Below the pieces are notes generated by a model. The model did not search any database. It was not told the origin of the DNA and saw only the letters and a program-made list of their open reading frames with translations. 64,000 nucleotides of DNA from Pimelobacter simplex (GTDB lineage Bacteria > Actinomycetota > Actinomycetes > Propionibacteriales > Nocardioidaceae). Positions 1 to 64,000 of this stretch are shown piece after piece. Both the position numbers and the translations under genes were made by a program. Every line of letters starts with the position of its first letter. Position 1 is the stretch's first letter. The stretch is from positions 4,402,001 to 4,466,000 of the forward strand of contig NZ_CP096276.1 in the NCBI RefSeq assembly GCF_024662235.1, in the 5' to 3' direction.

Positions 1-366
1 TGCACCGGCGCCGGCACCCTCACGGGGAGCCAGCTCACCGGCGACTTCACCGTCGACGACAGCGCCACCGGCCCCGGGCACGACGTCGACCCGCGCTACT
101 GGGACTACGCCATCTACCTCGCGCCCCTCACCGGCACCGGCAACATGCCGGTCACCTGCGGGCCCAACCCGGGCAATGCCGCGGGCCGCGTGGGACAGGG
201 CGGCAACGGGGGCGCGCTGGTCTACAACGGCTACGCCACGCCCGACCAGCCGGACCGGCTGCGCTACTCCACCGACCGCTACACGTACGCCGGCACGGCG
301 AACCCGCCGGCGCTGACCTACGACAACACCTGGAACCTGACCGGCAGCGGGGTGGCGGCGTACTGA
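1..366 (+). CDS. C-terminal part of a hypothetical secreted-type protein (5' end outside window)
   Basis: The frame is open from the first base of the window to a TGA at 364-366, so this is the last 121 codons of a longer gene. The fragment is rich in Gly, Thr, Asn, Asp and Tyr with almost no Lys, a composition typical of extracellular actinobacterial proteins. No domain is recognised and no membrane segment is present. It converges on the lipoprotein gene that ends at 378. An internal ATG at 145 exists, but the open frame upstream has the same composition and is probably coding. Confidence 0.6.
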   Translation, partial: CTGAGTLTGSQLTGDFTVDDSATGPGHDVDPRYWDYAIYLAPLTGTGNMPVTCGPNPGNAAGRVGQGGNGGALVYNGYATPDQPDRLRYSTDRYTYAGTANPPALTYDNTWNLTGSGVAAY

Positions 367-377
367 CGCCCGATCCG

Positions 378-989
378 TCAGCCGGCCGAGACCAGCTCTC
401 CGCAGCCGCAGGCCGCCTGCACCTCGGCGTACAGGTCGGTGCCCTGCTGGCCCCACAGACCGTTGACCACGAGCGCGGTCGGGCCCGCGACCAGCGCCTG
501 CTTGTCGTCGTACAGGTTGTCCTGGGCGTAGGCCCGGGCCGCCTCCGGCGTGGGCATCTCGACCCAGATGATGGTCTGCGAGAGCGCGGGCAGCCCGATG
601 CCGACCGCGTCCTGGTCGCCGTAGCAGTCGAGCTGGCGGAAGTCGACCTGCCCGGGTGCGCCGGTCTCGTTGGTGCCCCACTTGATGATCGCGCACGACG
701 GGTTGTCGCTGGTGAGGTCGGCGGCCGCGGTCTCGACGACGGCGAAGTCGAGGCGGGCTGCGGGGTCCGCCGCGACGCTGGCCGGCTCGGTCGGCGTGGT
801 GGTCGCCGTGGTCGCGGTGGTGGTCGGCGTGGTGGACGGGGCGGAGTCACCACGGTCGTCACCACCGTCGTCGGACGAGGAGCAGGCCGCCGTCGCGAGG
901 AGAAGGAGGCTGGTCATGAGCAAGGGTGCGGCCGTACGGCGCAGGGCAGTCACGCCCCCATCCAGCCAGCCCCGGCGAGGTGACCGCAT
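378..989 (-). CDS. Hypothetical lipoprotein
   Basis: A 203-residue protein with a basic N-terminus, a hydrophobic stretch (LLMTSLLLLATAAC) ending in a lipobox cysteine, then a Ser/Asp/Thr-rich linker typical of lipoproteins anchored to the outer face of the membrane. The mature part has several cysteines and a CGCG motif near its end, and no family is recognised. An in-frame GTG at 953 is an alternative start giving a more usual short signal peptide. It is divergent from the LuxR-type ATPase gene, so the two share the roughly 50-80 bp between them for promoters. Confidence 0.7.
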   Translation of the reverse strand: MRSPRRGWLDGGVTALRRTAAPLLMTSLLLLATAACSSSDDGGDDRGDSAPSTTPTTTATTATTTPTEPASVAADPAARLDFAVVETAAADLTSDNPSCAIIKWGTNETGAPGQVDFRQLDCYGDQDAVGIGLPALSQTIIWVEMPTPEAARAYAQDNLYDDKQALVAGPTALVVNGLWGQQGTDLYAEVQAACGCGELVSAG

Positions 990-1035
990 CAGGGAACGAC
1001 CCCAATCCTCGGCCGGCCCGCACTACGCTGCCTCC

Positions 1036-3828
1036 GTGGCCAGCGGTCGACTCGTCGAGAGGGAGGCCAGCCTCGCTCAGGCCGGCGCCGCCCTCGACCG
1101 CCTGCGCGCCGGGACCGGCGGAGCGCTCTGCCTGCTCGGGCCCGCCGGGGTCGGGAAGACCGCGCTGCTCACGTCCGTCCTGACCGGTGCCGACACCGGG
1201 GCCGGCGGCCTGCGAGTGCTGCGGGCGACGGCCGGCGAGCTCGAGACCCACACGCCGTACGGCGTCGTGCGGCACCTCTTCGGCCGGGCGCTGGCCGGGC
1301 TCGACCCGGCCGCCCTCGACGGCCTGGGCGGGATCGCGCACGGCGCGGCCCGGGCCGCCGTCGACCTCGTGCTGCACCGCGGGGAGCCGGTCGACGACCC
1401 CTCGATGATGCTCAACAGCCTCTACTGGCTGCTCGACGGGCTCGCCGCCGACGGTCCGCTGGTGCTCGCGGTCGACGACGCGCACTGGGCGGACGAGGCG
1501 TCCCTGCTGTTCTGCCAGCACCTGCTCAACCGGGCGGGCGAGCTGCCGGTGCTGCTCGTGGTCGCGGCCCGCGACATCCTGCCCGAGCGCCGGAGCCCGG
1601 CGCTGGCGGCACTCGTCGCCGGCGCCTCCCGGCTCGACCTCGCGCCGCTGAGCGTCGCCGGGGTGCGCTCCTGCCTGGCCCAGCTGGGCCACGACGAGAT
1701 CAGCGACGAGCTCGTCGCGGCGTGCGCCGACGTCAGCGGCGGGAACCCGTTCCTGGTCACCGCGCTCGCCGACCTGCTGGGGACGACGGACGTCCGCTCG
1801 CTCGTCCCCCGCACCGTCGTCGACACCGTCGTGCAGCGCCTCACCGCCCTCGGTACGGCGGAGCAGGCGCTCGCCCGCGCGGTGGCGACCCTCGAGTCCG
1901 CACCCCTGCGCATCGCCGCCGGCCTGGCGGACCTGAGCCCCGAGCGGGCCGGCATCGCCGCCGACCGGCTGCGCGACGCCGGGCTGCTCTCGACCGACCG
2001 GCCCCTGGAGTTCCGCCACGCCCTGCTGCGCAGCGCCGTCGCCGCCGCGACCGGGGCCGCGACCCGCGACGACCTGCACCGGCGCGCCGCCCGCGCCCTC
2101 GCAGACGAGCCGGACGGCCTGCACCTGGCCGCCGGCCACCTCCTGGAGGCCGAGGGCGTCGGGGACCCGTGGGCGGCGAACCTGCTGCACACGGCGGCCC
2201 GCGCGGCCCTCGCCGACGGAGCGCCCCAGGCGGCGGCCGACCTGCTCCGGCGCGCGATCGCCGAGCCGCCGCCGGCCGCGGACCTCCCCGAGCTGCTGGT
2301 CGAGCTGGGCACCGCCGAGCTGCGGGCCGGCGACCCGGCGTCGGTGAGCACCCTGGAGCGCGCGGGCCGCGGCGTGACCGACCCGGTGCTGCGGGCGCAG
2401 TGTGCGATCGGGCTCGCCGCGGCGTACCACGTCGGCGGGTTCTACGAGCGCTCCGTGCCCATCCTCAGCGACGCGCTCGCCGGCCTCGGGCCCGAGCACG
2501 GCGACCTGACCCTCGTCGTCGAGGCCGAGCTCGTCGCGGCCGCGCTCTCGGCGCCGGGCCGGGTCGACGAGGCGCGCACCCGGCTCGCCCGCCACGGCCA
2601 CCTCGCCGGTACGACGCCCGGGGAGCGGCTGCTCCTCATCCACCAGGCCTCCGTGGCCAACGCGACCGAGGCGCCGATCTCCGTGGCCGGCGACCTGGCC
2701 CGGCGCGCGATCGGCGACGGCGCGACGCCCGAGCAGGTGACGAACCCGTTCGCCTGGACCCTCGCCCGGATCCACCTCGCCTGCGCCGGCGAGTACGACG
2801 CGGTCGCCGTCCTCTGCGCCCAGGGCCTCGACCTCGCCGCCCGGTCCGGCTCCGTCCCGCTCTACGCCGCCGCCTCGGTCACCCGCGGCTGGGCACACCT
2901 GTGGGCCGGGCGGATCGACGACGGCGGCACCGACTTCGCCGAGGCACTGCGCCACGCCGAGGTCGTCCCCGGCGGGCAGCTGCTCCGCCTCATGGCCTCG
3001 GCCGGCCTCGCCGAGGCGCTGCTCGCCCAGGGCCGGCTGGCCGAGGCCGTCGCCGCGCTCGACCACGTGCCCGACGACGTCGCCGAGGACCGCAACCACG
3101 CCACCGGCATCCACCTGCTCCGCGCCCGCGGCCTGGTCCGCGCCGCCACCGGCGACCACGCCGGCGCACTCGCCGCGCTGGACACCTGCGGCGAGCGGCT
3201 CGCCGCCCTCGCCATGGACTCCCCCACCTGGTGCGCCTGGCGTCCCGCCGCCGTCGAGAGCCTGTGGGCCCTCGGCCGGGTCGACGAGGCCCGCACCCTC
3301 GCCGCCGTCGAGCTCGCCTGCGCCGAGGCCAAGGACGCCGCCGCCGTGCTCGGCCAGGCGCTGCGGATCTCCGGCGAGGTCGCCGACGACACCGAGGCCG
3401 GGCTCGCCCTGCTCGCACGCTCGGTCGCCGTCCTCGACGGCTCCGAGGCCCGGCTCCAGGAGGCGCGCTCCCGGGTCGCGCTCGGCGCCGCGCTGCGTCG
3501 TACGGGGCGCCGGGTCGAGGGCCGCGACGAGCTGCGGCGCGGCCGCGAGCTCGCCCACCGGCTCGGCGCCGTACCCCTGGCGGAGCGGGCGGCGACCGAG
3601 CTCGCCCTCGCCGGCGGCCGGGCCGGCCGGATCGAGCTGACCGGCGTCGCCGCCCTGACCTCCGCCGAGCGCCGGGTCTGCGCGCTCGCCGCGACCGGGC
3701 TGCGCAACCGCGACATCGCGCAGCGCCTCTTCGTCAGCACCAAGACCGTCGAGGTGCACCTCTCCCGGGCCTACCGCAAGCTCGGCGTCGGCCGCGACGG
3801 GCTCGGGGCGCTGCTCGCCGAGGCCTGA
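1036..3828 (+). CDS. LuxR-family transcriptional regulator with AAA/STAND ATPase domain (LAL type)
   Basis: About 930 residues from a GTG at 1036. The frame is open further upstream, but that part runs antisense to the lipoprotein gene and is not protein-like. The N-terminus has a Walker A motif (GPAGVGKTALL) and a Walker B-like LVLAVDDAHWADEASL, typical of large ATP-binding LuxR (MalT/LAL) regulators. A long Ala/Leu-rich middle resembles TPR repeats. The C-terminus is a LuxR helix-turn-helix (LTSAERRVCALAATG, then NRDIAQRLFVSTKTVEVH). Such proteins are ATP-dependent activators that sense a ligand through the repeat region. The target is unknown; the divergent lipoprotein and the downstream secreted protein are the nearest candidates. 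Confidence 0.9.
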   Translation: MASGRLVEREASLAQAGAALDRLRAGTGGALCLLGPAGVGKTALLTSVLTGADTGAGGLRVLRATAGELETHTPYGVVRHLFGRALAGLDPAALDGLGGIAHGAARAAVDLVLHRGEPVDDPSMMLNSLYWLLDGLAADGPLVLAVDDAHWADEASLLFCQHLLNRAGELPVLLVVAARDILPERRSPALAALVAGASRLDLAPLSVAGVRSCLAQLGHDEISDELVAACADVSGGNPFLVTALADLLGTTDVRSLVPRTVVDTVVQRLTALGTAEQALARAVATLESAPLRIAAGLADLSPERAGIAADRLRDAGLLSTDRPLEFRHALLRSAVAAATGAATRDDLHRRAARALADEPDGLHLAAGHLLEAEGVGDPWAANLLHTAARAALADGAPQAAADLLRRAIAEPPPAADLPELLVELGTAELRAGDPASVSTLERAGRGVTDPVLRAQCAIGLAAAYHVGGFYERSVPILSDALAGLGPEHGDLTLVVEAELVAAALSAPGRVDEARTRLARHGHLAGTTPGERLLLIHQASVANATEAPISVAGDLARRAIGDGATPEQVTNPFAWTLARIHLACAGEYDAVAVLCAQGLDLAARSGSVPLYAAASVTRGWAHLWAGRIDDGGTDFAEALRHAEVVPGGQLLRLMASAGLAEALLAQGRLAEAVAALDHVPDDVAEDRNHATGIHLLRARGLVRAATGDHAGALAALDTCGERLAALAMDSPTWCAWRPAAVESLWALGRVDEARTLAAVELACAEAKDAAAVLGQALRISGEVADDTEAGLALLARSVAVLDGSEARLQEARSRVALGAALRRTGRRVEGRDELRRGRELAHRLGAVPLAERAATELALAGGRAGRIELTGVAALTSAERRVCALAATGLRNRDIAQRLFVSTKTVEVHLSRAYRKLGVGRDGLGALLAEA

Positions 3829-3897
3829 GCCCGGCGGGCGTTCGGGTTCGTTCGGGCTCGGTTTCCTGCCGGCACGCCTGGGGCAGGGTCCTGCGGC

Positions 3898-5127
3898 ATG
3901 AGGATCCCGGGACTCCGTCGTACCGCGCTCGTCGCCGCCCTGGCGGCCGCGCTCGCCCTGCCCACCGGCGGCCTGCCGACCGCCACCCCGCCGGCGAGCG
4001 CCGCGGTGCTGGCCGGCTCGGTCGTCGTCTACCAGTGCGGCACGTCCGTGTGCGCGATCGACCCCGACGTCCCCGGCTCGCGCCGCGTGGTCCGGGCCAA
4101 CGCCAAGCCGGCCGGCGTGACCACCGACGGCCGGACCGCCGGGGTCGTCGACCGCTCCACCCAGACCGTCAGCGAGATCGCGCTGGCGCCCGGCGGCCTG
4201 ACCCGGACCATGGCCACGCCCGGCGCGGCCGATCCGCCGGACTTCGCCGCCATCTCCGGCTCGGGCGGCGCCACCGCCTGGGTCTGGTACTACGCCTCGC
4301 TCGGCTGGTACGCCCGGGTCGCCCCGGCGGGCGCGCCCTCGACCGCCCAGGCGTCGTCGACGATGCAGCTCTCGATCGGCTGGAAGGGCGACAAGCTCAT
4401 GAGCACCCACCGCGGTACGACGAGCTACGGCTCCCGCATCTGCCTGGAGGTCGCGGGCGGTCCCGGCTGCGACACCCAGCTCGCGGTCGACCCGGACCTC
4501 TCCCAGCAGACGGCGTTCCCCGACATCAACGCGGCCGGCACGATCGTCGCCGTCCGCGGCCCGGAGTCGACCGGCTTCGGCCTGCCGTACTACGGCGCGC
4601 TGGCGCTCTACCGGACCGGCTCGACGACCGGCCCCGACCGGCTGCTCACCACCGGCCAGGACACCCACCCGGAGTTCAGCGCCGAGGGCGACCGGATCGT
4701 CTTCGAGCGCAAGGACCAGGGCATCTGGGTGATCAACACCAACGGCACCGGGCTGCGCAAGATCGCCGACGGCACGATGCCCTTCTGGGGCGGTGCCCGC
4801 CGGGCCCTCGGACCGGCCCTCGCCGTCACCGGCGCCCGTCCCGTCGTCCTCGCCAAGAAGCGGCTCGTGCTGAGCACCCGCTGCCCCGCGGCCAACACCT
4901 CCGGCTGCACCGGCACGCTGACCGTCACCGCCCGCGGCAAGGTGGTCGCCCGCGGCGGCTACCGGGTCGCGGCCGGGCGCAGCGCCGCCGTCCCGCTCCG
5001 GCTGACGGCCAAGGGCAAGGCGCTCCTGCGCACGTCCCGCAAGGTCAAGGCGACGGTCCAGGCCACCGGCACCGTCCCCGCCGGCGCGACGGCCCGGGCG
5101 GTCGTGACGATCAAGCGGAAGCGCTGA
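3898..5127 (+). CDS. Secreted beta-propeller-like (TolB-type) protein
   Basis: 409 residues starting with a signal peptide (basic MRIPGLRR, hydrophobic Ala/Leu core, likely cleavage after the ASA at about residue 33). The middle has repeated WD40/TolB-like phrases such as HPEFSAEGDRIVFER followed by IWVINTNGTGLRKI, as in beta-propeller blades. The C-terminal 100 residues are a Lys/Arg-rich Ig-like module (LTVTARGKVVARGGYRV) often found at the end of secreted actinobacterial proteins. Its ligand cannot be told. It follows the LuxR ATPase by 69 bp and is followed after 16 bp by the PadR gene. Confidence 0.75.
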   Translation: MRIPGLRRTALVAALAAALALPTGGLPTATPPASAAVLAGSVVVYQCGTSVCAIDPDVPGSRRVVRANAKPAGVTTDGRTAGVVDRSTQTVSEIALAPGGLTRTMATPGAADPPDFAAISGSGGATAWVWYYASLGWYARVAPAGAPSTAQASSTMQLSIGWKGDKLMSTHRGTTSYGSRICLEVAGGPGCDTQLAVDPDLSQQTAFPDINAAGTIVAVRGPESTGFGLPYYGALALYRTGSTTGPDRLLTTGQDTHPEFSAEGDRIVFERKDQGIWVINTNGTGLRKIADGTMPFWGGARRALGPALAVTGARPVVLAKKRLVLSTRCPAANTSGCTGTLTVTARGKVVARGGYRVAAGRSAAVPLRLTAKGKALLRTSRKVKATVQATGTVPAGATARAVVTIKRKR

Positions 5128-5131
5128 TACC

Positions 5132-5137
5132 TACAAT
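5132..5137 (+). promoter_or_regulatory. Candidate -10 box for a leaderless padR transcript
   Basis: TACAAT lies six bases before the ATG at 5144, where no Shine-Dalgarno sequence is visible. This spacing would put the transcription start at or next to the A of the start codon, giving a leaderless mRNA, which is common in actinobacteria. No clear -35 box is seen. Confidence 0.4.
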
Positions 5138-5143
5138 CGCGGC

Positions 5144-5773
5144 ATGGCCGCCCACGACACCCGTCTGCTGCTCCTGGGTGCCGTCGCGCTGTTCGAGCCG
5201 GTCAACGGCTACCAGATCCGGCGCGAGCTGCTCTCGTGGCAGGTCGACGAGTGGGCCCACGTCAACCCGGGCTCGATCTACAACGGCCTGTCCACGCTGA
5301 CCAAGCAGGGCCACCTGGTCCGCCACGACCTGGTCGACGGCGGCCGGGAGGTCGCGGTCTACGAGCTCACCGACTCCGGGCGTACCGAGCTCGACCGCCT
5401 GGTCCGGGCCGGGCTCGAGGAGGTCAGCATCGTCGACCGCACGGCGTTCAGCGCCGCCTTCGGCCTGCTCCCGCTGATCCCGGTCGACCGGGCACTGCGC
5501 TCGCTCATCACCCGCCGGGTCGCCCTCGAGGGGATCGTCGCCCAGCTCGCGACGCCGGAGGCCCCGGCCGAGACACCGCCCCACGCGCTGCGGACCGTCG
5601 TCCTCTGGCTGGACGTCGCGGTGGCCGAGCTGGCCTGGCTGCGCGAGACGATCGAGCAGCTCAAAAAGGACGAGCTGCGCCTCGACCCGGCCACCTGGGC
5701 GCCGCCCGCGGACGACCCGGGGTGGCAGATGAACACCGACCGGGAGCGCTACCGTGCGCTGCTCGGGCGCTGA
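5144..5773 (+). CDS. PadR family transcriptional regulator
   Basis: 209 residues. The N-terminal winged helix has the PadR pattern: LLLLGAVALF, NGYQIRRELLSW, then GSIYNGLSTLTKQGHLVRHD. A wing with EVAVYELTDSGRTEL follows, then a helical C-terminal dimerisation region (residues about 110-209). PadR proteins are ligand-responsive repressors, often of drug exporters. The nearest such exporter is the DrrA/DrrB pair starting at 8185, with one unrelated gene in between, so a link is only a guess. Confidence 0.9.
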   Translation: MAAHDTRLLLLGAVALFEPVNGYQIRRELLSWQVDEWAHVNPGSIYNGLSTLTKQGHLVRHDLVDGGREVAVYELTDSGRTELDRLVRAGLEEVSIVDRTAFSAAFGLLPLIPVDRALRSLITRRVALEGIVAQLATPEAPAETPPHALRTVVLWLDVAVAELAWLRETIEQLKKDELRLDPATWAPPADDPGWQMNTDRERYRALLGR

Positions 5774-5803
5774 CCGGCAGCGCTCCCGGTGCGGTGACGG
5801 TCG

Positions 5804-7933
5804 CTACGCGACCTTGACCTTCCTGGTCACCGAGCCCGCGGCGACACCCGTCGTGCCGGCGTAGGTCACGGTGATCGTGCGCTTTCCGCGCTTGAGCTTG
5901 ACGGTGCCGGAGGCCTTGCCGCCGCGCAGGGCGATCGTCTTGACCACCTTGCCGCCGTCGCGGATCGTGACCACGCCGCCGAGCGCGGGGACGCCCGGGG
6001 CCGTGACGACGACGCTGATCGCGACCTTGCGCTTGGCGCCCTTGCGGCTGACCTGCTTGGCCTTCCAGCCGATCGCGGGCGCGGCCTTGGCGATCGTGAC
6101 GGCGGCCGACCGGGTGGTCGTGTCGGCGTGGCCGGTGCCGCTCAGCGTCGCGAGGACGTCGAGCCGCTTGCCGGCGTCGGCCGGCAGGACCTGGTAGCGC
6201 TCGCTCGTCGCCCCGCGGATCGCCACCCCGTCCCGGAACCACTGGTAGGTCGTGCGGTCCGGGCTCGGCTGCGCGACCGGGGCGGCGGCGACCAGCGTCG
6301 TGCCGACCCTGGGCGTGCCGGTGATCCGCGGCGCGGACACCACCTGGTAGCCCGGCGTGTCCGTGACCACCGGCGTGGCGTCGGAGGTCTCGGCCTGGAT
6401 GCGCTCGTAGCCCTCCTTGTCGGCGTACACGAGGACGGTGATGCGCTTGCCGCGGTCGGCCTCCTGCACGACGTACTCGCCGCGGGCGTCGCTGGTCCGG
6501 CGGTAGGCGCCGTCGGCGTACCAGTCGTAGCGGTAGGTCGTGGTCGTCGGCACGGCCGACACGTCGACCGCGGTGAGCGTCGAGCCGACGTACGGGCTGC
6601 CGGCGATGCGGGGCTTGGAGATGGACGTGAACAGCCGGCCCTTGACCTGGACCTGCGGGGTGTCGCTGAAGGCCGTGCCGTACGTGCCGTTCGTGGCGTT
6701 GGTGCGGAACACCAGCGTCGAGCCGATGTCGGCGTTGGTCGGCGTGTAGGTCAGGCCGGTGCCGACGGTGCTGACGACCTCGTCGGTCACCTTGAGCCAC
6801 TGCCCGGTCTTGGTGACGGTGTCGGTCGGCCCGAACGTCGCGTGCGTGGCCTGGATCGTGGTGCCGGCGCGGAAGACGTTGCCGGGCAGCGTCGTGACCG
6901 TGGGCGCGGCCGCGACCCCGAGGCGCCGGAAGCCCTGCACCAGGAAGTCCCCACCCGCGACGACGGACACGGCGTTGGAGCCCGACGGTGCCGGCGAGCG
7001 GCGGATCCCGGTGGCGCCGGATCCCCAGACGCCCGCGACGGGCGACTGCTCCGACGTACCGGCGGAGAAGCCGTCGCCCGCGGCGATCTGCACCCACCGG
7101 TCACCCGGCGCGAGCGCGGGGATGTTGAGGGCGCCCTCGGCGTTGCTGCCCCAGGCGACGATCTCGCCGTCCTCGGTCAGCGCGAGGGCGTGGTGCTCGC
7201 CCGCGGCGATCTGGACGACCTTGCGGCCGTCGAGCGAGGCCGGCACCTTGGCCGCGCCATAGGTGTTGTCGCCCCAGGCGTAGACCTTGCCCGAGGTCGA
7301 GAGCGAGACCGAGAAGCCGTTGCCGGCCGCGATGTCCTTCATCGTGCCCAGCAGCACCGAGGTCGGCGGCAGCGTGGCGCCCGTCGCGGCCCGGCCCCAA
7401 CCGGCCACCTTGCCCGTCGACATCAGCGCGAGCGCGTGGTCATGACCCGCGGCGACCTTGGCGACGTCACCGTCGACGATCGGCTGCGGCACGCTGTCGA
7501 GGCTGTACGGCGTGCTCCCCCAGACCCGGATGTTGAAGTCGTCGCCGAGGACCACGTTGAACCCGTCGCCGGCCGCGACGTCGATCGTGCCGAGGTTCTG
7601 CAGGTAGTCCGGCACCGAGCCCTCGCCGTGCGTGTTGTCGCCCCAGGCGTAGAGCTTCTTGTCGGTGGTCGCCGCGACGCCCTGGTGCTCGCCGAGCGAG
7701 ATCGACTGGACGACCTTGAGCCCGCTGCGCAGGTCGGCCGGCAGCTGGGTCTGGCCGTAGTCGTTGCTGCCCCACGCCTGCAGCGCGCTGGCCGAGTACG
7801 CCGGGACGGCGTGCCCCGGGGGCGCCGCGGCCACGGTGGCGCCGGCGGCGAGCGCGAGGGTCGCGAGCCACGTGGCCGCGCGGGGCGAGAAGGGCTGACG
7901 TCGCGCCCGGTCAGGCGCTGTCGTGGTGGACAT
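5804..7933 (-). CDS. Secreted RCC1-repeat beta-propeller protein with Ig-like repeats
   Basis: 709 residues from the ATG at 7933, chosen because it has a good ribosome site (GGAGAGACC) and is followed by a long signal peptide ending near PPGHAVPA; the frame is open 38 codons further upstream without coding character. Residues about 50-350 hold several RCC1/ATS1 units of the form VYAWGDNTYGAAKVP and VVQIAAGEHHALAL, predicting a seven-bladed propeller. The rest is a series of Ig-like modules (PRITGTPRVGTTLVAA, TYQWFRDG, ITVTYAGTTG). It is probably a cell-surface or secreted binding protein; no catalytic motif is seen. Confidence 0.85.
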   Translation of the reverse strand: MSTTTAPDRARRQPFSPRAATWLATLALAAGATVAAAPPGHAVPAYSASALQAWGSNDYGQTQLPADLRSGLKVVQSISLGEHQGVAATTDKKLYAWGDNTHGEGSVPDYLQNLGTIDVAAGDGFNVVLGDDFNIRVWGSTPYSLDSVPQPIVDGDVAKVAAGHDHALALMSTGKVAGWGRAATGATLPPTSVLLGTMKDIAAGNGFSVSLSTSGKVYAWGDNTYGAAKVPASLDGRKVVQIAAGEHHALALTEDGEIVAWGSNAEGALNIPALAPGDRWVQIAAGDGFSAGTSEQSPVAGVWGSGATGIRRSPAPSGSNAVSVVAGGDFLVQGFRRLGVAAAPTVTTLPGNVFRAGTTIQATHATFGPTDTVTKTGQWLKVTDEVVSTVGTGLTYTPTNADIGSTLVFRTNATNGTYGTAFSDTPQVQVKGRLFTSISKPRIAGSPYVGSTLTAVDVSAVPTTTTYRYDWYADGAYRRTSDARGEYVVQEADRGKRITVLVYADKEGYERIQAETSDATPVVTDTPGYQVVSAPRITGTPRVGTTLVAAAPVAQPSPDRTTYQWFRDGVAIRGATSERYQVLPADAGKRLDVLATLSGTGHADTTTRSAAVTIAKAAPAIGWKAKQVSRKGAKRKVAISVVVTAPGVPALGGVVTIRDGGKVVKTIALRGGKASGTVKLKRGKRTITVTYAGTTGVAAGSVTRKVKVA

Positions 7934-8120
7934 GGTCTCTCCTTGGGTGTCGTCGACGGACGCACACGTCGCGACCGTCCCGGTCAGGCTCGGACGAGGC
8001 ACTGGGAGCCGGCTGGGAGCCGGTTGGGGCCGCGGCCCCCGCACCACCGGAAATCCCTCGCCGATGAATCACTGTCGGTGGCATGGTCTGTGCTGGGGGT
8101 GGCGGGCTGCGCGGCGCCGA

Positions 8121-8150
8121 TTGACAGCGCTGTGTTCAATCTTGAATACT
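8121..8150 (+). promoter_or_regulatory. Candidate promoter of the ABC exporter operon
   Basis: TTGACA at 8121-8126 is a perfect -35 hexamer. With an 18-base spacer it is followed by AATACT (8145-8150), which matches four of six -10 positions. This is the only such pair before the exporter start at 8185. The first of two dyads (8135-8146) lies in the spacer and touches the -10 box. Confidence 0.5.
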
Positions 8151-8168
8151 CGCCATATTCAACCTTGA
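8135..8168. promoter_or_regulatory. Tandem palindromic operator-like sites before drrA-type gene
   Basis: Two similar dyads: TTCAATCTTGAA (8135-8146, perfect 5-bp arms) and TTCAACCTTGA (8158-8168, 4-bp arms). Their centres are about 22-23 bp apart, close to two turns of the helix, so two dimers could bind the same face. They overlap the spacer, -10 box and transcription start region of the candidate promoter, a classic repressor position. Which regulator binds is unknown; the PadR protein is a candidate by proximity. Confidence 0.5.
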
Positions 8169-8184
8169 CTACGAGGGGATCGAG

Positions 8185-9209
<1,025 letters not shown>

Positions 9210-9213
<4 letters not shown>

Positions 9214-9962
9214 ACACCTTCTTCCGCGAGTCCTGGATCGTCTTCAACCGCCAGCTCCGGATGAACCTGCGCAATCCCGCGTGGGTGATCATCGGGATGC
9301 TCCAGCCGGTCCTCTACCTGCTGCTCTTCGGCCCGCTGCTCGAGCCGGTCATCGCCCAGCTCGGCGGCAACAAGTACACCTGGTTCGTGCCGGGCATGCT
9401 CGTCCAGCTCGGCATCTTCGGCGCCTTCTTCGCCGGCTTCTCGCTCATCGGCGAGTGGCGCGAGGGCGTCATCGAGGCCGAGCGGGTCACCCCGGCCCAC
9501 CGCTCCGCGCTGCTCTTCGGGCGCCTCTACCGCGACCTGCTCCAGCTGTTCGTGCAGGCCGTCATCCTGATCGGCCTGGGTCTGGTGCTCGGCATGGACG
9601 CCTCCTTCGGCGGCATCGTGCTCGGCGTCGTGCTCACCCTGATGCTCGGCGGCGCCTGCGCCGCGGCGTCCAACGCACTCGCGCTCACCACCAAGAGCGA
9701 GGACGTGATGGCGCCGGTCATCAACGTCGTGATGATGCCGGTACTGCTGCTCAGCGGCATCCTGCTCCCGATGAGCTTCGGCGCCGGCTGGCTCGAGCGG
9801 CTCTCGGACTTCATGCCGATCAAGCACATCGTCGACGCCGTGCGGGCCTCGTTCTTCGGCGACTACGACAGCTCGCTGCTGTGGGGTGTCGGCTGGACGG
9901 TCGTGCTCTTCGGGCTCGCCGTCTGGTGGGGCACCTCGGTGTTCAAGAAGGAGAACGCCTGA
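9210..9962 (+). CDS. ABC-2 type transporter permease, DrrB-like
   Basis: 250 residues with about six hydrophobic segments, beginning with an amphipathic SWIVFNRQLRMNLRNPAWVI and the first transmembrane helix, as in DrrB/ABC-2 permeases. The central EWREGVIEAERVTPAHRSALLFGR is the conserved cytoplasmic region, and the later LLSGILLPMSF matches the ABC-2 signature. It forms the channel of the exporter with the ATPase encoded just upstream, which it overlaps by four bases. The transported compound is unknown. Its 3' end is antisense to the last 33 codons of the convergent kinase gene. Confidence 0.95.
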
Positions 9963-11131
9963 GCTGAGCGCGCCCCCGGCCCGCCCGGGGGCGCGCCCGA
10001 GGCGCCGGGCTCGTCGCGCAGGAGCAGCGCGAGGCCGACGCCGATCGCCGCGGCGGCCAGCGCCGCGACGATCATCAGCAGCCACCACTTTCCGGTGCCG
10101 GTGCCGCGCCGGGCGGGTCCCGGAGCCGGCGCCGACAGGTAGGCCGGCGGCGGCGCATAGACCGGAGGCGCCGCCGGAGCAGGAGCAGGCGCACGCACGG
10201 GCGGCGGGCTCGGTGGTCGGGCCGGAGGCCGCACCGCGGTCGGCCCACCCACGACCGGCGTCGCCGGTCCGGGCGTCACCGGCAGCCGCAGCGCCGCCTG
10301 CAGGTCCGCGCTCATCTCGGCCGCCCGCTGGTAGCGCTCGCCCGGCTCCTTGGCCATCGCCGTGCGCAGGATCCGGTTGGCCGCGTGCACCATCGGGCTG
10401 CCGCCGGCCAGCTGGGGCACCGGCTCGCGCACGTGGGCCGCGACGAGCTGGTAGTCCGACCGCCCCTGGTACGGCGGCGCCCCGGTCAGCGCCACCCACA
10501 GCAGGCAGCCCAGCGCGTAGATGTCGGTCACCGCGCCCGCCCGGGCGCCCCCGTGCAGCTCGGGCGCCATGTACGTCGGCGTCCCCGCGGTCGTCGTGCT
10601 GAACAGGGTGGCGTCGGCGTTCATCCGCCGCGCGATGCCGAAGTCGGCGAGGTAGGCCCGCACCGAACCGGGCCGGCGCCGGACCAGGACGTTGCCGGGC
10701 TTGATGTCGCGGTGCACGAGTCCGGCGTCGTGGGCGTCGGCCAGGCCGCTGGTGACCTGCTCGATGATCTCGAGCCCCTCGACCAGCGAGGGCGTGCCCT
10801 CGGTCCGGATCAGGTGCCCGAGGTCGCCGCCGGGGATGAGCTGGCTGGCGAGGTAGAGGTAGCCGTCCTCCTCGCCGTGGGCGTAGACCGCGACCACGTG
10901 GGCCGACTCCAGCGAGGCCTGGGCCCGCGCCTCGCGGGTGAACCGGGCGCGGAACTCGGGGTCGTGGGCGAACAGCGGCGCGATCACCTTGAGCGCGACC
11001 TCGCGGCCGAGGTTCTCCTCGAGCGCCCGGTAGACCACCCCCATGCCGCCCTGACCGAGCTGCTCGATCAGCCGGAAGCGCCCGATCCGGGCGCCCGGGC
11101 CGAGGTCGCCGGGCGGCTGCGGGAAGGACAC
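9863..11131 (-). CDS. Serine/threonine protein kinase, PknB-like
   Basis: 422 residues. The kinase domain (about 15-275) has the glycine loop LGQGGMGVVYRA, the ATP-anchoring Lys in VALKVI, the catalytic loop HRDIKPGNVLV, DFG in LADFGIA and the GTPTYMAPE activation segment. A Pro/Ala-rich linker follows, then one transmembrane helix (WWLLMIVAALAAAAIGVGLA, about 345-364) and a short outer tail with no recognisable sensor domain. The last 33 codons run antisense to the end of the ABC permease gene, so the tail may be an extension caused by loss of an earlier stop. It is convergent with the exporter operon and co-directional with the MMPL gene, which ends upstream at 11157. Confidence 0.92.
   Translation of the reverse strand: MSFPQPPGDLGPGARIGRFRLIEQLGQGGMGVVYRALEENLGREVALKVIAPLFAHDPEFRARFTREARAQASLESAHVVAVYAHGEEDGYLYLASQLIPGGDLGHLIRTEGTPSLVEGLEIIEQVTSGLADAHDAGLVHRDIKPGNVLVRRRPGSVRAYLADFGIARRMNADATLFSTTTAGTPTYMAPELHGGARAGAVTDIYALGCLLWVALTGAPPYQGRSDYQLVAAHVREPVPQLAGGSPMVHAANRILRTAMAKEPGERYQRAAEMSADLQAALRLPVTPGPATPVVGGPTAVRPPARPPSPPPVRAPAPAPAAPPVYAPPPAYLSAPAPGPARRGTGTGKWWLLMIVAALAAAAIGVGLALLLRDEPGASGAPPGGPGARSAQAFSFLNTEVPHQTASPKSTTVQPTPHSSELS
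9968..9996. terminator. GC-rich hairpin between convergent exporter and kinase genes
   Basis: Twelve-base perfect stem GCGCGCCCCCGG with its complement at 9985-9996 and a five-base loop, starting five bases after the permease stop. There is no T-run, so it would be an actinobacterial-type stem-only terminator. It lies inside the 3' part of the kinase reading frame, so it could also simply be coding sequence. Confidence 0.45.
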
Positions 11132-11156
11132 CCCTCCGTTTTACCGGACGGAGATG

Positions 11157-13334
11157 TCAGGCGCCCGCAGGCACCGGCTCCCGCTCGCCGGAGGACGCGC
11201 TGCCGGCGTCGTCGTCCGGGCCGCCGCCCTCGCGGAAGCCGTGCCGGTCCCACCAGCGGGCCAGGGGTGCGGGCGCCCACCAGTTCCAGCGGCCGAGGAG
11301 CTTCATCGTGGCCGGCACCAGCAGCGCCCGGACGACGGTCGCGTCGACCAGGATCGCGACGAGCATGCCGAGGCCCATCATCTTCATGAACACCACGCCG
11401 CTGAGGCTGAACGCCCCGATCACGACGGCGAGCAGGAGCGCGGCGCTGGTGATGATCCGGCCGGTCTTCTGCACACCGGTCTGCACGGCGAGGTCGTTGT
11501 CGCCGGTCGCGTCCCACTGCTCGCGCACCCGGGACAGCAGGAACACCTCGTAGTCCATCGACAGCCCGAAGAGCACGGCCAGCATCACGATCGGGTTGGT
11601 CATGTCGAGGAAGCCCTGGGGCGTGAACCCCAGCAGCCCGGACAGGTGGCCGTCGCTGAAGATCCAGGTGACGACGCCGAAGGACGCGGTGATCGAGAAG
11701 GCGTTCATCAAGATCGCCTTGAGCGGCAGGATCACCGAGCCGAAGGCGAGGAACAGCAGCACCAGCATCACGCCGACCACGATCAGGCCCATGAGCGGCA
11801 GGTGGTCGCCGACCGACTGGGCGAGGTCGACGGTGTCGGCGGTGAGCCCGCCGACGAGCGCCTCGGAGCCCTCCGGCGCCGGGACGTCGCGCAGGTCGCG
11901 GACCACCTGCTGGGAGGCCTCGGTCTGGCTGTTGCCGTCCCACGCGGCGCGCAGCAGCGTGGTGCCGCCCTCGCTCACGACGGGACGGACGTCGACGACG
12001 CCGGGGACCTGCTCCAGCCCCCGCGTGTACGTCGCCAGCGCGCTCTCGTCGGCGCCCTCGACCAGGATGTTGGCGGTCGAGCGCTCCGGGCCGAACTCGC
12101 TGTTGAGCCGCTCGGAGGCCTGGTGCGACGGGGTGTCGTCCGGCAGCACCCGGTAGTCGACGCTGCCCCACTTGACCCCGAGGAAGGGCGAGGCGACGGC
12201 GAGCAGGATCGCCGCGACCGCCACGGCCACCACGACCGGGCGGCGCATCACCGCGCGGGCCAGCCGGGCCCAGGCGCCGTGGTCGCTCTCGGTGGGCGTC
12301 GAGCGCTGCAGGAACGGGATCCGGACCGCGTCGATCCGGGCGCCGAGCAGGGCGAGCGCGGCCGGCAGCACCGTGAGCGCGGCGACCATCGCGATGAGCA
12401 CGGCCGCGATGCCGCCGTACCCGATGGACTTGAGGAAGGTCTGGGGGAAGACGAGGAGCGAGCTCATCGCCGCGGCGACGGTGAGCGCGGAGAAGGCGAC
12501 GGTCCGGCCGGCGGTCGCCATCGTGCGCACCAGCGCCCGCCGGGTGTCGTCGGGAGTGCGGGCGATCTCCTCGCGGAAGCGGGAGACCACGAAGAGCGCG
12601 TAGTCGATCGCCAGGCCCAGCCCGAGCAGCGTGATGATGTTGGGCGCGAAGATCGAGACGTCGACGAGCTCGTTGAGCCCGGCGATCGTGGCGCGGGCGC
12701 CCAGCACCGCGACCGCGCCGACGAGCAGGGGCATCAGCGCGGCGACCACGCTGCGGAAGATGATGAGCGAGAGCAGCAGCACGACCGGCATCGAGACCAG
12801 CTCGGCGCGCAGGAGGTCGGACTTCGTCTCCTCGTTGACGTCGCTGTAGACGGCGTACGGTCCGGCGAGCTCGGTGTGCAGCGTGCTCTTCTCGACCGCC
12901 GGGCGCAGCTCGTCGAACGAGTCGATGAAGTCGTTCTGGCTGCTGCCGGCGAGCGAGACGTAGACGGCCGTCGCGTGCCGGTCGGTGCTGACCATCGCGG
13001 GGTCCTGCACGTCGTACCAGGTGGCGACGGAGACGACGCTGTCCTGCGGGATCGCCGCGACCGTACGGCGTACCTCGGCCTCGAAGGCGGGGTCCGAGAC
13101 GGTCGCGTCGTCGCTGGAGAACAGGACGATCGTGTCGATGGAGCGGTTGCCGAAGGCGGCCCGCTCCTGGACCAGCTCGCGGGCCGACTCGGTGCCCGGG
13201 TCGTCGAAGCCGCCGGCGGCGAGCTTGTCCTCCAGGCCGACGCCGGCCAGGGCGGCCAGGGCGGTGACGCCCAGCCCGACCAGCAGCACGGCCACCGCAC
13301 GGCGCACGACCAGGGCGCCCCATCGCTCGATCAT
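11157..13334 (-). CDS. MMPL/RND-family transporter
   Basis: 725 residues with the MMPL layout. There is an N-terminal transmembrane helix, a first outer domain, five to six helices (with LGLGLAIDYALFVVSRFREE), a linker, a second single helix (VVVAVAVAAILLAVASPFLG), a second outer domain, and a second helix bundle with VMLAVLFGLSMDYEVFLLSRVRE. The paired DY motifs in the fourth and tenth helices are the proton-relay residues known in the family. Such proteins export lipids or drugs at the cost of the proton gradient. A GGAGG site precedes the ATG. A TetR gene lies two genes away and its upstream sequence shares part of the operator described below. Confidence 0.95.
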   Translation of the reverse strand: MIERWGALVVRRAVAVLLVGLGVTALAALAGVGLEDKLAAGGFDDPGTESARELVQERAAFGNRSIDTIVLFSSDDATVSDPAFEAEVRRTVAAIPQDSVVSVATWYDVQDPAMVSTDRHATAVYVSLAGSSQNDFIDSFDELRPAVEKSTLHTELAGPYAVYSDVNEETKSDLLRAELVSMPVVLLLSLIIFRSVVAALMPLLVGAVAVLGARATIAGLNELVDVSIFAPNIITLLGLGLAIDYALFVVSRFREEIARTPDDTRRALVRTMATAGRTVAFSALTVAAAMSSLLVFPQTFLKSIGYGGIAAVLIAMVAALTVLPAALALLGARIDAVRIPFLQRSTPTESDHGAWARLARAVMRRPVVVAVAVAAILLAVASPFLGVKWGSVDYRVLPDDTPSHQASERLNSEFGPERSTANILVEGADESALATYTRGLEQVPGVVDVRPVVSEGGTTLLRAAWDGNSQTEASQQVVRDLRDVPAPEGSEALVGGLTADTVDLAQSVGDHLPLMGLIVVGVMLVLLFLAFGSVILPLKAILMNAFSITASFGVVTWIFSDGHLSGLLGFTPQGFLDMTNPIVMLAVLFGLSMDYEVFLLSRVREQWDATGDNDLAVQTGVQKTGRIITSAALLLAVVIGAFSLSGVVFMKMMGLGMLVAILVDATVVRALLVPATMKLLGRWNWWAPAPLARWWDRHGFREGGGPDDDAGSASSGEREPVPAGA

Positions 13335-13355
13335 GGTCAGTCCTCCGAAGGCGCA

Positions 13356-13430
13356 GCAGTGATGCGGGATCAGGTCAGTTAACAGGCATAACGGTAAACG
13401 CCGTTAACGATCGTGTCAACGCATCACTGC
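13356..13430. repeat. 11-bp inverted repeat enclosing the MMPL promoter
   Basis: GCAGTGATGCG at 13356-13366 and its exact complement CGCATCACTGC at 13420-13430 enclose the whole promoter and operator, with 53 bp between them. It could be a second, looped operator or the stem of a leader structure. Only the exact match is seen; the function is inferred. Confidence 0.5.
13389..13419 (-). promoter_or_regulatory. MMPL gene promoter with overlapping palindromic operator
   Basis: Read on the minus strand, TTGACA (13419-13414) is followed after exactly 17 bases by TACCGT (13396-13391), a good -35/-10 pair. An 18-bp palindrome, TAACGG-N6-CCGTTA in plus-strand terms (13389-13406), covers the -10 box and part of the spacer, the usual place for a TetR-type operator. 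Two further GTTAAC hexamers flank it (13378-13383 and 13403-13408). Confidence 0.6.
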
Positions 13431-13452
13431 CACGCCCCGAGCCAGGGTCGGC

Positions 13453-13959
13453 TCAGCCGCGGGCGAAGGCGATCACGAAGCCGCCGTCCTGCGGTGTCAC
13501 CTGGACGAAGACGTCGCCGGCCGTCGCGGTCACGATCGACCGGCCGATGCCGTCGGTCTCCCGGGTCGCCTCGAACGAGGCGAGCGCGCTCTCGTAGCCG
13601 GCCAGGACCTCCTCCTCGGAGGCCTCGGTGGCGTAGGAGGCGGTCTCGTTCTGCCCGCCGATGGTCTCGCTGGTCAGGCAGAGGACCGCCTCGACCGGCG
13701 GGTCCGGGAAGCCGTCGGGCAGCAGCGTGACGTCGCCGAGGTCGGGCGTGCCGATCGCCAGCGGGAACGGCTCCTTGCATTCCTCGGGGACGTCGCCGAG
13801 GACGTCGTCGCCGCCGTCCCCACCGCCGTCCCCACCCCCGTCCTCGGTGACGGCCGGGCCGCCACCGTCGGCGCCCGGGGTGGGCTCGGTGTCGTCGTCG
13901 CCGCACCCGGCGGCGATCAGGGCGAGGGCCGCCAGGGCGGCGGCGAGCGCGGTCCTCAT
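13453..13959 (-). CDS. Hypothetical lipoprotein
   Basis: 168 residues from the ATG at 13959, which overlaps the stop of the upstream gene by four bases (ATGA), so it is translationally coupled to the secreted propeller protein. A signal sequence ends in the lipobox LIAAGC at about residue 20, followed by an acidic, glycine-rich linker. The remaining domain of about 110 residues includes YATEASEEEVLAGYESAL and TDGIGRSIVTA; no named family is recognised. It is probably a small surface-anchored protein acting with the upstream product. Confidence 0.8.
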   Translation of the reverse strand: MRTALAAALAALALIAAGCGDDDTEPTPGADGGGPAVTEDGGGDGGGDGGDDVLGDVPEECKEPFPLAIGTPDLGDVTLLPDGFPDPPVEAVLCLTSETIGGQNETASYATEASEEEVLAGYESALASFEATRETDGIGRSIVTATAGDVFVQVTPQDGGFVIAFARG

Positions 13960-15239
13960 CGGCGCACCTTCACGATCCGGCTGGTCGCCACGGCGTTCTG
14001 GAAGCCCGCGCGCGCCACGCTCACCCGCACGCTCAACCGGTGCCGGCGGTCGGCCTTCTTGACCTTGTACGTCGCCGCGGTCGCCCGCGGGATCGCCCGG
14101 CCGTCGCGTAGCCACTGGTAGCGCAGCGACGTCGGCTGCGGGCTCCAGGTCCCGGGCCGCGCCGCGAGTCGCACCCCGGGACGCACCGCGCGGGGCGCCT
14201 TGATGCTCGGCGCCGCCTGCACCGCGAAGCGATGGGTCGGCCGGGTGCTCTGCAGCGCGGCGTTGCTCCAGTACGGGGCCCGGGCACCAGGAACGGCGAG
14301 CGTCTCCTGGACCGAGCAATCGAGCGGGTCGTCCTTGACCCAGACGCCGCCCGGCCCGGCCCAGGCCAGCGCGCTGCTGTCGGGCGCGAAGGTCGGACTG
14401 GCGAACTCCGCGCTCGTAACGCCGGTCCAGCACTGCTGGGTCGGCCAGGTCGGCCGGGGACCGCTGAGCACGTTGCCGTTGACGCTCGAGATCATGATGT
14501 GCGCCTCGCCGCCCTCACCGCGCGTCGACGCGAACGCGGTGCCGTCGCGCGAGACGGTCGGCTCGAAGAGCGGGTGGAAGTCGGTGGACGACTGCGCGTC
14601 GTGGAACCAGAACTGCTGCTGGCGCGCCAGGTCGAAGAGGTGGATCGAGTCGAAGTCGGTGCCGTTGAGGACGAGCCGGCTGCCGGTCACCCACGACGGG
14701 TTGTCGTAGAACGCCACCCCCTGCTGGGTCGCCGGCGTCAGCACGGTCGCGGCGCTGACGGCCGTCACCCAGCGCTCCCGGCAGGCGCTGCCGTCGGGCG
14801 GGCAGGTGAAGTGCTCGTAGGTGTAGGTGATCTTGGAGCCGTCGGGCGAGATCGTGGTGTCCGCGATCGTGCCGCCGATCGGCTGCTTCGAGGAGTCGCG
14901 CAGGTCCGGCGGGTCGAACGAGCTGAGCACCGTGCCCCACTGGTCCATCCGGTAGACGACGCTGCCGCGCGCGGCGACGACGATGCCGTTGTCGGCGCTG
15001 CTCGGAGAACGCCACGGGTTCGCGGAGGTGCCGTTGGTGGTCAGCCGGCGCTCGCCGGAGCCGTCCGGGCGGGCGACGTACACGTCGTGGCCCTTGAGGT
15101 AGACGATCGTGCCCAGGCTCGCGGGCGCCGCGGCGCCGGCCGCGGCTGCCGCGGCCGGTGCGGCCGGCAGGGGGGCCGCCGCGACCAGGAGGGGGAGCGC
15201 GAGGAGTGCGCTCGCGCGGAGTAAGCGGGAATATCGCAT
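13956..15239 (-). CDS. Secreted beta-propeller-like protein with C-terminal Ig-like domain
   Basis: 427 residues with an Ala-rich signal peptide (cleavage about residue 35-40). The body has propeller-like phrases (GTIVYLKGHDVYVARPDGSGERRLT, in part; later TTISPDGSKITYTYEHF and SPTFAPDSSALAWAG), as in TolB/WD40-type repeats. The C-terminal 90 residues are an Ig-like module with RYQWLRDGRAIPRATAATY. It resembles the protein encoded at 3898-5127 in layout but not closely in sequence. It is the first gene of a two-gene unit with the lipoprotein. Confidence 0.8.
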   Translation of the reverse strand: MRYSRLLRASALLALPLLVAAAPLPAAPAAAAAAGAAAPASLGTIVYLKGHDVYVARPDGSGERRLTTNGTSANPWRSPSSADNGIVVAARGSVVYRMDQWGTVLSSFDPPDLRDSSKQPIGGTIADTTISPDGSKITYTYEHFTCPPDGSACRERWVTAVSAATVLTPATQQGVAFYDNPSWVTGSRLVLNGTDFDSIHLFDLARQQQFWFHDAQSSTDFHPLFEPTVSRDGTAFASTRGEGGEAHIMISSVNGNVLSGPRPTWPTQQCWTGVTSAEFASPTFAPDSSALAWAGPGGVWVKDDPLDCSVQETLAVPGARAPYWSNAALQSTRPTHRFAVQAAPSIKAPRAVRPGVRLAARPGTWSPQPTSLRYQWLRDGRAIPRATAATYKVKKADRRHRLSVRVSVARAGFQNAVATSRIVKVRR

Positions 15240-15311
15240 GGCCCCGAGGCTGCGGTGCCCGGTGACCCGGAACCCAGTGCCGCACGGCCCGACTTCCCGG
15301 GCGCCGACCGC

Positions 15312-15324
15312 TAACGACGTAAAC
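15312..15324. promoter_or_regulatory. Possible TetR autoregulatory site sharing half-sites with the MMPL operator
   Basis: TAACGACGTAAAC, 36 bp before the tetR start, has the same TAACG and GTAAAC halves found in the MMPL operator (TAACGGTAAACG), with two extra bases between them. This is suggestive of a common regulator, but the match is short. Confidence 0.3.
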
Positions 15325-15359
15325 TATGGTGTCAGCCTGTCACTCTCGAGGGAGCACCC

Positions 15360-16127
15360 ATGGCCCATCTCCGCGCACCGGTCACCCGGCGCGAACGCCA
15401 GCGCCAGGCGACGTACGACGAGATCGTGGAGGTCTCCTCCGCGCTGCTCGACGAGGGCGCCGACCTGTCCCTGCGCGCGGTCGCGGGGCGGATGGGGATG
15501 ACGGCTCCGGCGCTCTACCGCTACGTCGCGAGCTACCAGCAGCTCGTCGACCTCGTCGCCTTCGAGCTCGACAAGGCGGCGACGGCGGAGTGGGAGCAGG
15601 CCGCGGCGCGGTTCCCCGAGGACGACCCGGCGGGCCGGCTCGCGGTCGCCTGCGTCCGCTTCCGGCACTGGGCACTGTCCCGGCCGCACCAGTTCGCGCT
15701 GGTCTTCGCCAACCCCATCGCCGAGGCCGACACCGAGCGCCGCGAGCTGCTCACCCTGGCCACATCCGGGCACTACTTCACCGACCTGCTCTGGGACATC
15801 TGGGAGAAGTACCGCTTCCCCTACCCCCGCCTCGACGAGCTCGACCCGGTCATCCGCGAGTCCGTCCTCGACCCGCTGATCCCGGCCAAGGCCGAGCACA
15901 TCGCCCCGGCCGAGCGCGGCCTGCTGTGGATCTACATGCGCGCCTGGTCGGCCCTGTACGGCGTGGTCACGCTCGAGTCGACGGGCCACTGCGACCCGCG
16001 CGTGATCGCCTCGGGCCAGCTGTTCCGGGCCGTCATCCTCGACTGGCTGGGACCACTGGGCCTCGACGGCGAGCGCGCCCGGCTGACCGCGATCATCGAC
16101 GAGGAGCTGGCCCGGACGCCGGCCTGA
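15360..16127 (+). CDS. TetR family transcriptional regulator (WHG-type C-terminal domain)
   Basis: 255 residues, with a GAGGGAG ribosome site. The N-terminal helix-turn-helix has RRERQRQATYDEIVEVSSAL, then LSLRAVAGRMGMTAPALYRY, the TetR pattern. The C-terminal ligand domain includes FRHWALSRPHQFALVFANPI and WIYMRAWSALYGVVTLE, typical of the TetR_C_13/WHG group. It is probably a repressor responding to a small hydrophobic ligand. The MMPL exporter two genes upstream is the most likely target, by habit of the family and by the shared upstream half-sites. Confidence 0.9.
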   Translation: MAHLRAPVTRRERQRQATYDEIVEVSSALLDEGADLSLRAVAGRMGMTAPALYRYVASYQQLVDLVAFELDKAATAEWEQAAARFPEDDPAGRLAVACVRFRHWALSRPHQFALVFANPIAEADTERRELLTLATSGHYFTDLLWDIWEKYRFPYPRLDELDPVIRESVLDPLIPAKAEHIAPAERGLLWIYMRAWSALYGVVTLESTGHCDPRVIASGQLFRAVILDWLGPLGLDGERARLTAIIDEELARTPA

Positions 16128-16131
16128 TCCC

Positions 16132-16521
16132 TCACGCCACCCACGGCGGGAGGACGGGCTCGCCCGGCGTCCCCTCGTCGGCGATCGGCACGGCCCGGCC
16201 GCGGCCGGCGCCGCACACCAGGAACTCCACGTCGTCGGCACCGGCCGCGATCCGGCGCTGCACACCGGCCGGGAAGGTCACCGCGTCCCCGGGCGCCAGT
16301 CGCTCCTCGGCGCCGTCGCCGGCGACCGTCGGCTCCCCGGCGAGCACCACCCAGACCTGCTCTACGTCGAAGAGGTGGCGCGGACCCTGCTGACCCGCGC
16401 TCATCGCGACCCTCCAGACGCTGAGGTCCGCGGTCGCGCTCAGCGTCGGCGAGGCGAGCGTGGTCATGACGGCGTTGGGGGTGGCCGAGACGCGCTGCTC
16501 GGCGGGGCGGGTGATGCGCAC
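16132..16521 (-). CDS. Cupin-domain protein
   Basis: 129 residues from the GTG at 16521, chosen because GGAGG sits five bases before it; earlier in-frame ATGs lie inside the operator sequences. The sequence has a single cupin barrel: MSAGQQGPRHLFDVEQVWVVLAGEPTV, in part, matches the first cupin motif (one His, then Gln where a Glu or Gln ligand is expected), and RLAPGDAVTFPAGVQRRI the second. The usual HxH pair is reduced, so metal binding is uncertain. It is probably a small-molecule binding or detoxifying protein controlled by the MarR protein encoded upstream. Confidence 0.85.
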   Translation of the reverse strand: MRITRPAEQRVSATPNAVMTTLASPTLSATADLSVWRVAMSAGQQGPRHLFDVEQVWVVLAGEPTVAGDGAEERLAPGDAVTFPAGVQRRIAAGADDVEFLVCGAGRGRAVPIADEGTPGEPVLPPWVA

Positions 16522-16533
16522 AGGGGCCTCCAG

Positions 16534-16597
16534 ATGGTCAAGTTGCTTGACCATCAACGTACGGCGGCCGCACGGAATGGTCAAGCAGATTGACGAT
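16534..16597 (-). promoter_or_regulatory. Cupin promoter with two in-phase MarR-type operators
   Basis: Site 1 (16534-16554) is a perfect dyad with arms ATGGTCAAG and CTTGACCAT around three bases. Site 2 (16577-16597) has the same left arm and seven of nine matching positions in the right. Their centres are 43 bp apart, about four helical turns. On the minus strand TTGACC (16584-16579) and TACGTT (16561-16556), with a 17-base spacer, make a good promoter. Site 2 covers its -35 box and site 1 its start point. Confidence 0.65.
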
Positions 16598-17052
16598 CAC
16601 CAGACCGGGCGCACCCCGCCCGCGGGCGCCGGGGGCGCCACGGCCAGGTAGGTGGCGAGCGCCTCGGTCAGCGCGGCGTACCGGCGCGCCCCGACCGTCC
16701 CCGCCACCTCGTCCTCGACCGTGCGCCAGGCCTGGTCGGCCGTCGCGAGCACGGACCGGCCGCGGTCGGTCGCGGTCACCTCGCGCGCTCGCCGGTCGGT
16801 CGGGTTGACCGCGCGCGCCACCAGTCCCCGGCCCTCGAGCAGGTCGACCATCTGGCTCGCCGCCTGCTTGGTCACCTGGAGCAGCTCGGCCAGCCCCCCG
16901 ACGCTGTACGGCGCCCCGGCCACCGCGCGCAGCAGGTAGGCATGGGCGGGCTTGAGCTCCTCGCCGAGCAGCTCCGCGAGCACCTCGGCGTGCCGGTCGG
17001 CCAACGCCCGGAAGGCGAAGGCGAACTGCATCCCGAGGTTCGGCTCAGCCAT
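16597..17052 (-). CDS. MarR family transcriptional regulator
   Basis: 151 residues with the MarR winged helix: LKPAHAYLLRAVAGAPYSVGG, in part, then LAELLQVTKQAASQMVDLLE as recognition helix and a wing with NPTDRRAREVTATDRGR. MarR proteins are dimeric repressors released by phenolic or oxidative ligands. It lies 15 bp after the sirtuin gene on the same strand and directly before the cupin gene, whose promoter carries two matching dyads, so the cupin is its likely target. Confidence 0.92.
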   Translation of the reverse strand: MAEPNLGMQFAFAFRALADRHAEVLAELLGEELKPAHAYLLRAVAGAPYSVGGLAELLQVTKQAASQMVDLLEGRGLVARAVNPTDRRAREVTATDRGRSVLATADQAWRTVEDEVAGTVGARRYAALTEALATYLAVAPPAPAGGVRPVW

Positions 17053-17067
17053 CAGCCCATCAGCCCA

Positions 17068-17760
17068 TCAGCCCCAGAACACCTCGCGCACCCAGGCCGG
17101 CACCAGCTCGCCCGCCTTGCCCTGGCGCGACTCGTGGAAGAAGTGGCTGCCCTCGCTCGGCTCCAGGTTGAGCTCGAGCGTCCGGGCGCCGTGCCGGCGC
17201 GCGTGCTGGACGAAGCCGGCGGCGGGGTAGACCGCGCCCGACGTCCCGACCGAGACGAACAGCGAGGCGTCCGAGAGCGCGTCCGCGATCCGGTCCATCT
17301 CGTAGGGCACCTCGCCGAACCAGACGACGTCCGGGCGCAGGTCGGCCACGCCGCACTTCGGGCAGACCGGCTCGTCCGCGAGGGTGCCGTCCCACGGCAC
17401 GATCGCGCCGCAGGAGCGGCACATCGCCTTGAGCAGCTCGCCGTGCATGTGCACGACGTTGCGCGATCCGGCCCGCTCGTGGAGGTCGTCGATGTTCTGG
17501 GTGACGACGAGCAGCCCCTCGCCGAGCGTCTCCTCGAGCTCGGCCAGCGCGCGGTGCGCCGCATTGGGCTCGACGGTCCGCAGCGCCGCGCGCCGGTCGT
17601 CGTAGAAGCGCTGCACCGTGGCCCGGTCGCGGTCGAAGCCCTCGGGCGTCGCCACGTCCTCGACCCGGTGGCCCTCCCAGAGCCCGTCGGCGTCCCGGAA
17701 CGTCGGTACGCCGCTCTCCGCGGAGATGCCGGCACCGGTGAGGACGACGATCTGAGGCAC
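17068..17760 (-). CDS. cobB: NAD-dependent protein deacylase, Sir2 family
   Basis: 230 residues from a GTG at 17760. The NAD-binding signature GAGISAESGVPTFRDA, the TQNIDDLH motif, the catalytic His in VHMHGEL, four zinc cysteines (CRSC and CPKC) and the late GTSGAVYPAAGF are all present, as in class III bacterial sirtuins. The enzyme removes acyl groups from lysines, using NAD. A well-known substrate in bacteria is the lysine that controls acetyl-CoA synthetase, and that enzyme is encoded in this window with the target motif intact. The gene precedes marR on the same strand. Confidence 0.95.
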   Translation of the reverse strand: MPQIVVLTGAGISAESGVPTFRDADGLWEGHRVEDVATPEGFDRDRATVQRFYDDRRAALRTVEPNAAHRALAELEETLGEGLLVVTQNIDDLHERAGSRNVVHMHGELLKAMCRSCGAIVPWDGTLADEPVCPKCGVADLRPDVVWFGEVPYEMDRIADALSDASLFVSVGTSGAVYPAAGFVQHARRHGARTLELNLEPSEGSHFFHESRQGKAGELVPAWVREVFWG

Positions 17761-17834
17761 GAACGGAGGCTACCTGCCTCGCTGGTGACCGCCGTCACCC
17801 GTCCGTGCCCCAGACCGTCCCGGCGCCGGATCGC

Positions 17835-19022
17835 TCAGTCGAGCAGCGCGACGACCGTGCCCGCCGCGACGGTCCGGCCGCCCTCACGGACGGCGAACCC
17901 GAGCCCGACCTCCATCGCGACCGGCTTGCCGAGCTCGACGACGACCTCGACGGTGTCGCCCGGCGCGACGACGGCGACCTCCCCCAGGTCCATCCCGCCC
18001 GACACGTCGGTCGTGCGGAAGTAGAACTGCGGGCGGTAGTCCGCCGCGAACGGCGTGTGCCGGCCACCCTCGGCCGTGCTCAGCGCGTGCAGGTTCGCCC
18101 GGAACCGGGCGTGCGGCGTGACCGAGCCGGGCGCGACCAGCACCTGGCCACGCCGGACCTCCTCACGTCGTACGCCGCGCAGGAGGATGGCCGCGTTGTC
18201 GCCGGCCTGGACCTCGTCCAGCGTCTTGCCGAACGTCTCCAGCCCGGTCGCCACGCTCGCGACCGTCGGACCGAGCCCGACGACCTCGACCGCCTCCCCC
18301 GCACGCAGCGAACCGCGCTCGACCGCGCCGGTGACGACCGTGCCGCGCCCACTGATGGTGAGCACGTTCTCGATCGGCATCAGGAACGGCTCCCCGAGCT
18401 CGCGCTCAGGGACCGGCACGTAGTCGTCGACCGCCTGGAGCAGGTCGCCGACCGACCGGGTCCAGCGCGGGTCGCCCTCGAGCGCCTTGAGCGCGGAGAC
18501 CCGCACCACGGGCACCTCGTCGCCGGGGAAGCCGTACTCGCTGAGCAGCTCGCGCATCTCGAGCTCGACCAGGTCGAGCAGCTCGTCGTCCTCGACGGCG
18601 TCCGACTTGTTGAGCGCGACGACGAGGTACGGCACCCCGACGCGCTGCGCCAGCAGCACGTGCTCGCGGGTCTGGGGCATGGTGCCCTCCTGCGCGGAGA
18701 CGACGAGGATCGCGGCGTCCACCTGGGCGGCGCCGGTGATCATGTTCTTCACGTAGTCGGCGTGCCCCGGCATGTCGACGTGGGCGTAGTGACGGGTCGC
18801 CGTCTCGTACTCCACGTGCGCGATGTTGATCGTGATCCCCCGCTGGACCTCCTCGGGAGCGCGGTCGATCCCGTCGAAGGCGACGAAGGTGTTCTGGGTC
18901 GGGTCGGCGTCGGCGAGCACCTTGGTGATCGCTGCGGTCAGCGTGGTCTTGCCGTGGTCGACGTGACCCATCGTCCCGATGTTGAGGTGCGGCTTGGTCC
19001 GCACGAACTGGCCCTTGGCCAT
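17835..19022 (-). CDS. tuf: Elongation factor Tu, divergent second copy
   Basis: 395 residues from the ATG at 19022 (site AAGGAAG). G1 GHVDHGKTT, the GITIN switch, G3 DMPGHAD and G4 NKSD are present, with all three EF-Tu domains (late [12 protein letters not shown] and [10 protein letters not shown]). It is a full translation factor delivering aminoacyl-tRNA, but it is not in a str operon: neighbours are a glycosyltransferase and a sirtuin. Two differences stand out. The usual Cys of DCPGHAD is Met. The usual RQ before VGVPY is QR, which places Arg at the position of E. coli Gln124, a kirromycin-resistance site. Streptomyces also carry such extra, divergent tuf genes. Confidence 0.93.
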
Positions 19023-19111
19023 GGTGGTTCTGCTTCCTTGCTGGTGGTTCGTCGGCGTACGACGTGGGCGAGGGCGTGCCAGACCGCTCGCGCCCGGGAC
19101 CGGGTGGAACC

Positions 19112-19151
19112 GACCCTCCTCCTTCGGTCCCGCTGGGGCGGGAGGAGGGTC
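19112..19151 (-). promoter_or_regulatory. Strong hairpin in the leader region of tuf
   Basis: GACCCTCCTCC (19112-19122) and its exact complement GGAGGAGGGTC (19141-19151) form an 11-bp stem with an 18-base loop, about 90 bp upstream of the tuf start. No T-run follows on either strand. It may be a leader or attenuation structure for tuf, or a terminator of transcription coming from the glycosyltransferase gene. Confidence 0.45.
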
Positions 19152-19303
19152 AGCGTCGCGCGCCGGCGAGCGAGAACGACAGGTTCGCGGCACCGGCGCA
19201 GCGCGCTGCGACCGGCAGGACTGCCGGGAGCGCGGTGGTGGCGGCGAACATGCGGATCACGATAGGCAGCAACACCGCGGCGTTCCACCGGATTCCCGGC
19301 GGC

Positions 19304-20389
19304 TCAGCCGGCCAGGCCCTGGCGGCACCACGCGACGTTGGCGCGCAGCCGCTCGTCGTCCGGGCGTACGGCGAGCGCGCGCTCCGCGGCGGCCAGCCCC
19401 TCGTCGTACCGGCCGGTCCAGTAGGCGCTCACCGCGACCTCGTCCCAGGCGCGCCAGGTGTAGGTCGGGGCGTCGACGAACAGCGCCTCACCCCCGGGCA
19501 TGGGCAGCGCGGCTGCGGCCCGGGCATAGAGGAGCGCGACCTCGTAGCGCTCCCGGGCGCGCTCCAGGCGGGCCGCCTCGACGAGGGCCTCGGCCCGCCA
19601 GGGGCAGGCCTGGAACGCCGCCAGGAAGGCGTCGACGACCTGGTCGACCGGCGCACCGAGCCGCTCCCGCAGGCGGGCGGACTCGAACCGCGCGCACCAG
19701 CGCTCCTGGTCCCAGCCCGCGGGGTTGGCGATCCGCACCGCATAGGCCGCGAGCGCCCGCTCCGGCTCCCCGGCGTCGCGCCAGGACTGGGCGAGGTAGA
19801 ACTGCAGCCGCGGGGAGTCCGGGTCCACGCGCAGCGCCCGCTCGATGAGGGCGGCGTCCTTGCGGTAGGTGTCCGGGTCGCCGGCCCGGGCGCCGTCGTG
19901 CCGGACCAGCACGCCCGGTGCGTCGAGGGTGCCGAGCGCGGCGCCCGGCAGGTCGAGGTACTCGTGGATCGGTCCGTTCCACCGCCACGGGTCCTCCAGC
20001 CGGACCAGGCACAGCCGGGCATAGCGCGCGTCGCCGTACGCCACCGGGAGGTGGTAGCCCGACGCGGTCAGCGCGGGCCGGACCGGCGGCAGGTCGCGCA
20101 GCTGCTCGTCGGCGTCGATCCACAGGGCGTAGTCACCGGCGCCACGGTGGGCGCTGGCCCGGGCGAGGTCGAGCACCTCCTGCCGGTTGTGGCCGAAGTC
20201 GACCCACGGCCGCTCGACCAGCTCACCGGGGATCCCGGCCAGGGCCTCGCGGACGAGGTCCTGGGTGCCGTCGCTCGACCCGGTGTCGGCGACGACCCAC
20301 CAGTCCACGAAGGGACGCACGCTGTCGAGGCAGCGCCGGATCACGTGCGCCTCGTCCTTGACGATCATCATCAAGCCGATGCCCGGCAC
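19304..20389 (-). CDS. Family 2 glycosyltransferase fused to TPR-like repeats
   Basis: 361 residues. The N-terminus is GT2-like: IGLMMIVKDEAHVIRRCLDSV, in part, VVADTGSSDGTQDL, then YALWIDADEQL, whose DAD is the expected nucleotide-sugar/metal motif. The C-terminal half has TPR-like helices (LQFYLAQSWRDAGEPERALAAY and YDEGLAAAERALAVRPDDERL). Such GT2-TPR proteins modify proteins or surface glycans in actinobacteria; the acceptor is unknown. The neighbouring collagen-like surface protein, rich in Thr and encoded upstream on the same strand, would be a reasonable acceptor, but this is inference. Confidence 0.88.
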   Translation of the reverse strand: MPGIGLMMIVKDEAHVIRRCLDSVRPFVDWWVVADTGSSDGTQDLVREALAGIPGELVERPWVDFGHNRQEVLDLARASAHRGAGDYALWIDADEQLRDLPPVRPALTASGYHLPVAYGDARYARLCLVRLEDPWRWNGPIHEYLDLPGAALGTLDAPGVLVRHDGARAGDPDTYRKDAALIERALRVDPDSPRLQFYLAQSWRDAGEPERALAAYAVRIANPAGWDQERWCARFESARLRERLGAPVDQVVDAFLAAFQACPWRAEALVEAARLERARERYEVALLYARAAAALPMPGGEALFVDAPTYTWRAWDEVAVSAYWTGRYDEGLAAAERALAVRPDDERLRANVAWCRQGLAG

Positions 20390-20433
20390 GCGTGCTCCCT
20401 CCGTGGACCTGGTGGTTCGCTCTCCGCGGTGGG

Positions 20434-21438
20434 TCAGCCGACCCGGACGAGCTGCAGGCTCGCGCCGGTGCCAGTGTCGAGCGCCAGCGCGCCGAGCAGG
20501 CCGTAGGCCTCGACCGAGATCGTGTCACCCGCGGCGAGGGTCAGCACCGCAGAGCCGCCCCAGCTGCTGGTCGACACGACAGTCCCGTCGTCGAGCGAGG
20601 CCACGGGCGCACCGTTGAGTCGCGCCCGGACGCTCGCCAGCAACCCGGCGTTGCTCTGGACCCGGAACGACACCTGGTAGTCACCGGCCGTGGCGACCGT
20701 GAACTGGGTGCTCGTGCCGTCGACCACGACGTCGTGCGACGCGGTCGTGGTCGGGAACGGGATGCTCGTGCCGCCGAGCACGACCGCGATGACCCCGCCG
20801 GAGTTGTTCGCGTACGAGCCATAGGCGGGCGCGACGCCCGCGCCGTCGACGCCCGCGATGCCGGTCGGGCCGGTCGGGCCGGTCGGGCCGGTGGCACCCG
20901 TCGGGCCGGTCGCGCCGGTGGCGCCGTCGAAGCCGTCGTTGCCGTCGAAGCCGGTCGCGCCGGTGGCGCCGTCCGAGCCGTCCGTGCCGGTGGCGCCGGT
21001 CGCGCCGGTGGCACCCGTCGGGCCGATCGGGCCGGTGGCGCCGATCGCTCCGGTGGCGCCCTGGACGCCCTGGAGGCCGGTCGCCCCCGGGGTGCCGTTG
21101 GCACCGGTGGCGCCCTGAGCGCCGGTGGCACCGGTGGCGCCCCGCTCGCCCTGGGCACCGGGCACGCTGACGCCCGTCGTACCGATGCGCCACTTGATCT
21201 GGCGCTCGCCGGCCTGGCAGCGGCGCTCGGCGCCGTTGACCAGCCAGCGGCCGTTCTTCTGGACCAGGCGCAGCGCGCCGGTGTCCCGGTCGTAGCAACC
21301 GATGACCTGCTTGACCTTGGGCGCCGCCGACGCGACGTCGGCCGAGGCCGGGACGCTCGGGAGCAGCGTGGCCGCGGTCGTGGCCATGACGGAGACGGAG
21401 TAGAGGCCTACCTGGCGCCATTTCTTGTTCATCAGCAT
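20434..21438 (-). CDS. Secreted collagen-like (GXY-repeat) protein
   Basis: 334 residues from the ATG at 21438 (GAGGA site; a second ATG lies two codons on). A signal peptide ends near VPASA; next is a 50-residue domain with two cysteines ([14 protein letters not shown] and [12 protein letters not shown]). Residues 94-201 are 36 uninterrupted Gly-X-Y triplets, mostly GAT, GPT and GFD. Last comes a 130-residue all-beta domain ([14 protein letters not shown]) resembling the trimerising BclA/C1q-like heads. The layout predicts a trimeric surface fibre. Bacterial collagen-like proteins stabilise the triple helix without hydroxyproline, and Thr in the Y position may be glycosylated; a glycosyltransferase gene lies just downstream. 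Confidence 0.88.
20836..21159 (-). repeat. Nine-base collagen triplet repeat
   Basis: This stretch encodes 36 Gly-X-Y triplets and therefore consists of imperfect tandem 9-bp units, such as GGCGCCACC variants. It is likely to vary in length between strains through slippage. Confidence 0.8.
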
Positions 21439-21492
21439 GAATTCCTCGGCGAAACGGACCCGGGAGCCTGGCCCTAGGGGGTGAGAACGCAG

Positions 21493-21514
21493 CGGGCAGC
21501 ACCGTCGCTGCCCG
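21493..21514. promoter_or_regulatory. Dyad in the divergent region between collagen-like and TPR lipoprotein genes
   Basis: CGGGCAGC and GCTGCCCG form an 8-bp perfect inverted repeat around a six-base centre. It lies in the 162-bp region between two divergent genes, about 55 bp from one start and 87 bp from the other. It is a candidate operator; nothing else is recognised in this region. Confidence 0.35.
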
Positions 21515-21600
21515 AGCGCCCCATCGGCGCCGGCCCGGCCGATCCGAGGAATCTGGCGAAGCCTTCTCAAGCGGGACCGGGTCCCGCCGATGAGGCGGAC

Positions 21601-22188
21601 GTGCCCGCACTCGTCTCGCTCGTCCCCCGTCCCTCCCGCGCCCTGGTCGCCCTGGCCCTGGCCGGCACGGTGCTGCTCGCCGGCTGCGGCGGCGGGGGCG
21701 ACGAGGACAAGGACAGCCGCCCGGCGGCGAGCGCCACCACGGCCACGGCCGACACCCTGGTCGCGACCGGCGTGGAGCAGCTGGCCGCGAAGGACGTCGA
21801 CGGTGCGCGCCGCTCCTTCCAGGCCGCGGTCGCGCTGGAGCCCGAGCACGCCCGGGCCCACTACAACCTCGGCTACCTCGCGCAGACCCAGGACCGCGAC
21901 GACGCCACCGCGATCGAGGAGTACCAGCAGGCGATCGCCGCCGACCCCGAGCTCGCGCCGGCCCTCTACAACCTGGCGCTGCTCACCGAGCCGGCCGACC
22001 TCGAGGCCTCCGTCGACCTCTACCGCCGGGTCCTGGAGGTCGCACCGGAGGACGCGCCGGCGTACCTGCGGCTGGGCTACGCCCTGCGCCACCTCGGGCA
22101 CGAGGCCGAGGCGAAGAAGGCGCTCGCCCGCGGGATCGAGCTCGACCCCGCGCTGAAGGACGTCCCTCCGCCGTCGTACGGCGGCTGA
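21601..22188 (+). CDS. TPR-repeat lipoprotein
   Basis: 195 residues from the GTG at 21601, chosen because GAGG precedes it and it places a normal signal sequence ([16 protein letters not shown]) at the N-terminus; the frame is open 40 codons further up. After the lipobox cysteine and an acidic linker come about three TPR units ([36 protein letters not shown] and [20 protein letters not shown]). It is probably a membrane-anchored scaffold facing outward. It is divergent from the collagen-like gene. Confidence 0.85.
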
Positions 22189-22275
22189 ACCAGCACCATC
22201 CCCAGGACGACGAGGCGCCGCCTCCCCTAGGGTGGTCGTGACGAGTCGGCGGGTTCCAGACCTCTGGGAGGTCCA

Positions 22276-22911
22276 GTGTCGTTGCAGGTCCACGAGCGAA
22301 GGTTCCGGGTGCCGGTCGAGCACCGGTTCCTCGGCCTCGACAAGCGATCGTTCCCCTTCGCGTTCTTCGTGATCGCGGTCTTCCTCCTCTCGACCGTGGC
22401 GATCCCCCTCGTCGACAAGGCGATCGACTGGGACGACCCGGTCCGGGCCGGCGACGAGCTGGCCCTGACCGCGACGATCGGGTTCACACCGACCACCGGC
22501 TGGGAGATCGAGTCCGGCTTCCGGGCTCCCGCGAGCGGCACCCCCGGCCAGAGCGGCCCGGCCGCGGTCACCAGCGGCGGCGTCACCTTCTCCGCCGTCC
22601 CGGACAAGTTCGACGGCACCCCCGCGGCGCTGCTGAAGCAGATCCAGAAGGTCACCAGCGCGACCGACGACCCGACCTTCCGCGTCGACGACGACCCCAC
22701 CACCCTGACGACCTCCTCCGGCGAGGTCGGCGTCCTGCAGACCTACAGCAGCGTGCGTGGCGACGGCCTGATCGCGGCCTTCGTCATCGACGGCACCGGC
22801 ATCAAGGTCACCGCCTACGGACCGCCCGCCCAGATGAAGACCGCCGTCTCCGACATCCACGCCATGATCACCAGCATCCGCAGCACCGGTTCCGAGGGGA
22901 GCGGCTCGTGA
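22276..22911 (+). CDS. Hypothetical membrane protein
   Basis: 211 residues from a GTG at 22276 with GGAGG close upstream. One transmembrane helix (about 27-47: [20 protein letters not shown]) follows a basic cytoplasmic start. The outer part of 160 residues has a folded, non-repetitive sequence including [19 protein letters not shown] and no known motif. The stop overlaps the start of the PrsW-like gene (GTGA), so the two are translationally coupled and probably work together, perhaps as substrate or partner of that protease. Confidence 0.75.
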
Positions 22912-24113
22912 GCACCGACGCCGACCAGCGCCGTACCGAGGCGCTCGAGACCTCCGCCTGGGGCGAGCGGTTCACCTTCTTCCAGCCCCAGAACCTCTGC
23001 TTCTGGGTCTTCCTCGCCCTCACCGGCGTCGGTCTCGTCCACGTCTGGTCGTACTTCGGCCCCAAGGCCGGCTTCTACGCCGAGGCCTTCGTCGTCGCCG
23101 CGATCCTCTGCGGCCTGTGCGGGGCGGCCTGGGTGTGGTGGTTCCACCACATCGACCGCTGGGAGCGCCAGCCGCGCGGCCTGGTCGTCGCCGCCCTGAT
23201 CTGGGGCGCGGTCCCGGCGACGTTCGGGTTCGCGATCACCGTCAACGGCGCCATGCTCAGCATCTACCCCAAGCTGTTCGGGCAGGAGTGGAGCGCCGAC
23301 TGGGCGGCCGGCCTGACCGCGCCCTTCACCGAGGAAGCCGCCAAGCTCTGCGGCTTCCTGCTCATCATGGGCCTGGCGCCGCGCCTGGTCCGCACCGCCA
23401 ACGACGGACTGATCATCGGCGCCTTCGTCGGGCTCGGGTTCGCGGTCTTCGAGGACTTCCTCTACGCCGCCAACAGCACCGCCACCGCCTTCGGCACCGA
23501 CCCGGTCGGCAACGCGGTCCAGATGTCCTTCACCCGCATCGCCTTCAGCTTCGTGTCCCACCCGCTCTTCAGCGCGCTGGTCTGCAGCGGTGCGATCTAC
23601 CTGATGGGCACGGCCGCCCAGCCCCGCAGGATCGGTCGCGGCATCGCCCTGGTCGTCGCCGGGATGTTCCTGCACTTCACCTGGGACGACGCCGGCGGCC
23701 TCGGCAACGGCAGCGGCCTCCAGACGTTCGCCGTGATGGCCGGCTCGATCATCCTGGCGATGGTCCTCCTGCGCTGGGCCTTCCGCGCCGCCGCGCCGCG
23801 CGAGCACCAGTTCATCCGCGACATCCTCGCCCCCGAGGTCGCGGCCGGCGTGGTCAGCGACGCCGAGATCGAGGCCGTCGTCGACAAGCGCCAGCGCAAG
23901 GCCTACCGCAAGGCCGCCCCGAACCACCACGCCCGCCGGGCCCGCAAGCACCTGCGCCACGCCGTCCTCGACCTCACCCACGACATCGCCTCGGCCCACC
24001 ACGGCAATGCCGACACCGGTGCCGTCGACCAGGCCCGCGCCGAGGTCGTCCGCCTGCGAGCGCTCGCCGAACCGGATCAGCCCGCCGCGGGCACCCTCCA
24101 GCCGACCCGGTGA
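22908..24113 (+). CDS. PrsW-family intramembrane metalloprotease
   Basis: 401 residues with about eight hydrophobic segments. The family motifs are present: TEEAAK (glutamate pair in a helix), [17 protein letters not shown] and HFTWDD, which supply the likely metal-binding His and Glu residues. PrsW proteins cleave membrane proteins such as anti-sigma factors. A long charged C-terminal tail ([20 protein letters not shown]) is cytoplasmic. The coupled upstream membrane protein is a possible substrate or partner. The 3' end overlaps the convergent response-regulator gene by 37 bp. Confidence 0.88.
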
Positions 24114-24760
24114 GCGGCGCCGACCGCCGCGATCTGCGAGCACAGCTCGAGCTTGGCCAGGATCGACTTCACCTGGCTGCGCACCGTCGCCGGTGAGACC
24201 ACGCCGGCCCGGGCGATCTCGCCCACCGGGTCACCCCGCATCAACGCCCCCAGGACGGCGGCTTCCCGCGGCGTGAGCCGCGCCAGCCGGCGCCGGATCT
24301 CGCCGGTCTCGGCGTCCTCGCGGCGCGCGAGCTCGACCAGCGCGGCTCGCTCGGCCGCGGGGATCAGCGGTTGTCCGCCGCTGACCCGGTGCACCGACGC
24401 GAGCACCCGGTCCAGCGGCCAGCTCTTGGGCACGACCCCGGCGGCGCCGTGGCGCAGGCACTCCCCCCAGCACGCGCGGTCCGGGCTCCCCGTGAGCACC
24501 AGGACCCGGACGCCGGCGGCGCGCAGCGGGCCGACCAGCCGCAGGCCGTCACCGAACGGCCCGAGCCAGCGATCCAGCAGCGCCACCTGGGTGCCACCGC
24601 GGACGGCCTGGTTCAGCACGGTCGCCGTCGAGGCCCGCGGGTCGCCCACGTCGACCAGCCGGACGGCGTACCCCTGGGCCTGCAGGGCGAGCCCGACCGC
24701 CTCGGCGAACAGCACGTGGTGGTCGATGATCGCGAGGCGTGGTGCGGTCGATGTCCCCAT
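24077..24760 (-). CDS. LuxR-family response regulator (degenerate receiver domain)
   Basis: 227 residues from the ATG at 24760 (GGGAGGGCGAC before it). The first 120 residues follow a receiver fold: LAIIDHHVLFAEAVGLAL at the start, ALLDRWLGPFGDG where the phosphorylated Asp would be (LLDRW keeps an Asp), VLVLTGS and the late Lys in GVVPKSW. The C-terminus is a LuxR helix-turn-helix (LTPREAAVLGALMRGDPVGE, then SPATVRSQVKSILAKL). No sensor kinase is next to it. It is divergent from the lipoate-ligase gene, with a good dyad between them. Confidence 0.88.
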   Translation of the reverse strand: MGTSTAPRLAIIDHHVLFAEAVGLALQAQGYAVRLVDVGDPRASTATVLNQAVRGGTQVALLDRWLGPFGDGLRLVGPLRAAGVRVLVLTGSPDRACWGECLRHGAAGVVPKSWPLDRVLASVHRVSGGQPLIPAAERAALVELARREDAETGEIRRRLARLTPREAAVLGALMRGDPVGEIARAGVVSPATVRSQVKSILAKLELCSQIAAVGAAHRVGWRVPAAG

Positions 24761-24806
24761 GTCGCCCTCCCTGACGAGCAGAGGCGGTGAGGCTAGACGT
24801 CGCGCT

Positions 24807-24834
24807 TTCACAACCGCGGGTGGGCCGTTGTGAA
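24807..24834. promoter_or_regulatory. Dyad between response regulator and lipoate ligase genes
   Basis: TTCACAAC (24807-24814) and GTTGTGAA (24827-24834) are exact complements with a 12-base spacer, midway between the two divergent starts. This is a candidate operator for the adjacent response regulator or another factor. Confidence 0.45.
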
Positions 24835-24856
24835 TTGCTCGGGCACAATCCGGAGC

Positions 24857-25519
24857 GTGCTGCTGCGCAAGATCACGGGCTCGATCGCGGACTTCCACGC
24901 CCGCCCGATCCCCGAGGACCTGACCGAGGCCGAGGCCTGGTCCTTCACCCCCGACCACCCCGCGCTCGTCCTGGGCAGCGCCCAGGACCACACCGTCGCC
25001 GACGCGGACGCCACCGCGGCGGCCGGCGTCGACGTCGTACGGCGGCGCAGCGGCGGCGGCGCCGTCTACGTCGACCCGGCCCGGAGCGTGTGGCTCGACG
25101 TCGTCGTGCCCCGCCACGACCCGCGGTGGAGCGACGACGTCCGGACGTCCGTCTACTGGCTCGGCGAGGCCTGGCAGCGCGCGCTCGCGACGCTCGGCGT
25201 GACGACCGAGCTCTACCGCGGCGGTCTCGAGCAGACGCCGTGGGGCCGGCTCGTCTGCTTCGCCGCGCTGGGGCCCGGCGAGGTCCTCGTCGACGGCCGC
25301 AAGCTGGTCGGCATCTCGCAGCGCCGGACCCGCGCCGGGGCGCGCTTCCAGTGCATCGCCTACGAGCAGTGGGACCCCTACGACGTGCTCGACCTGGTCG
25401 CCCTCGACGCCGACGAGCGGCGCCGCGCGGGCGCCGATCTCGCCGGCCGAGCCACCGGTCTCGGGCCGCACCTGGCCGCGCTCCGGGACGCCATCGAGAG
25501 CGAGCTGCTAGGCACCTGA
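24857..25519 (+). CDS. lplA: Lipoate-protein ligase A family protein
   Basis: 220 residues from the GTG at 24857. A CACAAT -10-like box ends seven bases before it, suggesting a leaderless message, and an alternative GTG lies at 24830. The family motifs RRRSGGGAVYVD (substrate loop) and the Lys-containing DGRKLVGISQRR are present. It is shorter than E. coli LplA and lacks the C-terminal accessory domain, like many single-domain ligases or octanoyltransferases. The enzyme would attach lipoate or octanoate to lipoyl domains; the E2 encoded at 29179 has such a domain, which fits its place in this locus. Confidence 0.88.
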   Translation: MLLRKITGSIADFHARPIPEDLTEAEAWSFTPDHPALVLGSAQDHTVADADATAAAGVDVVRRRSGGGAVYVDPARSVWLDVVVPRHDPRWSDDVRTSVYWLGEAWQRALATLGVTTELYRGGLEQTPWGRLVCFAALGPGEVLVDGRKLVGISQRRTRAGARFQCIAYEQWDPYDVLDLVALDADERRRAGADLAGRATGLGPHLAALRDAIESELLGT

Positions 25520-25520
25520 T

Positions 25521-25539
25521 CCATGCACTGAGAGCATGG
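25521..25539. promoter_or_regulatory. LysR-type palindrome before the lysR gene
   Basis: CCATGC and GCATGG flank seven bases, immediately upstream of the LysR start at 25544. LysR proteins commonly autoregulate from such imperfect dyads at their own promoter. Confidence 0.4.
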
Positions 25540-25543
25540 GCCC

Positions 25544-26434
25544 ATGGAGCTCGAGACGATCCGTGCATTCCTCGCCGTGGCCGACGGCCACACGGTCACC
25601 GAGACGGCCGAGCGCGTCCACCGCACCCAGCCCGCGGTCTCCCGGGCCCTGGCCCGTCTCGAGCGCGAGGTCGGAACGCCGCTCTTCCAGCGGGTCGGAC
25701 GCGGGCTGACCCTCACCCCGGCGGGCCGGGAGCTCGCCCGGCACGCCCGCGAGGCGGTCGACGCCTACGAGCGCGGCCTGCGGTCGGTCCAGGACCTCAC
25801 CGCCCCCGACGCCGGCTTCGTCCCCGTCGCCTTCCTGCACACCCTCGGCACCTGGCTCGTGCCCGAGCTGATCCGCAGCTTCCACGTCGCCCGGCCGCAC
25901 GTGCGTTTCGACCTGCGCCAGCACGGCGACGCGGGCCTGGTCGACGACCTGCTCGGCGGCATGGTCGACCTCGCGGTCACCGGCGACCGGCCCGAGCACC
26001 CCCAGCTCGACAGCCGGCGGCTGTTCCTCGAGCCGCTCCGGCTCGTCGTCCCGCCCGACCACCGCCTCGCCGGACGCCGTACGGCGCGGCTGCGCGACGT
26101 CGCGAACGAGCAGTTCATCGTGCTGCGGCCCGGCTTCAGCCTCCGCGCCGTCACCGAGGACCTCTGCGCCCAGGCCGGCTTCGCGCCCCGGATCGGGTTC
26201 GAGGGCGAGGAGGTCGAGACCCTCCGCGGGCTCGTCTCGGCCGGCCTGGGCGTCGCGCTGCTGCCCGAGCCACGCAGCACGGCGGCGCCCACGACGCCGT
26301 ACCTGCGGGTCAGCGACGTCAACGCCGCGCGCGAGATCGGCCTGGCCTGGGTCAAGGGCCGCACGCTGCCGGCGGCGTCGGCCGACTTCCGCACCCACAC
26401 GCTCCGGACGAGCCGCAAGATCCATGCGCTCTGA
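25544..26434 (+). CDS. LysR family transcriptional regulator
   Basis: 296 residues. The N-terminal winged helix has METR-like ELETIRAFLAVADGHTVTET, then RTQPAVSRALARLEREVGTP and LFQRVGRGLTLTPAGREL, the LysR signature. The effector domain follows, with the hinge near residue 90 and late GFEGEEVETLRGLVSAGLGV. The start falls within a CATGGGCCCATG palindrome. It is co-directional with, and 90 bp before, aceE, so pyruvate dehydrogenase is a possible target; LysR targets are also often divergent, and here the other neighbour is the lipoate ligase. Confidence 0.93.
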   Translation: MELETIRAFLAVADGHTVTETAERVHRTQPAVSRALARLEREVGTPLFQRVGRGLTLTPAGRELARHAREAVDAYERGLRSVQDLTAPDAGFVPVAFLHTLGTWLVPELIRSFHVARPHVRFDLRQHGDAGLVDDLLGGMVDLAVTGDRPEHPQLDSRRLFLEPLRLVVPPDHRLAGRRTARLRDVANEQFIVLRPGFSLRAVTEDLCAQAGFAPRIGFEGEEVETLRGLVSAGLGVALLPEPRSTAAPTTPYLRVSDVNAAREIGLAWVKGRTLPAASADFRTHTLRTSRKIHAL

Positions 26435-26439
26435 TCATT

Positions 26440-26453
26440 GTTTGGTCGCAAAC
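26440..26453. promoter_or_regulatory. Palindrome upstream of aceE
   Basis: GTTTG and CAAAC flank GTCG, 72 bp before the aceE start. This A/T-rich dyad stands out in very GC-rich surroundings and probably lies in the aceE promoter. The factor is unknown; the LysR and GAF-LuxR proteins encoded in the locus are candidates. Confidence 0.4.
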
Positions 26454-26524
26454 TAGGCATTGGACGCATGAAGATTCCCGGCTGAGGATGGTGCCGCCCG
26501 CACCATCGACCGACAGGACCCGGG

Positions 26525-29167
<2,643 letters not shown>

Positions 29168-29178
29168 GGACAGCAACG

Positions 29179-30417
29179 ATGGAGATCAAGGTTCCGGACA
29201 TCGGGGACTTCACCGACGTCCCCGTCATCGAGGTGCTCGTCGAGCCCGGCAGCGTCGTCCGGGCGGAGGACCCGCTCATCACGCTGGAGACCGACAAGGC
29301 CACGATGGAGGTGCCCGCGCCGTTCGACGGGACCATCGTGTCGCTGTCGGTGGCGGTCGGCGACAACGTCAGCCAGGGCAGCGTGATCGCAATCGCCGAG
29401 GTGGCGGCCGCGGAGGCCGCCCCCGAGCCCGCCCCCGAGCCGGCCCCCGCTGCCGCCCCTGAGCCCGTCGCGGCACCGGCGGCCGAGGCCGTCGTACCCG
29501 AGGCGGCCGAGCCGACCGGTGGCCTCCGCGCCACCCCGCTCGTCCGCCGCCTCGCCCGCGAGCTCGAGGTCGACCTCACCGCCGTCCGCGGCAGCGGCCC
29601 CCAGGGCCGGGTCACCAAGCAGGACCTGCTCGCCCACCACGCCCAGACCCTCGCCCCCGCCGCCGGTACCGGCTCCGCGGCCGGCACCGGGATCCCCGCC
29701 GTCCCCGAGGTCGACTTCGCCAAGTTCGGCCCGGTCCGGACCGTGCCGCTGTCCCGGATCAAGAGGATCTCCGGCCCCCACCTGCACCGCTCCTGGCTCA
29801 ACGTCCCCCACGTGACCCACGCGGACGAGGCCGACATCACCGACCTCGACGCCTACCGCCGCGAGCTCGACGAGGCCGCCCGCGCCGACGGCTACCGCGT
29901 GACGCTGCTGAGCTTCCTGCTCAAGGCCGCCGCGGCCGCGCTCCGCGAGCACCCCGAGGTCAACAGCTCGCTCTCCGGCGAGAACCTCGTCCTCAAGGAC
30001 TACGTCAACATCGGCGTCGCCGTCGACACCCCCGACGGCCTCGTGGTGCCCGTCGTGCGCGACGTCGACCGCAAGGGCATCCTCGAGCTCAGCCGCGACC
30101 TCGCCGACCTGTCCGCCCGGGCCCGGGACGGCAAGCTGAGCGGCGCCGACCTGCAGGCCGCCACCTTCACCATCAGCAGCCTCGGCGGCATCGGCGGCAC
30201 CCACTTCACCCCGATCGTCAACGCCCCCGAGGTCGCCATCCTCGGCGTGGTCCGCTCCAAGACCGCTCCGGTCTGGGACGGCGAGACGTTCGTGCCGCGC
30301 CTGATGCTCCCGCTGTGCCTGTCCTACGACCACCGGGTCGTCGACGGGGCGCTCGCGGCACGGTTCACCGCGCACCTCGCGCACCTGGTGGCCGACGTAC
30401 GGCGTCTGGTGCTCTGA
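29179..30417 (+). CDS. aceF: Dihydrolipoamide acetyltransferase, pyruvate dehydrogenase E2
   Basis: 412 residues from the ATG at 29179 (GAGGA site). One lipoyl domain (residues 1-77) has the modified Lys in ETDKATMEVPAP. An Ala/Pro/Glu-rich linker follows, then a peripheral subunit-binding domain (ATPLVRRLARELEVDLTAV) and the catalytic domain ending in SYDHRVVDGALAARF, whose His and Asp are the active-site residues. It is a short E2 with a single lipoyl domain, unlike the three-domain actinobacterial SucB-type E2. It transfers acetyl to coenzyme A. Lipoylation could be done by the ligase encoded at 24857. Confidence 0.96.
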   Translation: MEIKVPDIGDFTDVPVIEVLVEPGSVVRAEDPLITLETDKATMEVPAPFDGTIVSLSVAVGDNVSQGSVIAIAEVAAAEAAPEPAPEPAPAAAPEPVAAPAAEAVVPEAAEPTGGLRATPLVRRLARELEVDLTAVRGSGPQGRVTKQDLLAHHAQTLAPAAGTGSAAGTGIPAVPEVDFAKFGPVRTVPLSRIKRISGPHLHRSWLNVPHVTHADEADITDLDAYRRELDEAARADGYRVTLLSFLLKAAAAALREHPEVNSSLSGENLVLKDYVNIGVAVDTPDGLVVPVVRDVDRKGILELSRDLADLSARARDGKLSGADLQAATFTISSLGGIGGTHFTPIVNAPEVAILGVVRSKTAPVWDGETFVPRLMLPLCLSYDHRVVDGALAARFTAHLAHLVADVRRLVL

Positions 30418-30444
30418 GCCTGGCGGCTGGGGCGAGGGCGGCGG

Positions 30445-31176
30445 CTAGGCGAGCAGCCCGAGCCGCCGCGCCTCGACGACGGCCGCCTGCCGCGTGCCGG
30501 CGTGCAGCCGGGCCATCGCCGCCCGCAGGTAGCTCTTGACCGTCGGCACGGACAGCCCCAGGTGCTCGGCGATCTCGGCGTTGCGCAGGCCGAGCGCCAC
30601 GAGCTCGAGCACCTCGACCTGGCGCGGCGTGAGGACCGCGTCGGCGTCCTCGCCCGGCGCCGCGCTCGCCGGTACGGCGCGGATCGCGTCGGCCGCCAGG
30701 AGCATCCGCAACCGCAGGTCGACCTGGTCGCGTACGTCGAGCTCGTGGGCCACCTGGCCCGCCTGGTGCTCCAGGAAGCGGGCCATCTCGGGCCCGCGCG
30801 CGGGTGAGCGGGTGCCGGCGTACAGCAGGCCCCGCATCCGGCTGCGGACGACGATCGGCGCGACCGCGAGGGTCACGATGCCCTCGCCGAGGATCTGGGC
30901 GTCGAAGTCGTGGGTGATGTCGTCGGAGGCGCCGTAGTCGTCCACGGCGAGGGCCTGCCCGGTGTCCCAGCTGCGCCCGCCGAGCCCGCGGGAGGGCCGG
31001 AGCACGATCGAGGTCAGCCGGCGCGTGGCGGCGCCGGCGACGGCGGTGACGCGCACCTGGCCCTGGTCGCAGAGACCCGCGAAGGACACGGCACCCCGGA
31101 TCGCGCCACGGACCTCGCGACTCGCCTGCCGCAGCAGCGCGACGTCGCTCGGACGCATGAGATCCACGGACACCAC
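30445..31176 (-). CDS. GAF-LuxR type transcriptional regulator (RamA-like)
   Basis: 243 residues from a GTG at 31176 (an ATG at 31158 is an alternative). The first 150 residues look like a GAF domain (LAVDDYGASDDITHDFDAQI, then GIVTLAVAPIVVRSRMRGLL). The C-terminus is a LuxR helix-turn-helix (LTPRQVEVLELVALGLRNAE, then LSVPTVKSYLRAAMARL). The layout matches RamA of Corynebacterium glutamicum, an activator of acetate metabolism. It is divergent from acs and convergent on aceF, so it probably controls acs and perhaps the pyruvate dehydrogenase genes. Confidence 0.88.
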   Translation of the reverse strand: MVSVDLMRPSDVALLRQASREVRGAIRGAVSFAGLCDQGQVRVTAVAGAATRRLTSIVLRPSRGLGGRSWDTGQALAVDDYGASDDITHDFDAQILGEGIVTLAVAPIVVRSRMRGLLYAGTRSPARGPEMARFLEHQAGQVAHELDVRDQVDLRLRMLLAADAIRAVPASAAPGEDADAVLTPRQVEVLELVALGLRNAEIAEHLGLSVPTVKSYLRAAMARLHAGTRQAAVVEARRLGLLA

Positions 31177-31209
31177 TACCTACCTTCGAACGTGCCGACG
31201 AGCGCTGGA

Positions 31210-31259
31210 GCCACCTGAACATGTGGCACAGACCACGACGGTAGCCGCGATTCTCGCGG
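31210..31259. promoter_or_regulatory. Two dyads in the luxR-acs divergent promoter region
   Basis: Dyad one is GCCAC-N8-GTGGC (31210-31227). Dyad two is CCGCGA-TTC-TCGCGG (31245-31259), a perfect 6-bp-arm palindrome. A run ACCCCCT close to the acs ribosome site resembles the C-run type of sequence described for RamA. These are candidate sites for the adjacent GAF-LuxR protein. Confidence 0.4.
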
Positions 31260-31284
31260 GCCCACCCCCTGGAGGCAAGAGCAG

Positions 31285-33251
<1,967 letters not shown>

Positions 33252-33252
<1 letters not shown>

Positions 33253-33839
33253 TGCGCCTGCTGATCATGGGCGCCCCCGGCGCCGGCAAGGGCACCCAGG
33301 CCGTCGCCCTGGCCGCCCTCGTCGACGGCCCCCACATCTCCACCGGCGACCTGTTCCGCAGCAACATCGCCCAAGGCACCGAGCTCGGCCGGCTCGCGGA
33401 GAAGTACATCTCCGCGGGCGAGTACGTCCCCGACGCCGTCACCGACGACATGGTCCGCGACCGACTCGCCGCGCCGGACGCCCGCGAGGCCTTCGTCCTC
33501 GACGGCTACCCGCGCACGTCCTCGCAGGTCGCCAGCCTCGACGCGCTCCTCTCCGAGCGCGGTCTGGCGATCGACCGCGCCGTGGAGCTCGTCGTACCGG
33601 AAGAGGAGCTGGTGGACCGGCTCGTCGCCCGGGCGGCGGTCAGCGGGCGCAGCGACGACACGGCGGACGTCGTACGGCACCGGTTGGGGGTGTACGCCGC
33701 GCAGACGGCGCCGCTGTTGGCGTCGTACGGAGGGCGGGGGGTGTTGCACCGGGTGGACGGGACCGGGTCGGTGGAGGAGGTGCGGCAGCGGGTCGCCGAG
33801 GTCGTGCTCCGGAACCTGGCCAAGGCCGCCGCGCCGTAG
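33252..33839 (+). CDS. adk: Adenylate kinase, short-lid type
   Basis: 195 residues. P-loop GAPGAGKGTQ, the AMP-binding STGDLFRSN, FVLDGYPRTSSQ and the late Arg residues RSDDTADVVRHRL are those of adenylate kinases; the lid is the short form (RAAVSGRSDD). It interconverts AMP plus ATP with two ADP. Its start overlaps the acs stop by one base, a strong sign of translational coupling, so its job here is probably to recycle the AMP made by Acs. The housekeeping adk of actinobacteria usually lies in the ribosomal protein operon, so this is likely a second copy. Confidence 0.93.
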
Positions 33840-33848
33840 ATTGCCGCC

Positions 33849-35009
33849 ATGGGATTCGGGCGCGAGGCGAGAAGGGTGCGGGACGAGACCCTGCCCCACG
33901 CCCAGCGCCTCCGGGCGCTCGAACAGTGCCTGGAGTGGACGCAACCGATCGGGTTCCACCCGTCGTGGCACTACCTGGAGGTCGCCCTCGGCGTACCGCG
34001 CGAGGGCATCGACTTCCTGGTCCCCGCGATCGACCTGCTCGAACGGGAACGCACCCGGCACCTCGAGCTCGACCGGCGCTACGCGACCCTCCGGCGCCGG
34101 CTCAAGCAGCAGGGCTCACGCGTGCCGCGTCCCGACACAGCCACCCCGACCTCACCGGCGCGGTGGCACGGAGACGAGCGCCAGGCCGCGGCCCATGCCC
34201 TGACGTGGTGGCTCCAGCACCACTCGCCGGCGGACTTCGCCGGCCGGCCCGAGGCCGAGGTCGCCGTCGACGCAGCACGCGTCCTCGCCGCCGGGGAGGG
34301 CGTCACGTCACTCGACGTGGTCGCGCTCCAACGGAGTCTCGTCTGGGCGCGCCGGGCCACGACGGAGCACCCGCGCGCGCACCAGGTGCTCTACCTCCTC
34401 GAGCAGATCTACGTCGCGCTCCGCGGCGCTCCGGTGGTCGGCTGTCCGTGGACCTTCACCCCGTCCCCCGATGACCAGGAACGCAGGCAGGCCGTGGCGC
34501 GTACGTGCTTCCGCGTGCCGCTCGGGCTCTGGCGCAGCACCCCTCGCGAGGACATGGTGGCGCTCCTCAGCGGGGCAGCCGGAGACCTACTGGTGCTCGG
34601 GTACGACACTCCCGCGCTCCGGGAGGTCGCCGGCCTGTCTCCGGGCGACTCGATCTACCAGGTCGAACCCGTCGTCTCCGCGGCCCTCGAACAGCTCGGG
34701 ATCGATGACCTCCTCAGCACGCCGGCCGTCCGCGCCGGCCTCGAGGCCCGTCTCGAGCTCTACCTAGCGGGCGAACTGGCGCTGCGGGAGCTCTCGTCGT
34801 GGGCCCACCGGGCGATCGGTCACGACGGCGCGGACGACCTGCAGCCCTTCGCGTACCTCGATGACATCTACGACGTCTGGGAGTACGCCGGCCGCGATCT
34901 GCAGCACCTCGATGCCGTGACGCGCGAGGCAGCGCGTGACTTCCTGGCCGGCCGCGCCGTCCCCCGCCTCGACATGCTCGAGCCGCCCGCCCCGGGACCT
35001 ACGAGCTGA
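33849..35009 (+). CDS. Hypothetical protein (shares a motif with the convergent neighbour)
   Basis: 386 residues starting nine bases after the adk stop. No known family is recognised. A helical N-terminus (VRDETLPHAQRLRALEQCLE) precedes a basic linker, and residues about 245-285 carry LLVLGYDTPALREVAGLSP, which recurs as WLVDGYDSPLLREMASLTP in the protein encoded on the other strand next door. The C-terminal 60 residues (LRELSSWAHRAIGHDGADDL, then YLDDIYDVWEYAG) look like an immunity- or colicin-immunity-type module in style only. It marks the start of the accessory island; its stop overlaps that of the neighbour by 11 bp. Confidence 0.65.
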   Translation: MGFGREARRVRDETLPHAQRLRALEQCLEWTQPIGFHPSWHYLEVALGVPREGIDFLVPAIDLLERERTRHLELDRRYATLRRRLKQQGSRVPRPDTATPTSPARWHGDERQAAAHALTWWLQHHSPADFAGRPEAEVAVDAARVLAAGEGVTSLDVVALQRSLVWARRATTEHPRAHQVLYLLEQIYVALRGAPVVGCPWTFTPSPDDQERRQAVARTCFRVPLGLWRSTPREDMVALLSGAAGDLLVLGYDTPALREVAGLSPGDSIYQVEPVVSAALEQLGIDDLLSTPAVRAGLEARLELYLAGELALRELSSWAHRAIGHDGADDLQPFAYLDDIYDVWEYAGRDLQHLDAVTREAARDFLAGRAVPRLDMLEPPAPGPTS

Positions 35010-35496
35010 TCAGGGGCGGAACGTCGTCCTCACGCAGCCCACGGAGATGCGCCCGGATCCGTTCGTCAACAGCGGGCCGTTGCTCCGGGGCCTCGTCCCA
35101 GGCATGGAGCAGCGCCACCAGGGCCTCGCCCCCGCCAGGCTCCCAGAGGTCCTCGTGATCGCCGATGATCTCGAGGACGTGCTGCGCCGATGCATAGGGC
35201 CGATGGGTGCCGTCCATCCGGTCGACCGCCCACCAGATGCTCTCCCAATGTCCGCGCCACGGATCCTGCTCGTAGGGGGAGCCCAGGTTCCGGACCGGAT
35301 ACCCGAGCTCGGCCAGGACCTCCGCGAGGCGTACCTCCCCTTCGAGTGCCTGCCGGGGAGTCAGCGACGCCATCTCGCGCAGCAGCGGTGAGTCGTAGCC
35401 GTCCACCAACCACTGGGCGGCGACCATCGCCAGGTCACGGTCCGGGATCACGCGGCCGCGCGAGGCCTGCTCAGGCGTGACGTCGCGGGAGGTCAT
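34999..35496 (-). CDS. Hypothetical protein
   Basis: 165 residues, no named family. The N-terminal half has WLVDGYDSPLLREMASLTP, paralogous to a segment in the convergent gene, followed by RLAEVLAELGYPVRNLGSPY. The second half includes WWAVDRMDGTHRPYASAQHV and LHAWDEAPEQRPAVDERIR. Its start overlaps the stop of the gene upstream on the same strand (ATGA), so the two form an operon. The appearance is that of a small intracellular protein; an immunity role is only a guess. Confidence 0.65.
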   Translation of the reverse strand: MTSRDVTPEQASRGRVIPDRDLAMVAAQWLVDGYDSPLLREMASLTPRQALEGEVRLAEVLAELGYPVRNLGSPYEQDPWRGHWESIWWAVDRMDGTHRPYASAQHVLEIIGDHEDLWEPGGGEALVALLHAWDEAPEQRPAVDERIRAHLRGLREDDVPPLISS

Positions 35497-35918
35497 CGGG
35501 GCTCAACAACGATCCCGGCCACGCGATGGTTGGCGTTGGTGGTCGACGGGGTCCGACGACTCTCCTGCCACGCTCTTGCCACGCACCGAGCCTTCGTCAG
35601 GACCGCTCCCAGGGCGAGGGTCCGATGTCGGGTGTGCGCCACCACAAACGCCGGGGTCGTCATGGGGCCACGGAACGTCAGAAGGACGCGTTCGTGCGGC
35701 GGGAAGTCGTTGGACATGGCCTCCGGCTCGACCATCACGGAGAAGGGCGTGTCAGCGTCTCCCTGCACGAGCATCCGGGTGATGCGGGCATCAGCAGACT
35801 CATCGCCTCGGGCGCCGAGTTGCTCTTCGACATCACGTTTCTCATCCCGACGACGGGCCCGCGAGGCCCACTTCTTGGCCTCATCCGCGTGCCCCCAGAA
35901 GCCGTGCTTGCGCGACAT
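35493..35918 (-). CDS. Hypothetical protein
   Basis: 141 residues from the ATG at 35918 (an ATG at 35963 is an alternative, giving 156). The N-terminus is strongly basic and acidic (KKWASRARRRDEKRDVEEQL), the middle has FSVMVEPEAMSNDFPPHERV and then VLLTFRGP, and the last 40 residues are of low complexity, as if read out of frame or truncated. No family is recognised. It is coupled by an ATGA overlap to the gene at 34999-35496. Confidence 0.5.
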   Translation of the reverse strand: MSRKHGFWGHADEAKKWASRARRRDEKRDVEEQLGARGDESADARITRMLVQGDADTPFSVMVEPEAMSNDFPPHERVLLTFRGPMTTPAFVVAHTRHRTLALGAVLTKARCVARAWQESRRTPSTTNANHRVAGIVVEPR

Positions 35919-36061
35919 GTCGCGAGCACCGTCGTGCTCGGTCCTTCCACGTCCAAGGGCCACCCCCAGAGACTATCGCTCGCTGGGTCGCCCGGATCGG
36001 CGTCGCGATCGAGGAACTAGTCGGGCGCGGGACATCCGGGAACGATGAGATCGTTACTTCC

Positions 36062-36670
36062 ATGAAGTGGATGCGTCGCAGCGACTCCGCGCATCGCAGC
36101 GCTCCGGTCCAGGACCCGGCAATGGCAGGTGCGTTCTGGGACCTGCGTGACCACGCGCACGACCACCCGGATGAATGGGATGGAGTCACAGCCGAGGTCG
36201 TCTTCCAGGCCGTGGCCGCGGTCATCGAGCGCGCAGCGGAGTCTGGCACAGCGATTGATTGGTCCGCGATTCCCTCGTTGGTCGCGGCTGGGGTACTGGG
36301 CCGAAACGATCCGGCGCCGCTGTCAACAACGGACCCCAACGAGGCCGTGCAGGGGCAGAGAATCACCGGTATCAACTCCGTGCACGACTTCATCGAGGTG
36401 CACATGGACGACGTCATCCTCACCGGATACACCCAGCCGTTCGGGATCATCGGATGCGCAGGGGTCGGGCCCTCCTCGATTCCACGCTTAGTCGGCAAGG
36501 TCGTTGAGGAGCTGTCAGTCGTTGAGGGCGAGTACGTCGCCATCGACTCGGGCGAGAACAGACTGGCCTTCCCGATCGGCGGCCCGTCCGCCAAAGGACC
36601 GGAGTCCGTCCGCCTCTACCGTCCCGCGCACCACGAACTCGGCATTCCGAGCGCGCACTGGATCTGGTGA
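36062..36670 (+). CDS. Hypothetical protein
   Basis: 202 residues, no known family. It is a non-repetitive, acidic sequence with an N-terminal helix (AFWDLRDHAHDHPDEWDGVT) and a likely beta-rich C-terminal half (INSVHDFIEVHMDDVILTGY and VVEELSVVEGEYVAIDSGEN). A possible antisense frame exists, but this frame has better codon use. Base composition is visibly less GC-rich than in core genes of the window, as for the other genes of this island. The stop overlaps a GTG that starts the degraded frame downstream. Confidence 0.6.
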   Translation: MKWMRRSDSAHRSAPVQDPAMAGAFWDLRDHAHDHPDEWDGVTAEVVFQAVAAVIERAAESGTAIDWSAIPSLVAAGVLGRNDPAPLSTTDPNEAVQGQRITGINSVHDFIEVHMDDVILTGYTQPFGIIGCAGVGPSSIPRLVGKVVEELSVVEGEYVAIDSGENRLAFPIGGPSAKGPESVRLYRPAHHELGIPSAHWIW

Positions 36671-37040
36671 CGACAATGCGCTTCGGTTCGCGGCTACCCC
36701 ACGGGTTGCCTCGAGGTTGCTCAATCCGACGACAGGTCACTCTTCATCCGCGTGTTGAACGACTGCATCGGCGCACGAGCACCGCGCGGCGCGCCGCGGG
36801 GGCTCTCGACCTACTGGATCGACAGGCTCTGAAGGTGTTCCGCCCCCACCTCCGCGGTTCCCAGGCGTCTGCGATCTTCCCCGGCTACGCGTCGTACCTC
36901 GAGCTCGTCGACGGACTCGTCGAGGCACGTTTCAATTACGACCCACCCGACAGGACGCCTACACCGCAATCGTCCAGCGCCTCGACGGCGCCGAGCACAC
37001 CTACGAGGCCGAGCCGTCGGGGCCCGACTCGATCCGATGA
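36667..37040 (+). pseudogene. Frameshifted remnant of an unknown gene
   Basis: Up to about 36950 one frame reads like protein (FPGYASYLELVDGLVEARFN). From 36951 the neighbouring frame does (DAYTAIVQRLDGAEHTYEAE) and reaches a TGA at 37038-37040. Joining the two needs a -1 shift. The first 100 bases have no coding look in either frame. This appears to be a decayed gene; the original function is not recognised. From 37041 to 37233 nothing supportable is seen. Confidence 0.4.
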
Positions 37041-37233
37041 GTGGCATTGCCAGATTGCGCCTGCTACCGGTTCGGCCGATGATCGGCGGGTGCAGCCGAG
37101 CGCCTATCTCTCGTGGGTCAAGAGCCTCGACTTCCTTCGACAGTGCCTCCGTGTTCCTCCTGCCCTGAGCAACGCGACGACACTCGTGGCAGCACGTCAC
37201 CGCTGGGGACAGCACCTTCAGTGCCGTACGTCT

Positions 37234-37575
37234 ATGCATGACCTCCTTTTCACTGTTCCCGGAGACGAGTTCCCGTTCACCGCCTCCGTGGTCGTTCACG
37301 TGGATGGACCGCGCCATGTCGTCCGCCGGACGGCTGGTGGCGATGTTCACGAGGTCGAGTGCACGGCGGACGACGTCGATCGCGTGGTGGACGAGGCCCT
37401 TGAAGCGCTGCTCGCTCCCATCCAGGTGTGTCGCGCTTGCGGAACCCCGTCTGCCAGCCCGGACTTCACCGCGGTGTTTGAACGGATGCACTACATCTGC
37501 TTCCACTTCGAGTTCGAGCACGGCGACGCTGACCGCGATCAGGCGTGCGGTCTGGCGGGTTGCCCCGCCGGATGA
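37234..37575 (+). CDS. Small Cys/His-rich hypothetical protein
   Basis: 113 residues from the ATG at 37234; the same frame is open further upstream but loses coding character. A beta-rich first half (FPFTASVVVHVDGPRHVVRR) is followed by CRAC and a C-terminal HFEFEHGDADRDQACGLAGC, whose cysteines and histidines could bind a metal. The family is not recognised. It belongs to the set of small orphan genes around the insertion sequence. Confidence 0.5.
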   Translation: MHDLLFTVPGDEFPFTASVVVHVDGPRHVVRRTAGGDVHEVECTADDVDRVVDEALEALLAPIQVCRACGTPSASPDFTAVFERMHYICFHFEFEHGDADRDQACGLAGCPAG

Positions 37576-37582
37576 GGTGACG

Positions 37583-37984
37583 TCACGGCCGCTCGACCAC
37601 GCTGTCGCGGTACGTCTGCCAGGCGCGAAAGCTCTTGCCTGACGCCTCCGATGTGAAGAACTCGCCCGCAGAGCAGTCGATAGCGCGGCGACCGAGACGT
37701 GTGAGGAGCGCGTCGATGAAGTCCACGACGGGGCCTCCGCCGCGGACGTGCGACATCATCGAGTCCACGACCTCTTCGCTTCCCATGTTGAACTCGATGA
37801 CGAAGTCGGGAGCCGCCAGTTCGCCCCAGGATGGGTCGGAGAAGTCGGCGCTGGGTGCCACGTCGCGAACCACGGCGATCAACTCAGATCGGTCGCCAAG
37901 AGGCTGAGGCTGGAAGTCATCGGGGATGTCGGCAACCGAGGAGGCGTCGGTCGGCAGGTCCATGATCGAGATGTCCCAGCTCAC
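37583..37984 (-). CDS. Hypothetical protein of a widespread small actinobacterial type
   Basis: 133 residues from the GTG at 37984 (the frame extends five codons further up to an ATG). The sequence SWDISIMDLPTDASSVADIP, followed by DVAPSADFSDPSWGEL and the late VRGGGPVVDFIDALLTRLG, is characteristic and compact, with no membrane part. I recognise the style but no function; proteins of this kind are often found singly and in accessory regions. It is convergent with the Cys/His-rich gene and lies downstream of the IS-interrupted gene on the same strand. Confidence 0.6.
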   Translation of the reverse strand: MSWDISIMDLPTDASSVADIPDDFQPQPLGDRSELIAVVRDVAPSADFSDPSWGELAAPDFVIEFNMGSEEVVDSMMSHVRGGGPVVDFIDALLTRLGRRAIDCSAGEFFTSEASGKSFRAWQTYRDSVVERP

Positions 37985-38026
37985 GCCGCCATCCTGCACC
38001 AGCGCACGCCAAGTGCGTGGGTTCCC

Positions 38027-38629
38027 TCAGAGGTAGTCAAAGAAGCGTGTCCACCACGTTGCGCCGTGTCGAGCATCAAGAGCAGCGAGCGCGCTCGGTC
38101 CGTCGTAGTCGTTCCAGAGCGGTGCTTCGGGAACGACCTGGTACCCAAGAGAATCGAGAGTGGCGTAGATCCGAGCCGCATCCCTGGCCGCCAGGCGCTC
38201 CTTGAACTCGTCCTGTGAGTACGCGCCTGGGTTCGTCACCGCGACGGTCGCCAAGCTCCCGAAGTTGCTGACAAAGACGACCAGCGGTTCGCCAGTTTCA
38301 GTCGCGGCCGAAGGGATGCTGACGCGGGCGTGAAGGCTTGCGTCCTCGACGTGTCGATCTGCGTTGGTTCGGCAGGCGAAGGCTGCGTCAAGGCGACCCA
38401 CGAGCTCATCAAAGAGTTTCCGGGTAGCGTTGTGGTCGAAATCGGACGGGACCTCGAGATGGTCGGGATCATCGAGCGACCGAAGCAATGACCACATCAG
38501 CTCGCCGTCGACAACGCACGCGTATGGATCCGGCCGGCCAGTCGGCGCGGCGCGAACCTCGTCCCACTCGTAGCCGCGATCCTCCAACTCGGCACGGAGT
38601 TCATCCACCGACGTCACGAGCACCGTCAT
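38027..38629 (-). CDS. 3' part of an IS-interrupted hypothetical gene
   Basis: 200 codons from an ATG only a few bases from the left end of the insertion sequence. No family is recognised; the sequence has MTVLVTSVDELRAELEDRGY at its start and ends in HGATWWTRFFDYL. If the insertion and one copy of its target repeat are removed, the frame continues without a break into the fragment at 40048-40317 (SWPMTVLV across the join), giving a single frame of about 291 codons. It may still be translated from the ATG if a promoter lies in the element. Confidence 0.55.
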   Translation of the reverse strand: MTVLVTSVDELRAELEDRGYEWDEVRAAPTGRPDPYACVVDGELMWSLLRSLDDPDHLEVPSDFDHNATRKLFDELVGRLDAAFACRTNADRHVEDASLHARVSIPSAATETGEPLVVFVSNFGSLATVAVTNPGAYSQDEFKERLAARDAARIYATLDSLGYQVVPEAPLWNDYDGPSALAALDARHGATWWTRFFDYL

Positions 38630-38632
38630 CGG

Positions 38633-38641
38633 CCACGACGG
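38633..38641. repeat. Target-site duplication, left copy
   Basis: CCACGACGG is repeated exactly at 40048-40056 on the other side of the insertion sequence. IS256-family elements make 8-9 bp duplications, so this marks the insertion point. One base at the edge may belong to the element. Confidence 0.8.
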
Positions 38642-38673
38642 GTAAGAGTCCCCGGGAGTGGTGGGGTTTGAGG
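38641..38673 (+). repeat. Left terminal inverted repeat of the IS element
   Basis: Begins GGTAAGAG and ends TGGGGTTTGAGG; 26 of 33 bases match the complement of 40016-40048. Confidence 0.75.
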
Positions 38674-38763
38674 GAGCAGCGGCGGGGCGTCAGCACGTAG
38701 ACGGCCATCGGCGGGATCTTCGGTGTGTACGGCCAAGCACCCACTGAAGAAAGAGGTCCACCG

Positions 38764-40002
38764 ATGGCCTTGCCCCAGTCTGCCCTGTCCGAGATCCTCG
38801 AGGCGTTCCGTGCCGGTGATGGCGTCGATCTCATCCGTGATTCGGTCCGGCTCGCGCTCCAAGAGCTGATCGAGCTCGAAGCCACCCAGCAGATCGGCGC
38901 GGCGCCCTATGAGCGCACCGAGGACCGCACAGCCGAGCGGAACGGCCACCGTCCGCGGATGCTGACCACCAAGGCCGGCGATGTCGAGTTGCGCATCCCC
39001 AAGCTGCGCAAGGGCTCGTTCTTCCCGATCATCCTCGAGCCGCGGCGCCGTATCGACCAGGCGCTGTACGCGGTAGTCATGGAAGCCTACGTCCACGGCA
39101 TCTCCACCCGCTCGGTCGACGACCTGGTCGAGGCGATGGGCGGCAGCGGTGTCTCCAAGTCCGAGGTCTCCCGGATCTGCGCCAACCTCGATGAGCAGGT
39201 CGGCGCGTTCCGCACCCGCAGTCTGGATCATGTCGAGTTCCCCTACATCTACCTCGACGCGACCTACCTCCACGTCCGTAACGCCCCGGGCAAGGGCGGT
39301 CAGGTGGTGTCGATGGCGGTGGTCGTCGCGACCGGCGTGAGCGCGACCGGGGAGCGGGAGATCCTCGGCCTAGATGTCGGCGACAGCGAGGACGAGGTCT
39401 TCTGGCGCGCCTTCTTGCTCAGCCTCAAGCAGCGCGGCCTGGCCGGCGTGCAGCTGGTCATCTCAGACCAGCACTCCGGACTGGTCAAGGCGCTGGGCCG
39501 GGCGTTCCAGGGTGTCGCGCACCAGCGGTGCCGGGTCCACTTCGCGCGCAACCTGCTCGCTCACGTGCCCAAGGGGCAGGCCGAGCTCGTGGCGACCGCG
39601 TTCCGGATGATCTTCGCCCAGCCCACGCCCGAGGACGTCCACGCGGCGTGGGACAAGACCCGCGAGGAGCTCGCCGCCCGGTTCCCCAAGCTCGGTCCGT
39701 TGATGGACGCCGCCAAGGCCGAGGTCCTGGCCTTCACCGCGTTCCCGCGCGAGCACTGGCGCAAGGTCTGGTCGACCAACCCGTTGGAGCGCGTGAATAA
39801 GGAAATCAAGCGCCGGGCCCGGGTCGTAGGCATCTTCCCCAACGCCGCCGCCGTCATCCGACTCGTCGGAGCCGTGCTGATCGACATGCACGACGAATGG
39901 ATCGCCGGCGAGCGCCGCTACCTCTCAGAAGGCTCCATGGCCAAGCTCTACGAGACCAGCAATACTCACCCCGTCGCCGCCATCGACAACGGCGACGCGT
40001 AG
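38764..40002 (+). CDS. IS256-family transposase (DDE mutator type)
   Basis: 412 residues from the ATG at 38764 (AAAGAGG before it). Residues follow the mutator pattern: first catalytic Asp in YIYLDATYLHVRN, second in LVISDQHSGLVKAL, Glu in STNPLERVNKEIKRRARVVG, in part, plus CRVHFARNLLAHVPKGQ. An N-terminal DNA-binding region includes ERNGHRPRMLTTKAGDVEL. All catalytic residues and the whole length are intact, so the element could still move. Confidence 0.95.
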   Translation: MALPQSALSEILEAFRAGDGVDLIRDSVRLALQELIELEATQQIGAAPYERTEDRTAERNGHRPRMLTTKAGDVELRIPKLRKGSFFPIILEPRRRIDQALYAVVMEAYVHGISTRSVDDLVEAMGGSGVSKSEVSRICANLDEQVGAFRTRSLDHVEFPYIYLDATYLHVRNAPGKGGQVVSMAVVVATGVSATGEREILGLDVGDSEDEVFWRAFLLSLKQRGLAGVQLVISDQHSGLVKALGRAFQGVAHQRCRVHFARNLLAHVPKGQAELVATAFRMIFAQPTPEDVHAAWDKTREELAARFPKLGPLMDAAKAEVLAFTAFPREHWRKVWSTNPLERVNKEIKRRARVVGIFPNAAAVIRLVGAVLIDMHDEWIAGERRYLSEGSMAKLYETSNTHPVAAIDNGDA

Positions 40003-40015
40003 GCACCGAGGGTCA

Positions 40016-40048
40016 CCTCAAAGCCCACCACCCCGCGGGGCTCTGTCC
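40016..40048 (-). repeat. Right terminal inverted repeat of the IS element
   Basis: Complement begins GGACAGAGCCCC and ends TGGGCTTTGAGG; partner of the left repeat. The direct repeat CCACGACGG follows at 40048-40056. Confidence 0.75.
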
Positions 40049-40317
40049 CACGACGGCGGCTCCTGCGCGCCGCGCCAGGTCAGATGCACCAGCGCCACGG
40101 CACCGTCGCTCAGGCGAAGGAGAGCGTCGTCCCGCGCGGGAACGCCCAGCCCGATGATCTCCCATGCGCGACCGTGGAGAACGTGGCCAGGTGCGATCTC
40201 TCGGCGCAACTCCCTCCTGTGTCGGGCCACCAAGGTGCGGCGCGCGACTCGGTCGCGCCGCCGCCGGAGGTCGATCCAGCGCTCCGGAAGGTCCAACGAA
40301 TCGATCCACGACGTCAC
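40018..40317 (-). pseudogene. 5' part of the IS-interrupted gene
   Basis: Starts at a GTG at 40317 with a strong GGAGAGGAGG site and reads VTSWIDSLDLPERWIDL, later HGRAWEIIGLGVPARDDALL and ALVHLTWRGAQEPPSW. After 90 codons it runs into the insertion sequence, where ten out-of-family codons lead to a stop at 40018. The DDALLRLSDG...VHLTW pattern is that of a small actinobacterial family of unknown function. Without the element the frame joins the 38027-38629 part exactly. It lies downstream of the 40364-41095 gene on the same strand, probably in one operon. Confidence 0.6.
40048..40056. repeat. Target-site duplication, right copy
   Basis: Exact copy of the CCACGACGG found at 38633-38641. Confidence 0.8.
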
Positions 40318-40363
40318 GGCGCCTCCTCTCCAGCAGCGTCCTGCGCGCGCAGCCGCCCGCCTG

Positions 40364-41095
40364 TCACGTGCGGAGCTCGCCTTCGTGCACACAAAGATCG
40401 ATGGATCGGCCATCGAAGGTGAGTGCCAAGCCGACGAGTTCACCAACTTCACTTCGGATTGCCGCGCACCATTCGAGACGCCGACCCACAAGACCCGAGA
40501 AGGGCTCCTCACTGCTCGCCTCCCGGAGCGTCCAGCGCCCATCCGGGTCGATGTAGTCGTACGACACGAGCCAGGACTCATCACCCGCTCGGGTCAGGTC
40601 GATGTCCAGACACCAGTCGGTCGCACCACTGAGGAACAACCCGACCCCACCATCGAAGCGAAGATGAGCCGGGCCAACGCGGGGGTTGCTGGAGCCACCG
40701 GCATCGGTCCAAGCAAGCCGCTCCACGGCGCGAAGACGCCGACCAACCGCATCGCCGCCAAACCCTCGCATGGCCGTCGCGGTCCGCGCCGCCAGCTTCC
40801 TGACTGTCGGCCAACTGGAGTCGTCGAGCCACGCCTGGTCAGATGACGTTGGCTCCTGTCGCTCCGTAACCGCCACCACTGCACGGACGACCGACCGGAC
40901 TGCCGCTGCCTCGTGTTCGTCGAACAGAAGCGCCCCGATGTCCTCCTTGGGGTCGCGTACGTCCCAGAAGGTGTCGTCCACGAGCCAATGAACCGCTTCG
41001 GTCAGTGTGGGCCACTCCGCCGACGGGTTCGGACCGGCCAAGATGTCGAGCGCGTTGAGCACGTCCTCGCGACGGTCCGGCCACTCGACTCCCAT
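40364..41095 (-). CDS. Hypothetical protein
   Basis: 243 residues, no recognised family. The first 120 residues are helical (NALDILAGPNPSAEWPTLTE; VVRAVVAVTERQEPTSSDQA). The C-terminal half is beta-rich (GGVGLFLSGATDWCLDIDLT; LVGRRLEWCAAIRSEVGELV; LALTFDGRSIDLCVHEGELR). It could be an intracellular immunity-type or regulatory protein, but there is no direct evidence. Together with the interrupted gene it forms the right flank of the accessory island, just before menB. Confidence 0.6.
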   Translation of the reverse strand: MGVEWPDRREDVLNALDILAGPNPSAEWPTLTEAVHWLVDDTFWDVRDPKEDIGALLFDEHEAAAVRSVVRAVVAVTERQEPTSSDQAWLDDSSWPTVRKLAARTATAMRGFGGDAVGRRLRAVERLAWTDAGGSSNPRVGPAHLRFDGGVGLFLSGATDWCLDIDLTRAGDESWLVSYDYIDPDGRWTLREASSEEPFSGLVGRRLEWCAAIRSEVGELVGLALTFDGRSIDLCVHEGELRT

Positions 41096-41165
41096 GCCGA
41101 GATGGTGTCACCTACGTCGTCGTACGGCCTCGCTTTCCGCCTCTGACCTGCAGAGCCACGCCAGA

Positions 41166-42110
41166 TCAGTAGTACCACGGGTACGGCGACCAGTCCGGCT
41201 CCCGCTTCTCCAGGAACTGGTCGCGCCCCTCCTGCGCCTCATCAGTCATGTACGCCAGCCGCGTCGTCTCCCCCGCGAACAGCTGCTGCCCCACCAGCCC
41301 GTCGTCCAGCAGGTTGAACGAGTACTTCAGCATCCGCTGCGCCGTCGGGCTCTTGCCGTTGATCAGCCGCCCCCACTCCAGCGCGGTCGCCTCGAGCTCG
41401 GCGTGCGGGACGGCGCGGTTGGCGGCGCCCATCCGGACGGCGTCGTCGGCGGAGTACTCCTGGCCGAGGAAGAAGATCTCGCGGGCGAACTTCTGGCCCA
41501 CCTGCCGCGCCAGGTACGCCGACCCGTAGCCGCCGTCGAACGAGCCCACGTCGGCGTCGGTCTGCTTGAACCGGGCGTGCTCGGTGGAGGCGAGGGCGAG
41601 GTCGCAGGTGACGAACAGGCTGTGCCCGCCGCCGGCCGCCCAGCCGGGGACGACGCAGATGACGACCTTCGGCATGAACCGGATCAGGCGCTGGCACTCG
41701 AGGATGTGCAGGCGGGCGAGGCGGGCCTTGTCGATGGCGCTCGGCTCCTCGGCGCCGGTGTCAGCGGCCCCGGCCGACACGTCCTCGTACTGGTAGCCGG
41801 CGCGGCCGCGGATGCGCTGGTCGCCGCCGGTGCAGAAGGCCCACTTGCCGTTCTTGGCGCTCGGGCCGTTGCCGGTGAGCAGGACGCAGCCGACGTCGGC
41901 GGACTGGCGCGCGTGCTCCAGGGTGCGGAGCAGCTCGTCGACGGTGTGCGGCCGGAAGGCGTTGAGGACGTCGGGGCGGTCGAAGGCGATCCGGACGGTG
42001 CCGTGCGCCTTGGCGCGGTGGTACGTCAGGTCGGTCAGGTCCTCGAACCCGGGGACGACGTCCCACTGGCTCGCGTCGAACGTCTCGCTCACGCCCTCGA
42101 TCGCACTCAT
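41166..42110 (-). CDS. menB: 1,4-dihydroxy-2-naphthoyl-CoA synthase
   Basis: 314 residues of the crotonase fold with MenB-specific features: FRPHTVDELLRTLEHAR, GGDQRIRGRAGYQYED with the family's long loop, VVPGWAAGGGHSLFVTCDLA forming the oxyanion hole, and TDADVGSFDGGYGSAYLARQ, in part. The C-terminus (EGRDQFLEKREPDWSPYPWY) is also typical of MenB. It closes the second ring of menaquinone from succinylbenzoyl-CoA. No other men gene is adjacent in the window. It marks the return to core genes after the island. Confidence 0.95.
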   Translation of the reverse strand: MSAIEGVSETFDASQWDVVPGFEDLTDLTYHRAKAHGTVRIAFDRPDVLNAFRPHTVDELLRTLEHARQSADVGCVLLTGNGPSAKNGKWAFCTGGDQRIRGRAGYQYEDVSAGAADTGAEEPSAIDKARLARLHILECQRLIRFMPKVVICVVPGWAAGGGHSLFVTCDLALASTEHARFKQTDADVGSFDGGYGSAYLARQVGQKFAREIFFLGQEYSADDAVRMGAANRAVPHAELEATALEWGRLINGKSPTAQRMLKYSFNLLDDGLVGQQLFAGETTRLAYMTDEAQEGRDQFLEKREPDWSPYPWYY

Positions 42111-42137
42111 GGGCGCTCACGCTAGTCCGTGGGCGGC

Positions 42138-42596
42138 TCAGCCGAGCTGGCGGCGTACCTCCGCGGCGACGGCGGCACCGTCGGCGCGGCCCTTGACCTG
42201 GGGCTGGACGATGCCCATGACCTGGCCCATCGCCTTGGGGCCCGCGCCCGCGGCGCCGAGCTTCTCGACGGCGGCGGTGACGATGGCGGCGATCTCCTCG
42301 GGGCCCATCTGCTCGGGCAGGTAGTCCTGGATCACGGCGGCCTCGGCGCGCTCCTTGGCGGCCATCTCGGGGCGGTCGCCCTCCTCGAAGGCGACCGCGG
42401 CCTCGCGGCGCTTCTTGCCCTCGCTGGCGAGGACGGTGAGCACCTCGTCGTCGGTCAGCTCCTTGGCGACCTTGCCGGCCACCTCGGCGTTGGTGACCGC
42501 GGTCAGGATCATCCGCAGCGTGGACGAGCGGACGTCGTCGCGCGCCTTGATCGCGGTGGTGAGGTCGGCGCGGAGGCGGTCCTTGAGGATGCTCAT
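42138..42596 (-). CDS. GatB/YqeY domain-containing protein
   Basis: 152 residues from the ATG at 42596. The sequence LKDRLRADLTTAIKARDDVR, then RSSTLRMILTAVTNAEV, KKRREAAVAFEEGDRPEMA and QVMGIVQPQVKGRADGAAVA follows the YqeY family from end to end. The fold matches the tail domain of the tRNA amidotransferase subunit GatB, and a role in tRNA-dependent amidation is suspected but unproven. It is divergent from the phosphoesterase gene, with 36 bp between the starts. Confidence 0.92.
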   Translation of the reverse strand: MSILKDRLRADLTTAIKARDDVRSSTLRMILTAVTNAEVAGKVAKELTDDEVLTVLASEGKKRREAAVAFEEGDRPEMAAKERAEAAVIQDYLPEQMGPEEIAAIVTAAVEKLGAAGAGPKAMGQVMGIVQPQVKGRADGAAVAAEVRRQLG

Positions 42597-42632
42597 GCCT
42601 TGATTCTGCCTGCCGTGTGTGAGGCTTGCCGA

Positions 42633-43565
42633 ATGGGATTCGCGCGAGGCCTGCTGCGCGCCGCCGGCGCCGGCGGGATGCTCGGCACCGCGGTGACGTC
42701 GTACGCCCTGTGGGAGGCGCGTCAGTACACCCTGCGCCGCTACGACATCCGCACGCTCCCCGCCGGGATGCGCCCGCTGCGGGTGCTGCACCTCAGCGAC
42801 ATCCACATGACGCCGGGGCAGCGCCGCAAGCAGGAGTGGATCCGCTCGCTGGCCGCGCTCGAGCCCGATCTGGTCATCGACTCCGGTGACAACCTGGCGC
42901 ACCAGGGGGCGGTCGGTCCCGTCCTCGACAGCCTCGGCGGGCTGCTCGACCGGCCCGGGGTGTTCGTGCACGGGTCCAACGACTACTTCGAGCCGCGGCT
43001 GCGCAACCCGTTCGCCTACCTCCTGCCGGACAACGGCAAGCGGCACACGCACGTCCCCCAGCTGCCCTGGAAGAACCTGACCGCCGGGCTGACCGGCGCC
43101 GGCTGGCTCGACCTGACCAACCGCCGCACCACGCTCACCGTCGGCGAGACGGTCCTCGCGTTCGCCGGGGTCGACGACCCCCACCTGGAGTACGACGACC
43201 TGGCGGCCGTCGCGGGACCGGCCGACCCGGACGCCGACGTGCGGCTCGGGATCGCCCATGCGCCGTACCTGCGGGTGCTGGACCAGTTCGCCGCGGACGG
43301 CTACGACGCGATCATCGCCGGGCACACCCACGGCGGCCAGGTCTGCCTGCCGTGGCCGGGCGGCGCTCGTACGCTCGCCACCAACTGCGACCTCGACGCC
43401 GCCCGCGCGCGGGGCCTGCACCGGCACCCCGCCGACTCCCGTCCCGGCGATCCCGGCTCGTCGTGGCTGCACGTCTCGGCCGGCATCGGGAGCAACCCGT
43501 ACCTGCGCATCCGCGTCGCCTGCCGACCCGAGGCGACCCTGCTGACACTGCTGCCCCGGGGCTGA
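42633..43565 (+). CDS. Calcineurin-like metallophosphoesterase
   Basis: 310 residues from the ATG at 42633. An N-terminal signal-anchor segment (GLLRAAGAGGMLGTAVTSYA) is followed by the phosphoesterase motifs: LHLSDIHM, DLVIDSGDNL, VFVHGSNDYF (where GN is usual, here GS-ND), and AIIAGHTHGGQVCLPW. These supply the two-metal site. The group is related to YkuE-type phosphatases. The substrate is unknown. It is divergent from the YqeY-like gene. Confidence 0.92.
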   Translation: MGFARGLLRAAGAGGMLGTAVTSYALWEARQYTLRRYDIRTLPAGMRPLRVLHLSDIHMTPGQRRKQEWIRSLAALEPDLVIDSGDNLAHQGAVGPVLDSLGGLLDRPGVFVHGSNDYFEPRLRNPFAYLLPDNGKRHTHVPQLPWKNLTAGLTGAGWLDLTNRRTTLTVGETVLAFAGVDDPHLEYDDLAAVAGPADPDADVRLGIAHAPYLRVLDQFAADGYDAIIAGHTHGGQVCLPWPGGARTLATNCDLDAARARGLHRHPADSRPGDPGSSWLHVSAGIGSNPYLRIRVACRPEATLLTLLPRG

Positions 43566-43664
43566 GCGCCACGCGTCACGGGGGTCCCCGATTGCAGGTC
43601 GGGCCGCTGGCTCCGCTATGCTCCCAGGCTTGTGAGCAGGCCCGGCAACGGGACGGACTCATGG

Positions 43665-43738
43665 CGGGCTGTGGCGCAGCTTGGTAGCGCGCCTCGTTCG
43701 GGACGAGGAGGCCGCAGGTTCAAATCCTGTCAGCCCGA
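43665..43738 (+). tRNA. tRNA-Pro (anticodon CGG)
   Basis: The acceptor arms CGGGCTG (43665-43671) and CAGCCCG (43731-43737) pair exactly. The anticodon stem CCTCG/CGAGG encloses TTCGGGA, giving anticodon CGG, and the T-loop contains GGTTCAAATCC. The discriminator is A. The CCA end is not encoded. Confidence 0.95.
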
Positions 43739-43747
43739 CCGCCGCCG

Positions 43748-43783
43748 GTGGACCCACGATCGCGTGGGTCCACTGGTCGTTTT
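43748..43783. terminator. Bidirectional terminator after tRNA-Pro
   Basis: GTGGACCCACG and its exact complement (43748-43758 and 43763-43773) with a four-base loop form an 11-bp stem, followed by TTTT at 43780-43783. It lies just after the tRNA and just beyond the stop of the convergent SRPBCC gene, so it can serve both. Confidence 0.8.
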
Positions 43784-44294
43784 AGACCGTGTCACCCTGC
43801 GCCGCGTAGTAGTCCCGCTGCGCCGGGAAGTAGTCGTCGAAGTCCGGCAGCGCCGCACCGGTCATCGACGCGACGAGCTGGTCGAGGTAGTACTCCCAGC
43901 CCGGGCCGACCTCCCCCACCGCGTCCGGAGCCACGCGGTACATGACGAAGCGCAGCTCCGTGCGGTCCTCCCGGCCCTCGGCCGCGGTCAGGTCGACGGA
44001 GAGGTCCCAGGAGCCCATCTCGTCGGCGGTCAGGACCCGGAGCCGGCGCGGCTCGTCGCACTCGGTGATCGTGACGTCGGTCCACGGCGAGCCCTCCTCG
44101 AACCCGAGCTGGAGCCGTACGGTCTCGCCCACCGCGCCGACGCCCTCCCAGCGGCCGAACCAGCGGGCGGTCCGCTCGGGCTCAGTGACGGCGGCCCAGG
44201 CGTCCGCGGGGGCGCCGGGGAGGGTCCGGGTGAGGACGAGGTCGTGGGCGTCCCCGTTCGGGACGAGGCGGCCGGTGGGCGTAGGCGTGGTCAT
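43782..44294 (-). CDS. SRPBCC / AHSA1-type protein
   Basis: 170 residues. The START-like fold of the AHSA1 group is seen in LVLTRTLPGAPADAWAAVTE, PERTARWFGRWEGVG and the late GWEYYLDQLVASMTG. Members bind hydrophobic ligands; those paired with an ArsR-type regulator are common and their ligand is unknown. Its start overlaps the end of the ArsR gene by four bases (ATGA), so both come from one message. Confidence 0.9.
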   Translation of the reverse strand: MTTPTPTGRLVPNGDAHDLVLTRTLPGAPADAWAAVTEPERTARWFGRWEGVGAVGETVRLQLGFEEGSPWTDVTITECDEPRRLRVLTADEMGSWDLSVDLTAAEGREDRTELRFVMYRVAPDAVGEVGPGWEYYLDQLVASMTGAALPDFDDYFPAQRDYYAAQGDTV

Positions 44295-44677
44295 GCGGAG
44301 TTCTCCTTGACGGCGGGGGTGGGTTCAGGGGCGGCGGGTTCGGCAGCAGCGGCCGTACGTCGTTCGCGGCTGGTCCGGGCGACCTCGGTCGCCAGCGCGT
44401 CGAAGCGCTCCGGCAGCGCGAACGCGGGGCCGAGCAGGCGGTCGAGGTAGCGGGCGAGCTCGGCCAGCGGCTCCCGGCGCAGGGCGTAGATCCGCTGTCG
44501 CCCGGTGACGGTCGCCTCGACCACCCCGCACTCGACCAGGACCCGCAGGTGCTTGCTCACCGCGGGACGGCTGATCGCGAAGTGCTCCGCGATCCGTCCG
44601 GCCGGGAGCGGGGAGGCGTGGAGCAGCTCGAGGATCTCCCGCCGGACGGGGTCCGCGACCGCTCGAGCTCCCTGCAT
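44291..44677 (-). CDS. ArsR-type transcriptional regulator
   Basis: 128 residues. The winged helix has VADPVRREILELLHASPLPA, then AEHFAISRPAVSKHLRVLVE and ATVTGRQRIYAL, the ArsR/SmtB pattern, but none of the metal-binding cysteines of the classic group. It therefore probably responds to something else, perhaps to the ligand of the SRPBCC protein, with which it is translationally coupled. A Pro/Ala-rich tail ends the protein. Confidence 0.92.
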   Translation of the reverse strand: MQGARAVADPVRREILELLHASPLPAGRIAEHFAISRPAVSKHLRVLVECGVVEATVTGRQRIYALRREPLAELARYLDRLLGPAFALPERFDALATEVARTSRERRTAAAAEPAAPEPTPAVKENSA

Positions 44678-44778
44678 CCCGAAAGCGTAACCGATTGGCT
44701 ACGCATTTGGCAGGGGCGCCCGATTTCGCCCATCGGCCTCCCGGTCGTGGGCGGTACGTTCGTGACACACTGCATGCC

Positions 44779-45699
44779 ATGTCTGACGAGCAGGACAAGC
44801 TGAAGCTCAGCTTGGAGCCGCCCAAGCTGTTCGGGCGGAAGAAGAAGCCGGCCGACGCCGGCGCCGACGCCCCTGAGGCCGACGCGCCCGCCCCGCCGGT
44901 CGCGGAGGCGCCCGAGCGTCCCGCTGCTCGTCCGACCCCGGAGCCTGAGGTCGAGCCCGAGGCCGAGGCCGAGGTTGAGCCGGAGGTCGAGGTCGAGGCG
45001 GAGGTCGAGCAGACCGCGGTCCTCGACGAGATCGTCGCCGAGCCGGAGCCCGAGCCGGAGCCCGAGCCCGAGCCGGAGCCCGAGCCGGAGCCCGAGCCGG
45101 AGCCCGAGCCGGTCGCCGTGGCACCCACCCCTGCCCCCGCGCCCGCGCCCGCGGCCAAGCCCAAGGCCGCCCCCAAGCCGACCCCCAAGCCAGCCCCCAA
45201 GCCGGCCCCGACCGCGACCGCCCCGACCCCCACCCAGGTCGAGCCCGAGCCGGTCGACCAGGCCGCGCTCGAGGACGCCGAGATCGCCGCGCTGGCGACG
45301 TCCGGGTCCGGCCCGCTGCTGAGCCTCTACCGTGCCGCGGCCCTGACCGGACTGGTCGTGGGCGCGGCGATGGTCGTCCTCACCTGGCTCTCGCTGCGCG
45401 GCTGCGAGGCGATCCGCGGTACGGCGTCCTGCGGCGGCGGACCGGGCTTCCTGCTGCTGGTCGCGACGTTCGCGCTGTGCGTGCTGCTGGGGGCGCAGCT
45501 GCTCAAGGCGTTCTCGATCCCGGATCCGGGCAGCAGCAGCTTCCTGGCCGTCGGTCTGGTCGCGGTGGTGGCGCTGCTGTTCCTGATCGACTTCCTCGAC
45601 CACTGGTCGACGCTCGTCCTGGTGCCGCTGCTGAGCATCGCGGCGCACCTGGCGTCCGTATGGGTCACCAAGACGTTCGTCGATCCCGAGGGCGCCTGA
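44779..45699 (+). CDS. Hypothetical membrane protein with Glu-Pro repeat linker
   Basis: 306 residues from the ATG at 44779. The first 190 residues are cytoplasmic and of low complexity: a lysine-rich start (KLFGRKKKPADAG), Glu-Val and then an uninterrupted Glu-Pro repeat, then Pro/Ala/Lys. The last 110 residues hold three to four transmembrane helices (LYRAAALTGLVVGAAMVVLT; FLLLVATFALCVLLGAQLL; FLAVGLVAVVALLFLIDFL). No family is recognised. It is convergent with asd, with a perfect hairpin at the junction. Confidence 0.75.
   Translation: MSDEQDKLKLSLEPPKLFGRKKKPADAGADAPEADAPAPPVAEAPERPAARPTPEPEVEPEAEAEVEPEVEVEAEVEQTAVLDEIVAEPEPEPEPEPEPEPEPEPEPEPEPVAVAPTPAPAPAPAAKPKAAPKPTPKPAPKPAPTATAPTPTQVEPEPVDQAALEDAEIAALATSGSGPLLSLYRAAALTGLVVGAAMVVLTWLSLRGCEAIRGTASCGGGPGFLLLVATFALCVLLGAQLLKAFSIPDPGSSSFLAVGLVAVVALLFLIDFLDHWSTLVLVPLLSIAAHLASVWVTKTFVDPEGA
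45043..45112 (+). repeat. Glu-Pro encoding tandem repeat
   Basis: Imperfect 12-base units (GAGCCGGAGCCC) repeated about six times encode EPEPEPEP. Length variation by slippage is likely. Confidence 0.7.
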
Positions 45700-45713
45700 G
45701 CGCCCTCGGGATC
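45682..45713. terminator. Perfect 14-bp hairpin between convergent genes, stop codon in its loop
   Basis: GATCCCGAGGGCGC and its exact complement enclose CTGA, whose TGA is the stop codon of the membrane-protein gene. The arm on the far side lies before the asd stop. It is a bidirectional terminator of the stem-only kind, without a T-run. Confidence 0.7.
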
Positions 45714-45729
45714 TCGGTAGCGCGGAGGC

Positions 45730-46779
<1,050 letters not shown>

Positions 46780-47301
46780 TCAGCGCCCCGTTCCGCCGTA
46801 CACGACGGCCTCGATCTCGTCCGAACCCAGGTCGAAGGCGGCGTGCGCGGCGTTGACCGCGTCCTGCACCTGCGACTCGGCGACGACCACCGACACCCGG
46901 ATCTCCGAGGTCGAGATCATCTCGATGTTGACGCCGGCCTCCGAGAGCGCCTCGAAGAAGCGCGCGGAGATGCCCGGCGAGGAGCTCATGCCGGCTCCGA
47001 CGATGGACACCTTGCCGATGCTGTCGTCGTACTGGAGGCCGTCGAAGCCCACCTCGGCCTTGAGCCGGTCGAGCGCGGTCATCGCCGTCTGGCCCTCGCC
47101 GCTGGGCAGCGTGAAGGAGATATCGGTGAGGCTCGTCGCGGCGGCCGAGACGTTCTGCACGATCATGTCGATGTTGATCTGCGCGTCGGCGACGGCGCGG
47201 AAGATGGCCGCGGCCTCGCCCGGCTTGTCCGGTACGCCGACCACGGTGATCTTGGCCTGGCTGCGGTCGTGGGCGACACCGGTGATGATCGCGGCTTCCA
47301 T
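46780..47301 (-). CDS. Aspartate kinase beta subunit from an internal start
   Basis: An in-frame ATG at 47301 is preceded at the right distance by AGAAGGA, and the resulting 173-residue protein ([20 protein letters not shown] at its start) is the regulatory ACT part only. The same arrangement in Corynebacterium glutamicum lysC gives an alpha2-beta2 enzyme. The site is seen in the sequence; its use is inferred. Confidence 0.7.
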
Positions 47302-48069
47302 GGATCCTTCTCCCTCGGTGGGCACGGCAACGTCCTCGGCCTTGACGACCCAGGTGCCCTCCTTCTCGGAGAAGGACGAGCGGACGTGGATGGGCATGTC
47401 GTAGCGGCGGGCGTACTCGACGCACCGCAGGTGCAGGATCTTGGCGCCCTGCGCGGCCATCTCGAGGGTCTCCTCGTAGGAGATGCGCGGGACCTTGCGG
47501 GCGTGCGGCTCGATCCGCGGGTCGGCGGTGAAGATGCCGTCGACGTCGGAGTAGATCTCGCACACGTCGGCACGCAGCGCGACGGCGAGCGCGACGGCGG
47601 TAGTGTCGGAGCCGCCGCGGCCCAGCGTGGTGATGTCCTTGGTCGTCTGGGAGACGCCCTGGAAGCCGGCGACGATGGCGATCGCGCCCTCGTCGATCGC
47701 GGTCTGGATCCGGCCCGGCGTGACGTCGATGATCTTGGCCTTGCCGTGCTCGGCGTCGGTGATCACGCCGGCCTGGGAGCCGGTGAACGAGCGCGCCTCG
47801 TGGCCGAGGTCGTGGATCGCCATGGCCAGCACGGCCATCGACATCCGCTCACCCGCGGTGAGCAGCATGTCGAGCTCGCGCGCGGGCGGCAGCGGCGAGA
47901 CCTCGTTGGCGAGGTCGATCAGCTCGTCTGTCGTGTCCCCCATCGCCGAGACGACGACCACGACCTGGTGGCCGGCCTTCTTGGTGTTGACGATGCGCTG
48001 CGCGACGCGCTTGATGCCGGCGGCATCGGCGACCGACGAGCCGCCGTACTTCTGCACGACAATGCCCAC
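46780..48069 (-). CDS. lysC: Aspartate kinase (alpha subunit; contains internal beta start)
   Basis: 429 residues from the GTG at 48069, with a GGAG-type site before it. The N-terminal kinase domain has [11 protein letters not shown] and [20 protein letters not shown], in part; the C-terminus has two ACT domains ([20 protein letters not shown], in part, and [20 protein letters not shown], in part). This is the lysine/threonine-regulated actinobacterial form. A well-placed internal start lies in frame at 47301 and would give the separate beta subunit. It is the first gene of the operon with asd. Confidence 0.96.
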
Positions 48070-48125
48070 TCCGGACTCACTCCTGGCGATTGGGGAAGGA
48101 ACGAGCCCGATTCTACGAGAGGCCG

Positions 48126-48773
48126 CTACGCCTTTTCGCCGCTGTCCAGCGCCGCGGCCGCCACCTGGACCAGCTCGAGCTCCTGGGTGGTGTCCAGGTC
48201 GACGTCGAGACGGTCGTGGGCGACCACCGAGAGCAGGGCCTTCATCGCCGATCCGGCCAGCGCGCCCCACGAGGAGACGTAGGAGAACTGCCACCACCAC
48301 AGGGCCTCCTCGACGTCACCGGCGTCGTGGTGGCGTACGCCGACCGCGAGGTCGGCCGCGATGGAGGTCAGGTCGTCGGAGAGCAGGCCCTCGACGACCT
48401 CGGGGTCGTAGGGGTCGAAGACGTAGCTGTAGGTGTCGAGGTCGCCCAGCAGGCTCGCCAGCTGGAGGCGCAGGCCGTCGAGGTCGGGGTCGGGGCCGTC
48501 GTCGGGCTGGTACTCGTCGCGCGGCGCGAAGTCGCGGTGCACGCCCAGCCGGGCGCCGGTGAGCGAGATCTGGCCGATCTGGAGCAGCAGCAGCGAGACC
48601 GCCTGGCCGCCGGTCGCCTCGGCCGCGACGACCCGCAGGCCGTCGAGAAAGGACCGCACGGACGCCGCGATGTCGTCGGCGAGCCGGACCGTCTCGGTCT
48701 CGACCGCGATCAGTGCCTCGAGCGCGGCCAGCCCCGGGAGCTGGTCGTTGCTCTTCCTCGTGGTGTCGCTCAT
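48126..48773 (-). CDS. DUF5063-like protein downstream of recR
   Basis: 215 residues, cytoplasmic, mainly helical. [20 protein letters not shown], then [20 protein letters not shown] and [20 protein letters not shown] are typical of the actinobacterial DUF5063 family, found next to recR in many genomes. The function is unknown. Its start overlaps the recR stop by four bases, so the two are translationally coupled. Confidence 0.8.
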
Positions 48774-49366
48774 GTCGCTGCCTGCCTTCCTACGAATGCT
48801 CGGCCCAGGGTGACCTCGTCGGCGTACTCCAGGTCACCTCCCACCGGAAGTCCACTTGCCAAACGTGTCACACGCAACCCCAGCGGTCCGAGCATCCGGG
48901 TGAGGTAGGTCGCGGTGGCCTCGCCCTCGAGGTTGGGATCGGTGGCCAGGATCACCTCGGTCACCGCGCCGTCGCCGAGCCGGGTGAGCAGCTCGCGGAT
49001 GTGGAGCTGCTCGGGACCGATGCCGTCGATCGGCGAGATCGCCCCGCCCAGGACGTGGTAGCGGCCGCGGAACTCACGGGTCCGCTCGATCGCCACGACG
49101 TCCTTGTACTCCTCGACCACGCACAGCACCGACGGGTCGCGCCGCGGGTCGCGGCAGATCCGGCACTGGTCGTCCTCGGCGACGTTGAAGCAGATCGAGC
49201 AGAACTTGACCTTGTCCTTGACCTCGATCAGGACGTCGGCGAGGCGGCGTACGTCGGCGGGGTCGGCCTGGAGCAGGTGGAACGCGATCCGCTGGGCACT
49301 CTTCGGACCGACCCCGGGCAGCCGCCCGAGCTCGTCGATGAGGTCCTGGACGACGCCTTCGTACAT
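48770..49366 (-). CDS. recR: Recombination protein RecR
   Basis: 198 residues, full length. The helix-hairpin-helix [20 protein letters not shown], in part, a four-cysteine zinc finger (CSIC and CRIC), and the TOPRIM domain with [14 protein letters not shown] and [13 protein letters not shown] are present. RecR works with RecF and RecO to load RecA on gapped DNA. The order dnaX-ybaB-recR is conserved in bacteria and is kept here. Confidence 0.97.
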
Positions 49367-49381
49367 GGTGCGGTCGCCGTT

Positions 49382-49801
49382 CTAGAAGCCGAGCTGACCG
49401 GGGCCCGGGCCACCCTGGCCCGGCAGACCACCGAGGTCCGGCATGCCGCCGGCCAGCGGGCCGAGCATCTGCTCGGCGAGCGCGTCGACCTTGGTCCGGG
49501 CGTCGCGGAAGGCCGCGACGACCAGGTCGCCGAGGTCGGCGAGCGCCTCGGCGTCGGTGCCGTCGAGGGCGTCGGGGCTGATGCTGACCGCGGTCAGCTC
49601 ACCCGAACCGGTGATGGTGACAGTGACCGCGCCCCCGGCGACGGTGCCGTCGACGGTCGCGTCGGCGAGGCGCTGCTGGGCCTCCTGGAGCTGGTCCTGC
49701 ATCTGCTGGGCCTGCTGGAGCAGCGCGCCGAGGTCGAAGCCGCCGGGGCCGCCGGCCCCACCGAGACCACCGGCGAGGGCGTCGAACGGGTTCTGGCTCA
49801 T
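49382..49801 (-). CDS. Nucleoid-associated protein, YbaB/EbfC family
   Basis: 139 residues: a glycine-rich start, a central LQQAQQMQDQLQEAQQRLAD coiled coil and VTITGSGELTAVSISPDALD, the family signature. The C-terminal tail is Gly/Pro-rich and ends in GPGPGQLGF. The protein binds DNA as a dimer. It lies between dnaX and recR, with 15 bp to recR. Confidence 0.95.
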   Translation of the reverse strand: MSQNPFDALAGGLGGAGGPGGFDLGALLQQAQQMQDQLQEAQQRLADATVDGTVAGGAVTVTITGSGELTAVSISPDALDGTDAEALADLGDLVVAAFRDARTKVDALAEQMLGPLAGGMPDLGGLPGQGGPGPGQLGF

Positions 49802-49869
49802 GGGATTCGTCTCTTCTCTGGGGTTCTGTGGAGCGGCTTGCGGACGTGCGGGCGTGAAGGGGCGGCGGG

Positions 49870-52085
49870 TCAGCGGCCGCGGGGGATCTCCTCGATCACC
49901 TGGGCGCCGAGCTCACGGGCGAGGAGCTCCGCACTGGACTCCTCGTCGACCTCGGCGTCGGTGTCGAGGTTGACGTGGGCGTCGGGGTCCTCGGGCGGGG
50001 CATCGGCCTGGGCCTGGGCTTGGGCCTGGAAGTCGGCCATCCGGGGGCGGCGCGGCGTGGGCTCCGGGCCGGGACCAGGGCCGGGGTCGGGCGGGTAGCC
50101 GTCGTCGGGCGGCGGCGGCTCGGTGGCCCACGGCGGCGGGTCGTTGTCGGGGGCAGCTGCGGCAGGCGCGGCGGCCGAGGTCGAGGCCGGCGGCTGGGCG
50201 GGGGCGGCGGACGGGGTGGGCTCCGGCGACGCGGGCGTCGCCGGACCGGTGGCGGCGACCTCGGGCCAGCCTCCTGCGGACGCACCGGCGTCCGGCCCGG
50301 TGGCGGGAGCCGGGGACGGGGTGGGAGCGGGAGCGGGCGCCGGGGGCGGCGGACCCGCGGACGGGTTCGCGCCGGGGTCGATGATCGCCTCGACCCGGAC
50401 GTTGGCGCCGATCTCGTCGATCACCGCCTGCTGGACGATCTCGGCGTGCCCGCCGGTCTCGAACGAGCGGCGCGGTCCGTCGTTCTGGAAGCCGAGGCTG
50501 AGCACGGATCCGTTGAACCCGACGACCTGGGAGTTCTGGGTGAGGTGGATCCAGGTGACCCGCTTGACGCTCTTGACCCGGTCGATCACCGACGGCCAGA
50601 GCCGGCGGACGTCGACGAGGGTGAGGCCGCTCCCGGTGGCAGCCGGCTCCGGCGCCGGCACGGGCGGGGGCGCGGGAGCCGGCTCGGGCTCCCGCACCGG
50701 CTCGGGCTCGGGCTCGGGCTCCGGCGGGGTGCCGCGGCAGCGGGCACCGGCACGGGCACCGGCACGGGAACGGGCGCCGGGGCCGGGGCCGGGGCCGGGG
50801 GCCGCTCCTCGGCGAGCTCGGGCGCGGCCCGCTCGGCGCGCGAGGGTGCCGGCCGGTCCTGCGCCGGTACGGCGGCCGGGGCCGGCGCGGGCGCCGCCTC
50901 CGCGGACGTCGTACCGCTGATCGAGGCGCGGCGCTCGAGCCGGTCGAGGCGGGCGAGGACGCCCTCGGTGGTGTGGTCGGCGGCGGGGAGCAGGATCCGG
51001 GCGCAGATCAGCTCGAGCAGCAGCCGCGGCGCGGTGGCCCCGCGCATGTCGGTGAGCCCGGCGGCGACCAGGTCGGCGGCCCGAGTGAGCTCGCCGCGCC
51101 CGAAGGCGGTCGCCTGGGCGACCAGGCGGTCGGCCTGGTCGCTGGCGACGTCGAGGAGACCGGACGCCGCGGCGTCGGGCACCGCGGAGATGATGACGAG
51201 GTCGCGCAGCCGGCGCAGCAGGTCCTCGGTGAAGCGGCGCGGGTCCTGGCCGGTCTCGATCACCTTGTCGACCACGCCGAACACCGCCGAGCCGTCGCCC
51301 GCGGAGAACGCCGAGACGACGTCGTCCAGGAGCGTGTCGGGCGTGTAGCCGAGCAGCCCGCTGGCCAGCTCGTAGGTCACGCCCTGCGGCCCGGCACCGC
51401 CGAGCAGCTGGTCGAGCACGGAGAGGGTGTCGCGCGCCGACCCCGCCCCCGCCCGTACGACGAGCGGCAGCGCCGCGGGCTCCATGGCCACGCCCTCGCG
51501 CTCGCACAGCTCGGTCAGGTACGACGTCAGGAGCCGCGGCGGGATCAGCCGGAACGGGTAGTGGTGGGTGCGCGAGCGGATGGTCGGGATGACCTTCTCG
51601 GGCTCGGTCGTGGCGAAGATGAACCGCAGGTGCGGCGGCGGCTCCTCGACCAGCTTGAGCAGGGCGTTGAAGCCCTGCGTGGTGACCATGTGGGCCTCAT
51701 CGATGATGTAGACCTTGTAGCGGCTCTTGACCGGCGCGAAGAACGCCTTCTCGCGCAGGTCGCGCGCGTCGTCGACACCACCGTGCGAGGCGGCGTCGAT
51801 CTCGATCACGTCGATCGACCCCGGGCCGTTGCGGGCCAGGTCGCGACAGCTCTCGCACTCACCGCACGGGTCGGAGATCGGGGCACGTTCGCAGTTGAGG
51901 GCGCGGGCCAGGATCCGCGCGCTCGTGGTCTTGCCGCAGCCGCGTGGGCCGGAGAAGAGGTAGGCGTGGTTGACCCGGTTGCCGGCGAGGGCGGCGCGCA
52001 GCGGCTCGGTGACGTGCTCCTGCCCGATCACCTCGGCGAAGGTCTCGGGCCGGTAGCGGCGGTAGAGCGCGAGCGGGGAGTCCAC
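49870..52085 (-). CDS. dnaX: DNA polymerase III subunits gamma/tau, split over two frames by an apparent -1 frameshift
   Basis: The ATPase part (frame one, from the ATG at 52085) has Walker A GPRGCGKTTSARILARALNC, in part, four zinc cysteines (CGECESC), Walker B YIIDEAHM and the SRC-like ARDTLSVLDQLLG. The C-terminal tau part (DVRRLWPSVIDRVKSVKRVT, then NSQVVGFNGSVLSLGFQN, ending 49870) is in the other frame, shifted by -1. Total length is 2216 bases, one short of a multiple of three. Frame one, unshifted, stops at 50586 after an Arg/Ser/Pro tail. The break maps to the Pro-Glu linker near 50726-50729, a run of four G. Adding one base restores about 738 residues. It may be a real programmed shift, a mutation or a base-calling error. 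Confidence 0.9.
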
Positions 52086-52146
52086 GTCAGAACACTAACC
52101 ACCCGGTCCGACACGGGACAGGCGCCGTCCCCCCAGAACGCGAAGG

Positions 52147-52230
52147 CCCCCCGTGCACCCGATAGAGCTCACTTACCCTTGCTGCCTTCCGGCCCTGGGG
52201 GAGTTGGGTGAGATACCGCCGCACGGGGGG
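52147..52230 (-). ncRNA. ffs: Signal recognition particle RNA (4.5S type)
   Basis: On the minus strand the conserved core CAGGGCCGGAAGGCAGCAAG is present, flanked by AACTCCCCC and GGTAAGTGAGCTCTATCGGG. The ends pair as CCCCCCGTGC with GCACGGGGGG. This is the short bacterial SRP RNA that binds Ffh. It lies between dnaX and the tRNA-Ser gene, the usual actinobacterial place. The ends may differ by a few bases. Confidence 0.93.
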
Positions 52231-52361
52231 TTGCGATCACTTTAGAGGATGGGCCCGCGAGGGCTCACATCAGCGTCGCGCTGACGCCGCCGGCCGGGTC
52301 CCCGGAGCGGGCGCCAGTCCCGATTCCACCTCCCCGTCCATCTGCCGGTAACCTCCTCCGC

Positions 52362-52447
52362 GGAGGTATCGCCTAGTGGCCTATGGCGCTCGCTTGGAAA
52401 GCGGGTTGGGTTAATAGCCCTCGGGGGTTCGAATCCCCCTACCTCCG
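52362..52447 (+). tRNA. tRNA-Ser (anticodon GGA)
   Basis: The acceptor arms GGAGGTA (52362-52368) and TACCTCC (52440-52446) pair exactly. The anticodon stem CTCGC/GCGGG encloses TTGGAAA, giving GGA. A long variable arm (TTGGGTTAATAGCCCTC) follows, as required for serine tRNA. The discriminator is G. CCA is not encoded. Confidence 0.95.
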
Positions 52448-52498
52448 CCGATCGAACGGCGCTGACCTGCGGGTCGGCGCCGTTCGCGGTTTTCGGGC

Positions 52499-53731
52499 TC
52501 AGCGCCGCCGCGACAGCAACGGCCGCAGCACGATCAGTACGACGAGCGCCGCGCCGCCGCCGAGCCCCCACCAGACCGCGTCCTCGCGGGCGCCGGCCAG
52601 GACGTCGGCCTGCTCGCGCGGGGGCCGGGCGGGCGTCATCGGGTCGGCGTCGGGGACGGGGGCGGTGTCGATGCGGCGCTGGACGGCCTCGACGGGCTGG
52701 ACGACGCCGTAGCCGGTGACGGCGCTGGTGCGGCCGCCGCTGCCGCTGGCGGTCTGCTCGAGGCGGCGGGTGAGGGTGGCGGCGTCCTCGTCGGGGTGGG
52801 CCGACCAGACGAGGGCGGCGACGGCGGCGACCTGGGCGGCGGCCCAGTGGGTCGAGGGGGTGGTCAGGGTGCACCAGCCGCCGTTGAGGCCGCGGGAGAC
52901 GGCGCCGGCGCCGGGGGCGGCGAGGTCGATGCGCGAGCTGCGCAGGACGGTGCCCGCGGTGGGGTCGGCGACGCCGACGGCCAGGACGCCGGGCGCGGCG
53001 GCGGGCCAGACGATGCCGGCGGCGTCCTCGCCGACCTTGTCGTCGGCGAGCTGCTCGGGGAAGGTGCCGGCCTCGGGTCGGTCGCCGGAGGCGGCGACGA
53101 CGAGGGCGCCGGAGGCGACGAGGCGGGCGACCTGCTTCTCGAGCGCGGCGGAGTGGGGGACCTGGGTCGGGACCAGCACGACCAGGCGTCCGCGATAGGC
53201 GCCGGACCGCTGGTCGGCGATCCGGTCGAGCGTCCCGGCCAGGCCGGACGCCATCGGGACCACCTCGCCGTCGGAGCGTTGGGACGCCGGGGCCGTGTAG
53301 AAGGACTCGGACAGGACCGTGGCCTCCGGCGCGATGCCGACGTCGACGCGGACCGGGGCGGCCTGGTCGCGGCCGCCGATGATGCCGGCCGCGGCGAGCC
53401 CGTGCCCGCTCGAGGTGCCCGGCTGCGCGGCGTCGGGTGAGCTGAACGGCGTGTCGACGACGACCACGGCGACGCCCGCGCCCGCCTTCTTGCCGCTGAG
53501 CGCGCGGGCGGCCTCCTGGGCCTGGGGGACCTGGAGCCGCTCGTTGGCGGCGTTGGAGCCGCCCACCGTGAGCTGGTCGGCGTAGTCCTCGGTGACCGAC
53601 GGGCAGTCCGGGCCGGTCGGCTCGGCAGCACCCACCACGCCCGCCACGCCCGCGCCGGCCGCCGCGGGCGCCGGTGCGGGCACCGCGAGGCTCAGGGCAA
53701 CGGCCGCGAGCGCGGTCGCTAGGTGCCGCAC
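52499..53731 (-). CDS. Mycosin-like subtilase of the type VII secretion locus, catalytic Ser lost
   Basis: 410 residues from the GTG at 53731, which overlaps the eccB stop by 13 bp. It has a signal peptide, a subtilase (S8) domain and a C-terminal transmembrane anchor (WWGLGGGAALVVLIVL), the mycosin layout. Asp93 (VVVVDTPF) and His110 (SSGHGLAAAGII) are kept. In the block that should read GTSFAAPYVAG the sequence is STHWAAAQVAA, so the nucleophile Ser is His295. The oxyanion Asn is also replaced (VVAASGDRPE). It is probably a non-proteolytic, structural mycosin; mycosins are known to stabilise the secretion complex apart from protease activity. Confidence 0.85.
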   Translation of the reverse strand: MRHLATALAAVALSLAVPAPAPAAAGAGVAGVVGAAEPTGPDCPSVTEDYADQLTVGGSNAANERLQVPQAQEAARALSGKKAGAGVAVVVVDTPFSSPDAAQPGTSSGHGLAAAGIIGGRDQAAPVRVDVGIAPEATVLSESFYTAPASQRSDGEVVPMASGLAGTLDRIADQRSGAYRGRLVVLVPTQVPHSAALEKQVARLVASGALVVAASGDRPEAGTFPEQLADDKVGEDAAGIVWPAAAPGVLAVGVADPTAGTVLRSSRIDLAAPGAGAVSRGLNGGWCTLTTPSTHWAAAQVAAVAALVWSAHPDEDAATLTRRLEQTASGSGGRTSAVTGYGVVQPVEAVQRRIDTAPVPDADPMTPARPPREQADVLAGAREDAVWWGLGGGAALVVLIVLRPLLSRRR

Positions 53732-55119
53732 GTCCGGGTCCGGGACGGCGGGCAGAGGGCGGCGTCGATCGAGAGCTCCGGGCCGTCCTCGAAGAGCTTG
53801 TTCCACACATCCGGTACGACGACGGCCGGCACCTTGTCGTAGCCGAGCTTGCCCAGCTCGTCCCGGCCCGCCACCTGGTAGCTGTAGCCGCGGTCGTCGA
53901 TCAGGTGCAGGGTGCCGTCGGCGGAGGTGTTCCAGTCGGCCGAGCGGACCAGCGCGCCGCGGCCGGACTCGACGTCGGCCTCCTGGGCGCCGGGGACGAC
54001 GTCATCGGCGGCGACCGCGCCCTCGGGATCGGTGGCGAGCACCACGGCGGGCTGCTCCCCCTTGGCCGTGACGAGCTCGGCGCAGACCTGCTGGGTCGCG
54101 CCCGGCGAGCCGGAGATCAGGTCGGTGGGCCACGAGGCGCCGGCATAGGGCGAGTCGGGGACGACCCGGTAGCCGACGCCGTCCTTGGGCGTCACCACCG
54201 CAGGCTGGCGGGTGCCGGCCAGCACGCCGGCCGCGAACTCGGTCAGCTCGGCCGGACCGGCCTTGGTGATCACGTAGGAGGCGCCGGACTTGGTGAACAC
54301 GTCACCGACAGCCGCGCCGGGGAAGCTCGGCAGCCCGGCGTCCTCGCCGAGGCCGGTGACGCCGAGTCCCTCGGCGTCGAGCGCACCGCCGGGCGGGAAC
54401 AGCTCGAGCCAGGCGTCGGGGACCTCGATCTCGTTGCCGGGCTGGACGTTGAGGGCCGTGGTCAACGGCCCGGAGTCCAGGTCGGGCAGCAGGTAGCGGT
54501 AGGCGCGGCGCGGGTGCCCGGGCACCTCGGCCTCGGCGATGAGGTAGGTCTTCTTGCTGGTCGTCCCGGTGACCACGAAGCCCTGGTCGGGCGTGGTCGT
54601 GACGCCGGGCCGCTCCCGGACCGCGGCGCGGACGCCCAGACCGGTGCCGGTGCAGGCGGTCCAGCGCGAGTTGACCAGCTGGTCGGCCAGCGGCACGGTC
54701 GCGGGGGCGTCGAGGATGCCGATCGGCGGCCCCTTGGGCTGCGAGGCGATCTCCTTGTCGGGGACCTTGCGGGCCTTGATGTCGGCGCCGAGGATCAGCT
54801 GGGCCGAGGTGACGTTGATGACCGGGCGGATGGTCGGCTCGCCGGGCACGAGGTCCTGGTCGAGGATGACGTAGAGCGCGCCGCGCTCGTCGCTGACCAG
54901 GCCGGGCTTCTTCCAGTCGACCTCGGCGCGCTGCGAGAGCGTCCCGGCGATCGCGGCGCCCGCGACGAGCAGGATCGCCAGGGCGACGCCGCCGACGATC
55001 ATCCGGCCGGGCCGGGCGGGCTCCACCTCGCGGCCACCGGGTGCGCCGGAGACGAAGGCGGTCACGAGCCGGCGGCGGCTGAACGAGTACGCCTCGACGA
55101 GGTCCTTCTTGGTCGCCAT
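53719..55119 (-). CDS. eccB: Type VII secretion membrane protein EccB
   Basis: 466 residues from the ATG at 55119. The N-terminal cytoplasmic segment TKKDLVEAYSFSRRRLVTAF and one transmembrane helix (MIVGGVALAILLVAGAAIAG) are the EccB signature, followed by a periplasm-side domain with repeats (KKPGLVSDERGALYVILDQD, in part) and a disulfide pair of cysteines (WTACTGTG and QQVCAELV). It starts 11 bases after the eccD stop and its stop overlaps the mycosin start. It is part of the membrane channel. Confidence 0.93.
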   Translation of the reverse strand: MATKKDLVEAYSFSRRRLVTAFVSGAPGGREVEPARPGRMIVGGVALAILLVAGAAIAGTLSQRAEVDWKKPGLVSDERGALYVILDQDLVPGEPTIRPVINVTSAQLILGADIKARKVPDKEIASQPKGPPIGILDAPATVPLADQLVNSRWTACTGTGLGVRAAVRERPGVTTTPDQGFVVTGTTSKKTYLIAEAEVPGHPRRAYRYLLPDLDSGPLTTALNVQPGNEIEVPDAWLELFPPGGALDAEGLGVTGLGEDAGLPSFPGAAVGDVFTKSGASYVITKAGPAELTEFAAGVLAGTRQPAVVTPKDGVGYRVVPDSPYAGASWPTDLISGSPGATQQVCAELVTAKGEQPAVVLATDPEGAVAADDVVPGAQEADVESGRGALVRSADWNTSADGTLHLIDDRGYSYQVAGRDELGKLGYDKVPAVVVPDVWNKLFEDGPELSIDAALCPPSRTRTCGT

Positions 55120-55130
55120 CGTGGTGCCGC

Positions 55131-56513
55131 TCAGCCGACCCAGTCGCGGACCTGCGCGAACAGCCCGGTCGCCACGACCAGGAGCGGCAGGAGGGTCAGC
55201 AGGGCGACGGACTCGAGGACGTCGCCGAGCCGGCCCCGTCGTACGGAGGGGGCGGCGGGGCTGAGCGTCGCGACCAGCAGCACCGCGCCGATGACGGCGA
55301 GGACGACGGCGAGCGTGGGCCGCCAGTCGGGGTGGAGCACGAGGACGGCGAGCGCGGTGGCCGCGATCCCGGCGATGCCGGAGCAGAGGCCGACGAGGAC
55401 CTCGCTGCCGGTGCGGTACTGCCGGGTGCGAAGCATGACGATCAGGCAGGCGTCGACGGCGAGGAGGGTGCCGGTGACGCCGAGGCTGACCGCGAGCGGG
55501 GAGACCAGGACGAGCAGCAGGCCGACCGTGCCGGAGATCGCGAGCAGGATCTCGTGGGCGATCCGGGCGTCGGCGGCGACCCGGCCGGGCTCGATGTCCT
55601 CGGGGTCGGAGGTGATGTCGGCGGGCGTGAAGAGCTGGTCGACCCGGGTCGACGTGGCGCCCAGCGCCAGCCACGGGAAGACGCTGCCCGCGAGGACGAC
55701 GAACGCCAGGACGGTGGTGAGCAGCGCGGCCGGGGCGATGCCGTCGGTCGCCGAGCGCAGGTAGAGGCCGACCGCCAGCGCCAGCGCGCCGACCACGACG
55801 GGCGGGAACACGAGCGTGCGGCCGGGGCCGAGCCCGATCAGGCAGATGACGCCCGCCACGAGCGCTCCCGCGCCGGCGGCCGCGAGCGGGTCGGCGAACC
55901 ACGAGGTGGTGCCGGAGGTGAGCATGACGCCGGCGATCGCGGCATAGCCCGCGCCCAGCCAGGCCACCCCGACGCCCGCCTCGGGCTCGCGCTGGGCCCG
56001 GGAGAGCACGATGGCGCCGGCGCACAGCACCAGCGCGACGAGGGCGGAGGCGGCCGCGGCCAGGTCGGAGCCACGCTGCACGAGCAGGGCCGCGGCGCCG
56101 AGGGCGAGGAACAGACCCGCCGCCACGAGCGCCGTACGGCGTCCGGTGGCCGGGCGCCACGGCTGGAGGTCGTGCTCGACGACGTCGGTCATCGCCTCGA
56201 CCACGTCGTCGTAGACCCGCGGGGCGGGGTCGTCGACGCCCGCGGTGACGGTGAGCAGTCCGCCGTCCTCGATGCCCTGGAGGGTGAGGCCGGTGTCGAG
56301 CGCGAGCCGGCGGCCGTCCGACGTACCGACCCGGTAGCCGCCATGGACGGTGGCCGGGTCGAGCAGCCCGACGCTGCGGGCGAGCTCGGGCAGCAGCTCG
56401 GCGACCGGGACGGCGCCGGGAAGCACGAGGTCCACGCGCCGGGTGCCGGACGTGACGGTCACCCGCACCAGTCCGGACGCGACCGTGCCGGCCGTCCGCG
56501 GCGTCTGTGTCAT
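55131..56513 (-). CDS. eccD: Type VII secretion integral membrane protein EccD
   Basis: 460 residues. The N-terminus is a ubiquitin-like YukD domain (VTVTSGTRRVDLVLPGAVPV and GLTLQGIEDGGLLTV). Ten to eleven hydrophobic segments follow, including ALVAAGLFLALGAAALLVQ and FVVLAGSVFPWLALGATSTR, and end with LPLLVVATGLFAQVRDWVG. It is the pore-forming component. A strong hairpin lies upstream, between it and the WXG100 genes. Confidence 0.93.
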   Translation of the reverse strand: MTQTPRTAGTVASGLVRVTVTSGTRRVDLVLPGAVPVAELLPELARSVGLLDPATVHGGYRVGTSDGRRLALDTGLTLQGIEDGGLLTVTAGVDDPAPRVYDDVVEAMTDVVEHDLQPWRPATGRRTALVAAGLFLALGAAALLVQRGSDLAAAASALVALVLCAGAIVLSRAQREPEAGVGVAWLGAGYAAIAGVMLTSGTTSWFADPLAAAGAGALVAGVICLIGLGPGRTLVFPPVVVGALALAVGLYLRSATDGIAPAALLTTVLAFVVLAGSVFPWLALGATSTRVDQLFTPADITSDPEDIEPGRVAADARIAHEILLAISGTVGLLLVLVSPLAVSLGVTGTLLAVDACLIVMLRTRQYRTGSEVLVGLCSGIAGIAATALAVLVLHPDWRPTLAVVLAVIGAVLLVATLSPAAPSVRRGRLGDVLESVALLTLLPLLVVATGLFAQVRDWVG

Positions 56514-56564
56514 GTGCTCAACCCTTCCCGAGAGCCCGGTTCCGCATCGTACGAGAACAGCACG

Positions 56565-56597
56565 TGAGGGACCGACACACGGTGTGTCGATCCCTCA
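56565..56597 (-). promoter_or_regulatory. Long hairpin between WXG100 genes and eccD
   Basis: TGAGGGA-C-CGACACA and its complement TGTGTCG-A-TCCCTCA pair over 14 bases with one mismatch and a three-base loop. Located after the WXG100 stop and before the eccD start on the same strand, without a T-run. It is a candidate partial terminator or mRNA-stabilising element that would make the exported proteins more abundant than the membrane components. The rest of 56514-56684 shows nothing else. Confidence 0.5.
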
Positions 56598-56684
56598 GTG
56601 GCCCTTGGTCGGCAGCGCGGCGGGAGGCGCGTCGCGGGCAGCTTGCTGCCCCTCGTGCGCCGGAGACGCGCTCGACCCGACGAT

Positions 56685-56981
56685 TCAGAAGTCGAAGCGG
56701 GCGGCGCCGCGCTTGTCGGCGGCCATGTACTCCGCGTTGGAGGTGTAGACGCTCTTGTGGCTGTCGTCGAGCAGGTCGCGCATCTCCTGCATCGCCCAGT
56801 CCCAGGCGGCCTTGGCCTGGCGGTAGGCCTCCTGCTGGGTGCCGCTCCACGTGGCGACGTGGGGGGCGACGTCGGACTCGAGGCTGTTGAGGCTCTCGTC
56901 CATCTTCTTGACCGTGGCGTACATGTTCTGCGCGGCGGTGTCGAGCTCTGCGTGGTTGACGCGAAGTCCGTCGAGGCTCAT
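56685..56981 (-). CDS. WXG100 protein, second of the pair
   Basis: 98 residues from the ATG at 56981 (AGGAGA site). Two helices flank the turn ATWSGTQQEAY, in which Trp-Ser-Gly is the WXG motif, and the protein has the usual length. The C-terminus (YTSNAEYMAADKRGAARF) contains a YxxxD-like element, Y-x-x-x-D at YMAAD, the type VII export signal. It follows the other WXG100 gene by 47 bases. The two probably form a heterodimer exported by EccC. Confidence 0.93.
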   Translation of the reverse strand: MSLDGLRVNHAELDTAAQNMYATVKKMDESLNSLESDVAPHVATWSGTQQEAYRQAKAAWDWAMQEMRDLLDDSHKSVYTSNAEYMAADKRGAARFDF

Positions 56982-57028
56982 GTCGTGATCTCCTGGTTCG
57001 GTGGTGTCGAGAAGTAAGGGGGCCGCGA

Positions 57029-57355
57029 CTACTGCTGGCCGAGGCGGTTGAGCAGGTTGTTCATGCCGGCGCCGGCCTCTTCGTCGACGGCCTTGTTGTC
57101 GGCCTCGGTCGCGGTGAGGGACGCGTGGAACTTGTCGAGGGCGGTCGTGACCACCTTGTGCTTCTCGGTCCAGGCGACGTGGAGGGTGTGGAACGCCTGG
57201 CCACCGGCGCCCTCCCACTTGCCGCGCAGGGCCTGGATCTGGCCGTCGAGGGTGTTCGAGTGGTTGCCGAACTCCTCCTTGGCCTGGACGACCCGCTCGG
57301 CGATCTGCTTGAGAGCGCCCTCTGCGTGGCCGAACTCGATGTTCGATCCCGTCAT
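57029..57355 (-). CDS. WXG100 protein, first of the pair
   Basis: 108 residues. The helix-turn-helix hairpin has RGKWEGAGGQAFHTLHVAW, with WEG as the WXG motif, flanked by amphipathic helices (GALKQIAERVVQAKEEFGNH; TTALDKFHASLTATEADNK). The C-terminal extension ends in NNLLNRLGQQ and lacks a clear YxxxD. It is co-transcribed with the next WXG100 gene and the eccD gene. It has the features of an EsxA/EsxB-type exported partner. Confidence 0.93.
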   Translation of the reverse strand: MTGSNIEFGHAEGALKQIAERVVQAKEEFGNHSNTLDGQIQALRGKWEGAGGQAFHTLHVAWTEKHKVVTTALDKFHASLTATEADNKAVDEEAGAGMNNLLNRLGQQ

Positions 57356-57478
57356 GTCTCTGCTCCTTGGTCGTGGGGCGGTCGAGCCGCCGTTACGGTT
57401 CTCTCGTTGACGCCGCTCCCGAGCACTGCCAAAGAGCCGACGCGAGGGTGCTACCCCTGGCGCGGCGGGGGCTAAACC

Positions 57479-58873
57479 TCAGCCGGTGACTTCCCACAGG
57501 AATCGGAAGAACCCGACGGCCACGACGAGGGAGCCCACGGCGAACGCGCCGCACAGCGCCTCGGCGATCTCGGCCCGGCGCGACCACCACGCCGAGCGCC
57601 AGCCGCGGCCGACCACGACGGCGACCAGGACGAGGACCACGGCGAGCGCGACGGAGGTCAGCGCGATGAACGTCGCGGGGCCCGTCGTACCGGGGCCCGC
57701 GATGCCGAGGACGACGACCGCGAGCGCGACGAGGGCGTAGACGCCGGCGATCCGGAGCAGCCGGCGCGCGACGGCGTGGCGGTAGCTGCGGGCCGCGAGC
57801 AGCAGCGTCGCACCGCCGAAGCCCACCAGGCACCGGGCGCCCGTGCGGTCGAGCGGGAGACCGGCCGTGGCCAGCAGCAGGGGCGCGGCGAGCAGCACCA
57901 CGACGAGGATGGCGACCGAAGCGGCGGTCACCGTGCGGGTCCCGCGGGCCGCGACGGCCTGGACCGCCTGGGGCGGGACGACGATCCGCCCGCGCCGCCC
58001 GGCGGGACGCTCCCGCGCGGACCACGCGGTGACGGCGAGGCGTTCGAGGTCGAGGAGGTACTGGTCCGGTACGTCGACCGCGATCTCGGGCACGAACCGG
58101 GCCGCGAGCACCGCGGCGAGGAAGAGCACCGCCCACACCACCTGGGGCGCGACGCCGGTCAGCGCACCCAGCGCGGCGAGCACGAACGAGCCCGCGCCGA
58201 CGACCATCCAGACCCGCAGCCCGTCGACGGCGGTGTCCCCGGGATCGGCGAGCGCCCGGCCCACGGCCGCGGCGATCGCGGCGCCCAGCGCGGCAGCACC
58301 GAGGACCGTGGGGAGCCGCTCGGGCAGGGGGTCCCAGACCAGGGCGAGCACGCCCGCGGCGGCGAAGGCGGGCGCCGCGAGCACCCGCTGGGGGGCGAGC
58401 GCGCCGAGCGGCAGGCAGCCGACCACGGCGGCCACGAGCAGCACGGCGGCCACCGGCCACCGCTCGCTCTCGGGCAGCTGGGCGGCGCACCAGCCCGCGA
58501 CGAGCGCGACGGCCACGGCGACACTCAGCCAGGCCGCCGACCCACCACCCGGGACGACGCCCCGCTCGCCCGACTCGCCGGATCCCGCGCGCCGCCGGGG
58601 CGGCGCGGGCCGGGCGGCGGGGTCGACCGCGACGAGCACCGCGCCGGCGACCAGCCCGGCGCCGGCCACGGTGGTGGTGAGCTGGAGCGGGGCTCCGGAG
58701 CGGCCCACGAGCGGCAGCGCGACCGGGAGACCCGCCTCGAGGGCGTAGGCGCGGGCGACGTCGCCGAGGGTCGCGTCGGTGGGCACGGTGAGGTCGAGGA
58801 CGCCTTGTGGACCGTGCACGGTCAGCGCGGTGACCGAGCCGGCCGCCGGCGGCCGGGACGTCGTCCCCGACAT
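57479..58873 (-). CDS. Second EccD-like type VII secretion membrane protein
   Basis: 464 residues with a ubiquitin-like N-terminus (LTVHGPQGVLDLTVPTDATL) and about eleven transmembrane segments, the EccD layout, but only generally similar to the eccD at 55131. A basic-Pro linker (RPAPPRRRAGSGESGERG) separates the domains. It is transcribed toward the WXG100 genes and divergent from eccC. It may pair with the first EccD, which forms a dimer in mycobacteria, or substitute for the missing EccE; this is inference. Confidence 0.8.
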   Translation of the reverse strand: MSGTTSRPPAAGSVTALTVHGPQGVLDLTVPTDATLGDVARAYALEAGLPVALPLVGRSGAPLQLTTTVAGAGLVAGAVLVAVDPAARPAPPRRRAGSGESGERGVVPGGGSAAWLSVAVAVALVAGWCAAQLPESERWPVAAVLLVAAVVGCLPLGALAPQRVLAAPAFAAAGVLALVWDPLPERLPTVLGAAALGAAIAAAVGRALADPGDTAVDGLRVWMVVGAGSFVLAALGALTGVAPQVVWAVLFLAAVLAARFVPEIAVDVPDQYLLDLERLAVTAWSARERPAGRRGRIVVPPQAVQAVAARGTRTVTAASVAILVVVLLAAPLLLATAGLPLDRTGARCLVGFGGATLLLAARSYRHAVARRLLRIAGVYALVALAVVVLGIAGPGTTGPATFIALTSVALAVVLVLVAVVVGRGWRSAWWSRRAEIAEALCGAFAVGSLVVAVGFFRFLWEVTG

Positions 58874-58923
58874 CGGACCTCCCGAGAGATGGTGGGCCGG
58901 TCGAGGTTCACGACCGACGTCGG

Positions 58924-58976
58924 CAGGGTAACCCTGTTCCGTGCCACCTGTACCCGTCGGACCCTCGCCCTATCAT
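58924..58976 (+). promoter_or_regulatory. Palindrome and -10 box in the divergent eccD-like/eccC region
   Basis: CAGGGT-A-ACCCTG (58924-58936) is a perfect 6-bp-arm palindrome about 51 bp from the EccD-like start. TATCAT at 58971-58976 is a good -10 candidate for eccC, 41 bp before its GTG. No clear -35 is seen. Confidence 0.4.
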
Positions 58977-59017
58977 CGTGCGCGTCGCATGACCGGGCAT
59001 CGACGACAGGGGACACC

Positions 59018-62000
59018 GTGACGATGGGCATCCAGCAGGGCGGCGCACAGGGGCGCCGGGCGGCTCCGGCTGCCCCGGACCCCTCGGCGGGGGCCGGCAG
59101 CCTGACCCAGCGCGGCAGCCGCGGCGAGCGGCCCGACCTGCCCAGCGGCCAGCTCCAGATCCAGCCGCCGCCGCAGGTCCAGCCCAACGAGGGCGCGGCC
59201 GGCGTCGCGATGAACGCGATCCCGATGCTCGGCAGCCTCGGCTCGATCGTGCTCGTCGCCAGTCTCGGCAACTCCGGCGGCGGCAACCAGGGGCTGCGCT
59301 TCATCGCGGCCGGCATGTTCCTCTTCGCCACGCTCGGCTTCATCGTCGTCCAGATCGACCGGCAGCGGAAGCAGCGCCAGCAACAGGTGAGCGGCTCGCG
59401 CACCGAGTACCTCCGCTACCTCGCCACCGTCCGCAAGGTCGCCCGCGACGCCGCCGACCAGCAGCGCCGGGCGCTGACCTGGTTCCACCCCGCGCCCTCC
59501 GCGCTGCCCTCGATCGCCGAGGACCGCTCGCGGGTCTGGGAGCGCTCGTCGTCCGACCCCGCCTTCCTCCAGGTCCGCTACGGCGTGTGCGCCCAGCCGC
59601 TGGCCCTCGAGCTGGTCCCGCCCGAGAGCGCGCCGATCGACGACGTCGACCCGGCCGCCGCCTCGGCGCTGCACCGGCTGCTCGTCGTCCACCGGCTCCA
59701 GCCCGACCTGCCCGCCTCGCTCGACCTGCGCGCCTTCGACCGGGTCGAGGTGTGCGGCGACGAGGAGGAGGCGCGCTCGCTGGCCCGGGCGCTGCTGTGC
59801 TCCGCGGCGACCTTCCAGTCACCCGAGAACCTCCAGGTCGCGGTGCTCGCCAACGACCAGACGCTCGCCCACTGGGACTGGGTCAAGTGGCTGCCCCACG
59901 CCCACAGCCAGCACCACAACGACGCCGTCGGCCCGGCGCGCATGGTCACCACGTCGCTCCATGACCTGGCCGCGATGCTGCCGCCCGACCTCACCGAGCG
60001 GCCGCGCTTCGGGGCCGACGAGCGGGCCGCGATCCCCCACATCATCCTGGTCACCGACGGCGGCGAGCTGCCGCCGGGCAACCACCTCATCCCGTCCGAC
60101 GGGCTGCACGGCGTGACCGTCGTCGACCTGCCCGCGCGCTGGGGCGAGCTCGACAGCCCGACCGCGCTGCGCCTCGAGATCGAGGACCACGTCCGCGACG
60201 CCGAGACGGCGCCCGACGAGGTGCCGCTGGTCGCCGTACGGCTGCGGACCGAGCCGGTGCGCGCCAAGGGTGACCAGTGCGGCCCGGCCACGGCCGAGGC
60301 GCTGGCCCGCCGGCTGACGCCGCTCTTCACGCCCAGCGCCGGTGCGGCGGTCGGCGAGGACGCGGTCGACATCACCGCGCCCACCGACTTCATGGACCTG
60401 CTCGGCCTCGGCGACGTCCGTACGTTCGACCCCGCCGCGGCCTGGCGGCCCCGACCCTCGCGCGACCGGCTCCGGGTGCCGATCGGCGTCGGCGACGGCG
60501 CCGGGCCGATCCACCTCGACATCAAGGAGTCCGCCCAGCAGGGCATGGGCCCCCACGGCCTGGTGATCGGCGCGACCGGCTCCGGCAAGTCCGAGTTCCT
60601 GCGCACGCTCGTGCTCGGGCTCGCGATGACGCACTCCCCCGAGCAGCTCAACATGGTGCTCGTCGACTTCAAGGGCGGCGCGACGTTCGCGGGCATGGCC
60701 GAGATGCCGCACGTGTCCGCGGTGATCACCAACCTCGCCCAGGAGCTCACCCTCGTCGACCGCATGCAGGACGCCCTCTCCGGCGAGATGGTCCGGCGCC
60801 AGGAGCTGCTCCGCGAGGCCGGCAACTTCGCCTCGATCCGCGACTACGAGAAGGCGCGGACGTCGGGCGACCCGGCCTCGGCCCACCTGGCCCCGCTGCC
60901 CTCGCTGTTCCTCGTGGTCGACGAGTTCTCCGAGATGCTGTCGGCCAAGCCCGAGTTCATCGACCTCTTCGTCGCCATCGGCCGCCTGGGCCGCTCGCTC
61001 GGCCTGCACCTGCTGCTCGCCTCGCAGCGGCTCGAGGAGGGCCGGCTGCGCGGGCTCGAGTCGCACCTGTCCTACCGGATCGGCCTGCGCACCTTCAGTG
61101 CCCAGGAGTCGCGCGCCGTGCTCGGCGTCCCCGACGCCTACGAGCTGCCGGCCGTGCCGGGCCTGGGCTACCTCAAGCCCGACCCGACGACGATGACCCG
61201 GTTCAAGGCGGCCTACGTCTCCGGTCCGCCCGAGGCGGGCCGGCGCCGGGTCGACCGCGACAGCGGCGGCAAGCTGCGCGGCATCCTGCCGTTCACCATC
61301 TCCGAGGTGCAGACCTTCGACGAGCCCGAGCCCGACGACGGGTCCGCGACGCCCGCCCCGGCGAGCGACAGCGGCGAGACCCTGCTCGACGTCGCCGTAC
61401 GCCGGATGGACGGCCAGGGTCCGGCCGCGCACCAGGTCTGGCTGCCGCCGCTCGACCAGCCCGACACGCTCGACCAGCTCATGCCCGACCTCGCCGCGCA
61501 CCCCGACCTCGGCCTGGTCTCGCTCCAGTGGCGCAACGCGGGCACGCTCGTCGTACCTCTGGGCACGGTCGACCGCCCCCGCGAGCAGCGCCGCGACACC
61601 CTGACCGTCAGCCTCAGCGGCGCGGCCGGCCACGTCGCCGTCGTCGGCGGTCCGCGCAGCGGCAAGAGCACCCTCCTGCGCACCATCGTGACCAGCCTGT
61701 CGCTGACCACGACGCCGCTGGAGTCGCAGTTCTACGTGCTCGACTTCGGCGGCGGCACGTTCGCCCCGATGACCGCGCTCCCCCACGTCGCCGGCGTCGG
61801 CACCCGCTCCGAGCCCGAGGTCGTGCGCCGGATCGTGGCCGAGGTCAAGGGCATCGTCGACCGCCGCGAGCGCTACTTCCGCGCCCAGGGCATCGACTCG
61901 ATCGAGACCTACCGCAGCCGGCGCTCCCAGGGCCGGGCCGACGACGGCTACGGCGACGTCTTCCTCGTCATCGACGGCTGGGGCACGCTGCGCTCGGACT

Positions 62001-63115
62001 TCGACGACCTCGAGCTCGAGATCCAGCAGCTCGCCGGCCGCGGACTCACCTTCGGTCTCCACGTGGTCACCGCGGCCGCCCGCTGGCCCGACTTCCGCGC
62101 CGCGATGCGCGACCTCATCGGCACCCGCCTCGAGCTGCGCCTGGGCGACCCGATCGACTCCGAGATCGACCGCAAGATCGCCGCGCTGGTCCCCAACAAC
62201 CGCCCCGGACGCGGCCTCGTGCCCGGCAAGCTCCACTTCCTCGGCGGCCTGCCCCGGATCGACGGCAACGGCTCGGCGACCAGTCTCGGCGACGGCGTCG
62301 ACGCGCTCATCTCGGCCGTCGCCGCCGCCTGGCGCGGCCCGGCCGGCCCCAAGCTGCGGCTGCTGCCCGACCGGATCAGCCTCGCCGACGTCCGCTCGCT
62401 CGCCGGTACGCCGCCGGCCCGCCACCTGCTCCTCGCCATCAACGAGAAGGAGCTGGCCCCGGTCGCCCTCGACGTCGACGCCGAGCCGCACCTGCTGCTC
62501 TTCGGCGACGGCAAGTCCGGCAAGTCCGGGCTGCTGCGCACCTACATCCACGAGGTCATGCGCACCCGCACCTCGGCCGAGGCCCAGGTCGTTCTCGTCG
62601 ACTACCGCCGCTCGCTGCTCGGCGAGGTGCCCGAGGAGTACCTGCTCAACTACCTGACCTCGGCCACCCAGGCGCAGCCGGCGCTCAACGACCTGGCGAC
62701 GTACCTGCAGAACCGGATCCCCGGCCCAGACGTCACCCCCGACCAGCTCCGCAACCGCTCCTGGTGGTCGGGCGCCGAGGTGTTCGTCGTGGTCGACGAC
62801 TACGACCTGGTCGCGACCCAGCAGAGCTCCCCGGTGGCGCTCCTCCAGCCGCTGCTCGCCCAGGCCCGCGACGTCGGCCTGCACCTGGTCGTCGCGCGCC
62901 GCTCGGGCGGTGCCTCGCGGGCGCTCTACGAGCCGGTCATCCAGACCATGCGCGACCTCGCCATGCCCGGGATCCTGCTCGCGGGCAACCGCGACGAGGG
63001 CGTCCTCCTCGGCAACCTGCGGCCCGGCCCTGCCCAGGCCGGACGCGGGCGCCTGGTCACCCGCGACCGCGGGGCCGAGGTGGTCCAGCTCGCCTGGACC
63101 GATCCGTCACTGTGA
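59018..63115 (+). CDS. eccC: Type VII secretion ATPase EccC (FtsK/SpoIIIE family)
   Basis: 1365 residues from the GTG at 59018 (AGGGG five bases before). Two transmembrane helices (about 65-110) precede a DUF of EccC, then three FtsK-like ATPase domains: Walker A GATGSGKSE (about residue 518), GGPRSGKST (about 878) and GDGKSGKSG (about 1163), the first with Walker B SLFLVVDEFSEML. The first domain does the work of coupling; the others bind substrate, usually the C-terminus of WXG100 proteins. It is a single fused chain, as in most actinobacteria except some ESX systems split in two. It is on the opposite strand to the rest of the locus. Confidence 0.95.
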   Translation: MTMGIQQGGAQGRRAAPAAPDPSAGAGSLTQRGSRGERPDLPSGQLQIQPPPQVQPNEGAAGVAMNAIPMLGSLGSIVLVASLGNSGGGNQGLRFIAAGMFLFATLGFIVVQIDRQRKQRQQQVSGSRTEYLRYLATVRKVARDAADQQRRALTWFHPAPSALPSIAEDRSRVWERSSSDPAFLQVRYGVCAQPLALELVPPESAPIDDVDPAAASALHRLLVVHRLQPDLPASLDLRAFDRVEVCGDEEEARSLARALLCSAATFQSPENLQVAVLANDQTLAHWDWVKWLPHAHSQHHNDAVGPARMVTTSLHDLAAMLPPDLTERPRFGADERAAIPHIILVTDGGELPPGNHLIPSDGLHGVTVVDLPARWGELDSPTALRLEIEDHVRDAETAPDEVPLVAVRLRTEPVRAKGDQCGPATAEALARRLTPLFTPSAGAAVGEDAVDITAPTDFMDLLGLGDVRTFDPAAAWRPRPSRDRLRVPIGVGDGAGPIHLDIKESAQQGMGPHGLVIGATGSGKSEFLRTLVLGLAMTHSPEQLNMVLVDFKGGATFAGMAEMPHVSAVITNLAQELTLVDRMQDALSGEMVRRQELLREAGNFASIRDYEKARTSGDPASAHLAPLPSLFLVVDEFSEMLSAKPEFIDLFVAIGRLGRSLGLHLLLASQRLEEGRLRGLESHLSYRIGLRTFSAQESRAVLGVPDAYELPAVPGLGYLKPDPTTMTRFKAAYVSGPPEAGRRRVDRDSGGKLRGILPFTISEVQTFDEPEPDDGSATPAPASDSGETLLDVAVRRMDGQGPAAHQVWLPPLDQPDTLDQLMPDLAAHPDLGLVSLQWRNAGTLVVPLGTVDRPREQRRDTLTVSLSGAAGHVAVVGGPRSGKSTLLRTIVTSLSLTTTPLESQFYVLDFGGGTFAPMTALPHVAGVGTRSEPEVVRRIVAEVKGIVDRRERYFRAQGIDSIETYRSRRSQGRADDGYGDVFLVIDGWGTLRSDFDDLELEIQQLAGRGLTFGLHVVTAAARWPDFRAAMRDLIGTRLELRLGDPIDSEIDRKIAALVPNNRPGRGLVPGKLHFLGGLPRIDGNGSATSLGDGVDALISAVAAAWRGPAGPKLRLLPDRISLADVRSLAGTPPARHLLLAINEKELAPVALDVDAEPHLLLFGDGKSGKSGLLRTYIHEVMRTRTSAEAQVVLVDYRRSLLGEVPEEYLLNYLTSATQAQPALNDLATYLQNRIPGPDVTPDQLRNRSWWSGAEVFVVVDDYDLVATQQSSPVALLQPLLAQARDVGLHLVVARRSGGASRALYEPVIQTMRDLAMPGILLAGNRDEGVLLGNLRPGPAQAGRGRLVTRDRGAEVVQLAWTDPSL

Positions 63116-64000
63116 CGCCGGAGCGGTGACCGGTTCGTCGGCGGGGTCGTCGGCCGGGGCTGCGATGAGCGCCGCGATCGCCGTCGTCACCGGGACGGCG
63201 AGCACCAGGCCGATCGAGGTGACCAGCGTGCGGATGACCTCCTCGGCGAGCTGCTCGGTGTTGAGCAGCTCGAGCAGCGGGCGGTCGTAGACGCGCAGCA
63301 GCATGAGCAGGATGAGCGTGGTCCCGGCGTACGCGAAGACGATCGTGTAGATCGTCGAGGCGATGTGGTCGCGTCCGATCCGCATGGCGCTGGCGAAGAT
63401 CTCGGCGCGCGAGGCGTCCGGGCTCGCCGCGCGCAGCTCCCAGACCGCGGAGGCCTGCGTGATCGTGACGTCGTTGAGGACGCCGAGCCCCGCGATGACG
63501 AGGGCGCAGCCGAACAGGGCCTGGAAGTCGAGCTCGCCGAACGTCGCGAGGATCGCCCCGCCCTCGTCGCTGATCCCGGTGAGCCGGGCGTCGCCGAGGG
63601 CGAGCACGCCGATGCCGGCGGTGAGCACGATGCCCAGGATGGTCCCCGCGAGCGCGGTGCTCGTGCGCAGCGAGAACCCATGGGTCGTGTAGAGGACGAC
63701 GAACATGATCGCCGAGGCACCGGTCAGCGCGATGCCCACGCCGGGCGAGCCGGCGAGCAGGGCGGGGAGCATCCACCACCAGAGCACGGCGCCGCCGAAG
63801 GCGAGGCCGAGCAGCCCGAACAGGCCGCGCCACCGGGCGATCGCGAGCACCACGACGATGAAGAAGAGCGCCAGCCAGAGCAGCGTCCCGGTGCGCTCGG
63901 TCGCGAAGTAGGAGTACGCCGCGCTCGCGTCCTCGCCCGCCTCGGGCGGAGCCGGCGTACGGAGCAGCTCGACCTTGTCGCCCTCGGCCAGCCCGGAGTC
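63107..64000 (-). CDS. YibE/F-like multi-pass membrane protein (5' end outside window)
   Basis: 298 codons are visible, open to the edge. Seven or so transmembrane segments are present; GISDEGGAILATFGELDFQA, in part, VLNDVTITQASAVWELRAA, in part, and MRIGRDHIASTIYTIVFAYA, in part, are characteristic of the YibE/F family, whose function is unknown but may be in peptide or metal transport. The visible start (SGLAEGDKVELL) looks like the end of an outer domain before the first helix. It overlaps eccC by nine bases at the convergent stops. Confidence 0.8.
   Translation of the reverse strand, partial: DSGLAEGDKVELLRTPAPPEAGEDASAAYSYFATERTGTLLWLALFFIVVVLAIARWRGLFGLLGLAFGGAVLWWWMLPALLAGSPGVGIALTGASAIMFVVLYTTHGFSLRTSTALAGTILGIVLTAGIGVLALGDARLTGISDEGGAILATFGELDFQALFGCALVIAGLGVLNDVTITQASAVWELRAASPDASRAEIFASAMRIGRDHIASTIYTIVFAYAGTTLILLMLLRVYDRPLLELLNTEQLAEEVIRTLVTSIGLVLAVPVTTAIAALIAAPADDPADEPVTAPASQ

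Follow-up and report, generated by a model that had tools for sequence, protein, structure and literature searches.

We found that the mycosin-like S8 subtilase encoded in the type VII secretion system (T7SS) locus of a 64,000-nucleotide stretch of the Pimelobacter simplex genome (hereafter the window) has lost both its catalytic serine and its oxyanion-hole asparagine, and we consider it probable that this protein is a mycosin without protease activity that has been kept for a structural role in an ESX-4-like T7SS. Its status as a pseudo-protease is, as far as sequence can speak to it, well supported. The open reading frame runs on the minus strand from 53731 to a stop at 52499 (52499..53731; 410 residues) and begins with a GTG codon. 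Its first 13 nt (53719-53731) also form the end of eccB, and this overlap, with no obvious ribosome-binding site, suggests that translation of the mycosin is coupled to that of eccB. The protein matched Pfam Peptidase_S8 (49.8 bits) and the NCBIfam model T7SS_mycosin (TIGR03921; 105.5 bits), the latter below the curated cut-off of 278.75, which was also missed by catalytically intact orthologs in the genus (e.g., 186 bits in G021 and 178 bits in G055). The nucleophile and oxyanion stretches read PSTHWAAAQVAAVAALV and AASGD. As to the Asp-His-Ser triad and oxyanion Asn of mycosins, the Asp (codon 93, 53453..53455, within VVVVDTPF) and the His (codon 110, 53402..53404, within SGHG) are kept, codon 295 (CAC, 52847..52849) gives His in the catalytic Ser column, and codon 217 (53081..53083) gives Asp in the oxyanion Asn column, all on the minus strand.

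The original prediction had named these same four residues, placing His295 by a gap-free alignment, and its register now has broader backing. In an alignment of the family profile with the solved MycP1 and MycP3, the Ser of MycP stands in column 295, its oxyanion Asn in 217, its Asp in 93 and its His in 110; in addition, relatives read STSW, STAW, STEW, SSHW or STHW at the nucleophile stretch, with Trp296 kept in 102/115 of them. The accompanying claim, of a protein dead at two residues and otherwise intact in layout, stood in part. A signal-peptide-like N-terminus (about residues 1-25, 53657..53731, minus strand) was seen by hydropathy in a region of low pLDDT, the predicted structure (pLDDT 90.8) has the subtilisin/mycosin fold, and a candidate C-terminal membrane anchor (about residues 384-407, WWGLGGGAALVVLIVLRPLL; 52511..52582, minus strand) was seen by hydropathy and as a modeled helix at 379-407, so that the signal peptide and anchor of a mycosin both appear to be present on hydropathy and the model. 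Two further positions are altered, however. The likely substrate-binding strand, NVSL-like in most intact relatives, reads VPTQ, with Pro at codon 188 (53168..53170, minus strand) where most intact relatives have Ser; pairwise alignments reproduced this register for one of three partners (that to the canonical mycosin P0117 also misplaced Asp93), and the placement of Pro188 in the substrate strand therefore rests on the multiple alignment. Residue 293 (52853..52855, minus strand), two residues before the lost nucleophile, is Ser in place of the Ala found in most intact relatives (14/18 triad-kept groups) and the Gly found in most canonical mycosins.

Profile matches bore out the earlier assignment of the surroundings to a type VII locus. 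Upstream of the mycosin on the minus strand are EccB (53719..55119, start inferred from the ORF; PF05108 188.9 bits, TIGR03919 159.8 bits), EccD (55131..56513; PF19053 and PF08817, TIGR03920 109.5 bits), two WXG100 proteins (56685..56981, start inferred, PF06013 52.1 bits on a longer ORF; and 57029..57355, PF06013 38.9 bits) and a second EccD-like membrane protein (57479..58873; PF19053 26.6 bits against a cut-off of 30), in which we detected no ubiquitin-like domain and which has a like gene in 76/80 genus loci. The EccC ATPase lies on the plus strand (59024..63115, start inferred from the ORF; TIGR03924 941 bits, TIGR03925 870 bits). One cluster thus holds the EccB, EccC, EccD, MycP and two WXG100 genes of an ESX-4-like locus, MycP being the dead copy; a general scan of the ORFs showed no EccA, EccE, EspG or PE/PPE. 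A YibE/F-like gene lies beyond EccC and dnaX lies downstream. The window dnaX (49870-52085) matches in two frames, its N-terminal part in 50586-52085 and its C-terminal part in 49870-51507, unlike the dnaX of L147, which is one long ORF; this split is a frameshift in a low-complexity stretch, either real or an error. Apart from the EccB adjoining the mycosin, the genome (6.26 Mb, three contigs) gave no PF05108 match, and a TIGR03921 search for an active mycosin elsewhere in it returned six stretches, that of the window mycosin included, none over the cut-off. Three candidates for a compensating mycosin (L004, L006 and L007) were rejected, since the pieces read showed ordinary GTSMA/GTSFA subtilase motifs and lacked a mycosin-like tail, and L003 gave no match to the family profile. 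Some other protease may substitute for mycosin cleavage.

We aligned the window protein with its 70 nearest relatives (P0003 to P0072; P0002 was left out, as it shares 99% identity with the window protein), those with names being from Nocardioides and Pimelobacter simplex. Five residues were invariant in these 71 sequences (Asp93, His110, Asp217, Ser293 and Trp296), Pro188 was found in 68/71, and residue 294 was always Thr or Ser. Column 295 held His in 32, Ala in 20, Glu in 11, Ser in 5 and Asp in 3, meaning that the oxyanion Asn was lost from 71/71 and the nucleophile from 66/71. As to whether relatives share the Ser-to-His change, the loss of Ser is common to most of them and His itself to fewer than half. 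With 52 of the 352 columns tested invariant, the nucleophile column is free to change while the His-Asp pair is held. The original prediction had also named a sequence error at codon 295 as something that would overturn it. The origin of the window in a single genome is all that speaks for a sequence or assembly error there; His295 recurs in relatives at 81% (P0003) and 77% (L019) identity, among the 32 nearest sequences noted above and in 7/74 genome loci (the window's included), so that sequencing error is excluded and the chance of it negligible. A protease still active through a shifted nucleophile, in which Ser293 or Thr/Ser294 would work with Asp93-His110, would fit the retention of all these residues throughout the 71 sequences, and yet we regard it as highly improbable. 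In subtilisin chemistry, replacing the oxyanion Asn by Asp brings a negative charge to the site that stabilizes the oxyanion, Pro188 likely disturbs the substrate strand, and Ser293 occurs also in lineages without His110.

The loss of catalytic residues extends well beyond the window. Our genus sample comprised 98 genomes, in 90 of which the family profile search matched something. The ortholog set consisted of 75 loci with a protein scoring >100 bits, plus L002 from the contigs of the window genome; removal of L082, which spans two reading frames, and of L084, G078's divergent canonical mycosin, left 74 orthologs, 73 from the genus sample plus one, and we also dropped duplicates (L005, L009 and L001) and three loci with another subtilase or one cut by contig ends (L085-L087). 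The window mycosin is orthologous to intact mycosins, as it has the same locus position and falls in one protein tree with 39 orthologs that keep D-H-N-S. Eight more of the 74 had the triad with another residue in the Asn column (Trp in 5, Asp in 3), and the triad was broken in 27, with Ser missing from 25 of these; all 27 were single open frames of 377-445 residues. The mycosin tree (75 rows, the four catalytic columns left out) had at least nine changes of triad state, and in it the 14 rows of the window's group formed a single clade (100/100 support). A quick, independent EccB+EccD+DnaX tree of 79 genomes, on which G063 and G018 had long branches and which came with a warning of joined long branches, had at least 11 changes of triad state, 9 of Ser and 8 of Asn217, the count of 11 covering gains and losses alike and possibly including a regain of Ser in G014. 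Before this tree was made G031 (cut by a contig end) was dropped, and G082 and G078 were absent since the loci used gave no EccB match at threshold (L150 of G082 was not among the EccB rows, and G078 was represented by L084 only). His110 was lost in 13/14 of the other dead lineages and never in the window's group (71/71).

The dead copies appear to have been maintained. EccB and EccD were present in the loci of all 74 orthologs whatever their catalytic state; among 80 loci, one lacked EccC and four lacked the EccD-like gene, and the gene order was that of the window regardless of the site state where the pieces were visible. In nine close pairs from dead lineages (one of which, G014-GLHD, includes a copy that keeps Ser) dN/dS was 0.22-0.57 (median 0.42), compared to 0.17-0.35 (median 0.25) in nine intact pairs; a rank test with some genomes used twice put the dead pairs higher (p=0.013), and the difference was not significant when scaled to EccB dN (p=0.17). 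Values below 1 in the dead pairs indicate that purifying selection acts on the dead copies, perhaps with some relaxation.

Some loci in the genus have no mycosin at all. EccB scored over the cut-off in 82/98 genomes; the mycosin region was cut by a contig end in G031 and G090, and no mycosin lay beside EccB in five genomes (G088, G018, G063, G004 and G082), with EccB only partly recognized in G063 and G082, and G004 and G082 being drafts of many contigs. G088, a single contig, has a locus of EccC, EccD-like, both WXG100, EccD and EccB, and its whole genome gave no mycosin with the family profile (E up to 1e-3) or TIGR03921 (E up to 1e-15); the ORF following EccB there (L146:7757-9270) reads by eye like an alpha/beta hydrolase. 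A sixth case is G078, which has two type VII loci, one (L084) with a canonical mycosin (GTSFAAP) and one (L156) like the window's (EccC, EccD-like, two WXG100, EccD and EccB) with no family-profile match in 17 kb. In the mycosin-less loci L147, L148, L149 and L150 (G018, G004, G063 and G082) the window's query did not detect the second EccD-like gene, and these look like reduced type VII systems. As these six loci demonstrate, a mycosin is not strictly indispensable in the genus and the locus can persist without one, which tempers the original prediction of a structural pseudo-protease. They also favor a different account, which we hold to be unlikely, in which the whole mycosin became dispensable once cleavage was unneeded, and the dead copies are slowly heading towards loss of the gene. 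This would agree with the higher dN/dS of dead-lineage pairs, with at least three changes of mycosin presence on the EccB+EccD+DnaX tree (for the four such genomes placed, G082 and G078 not among them), and with an ortholog in G065 (L082) split over two reading frames, itself either a pseudogene or an assembly error. Slow decay accords poorly, however, with the full length and single frame of 27/27 broken-triad orthologs, with the 52/352 invariant columns among the nearest sequences and with dN/dS well under 1. Moreover, no absent-gene genome placed on the tree was inside a dead clade, and G088 was sister to an intact one, which points to loss without a visible dead stage.

We compared residue frequencies in 12 dead groups and 18 triad-kept groups (1510 residue tests), and the top three were Ser293 (11/12 dead versus 4/18 triad-kept), Pro188 (7/12 versus 0/18) and Asp217 (8/12 versus 1/18), with p-values of 2e-4 to 6e-4 that are uncorrected and do not survive Bonferroni correction over the 1510 tests. 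By alignment, all three map to the catalytic cleft. For Pro188 and Asp217, sign tests that compared independent pairs went in one direction only, with a median p of 0.06. A separate column scan ranked 93, 110, 217 and 295 high partly by construction, the groups having been defined by them; what we take from the 1510-test comparison concerns the remaining columns and Asp217, which had no part in defining the groups there. These enrichments, together with the invariance of D93, H110, D217, S293 and W296 in 71/71 sequences while 295 varies freely, raise the possibility of a repurposed cleft, i.e., a former active site that binds a peptide, a metal or a neighboring subunit through Asp93-His110, the new Asp217 and Ser293. 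We find this very doubtful, given that other dead lineages lose His110, that the enrichments carry the statistical limits just described, and that 295 is Ala or Ser in 25/71 of the nearest sequences and so supplies no constant further ligand; the last point also weakened a metal site of His/Glu/Asp295 with His110 and Asp217, which we had considered. A related proposal, and one we think quite unlikely, is that inactivation followed a shared path (Asn to Asp, strand Ser to Pro, Ala293 to Ser, and loss of the nucleophile) and that Asp93-His110-Asp217 became fixed in the window's clade, where the three residues would form a novel site for binding or regulation at the secretion chamber's mouth. The shared path is the most intriguing part of this analysis and the least secure.

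Retention as a structural mycosin is the reading we prefer, and it fits published work on mycobacterial mycosins. As stated in PMC5082899, M. marinum MycP1 S354A still secretes, as does a mutant equivalent to N239 of M. thermoresistibile MycP1 (oxyanion mutant N239Y), N239 coordinates the oxyanion hole according to the authors, and MycP is required for a stable complex. The ESX-5 system has a trimer of MycP5 that caps the EccB5 chamber with its proteolytic sites facing in and stabilizes ESX-5, as described in PMC8131196. From the stated role of N239 we infer that it corresponds to column 217; the Ser and oxyanion Asn mutated in the MycP work would thus be the two positions changed naturally here, and it is on this ground that we take the window protein as a scaffold mycosin. 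By analogy with mycobacterial MycP, the window protein would be exported, anchored by its C-terminal helix, and seated on EccB outside the membrane where it would steady the complex; that it is inactive, binds EccB and is needed for export is likewise inferred. Across the genus, proteolysis seems to have been dispensable repeatedly, with scaffold function usually keeping the gene. The claim of a structural pseudo-protease therefore held for its first part, with the Ser and oxyanion Asn replaced and the losses both shared and parallel, while the structural role is a probable one that agrees with the literature and with the survival, under purifying selection, of a full-length protein with its membrane anchor in a locus that is itself conserved. 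Counting against the scaffold reading are the invariance of Asp93, His110 and Asp217 in the window's clade, which a pure scaffold leaves unexplained, the six mycosin-less loci, and the higher dN/dS of dead lineages, which is as expected from relaxed constraint.

As a control, D/H/N/S was kept in 117/120 canonical mycosins, these being the best-scoring of 5770 (E up to 1e-20) and hence a sample biased towards intact ones. The three deviants were P0211 (DRDG), P0223 (DHTS) and P0221 (a gap at the Asp column). With Arg, Asp and Gly at its His, Asn and Ser columns, the canonical-type homolog P0211 may point to dead mycosins beyond the genus. Of the 30 best-scoring order-level loci, 28 had a profile match and none of these 28 a changed Ser; the Asp/His part was missing from L117, and L154, which belongs to a different genus in the family, retains Ser but carries Asp in the oxyanion column. 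A search of titles and abstract starts in open-licence PubMed Central papers found no description of naturally inactive mycosins. The sequences turn one odd protein into a case of recurrent natural loss of the mycosin triad across a genus. Mycosins are the 'conserved serine proteases' of T7SS, and the reason for keeping their activity is puzzling since mutants secrete without it. That one genus has, at a single locus, intact mycosins in some members, dead ones in others and none in a few is a natural experiment, in which sister species could be compared for their secreted proteins and complexes to reveal the purpose of cleavage and when the scaffold is dispensable. The many separate losses among relatives suggest that the channel needs the shape of the mycosin rather than its cutting activity.

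The best single-sequence PDB match of the window protein was PCSK9, which acts mainly without cutting its target; unlike the window protein, PCSK9 has retained the catalytic Ser, and it undergoes self-cleavage. Among mycosins, MycP1 and MycP5 of mycobacterial ESX-1 and ESX-5 share with the window protein the subtilase fold, the signal peptide, the C-terminal membrane helix, the Asp and His and an encoding together with EccB. MycP1 and MycP3 of known structure keep the Ser and Asn, however, both of which are replaced in the window protein, and the non-proteolytic role of MycP1/MycP5 was established with laboratory mutants (PMC5082899) whereas the substitutions here are natural. The window protein also scores far under the TIGR03921 cut-off and sits in an ESX-4-like locus rather than an ESX-1 or ESX-5 one. 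The core set of the ESX-4 type locus (EccB, EccC, EccD, MycP and two WXG100; as given in PMC4791881) is the same as that of the window locus, which differs in that its mycosin is dead and another EccD-like protein is present.
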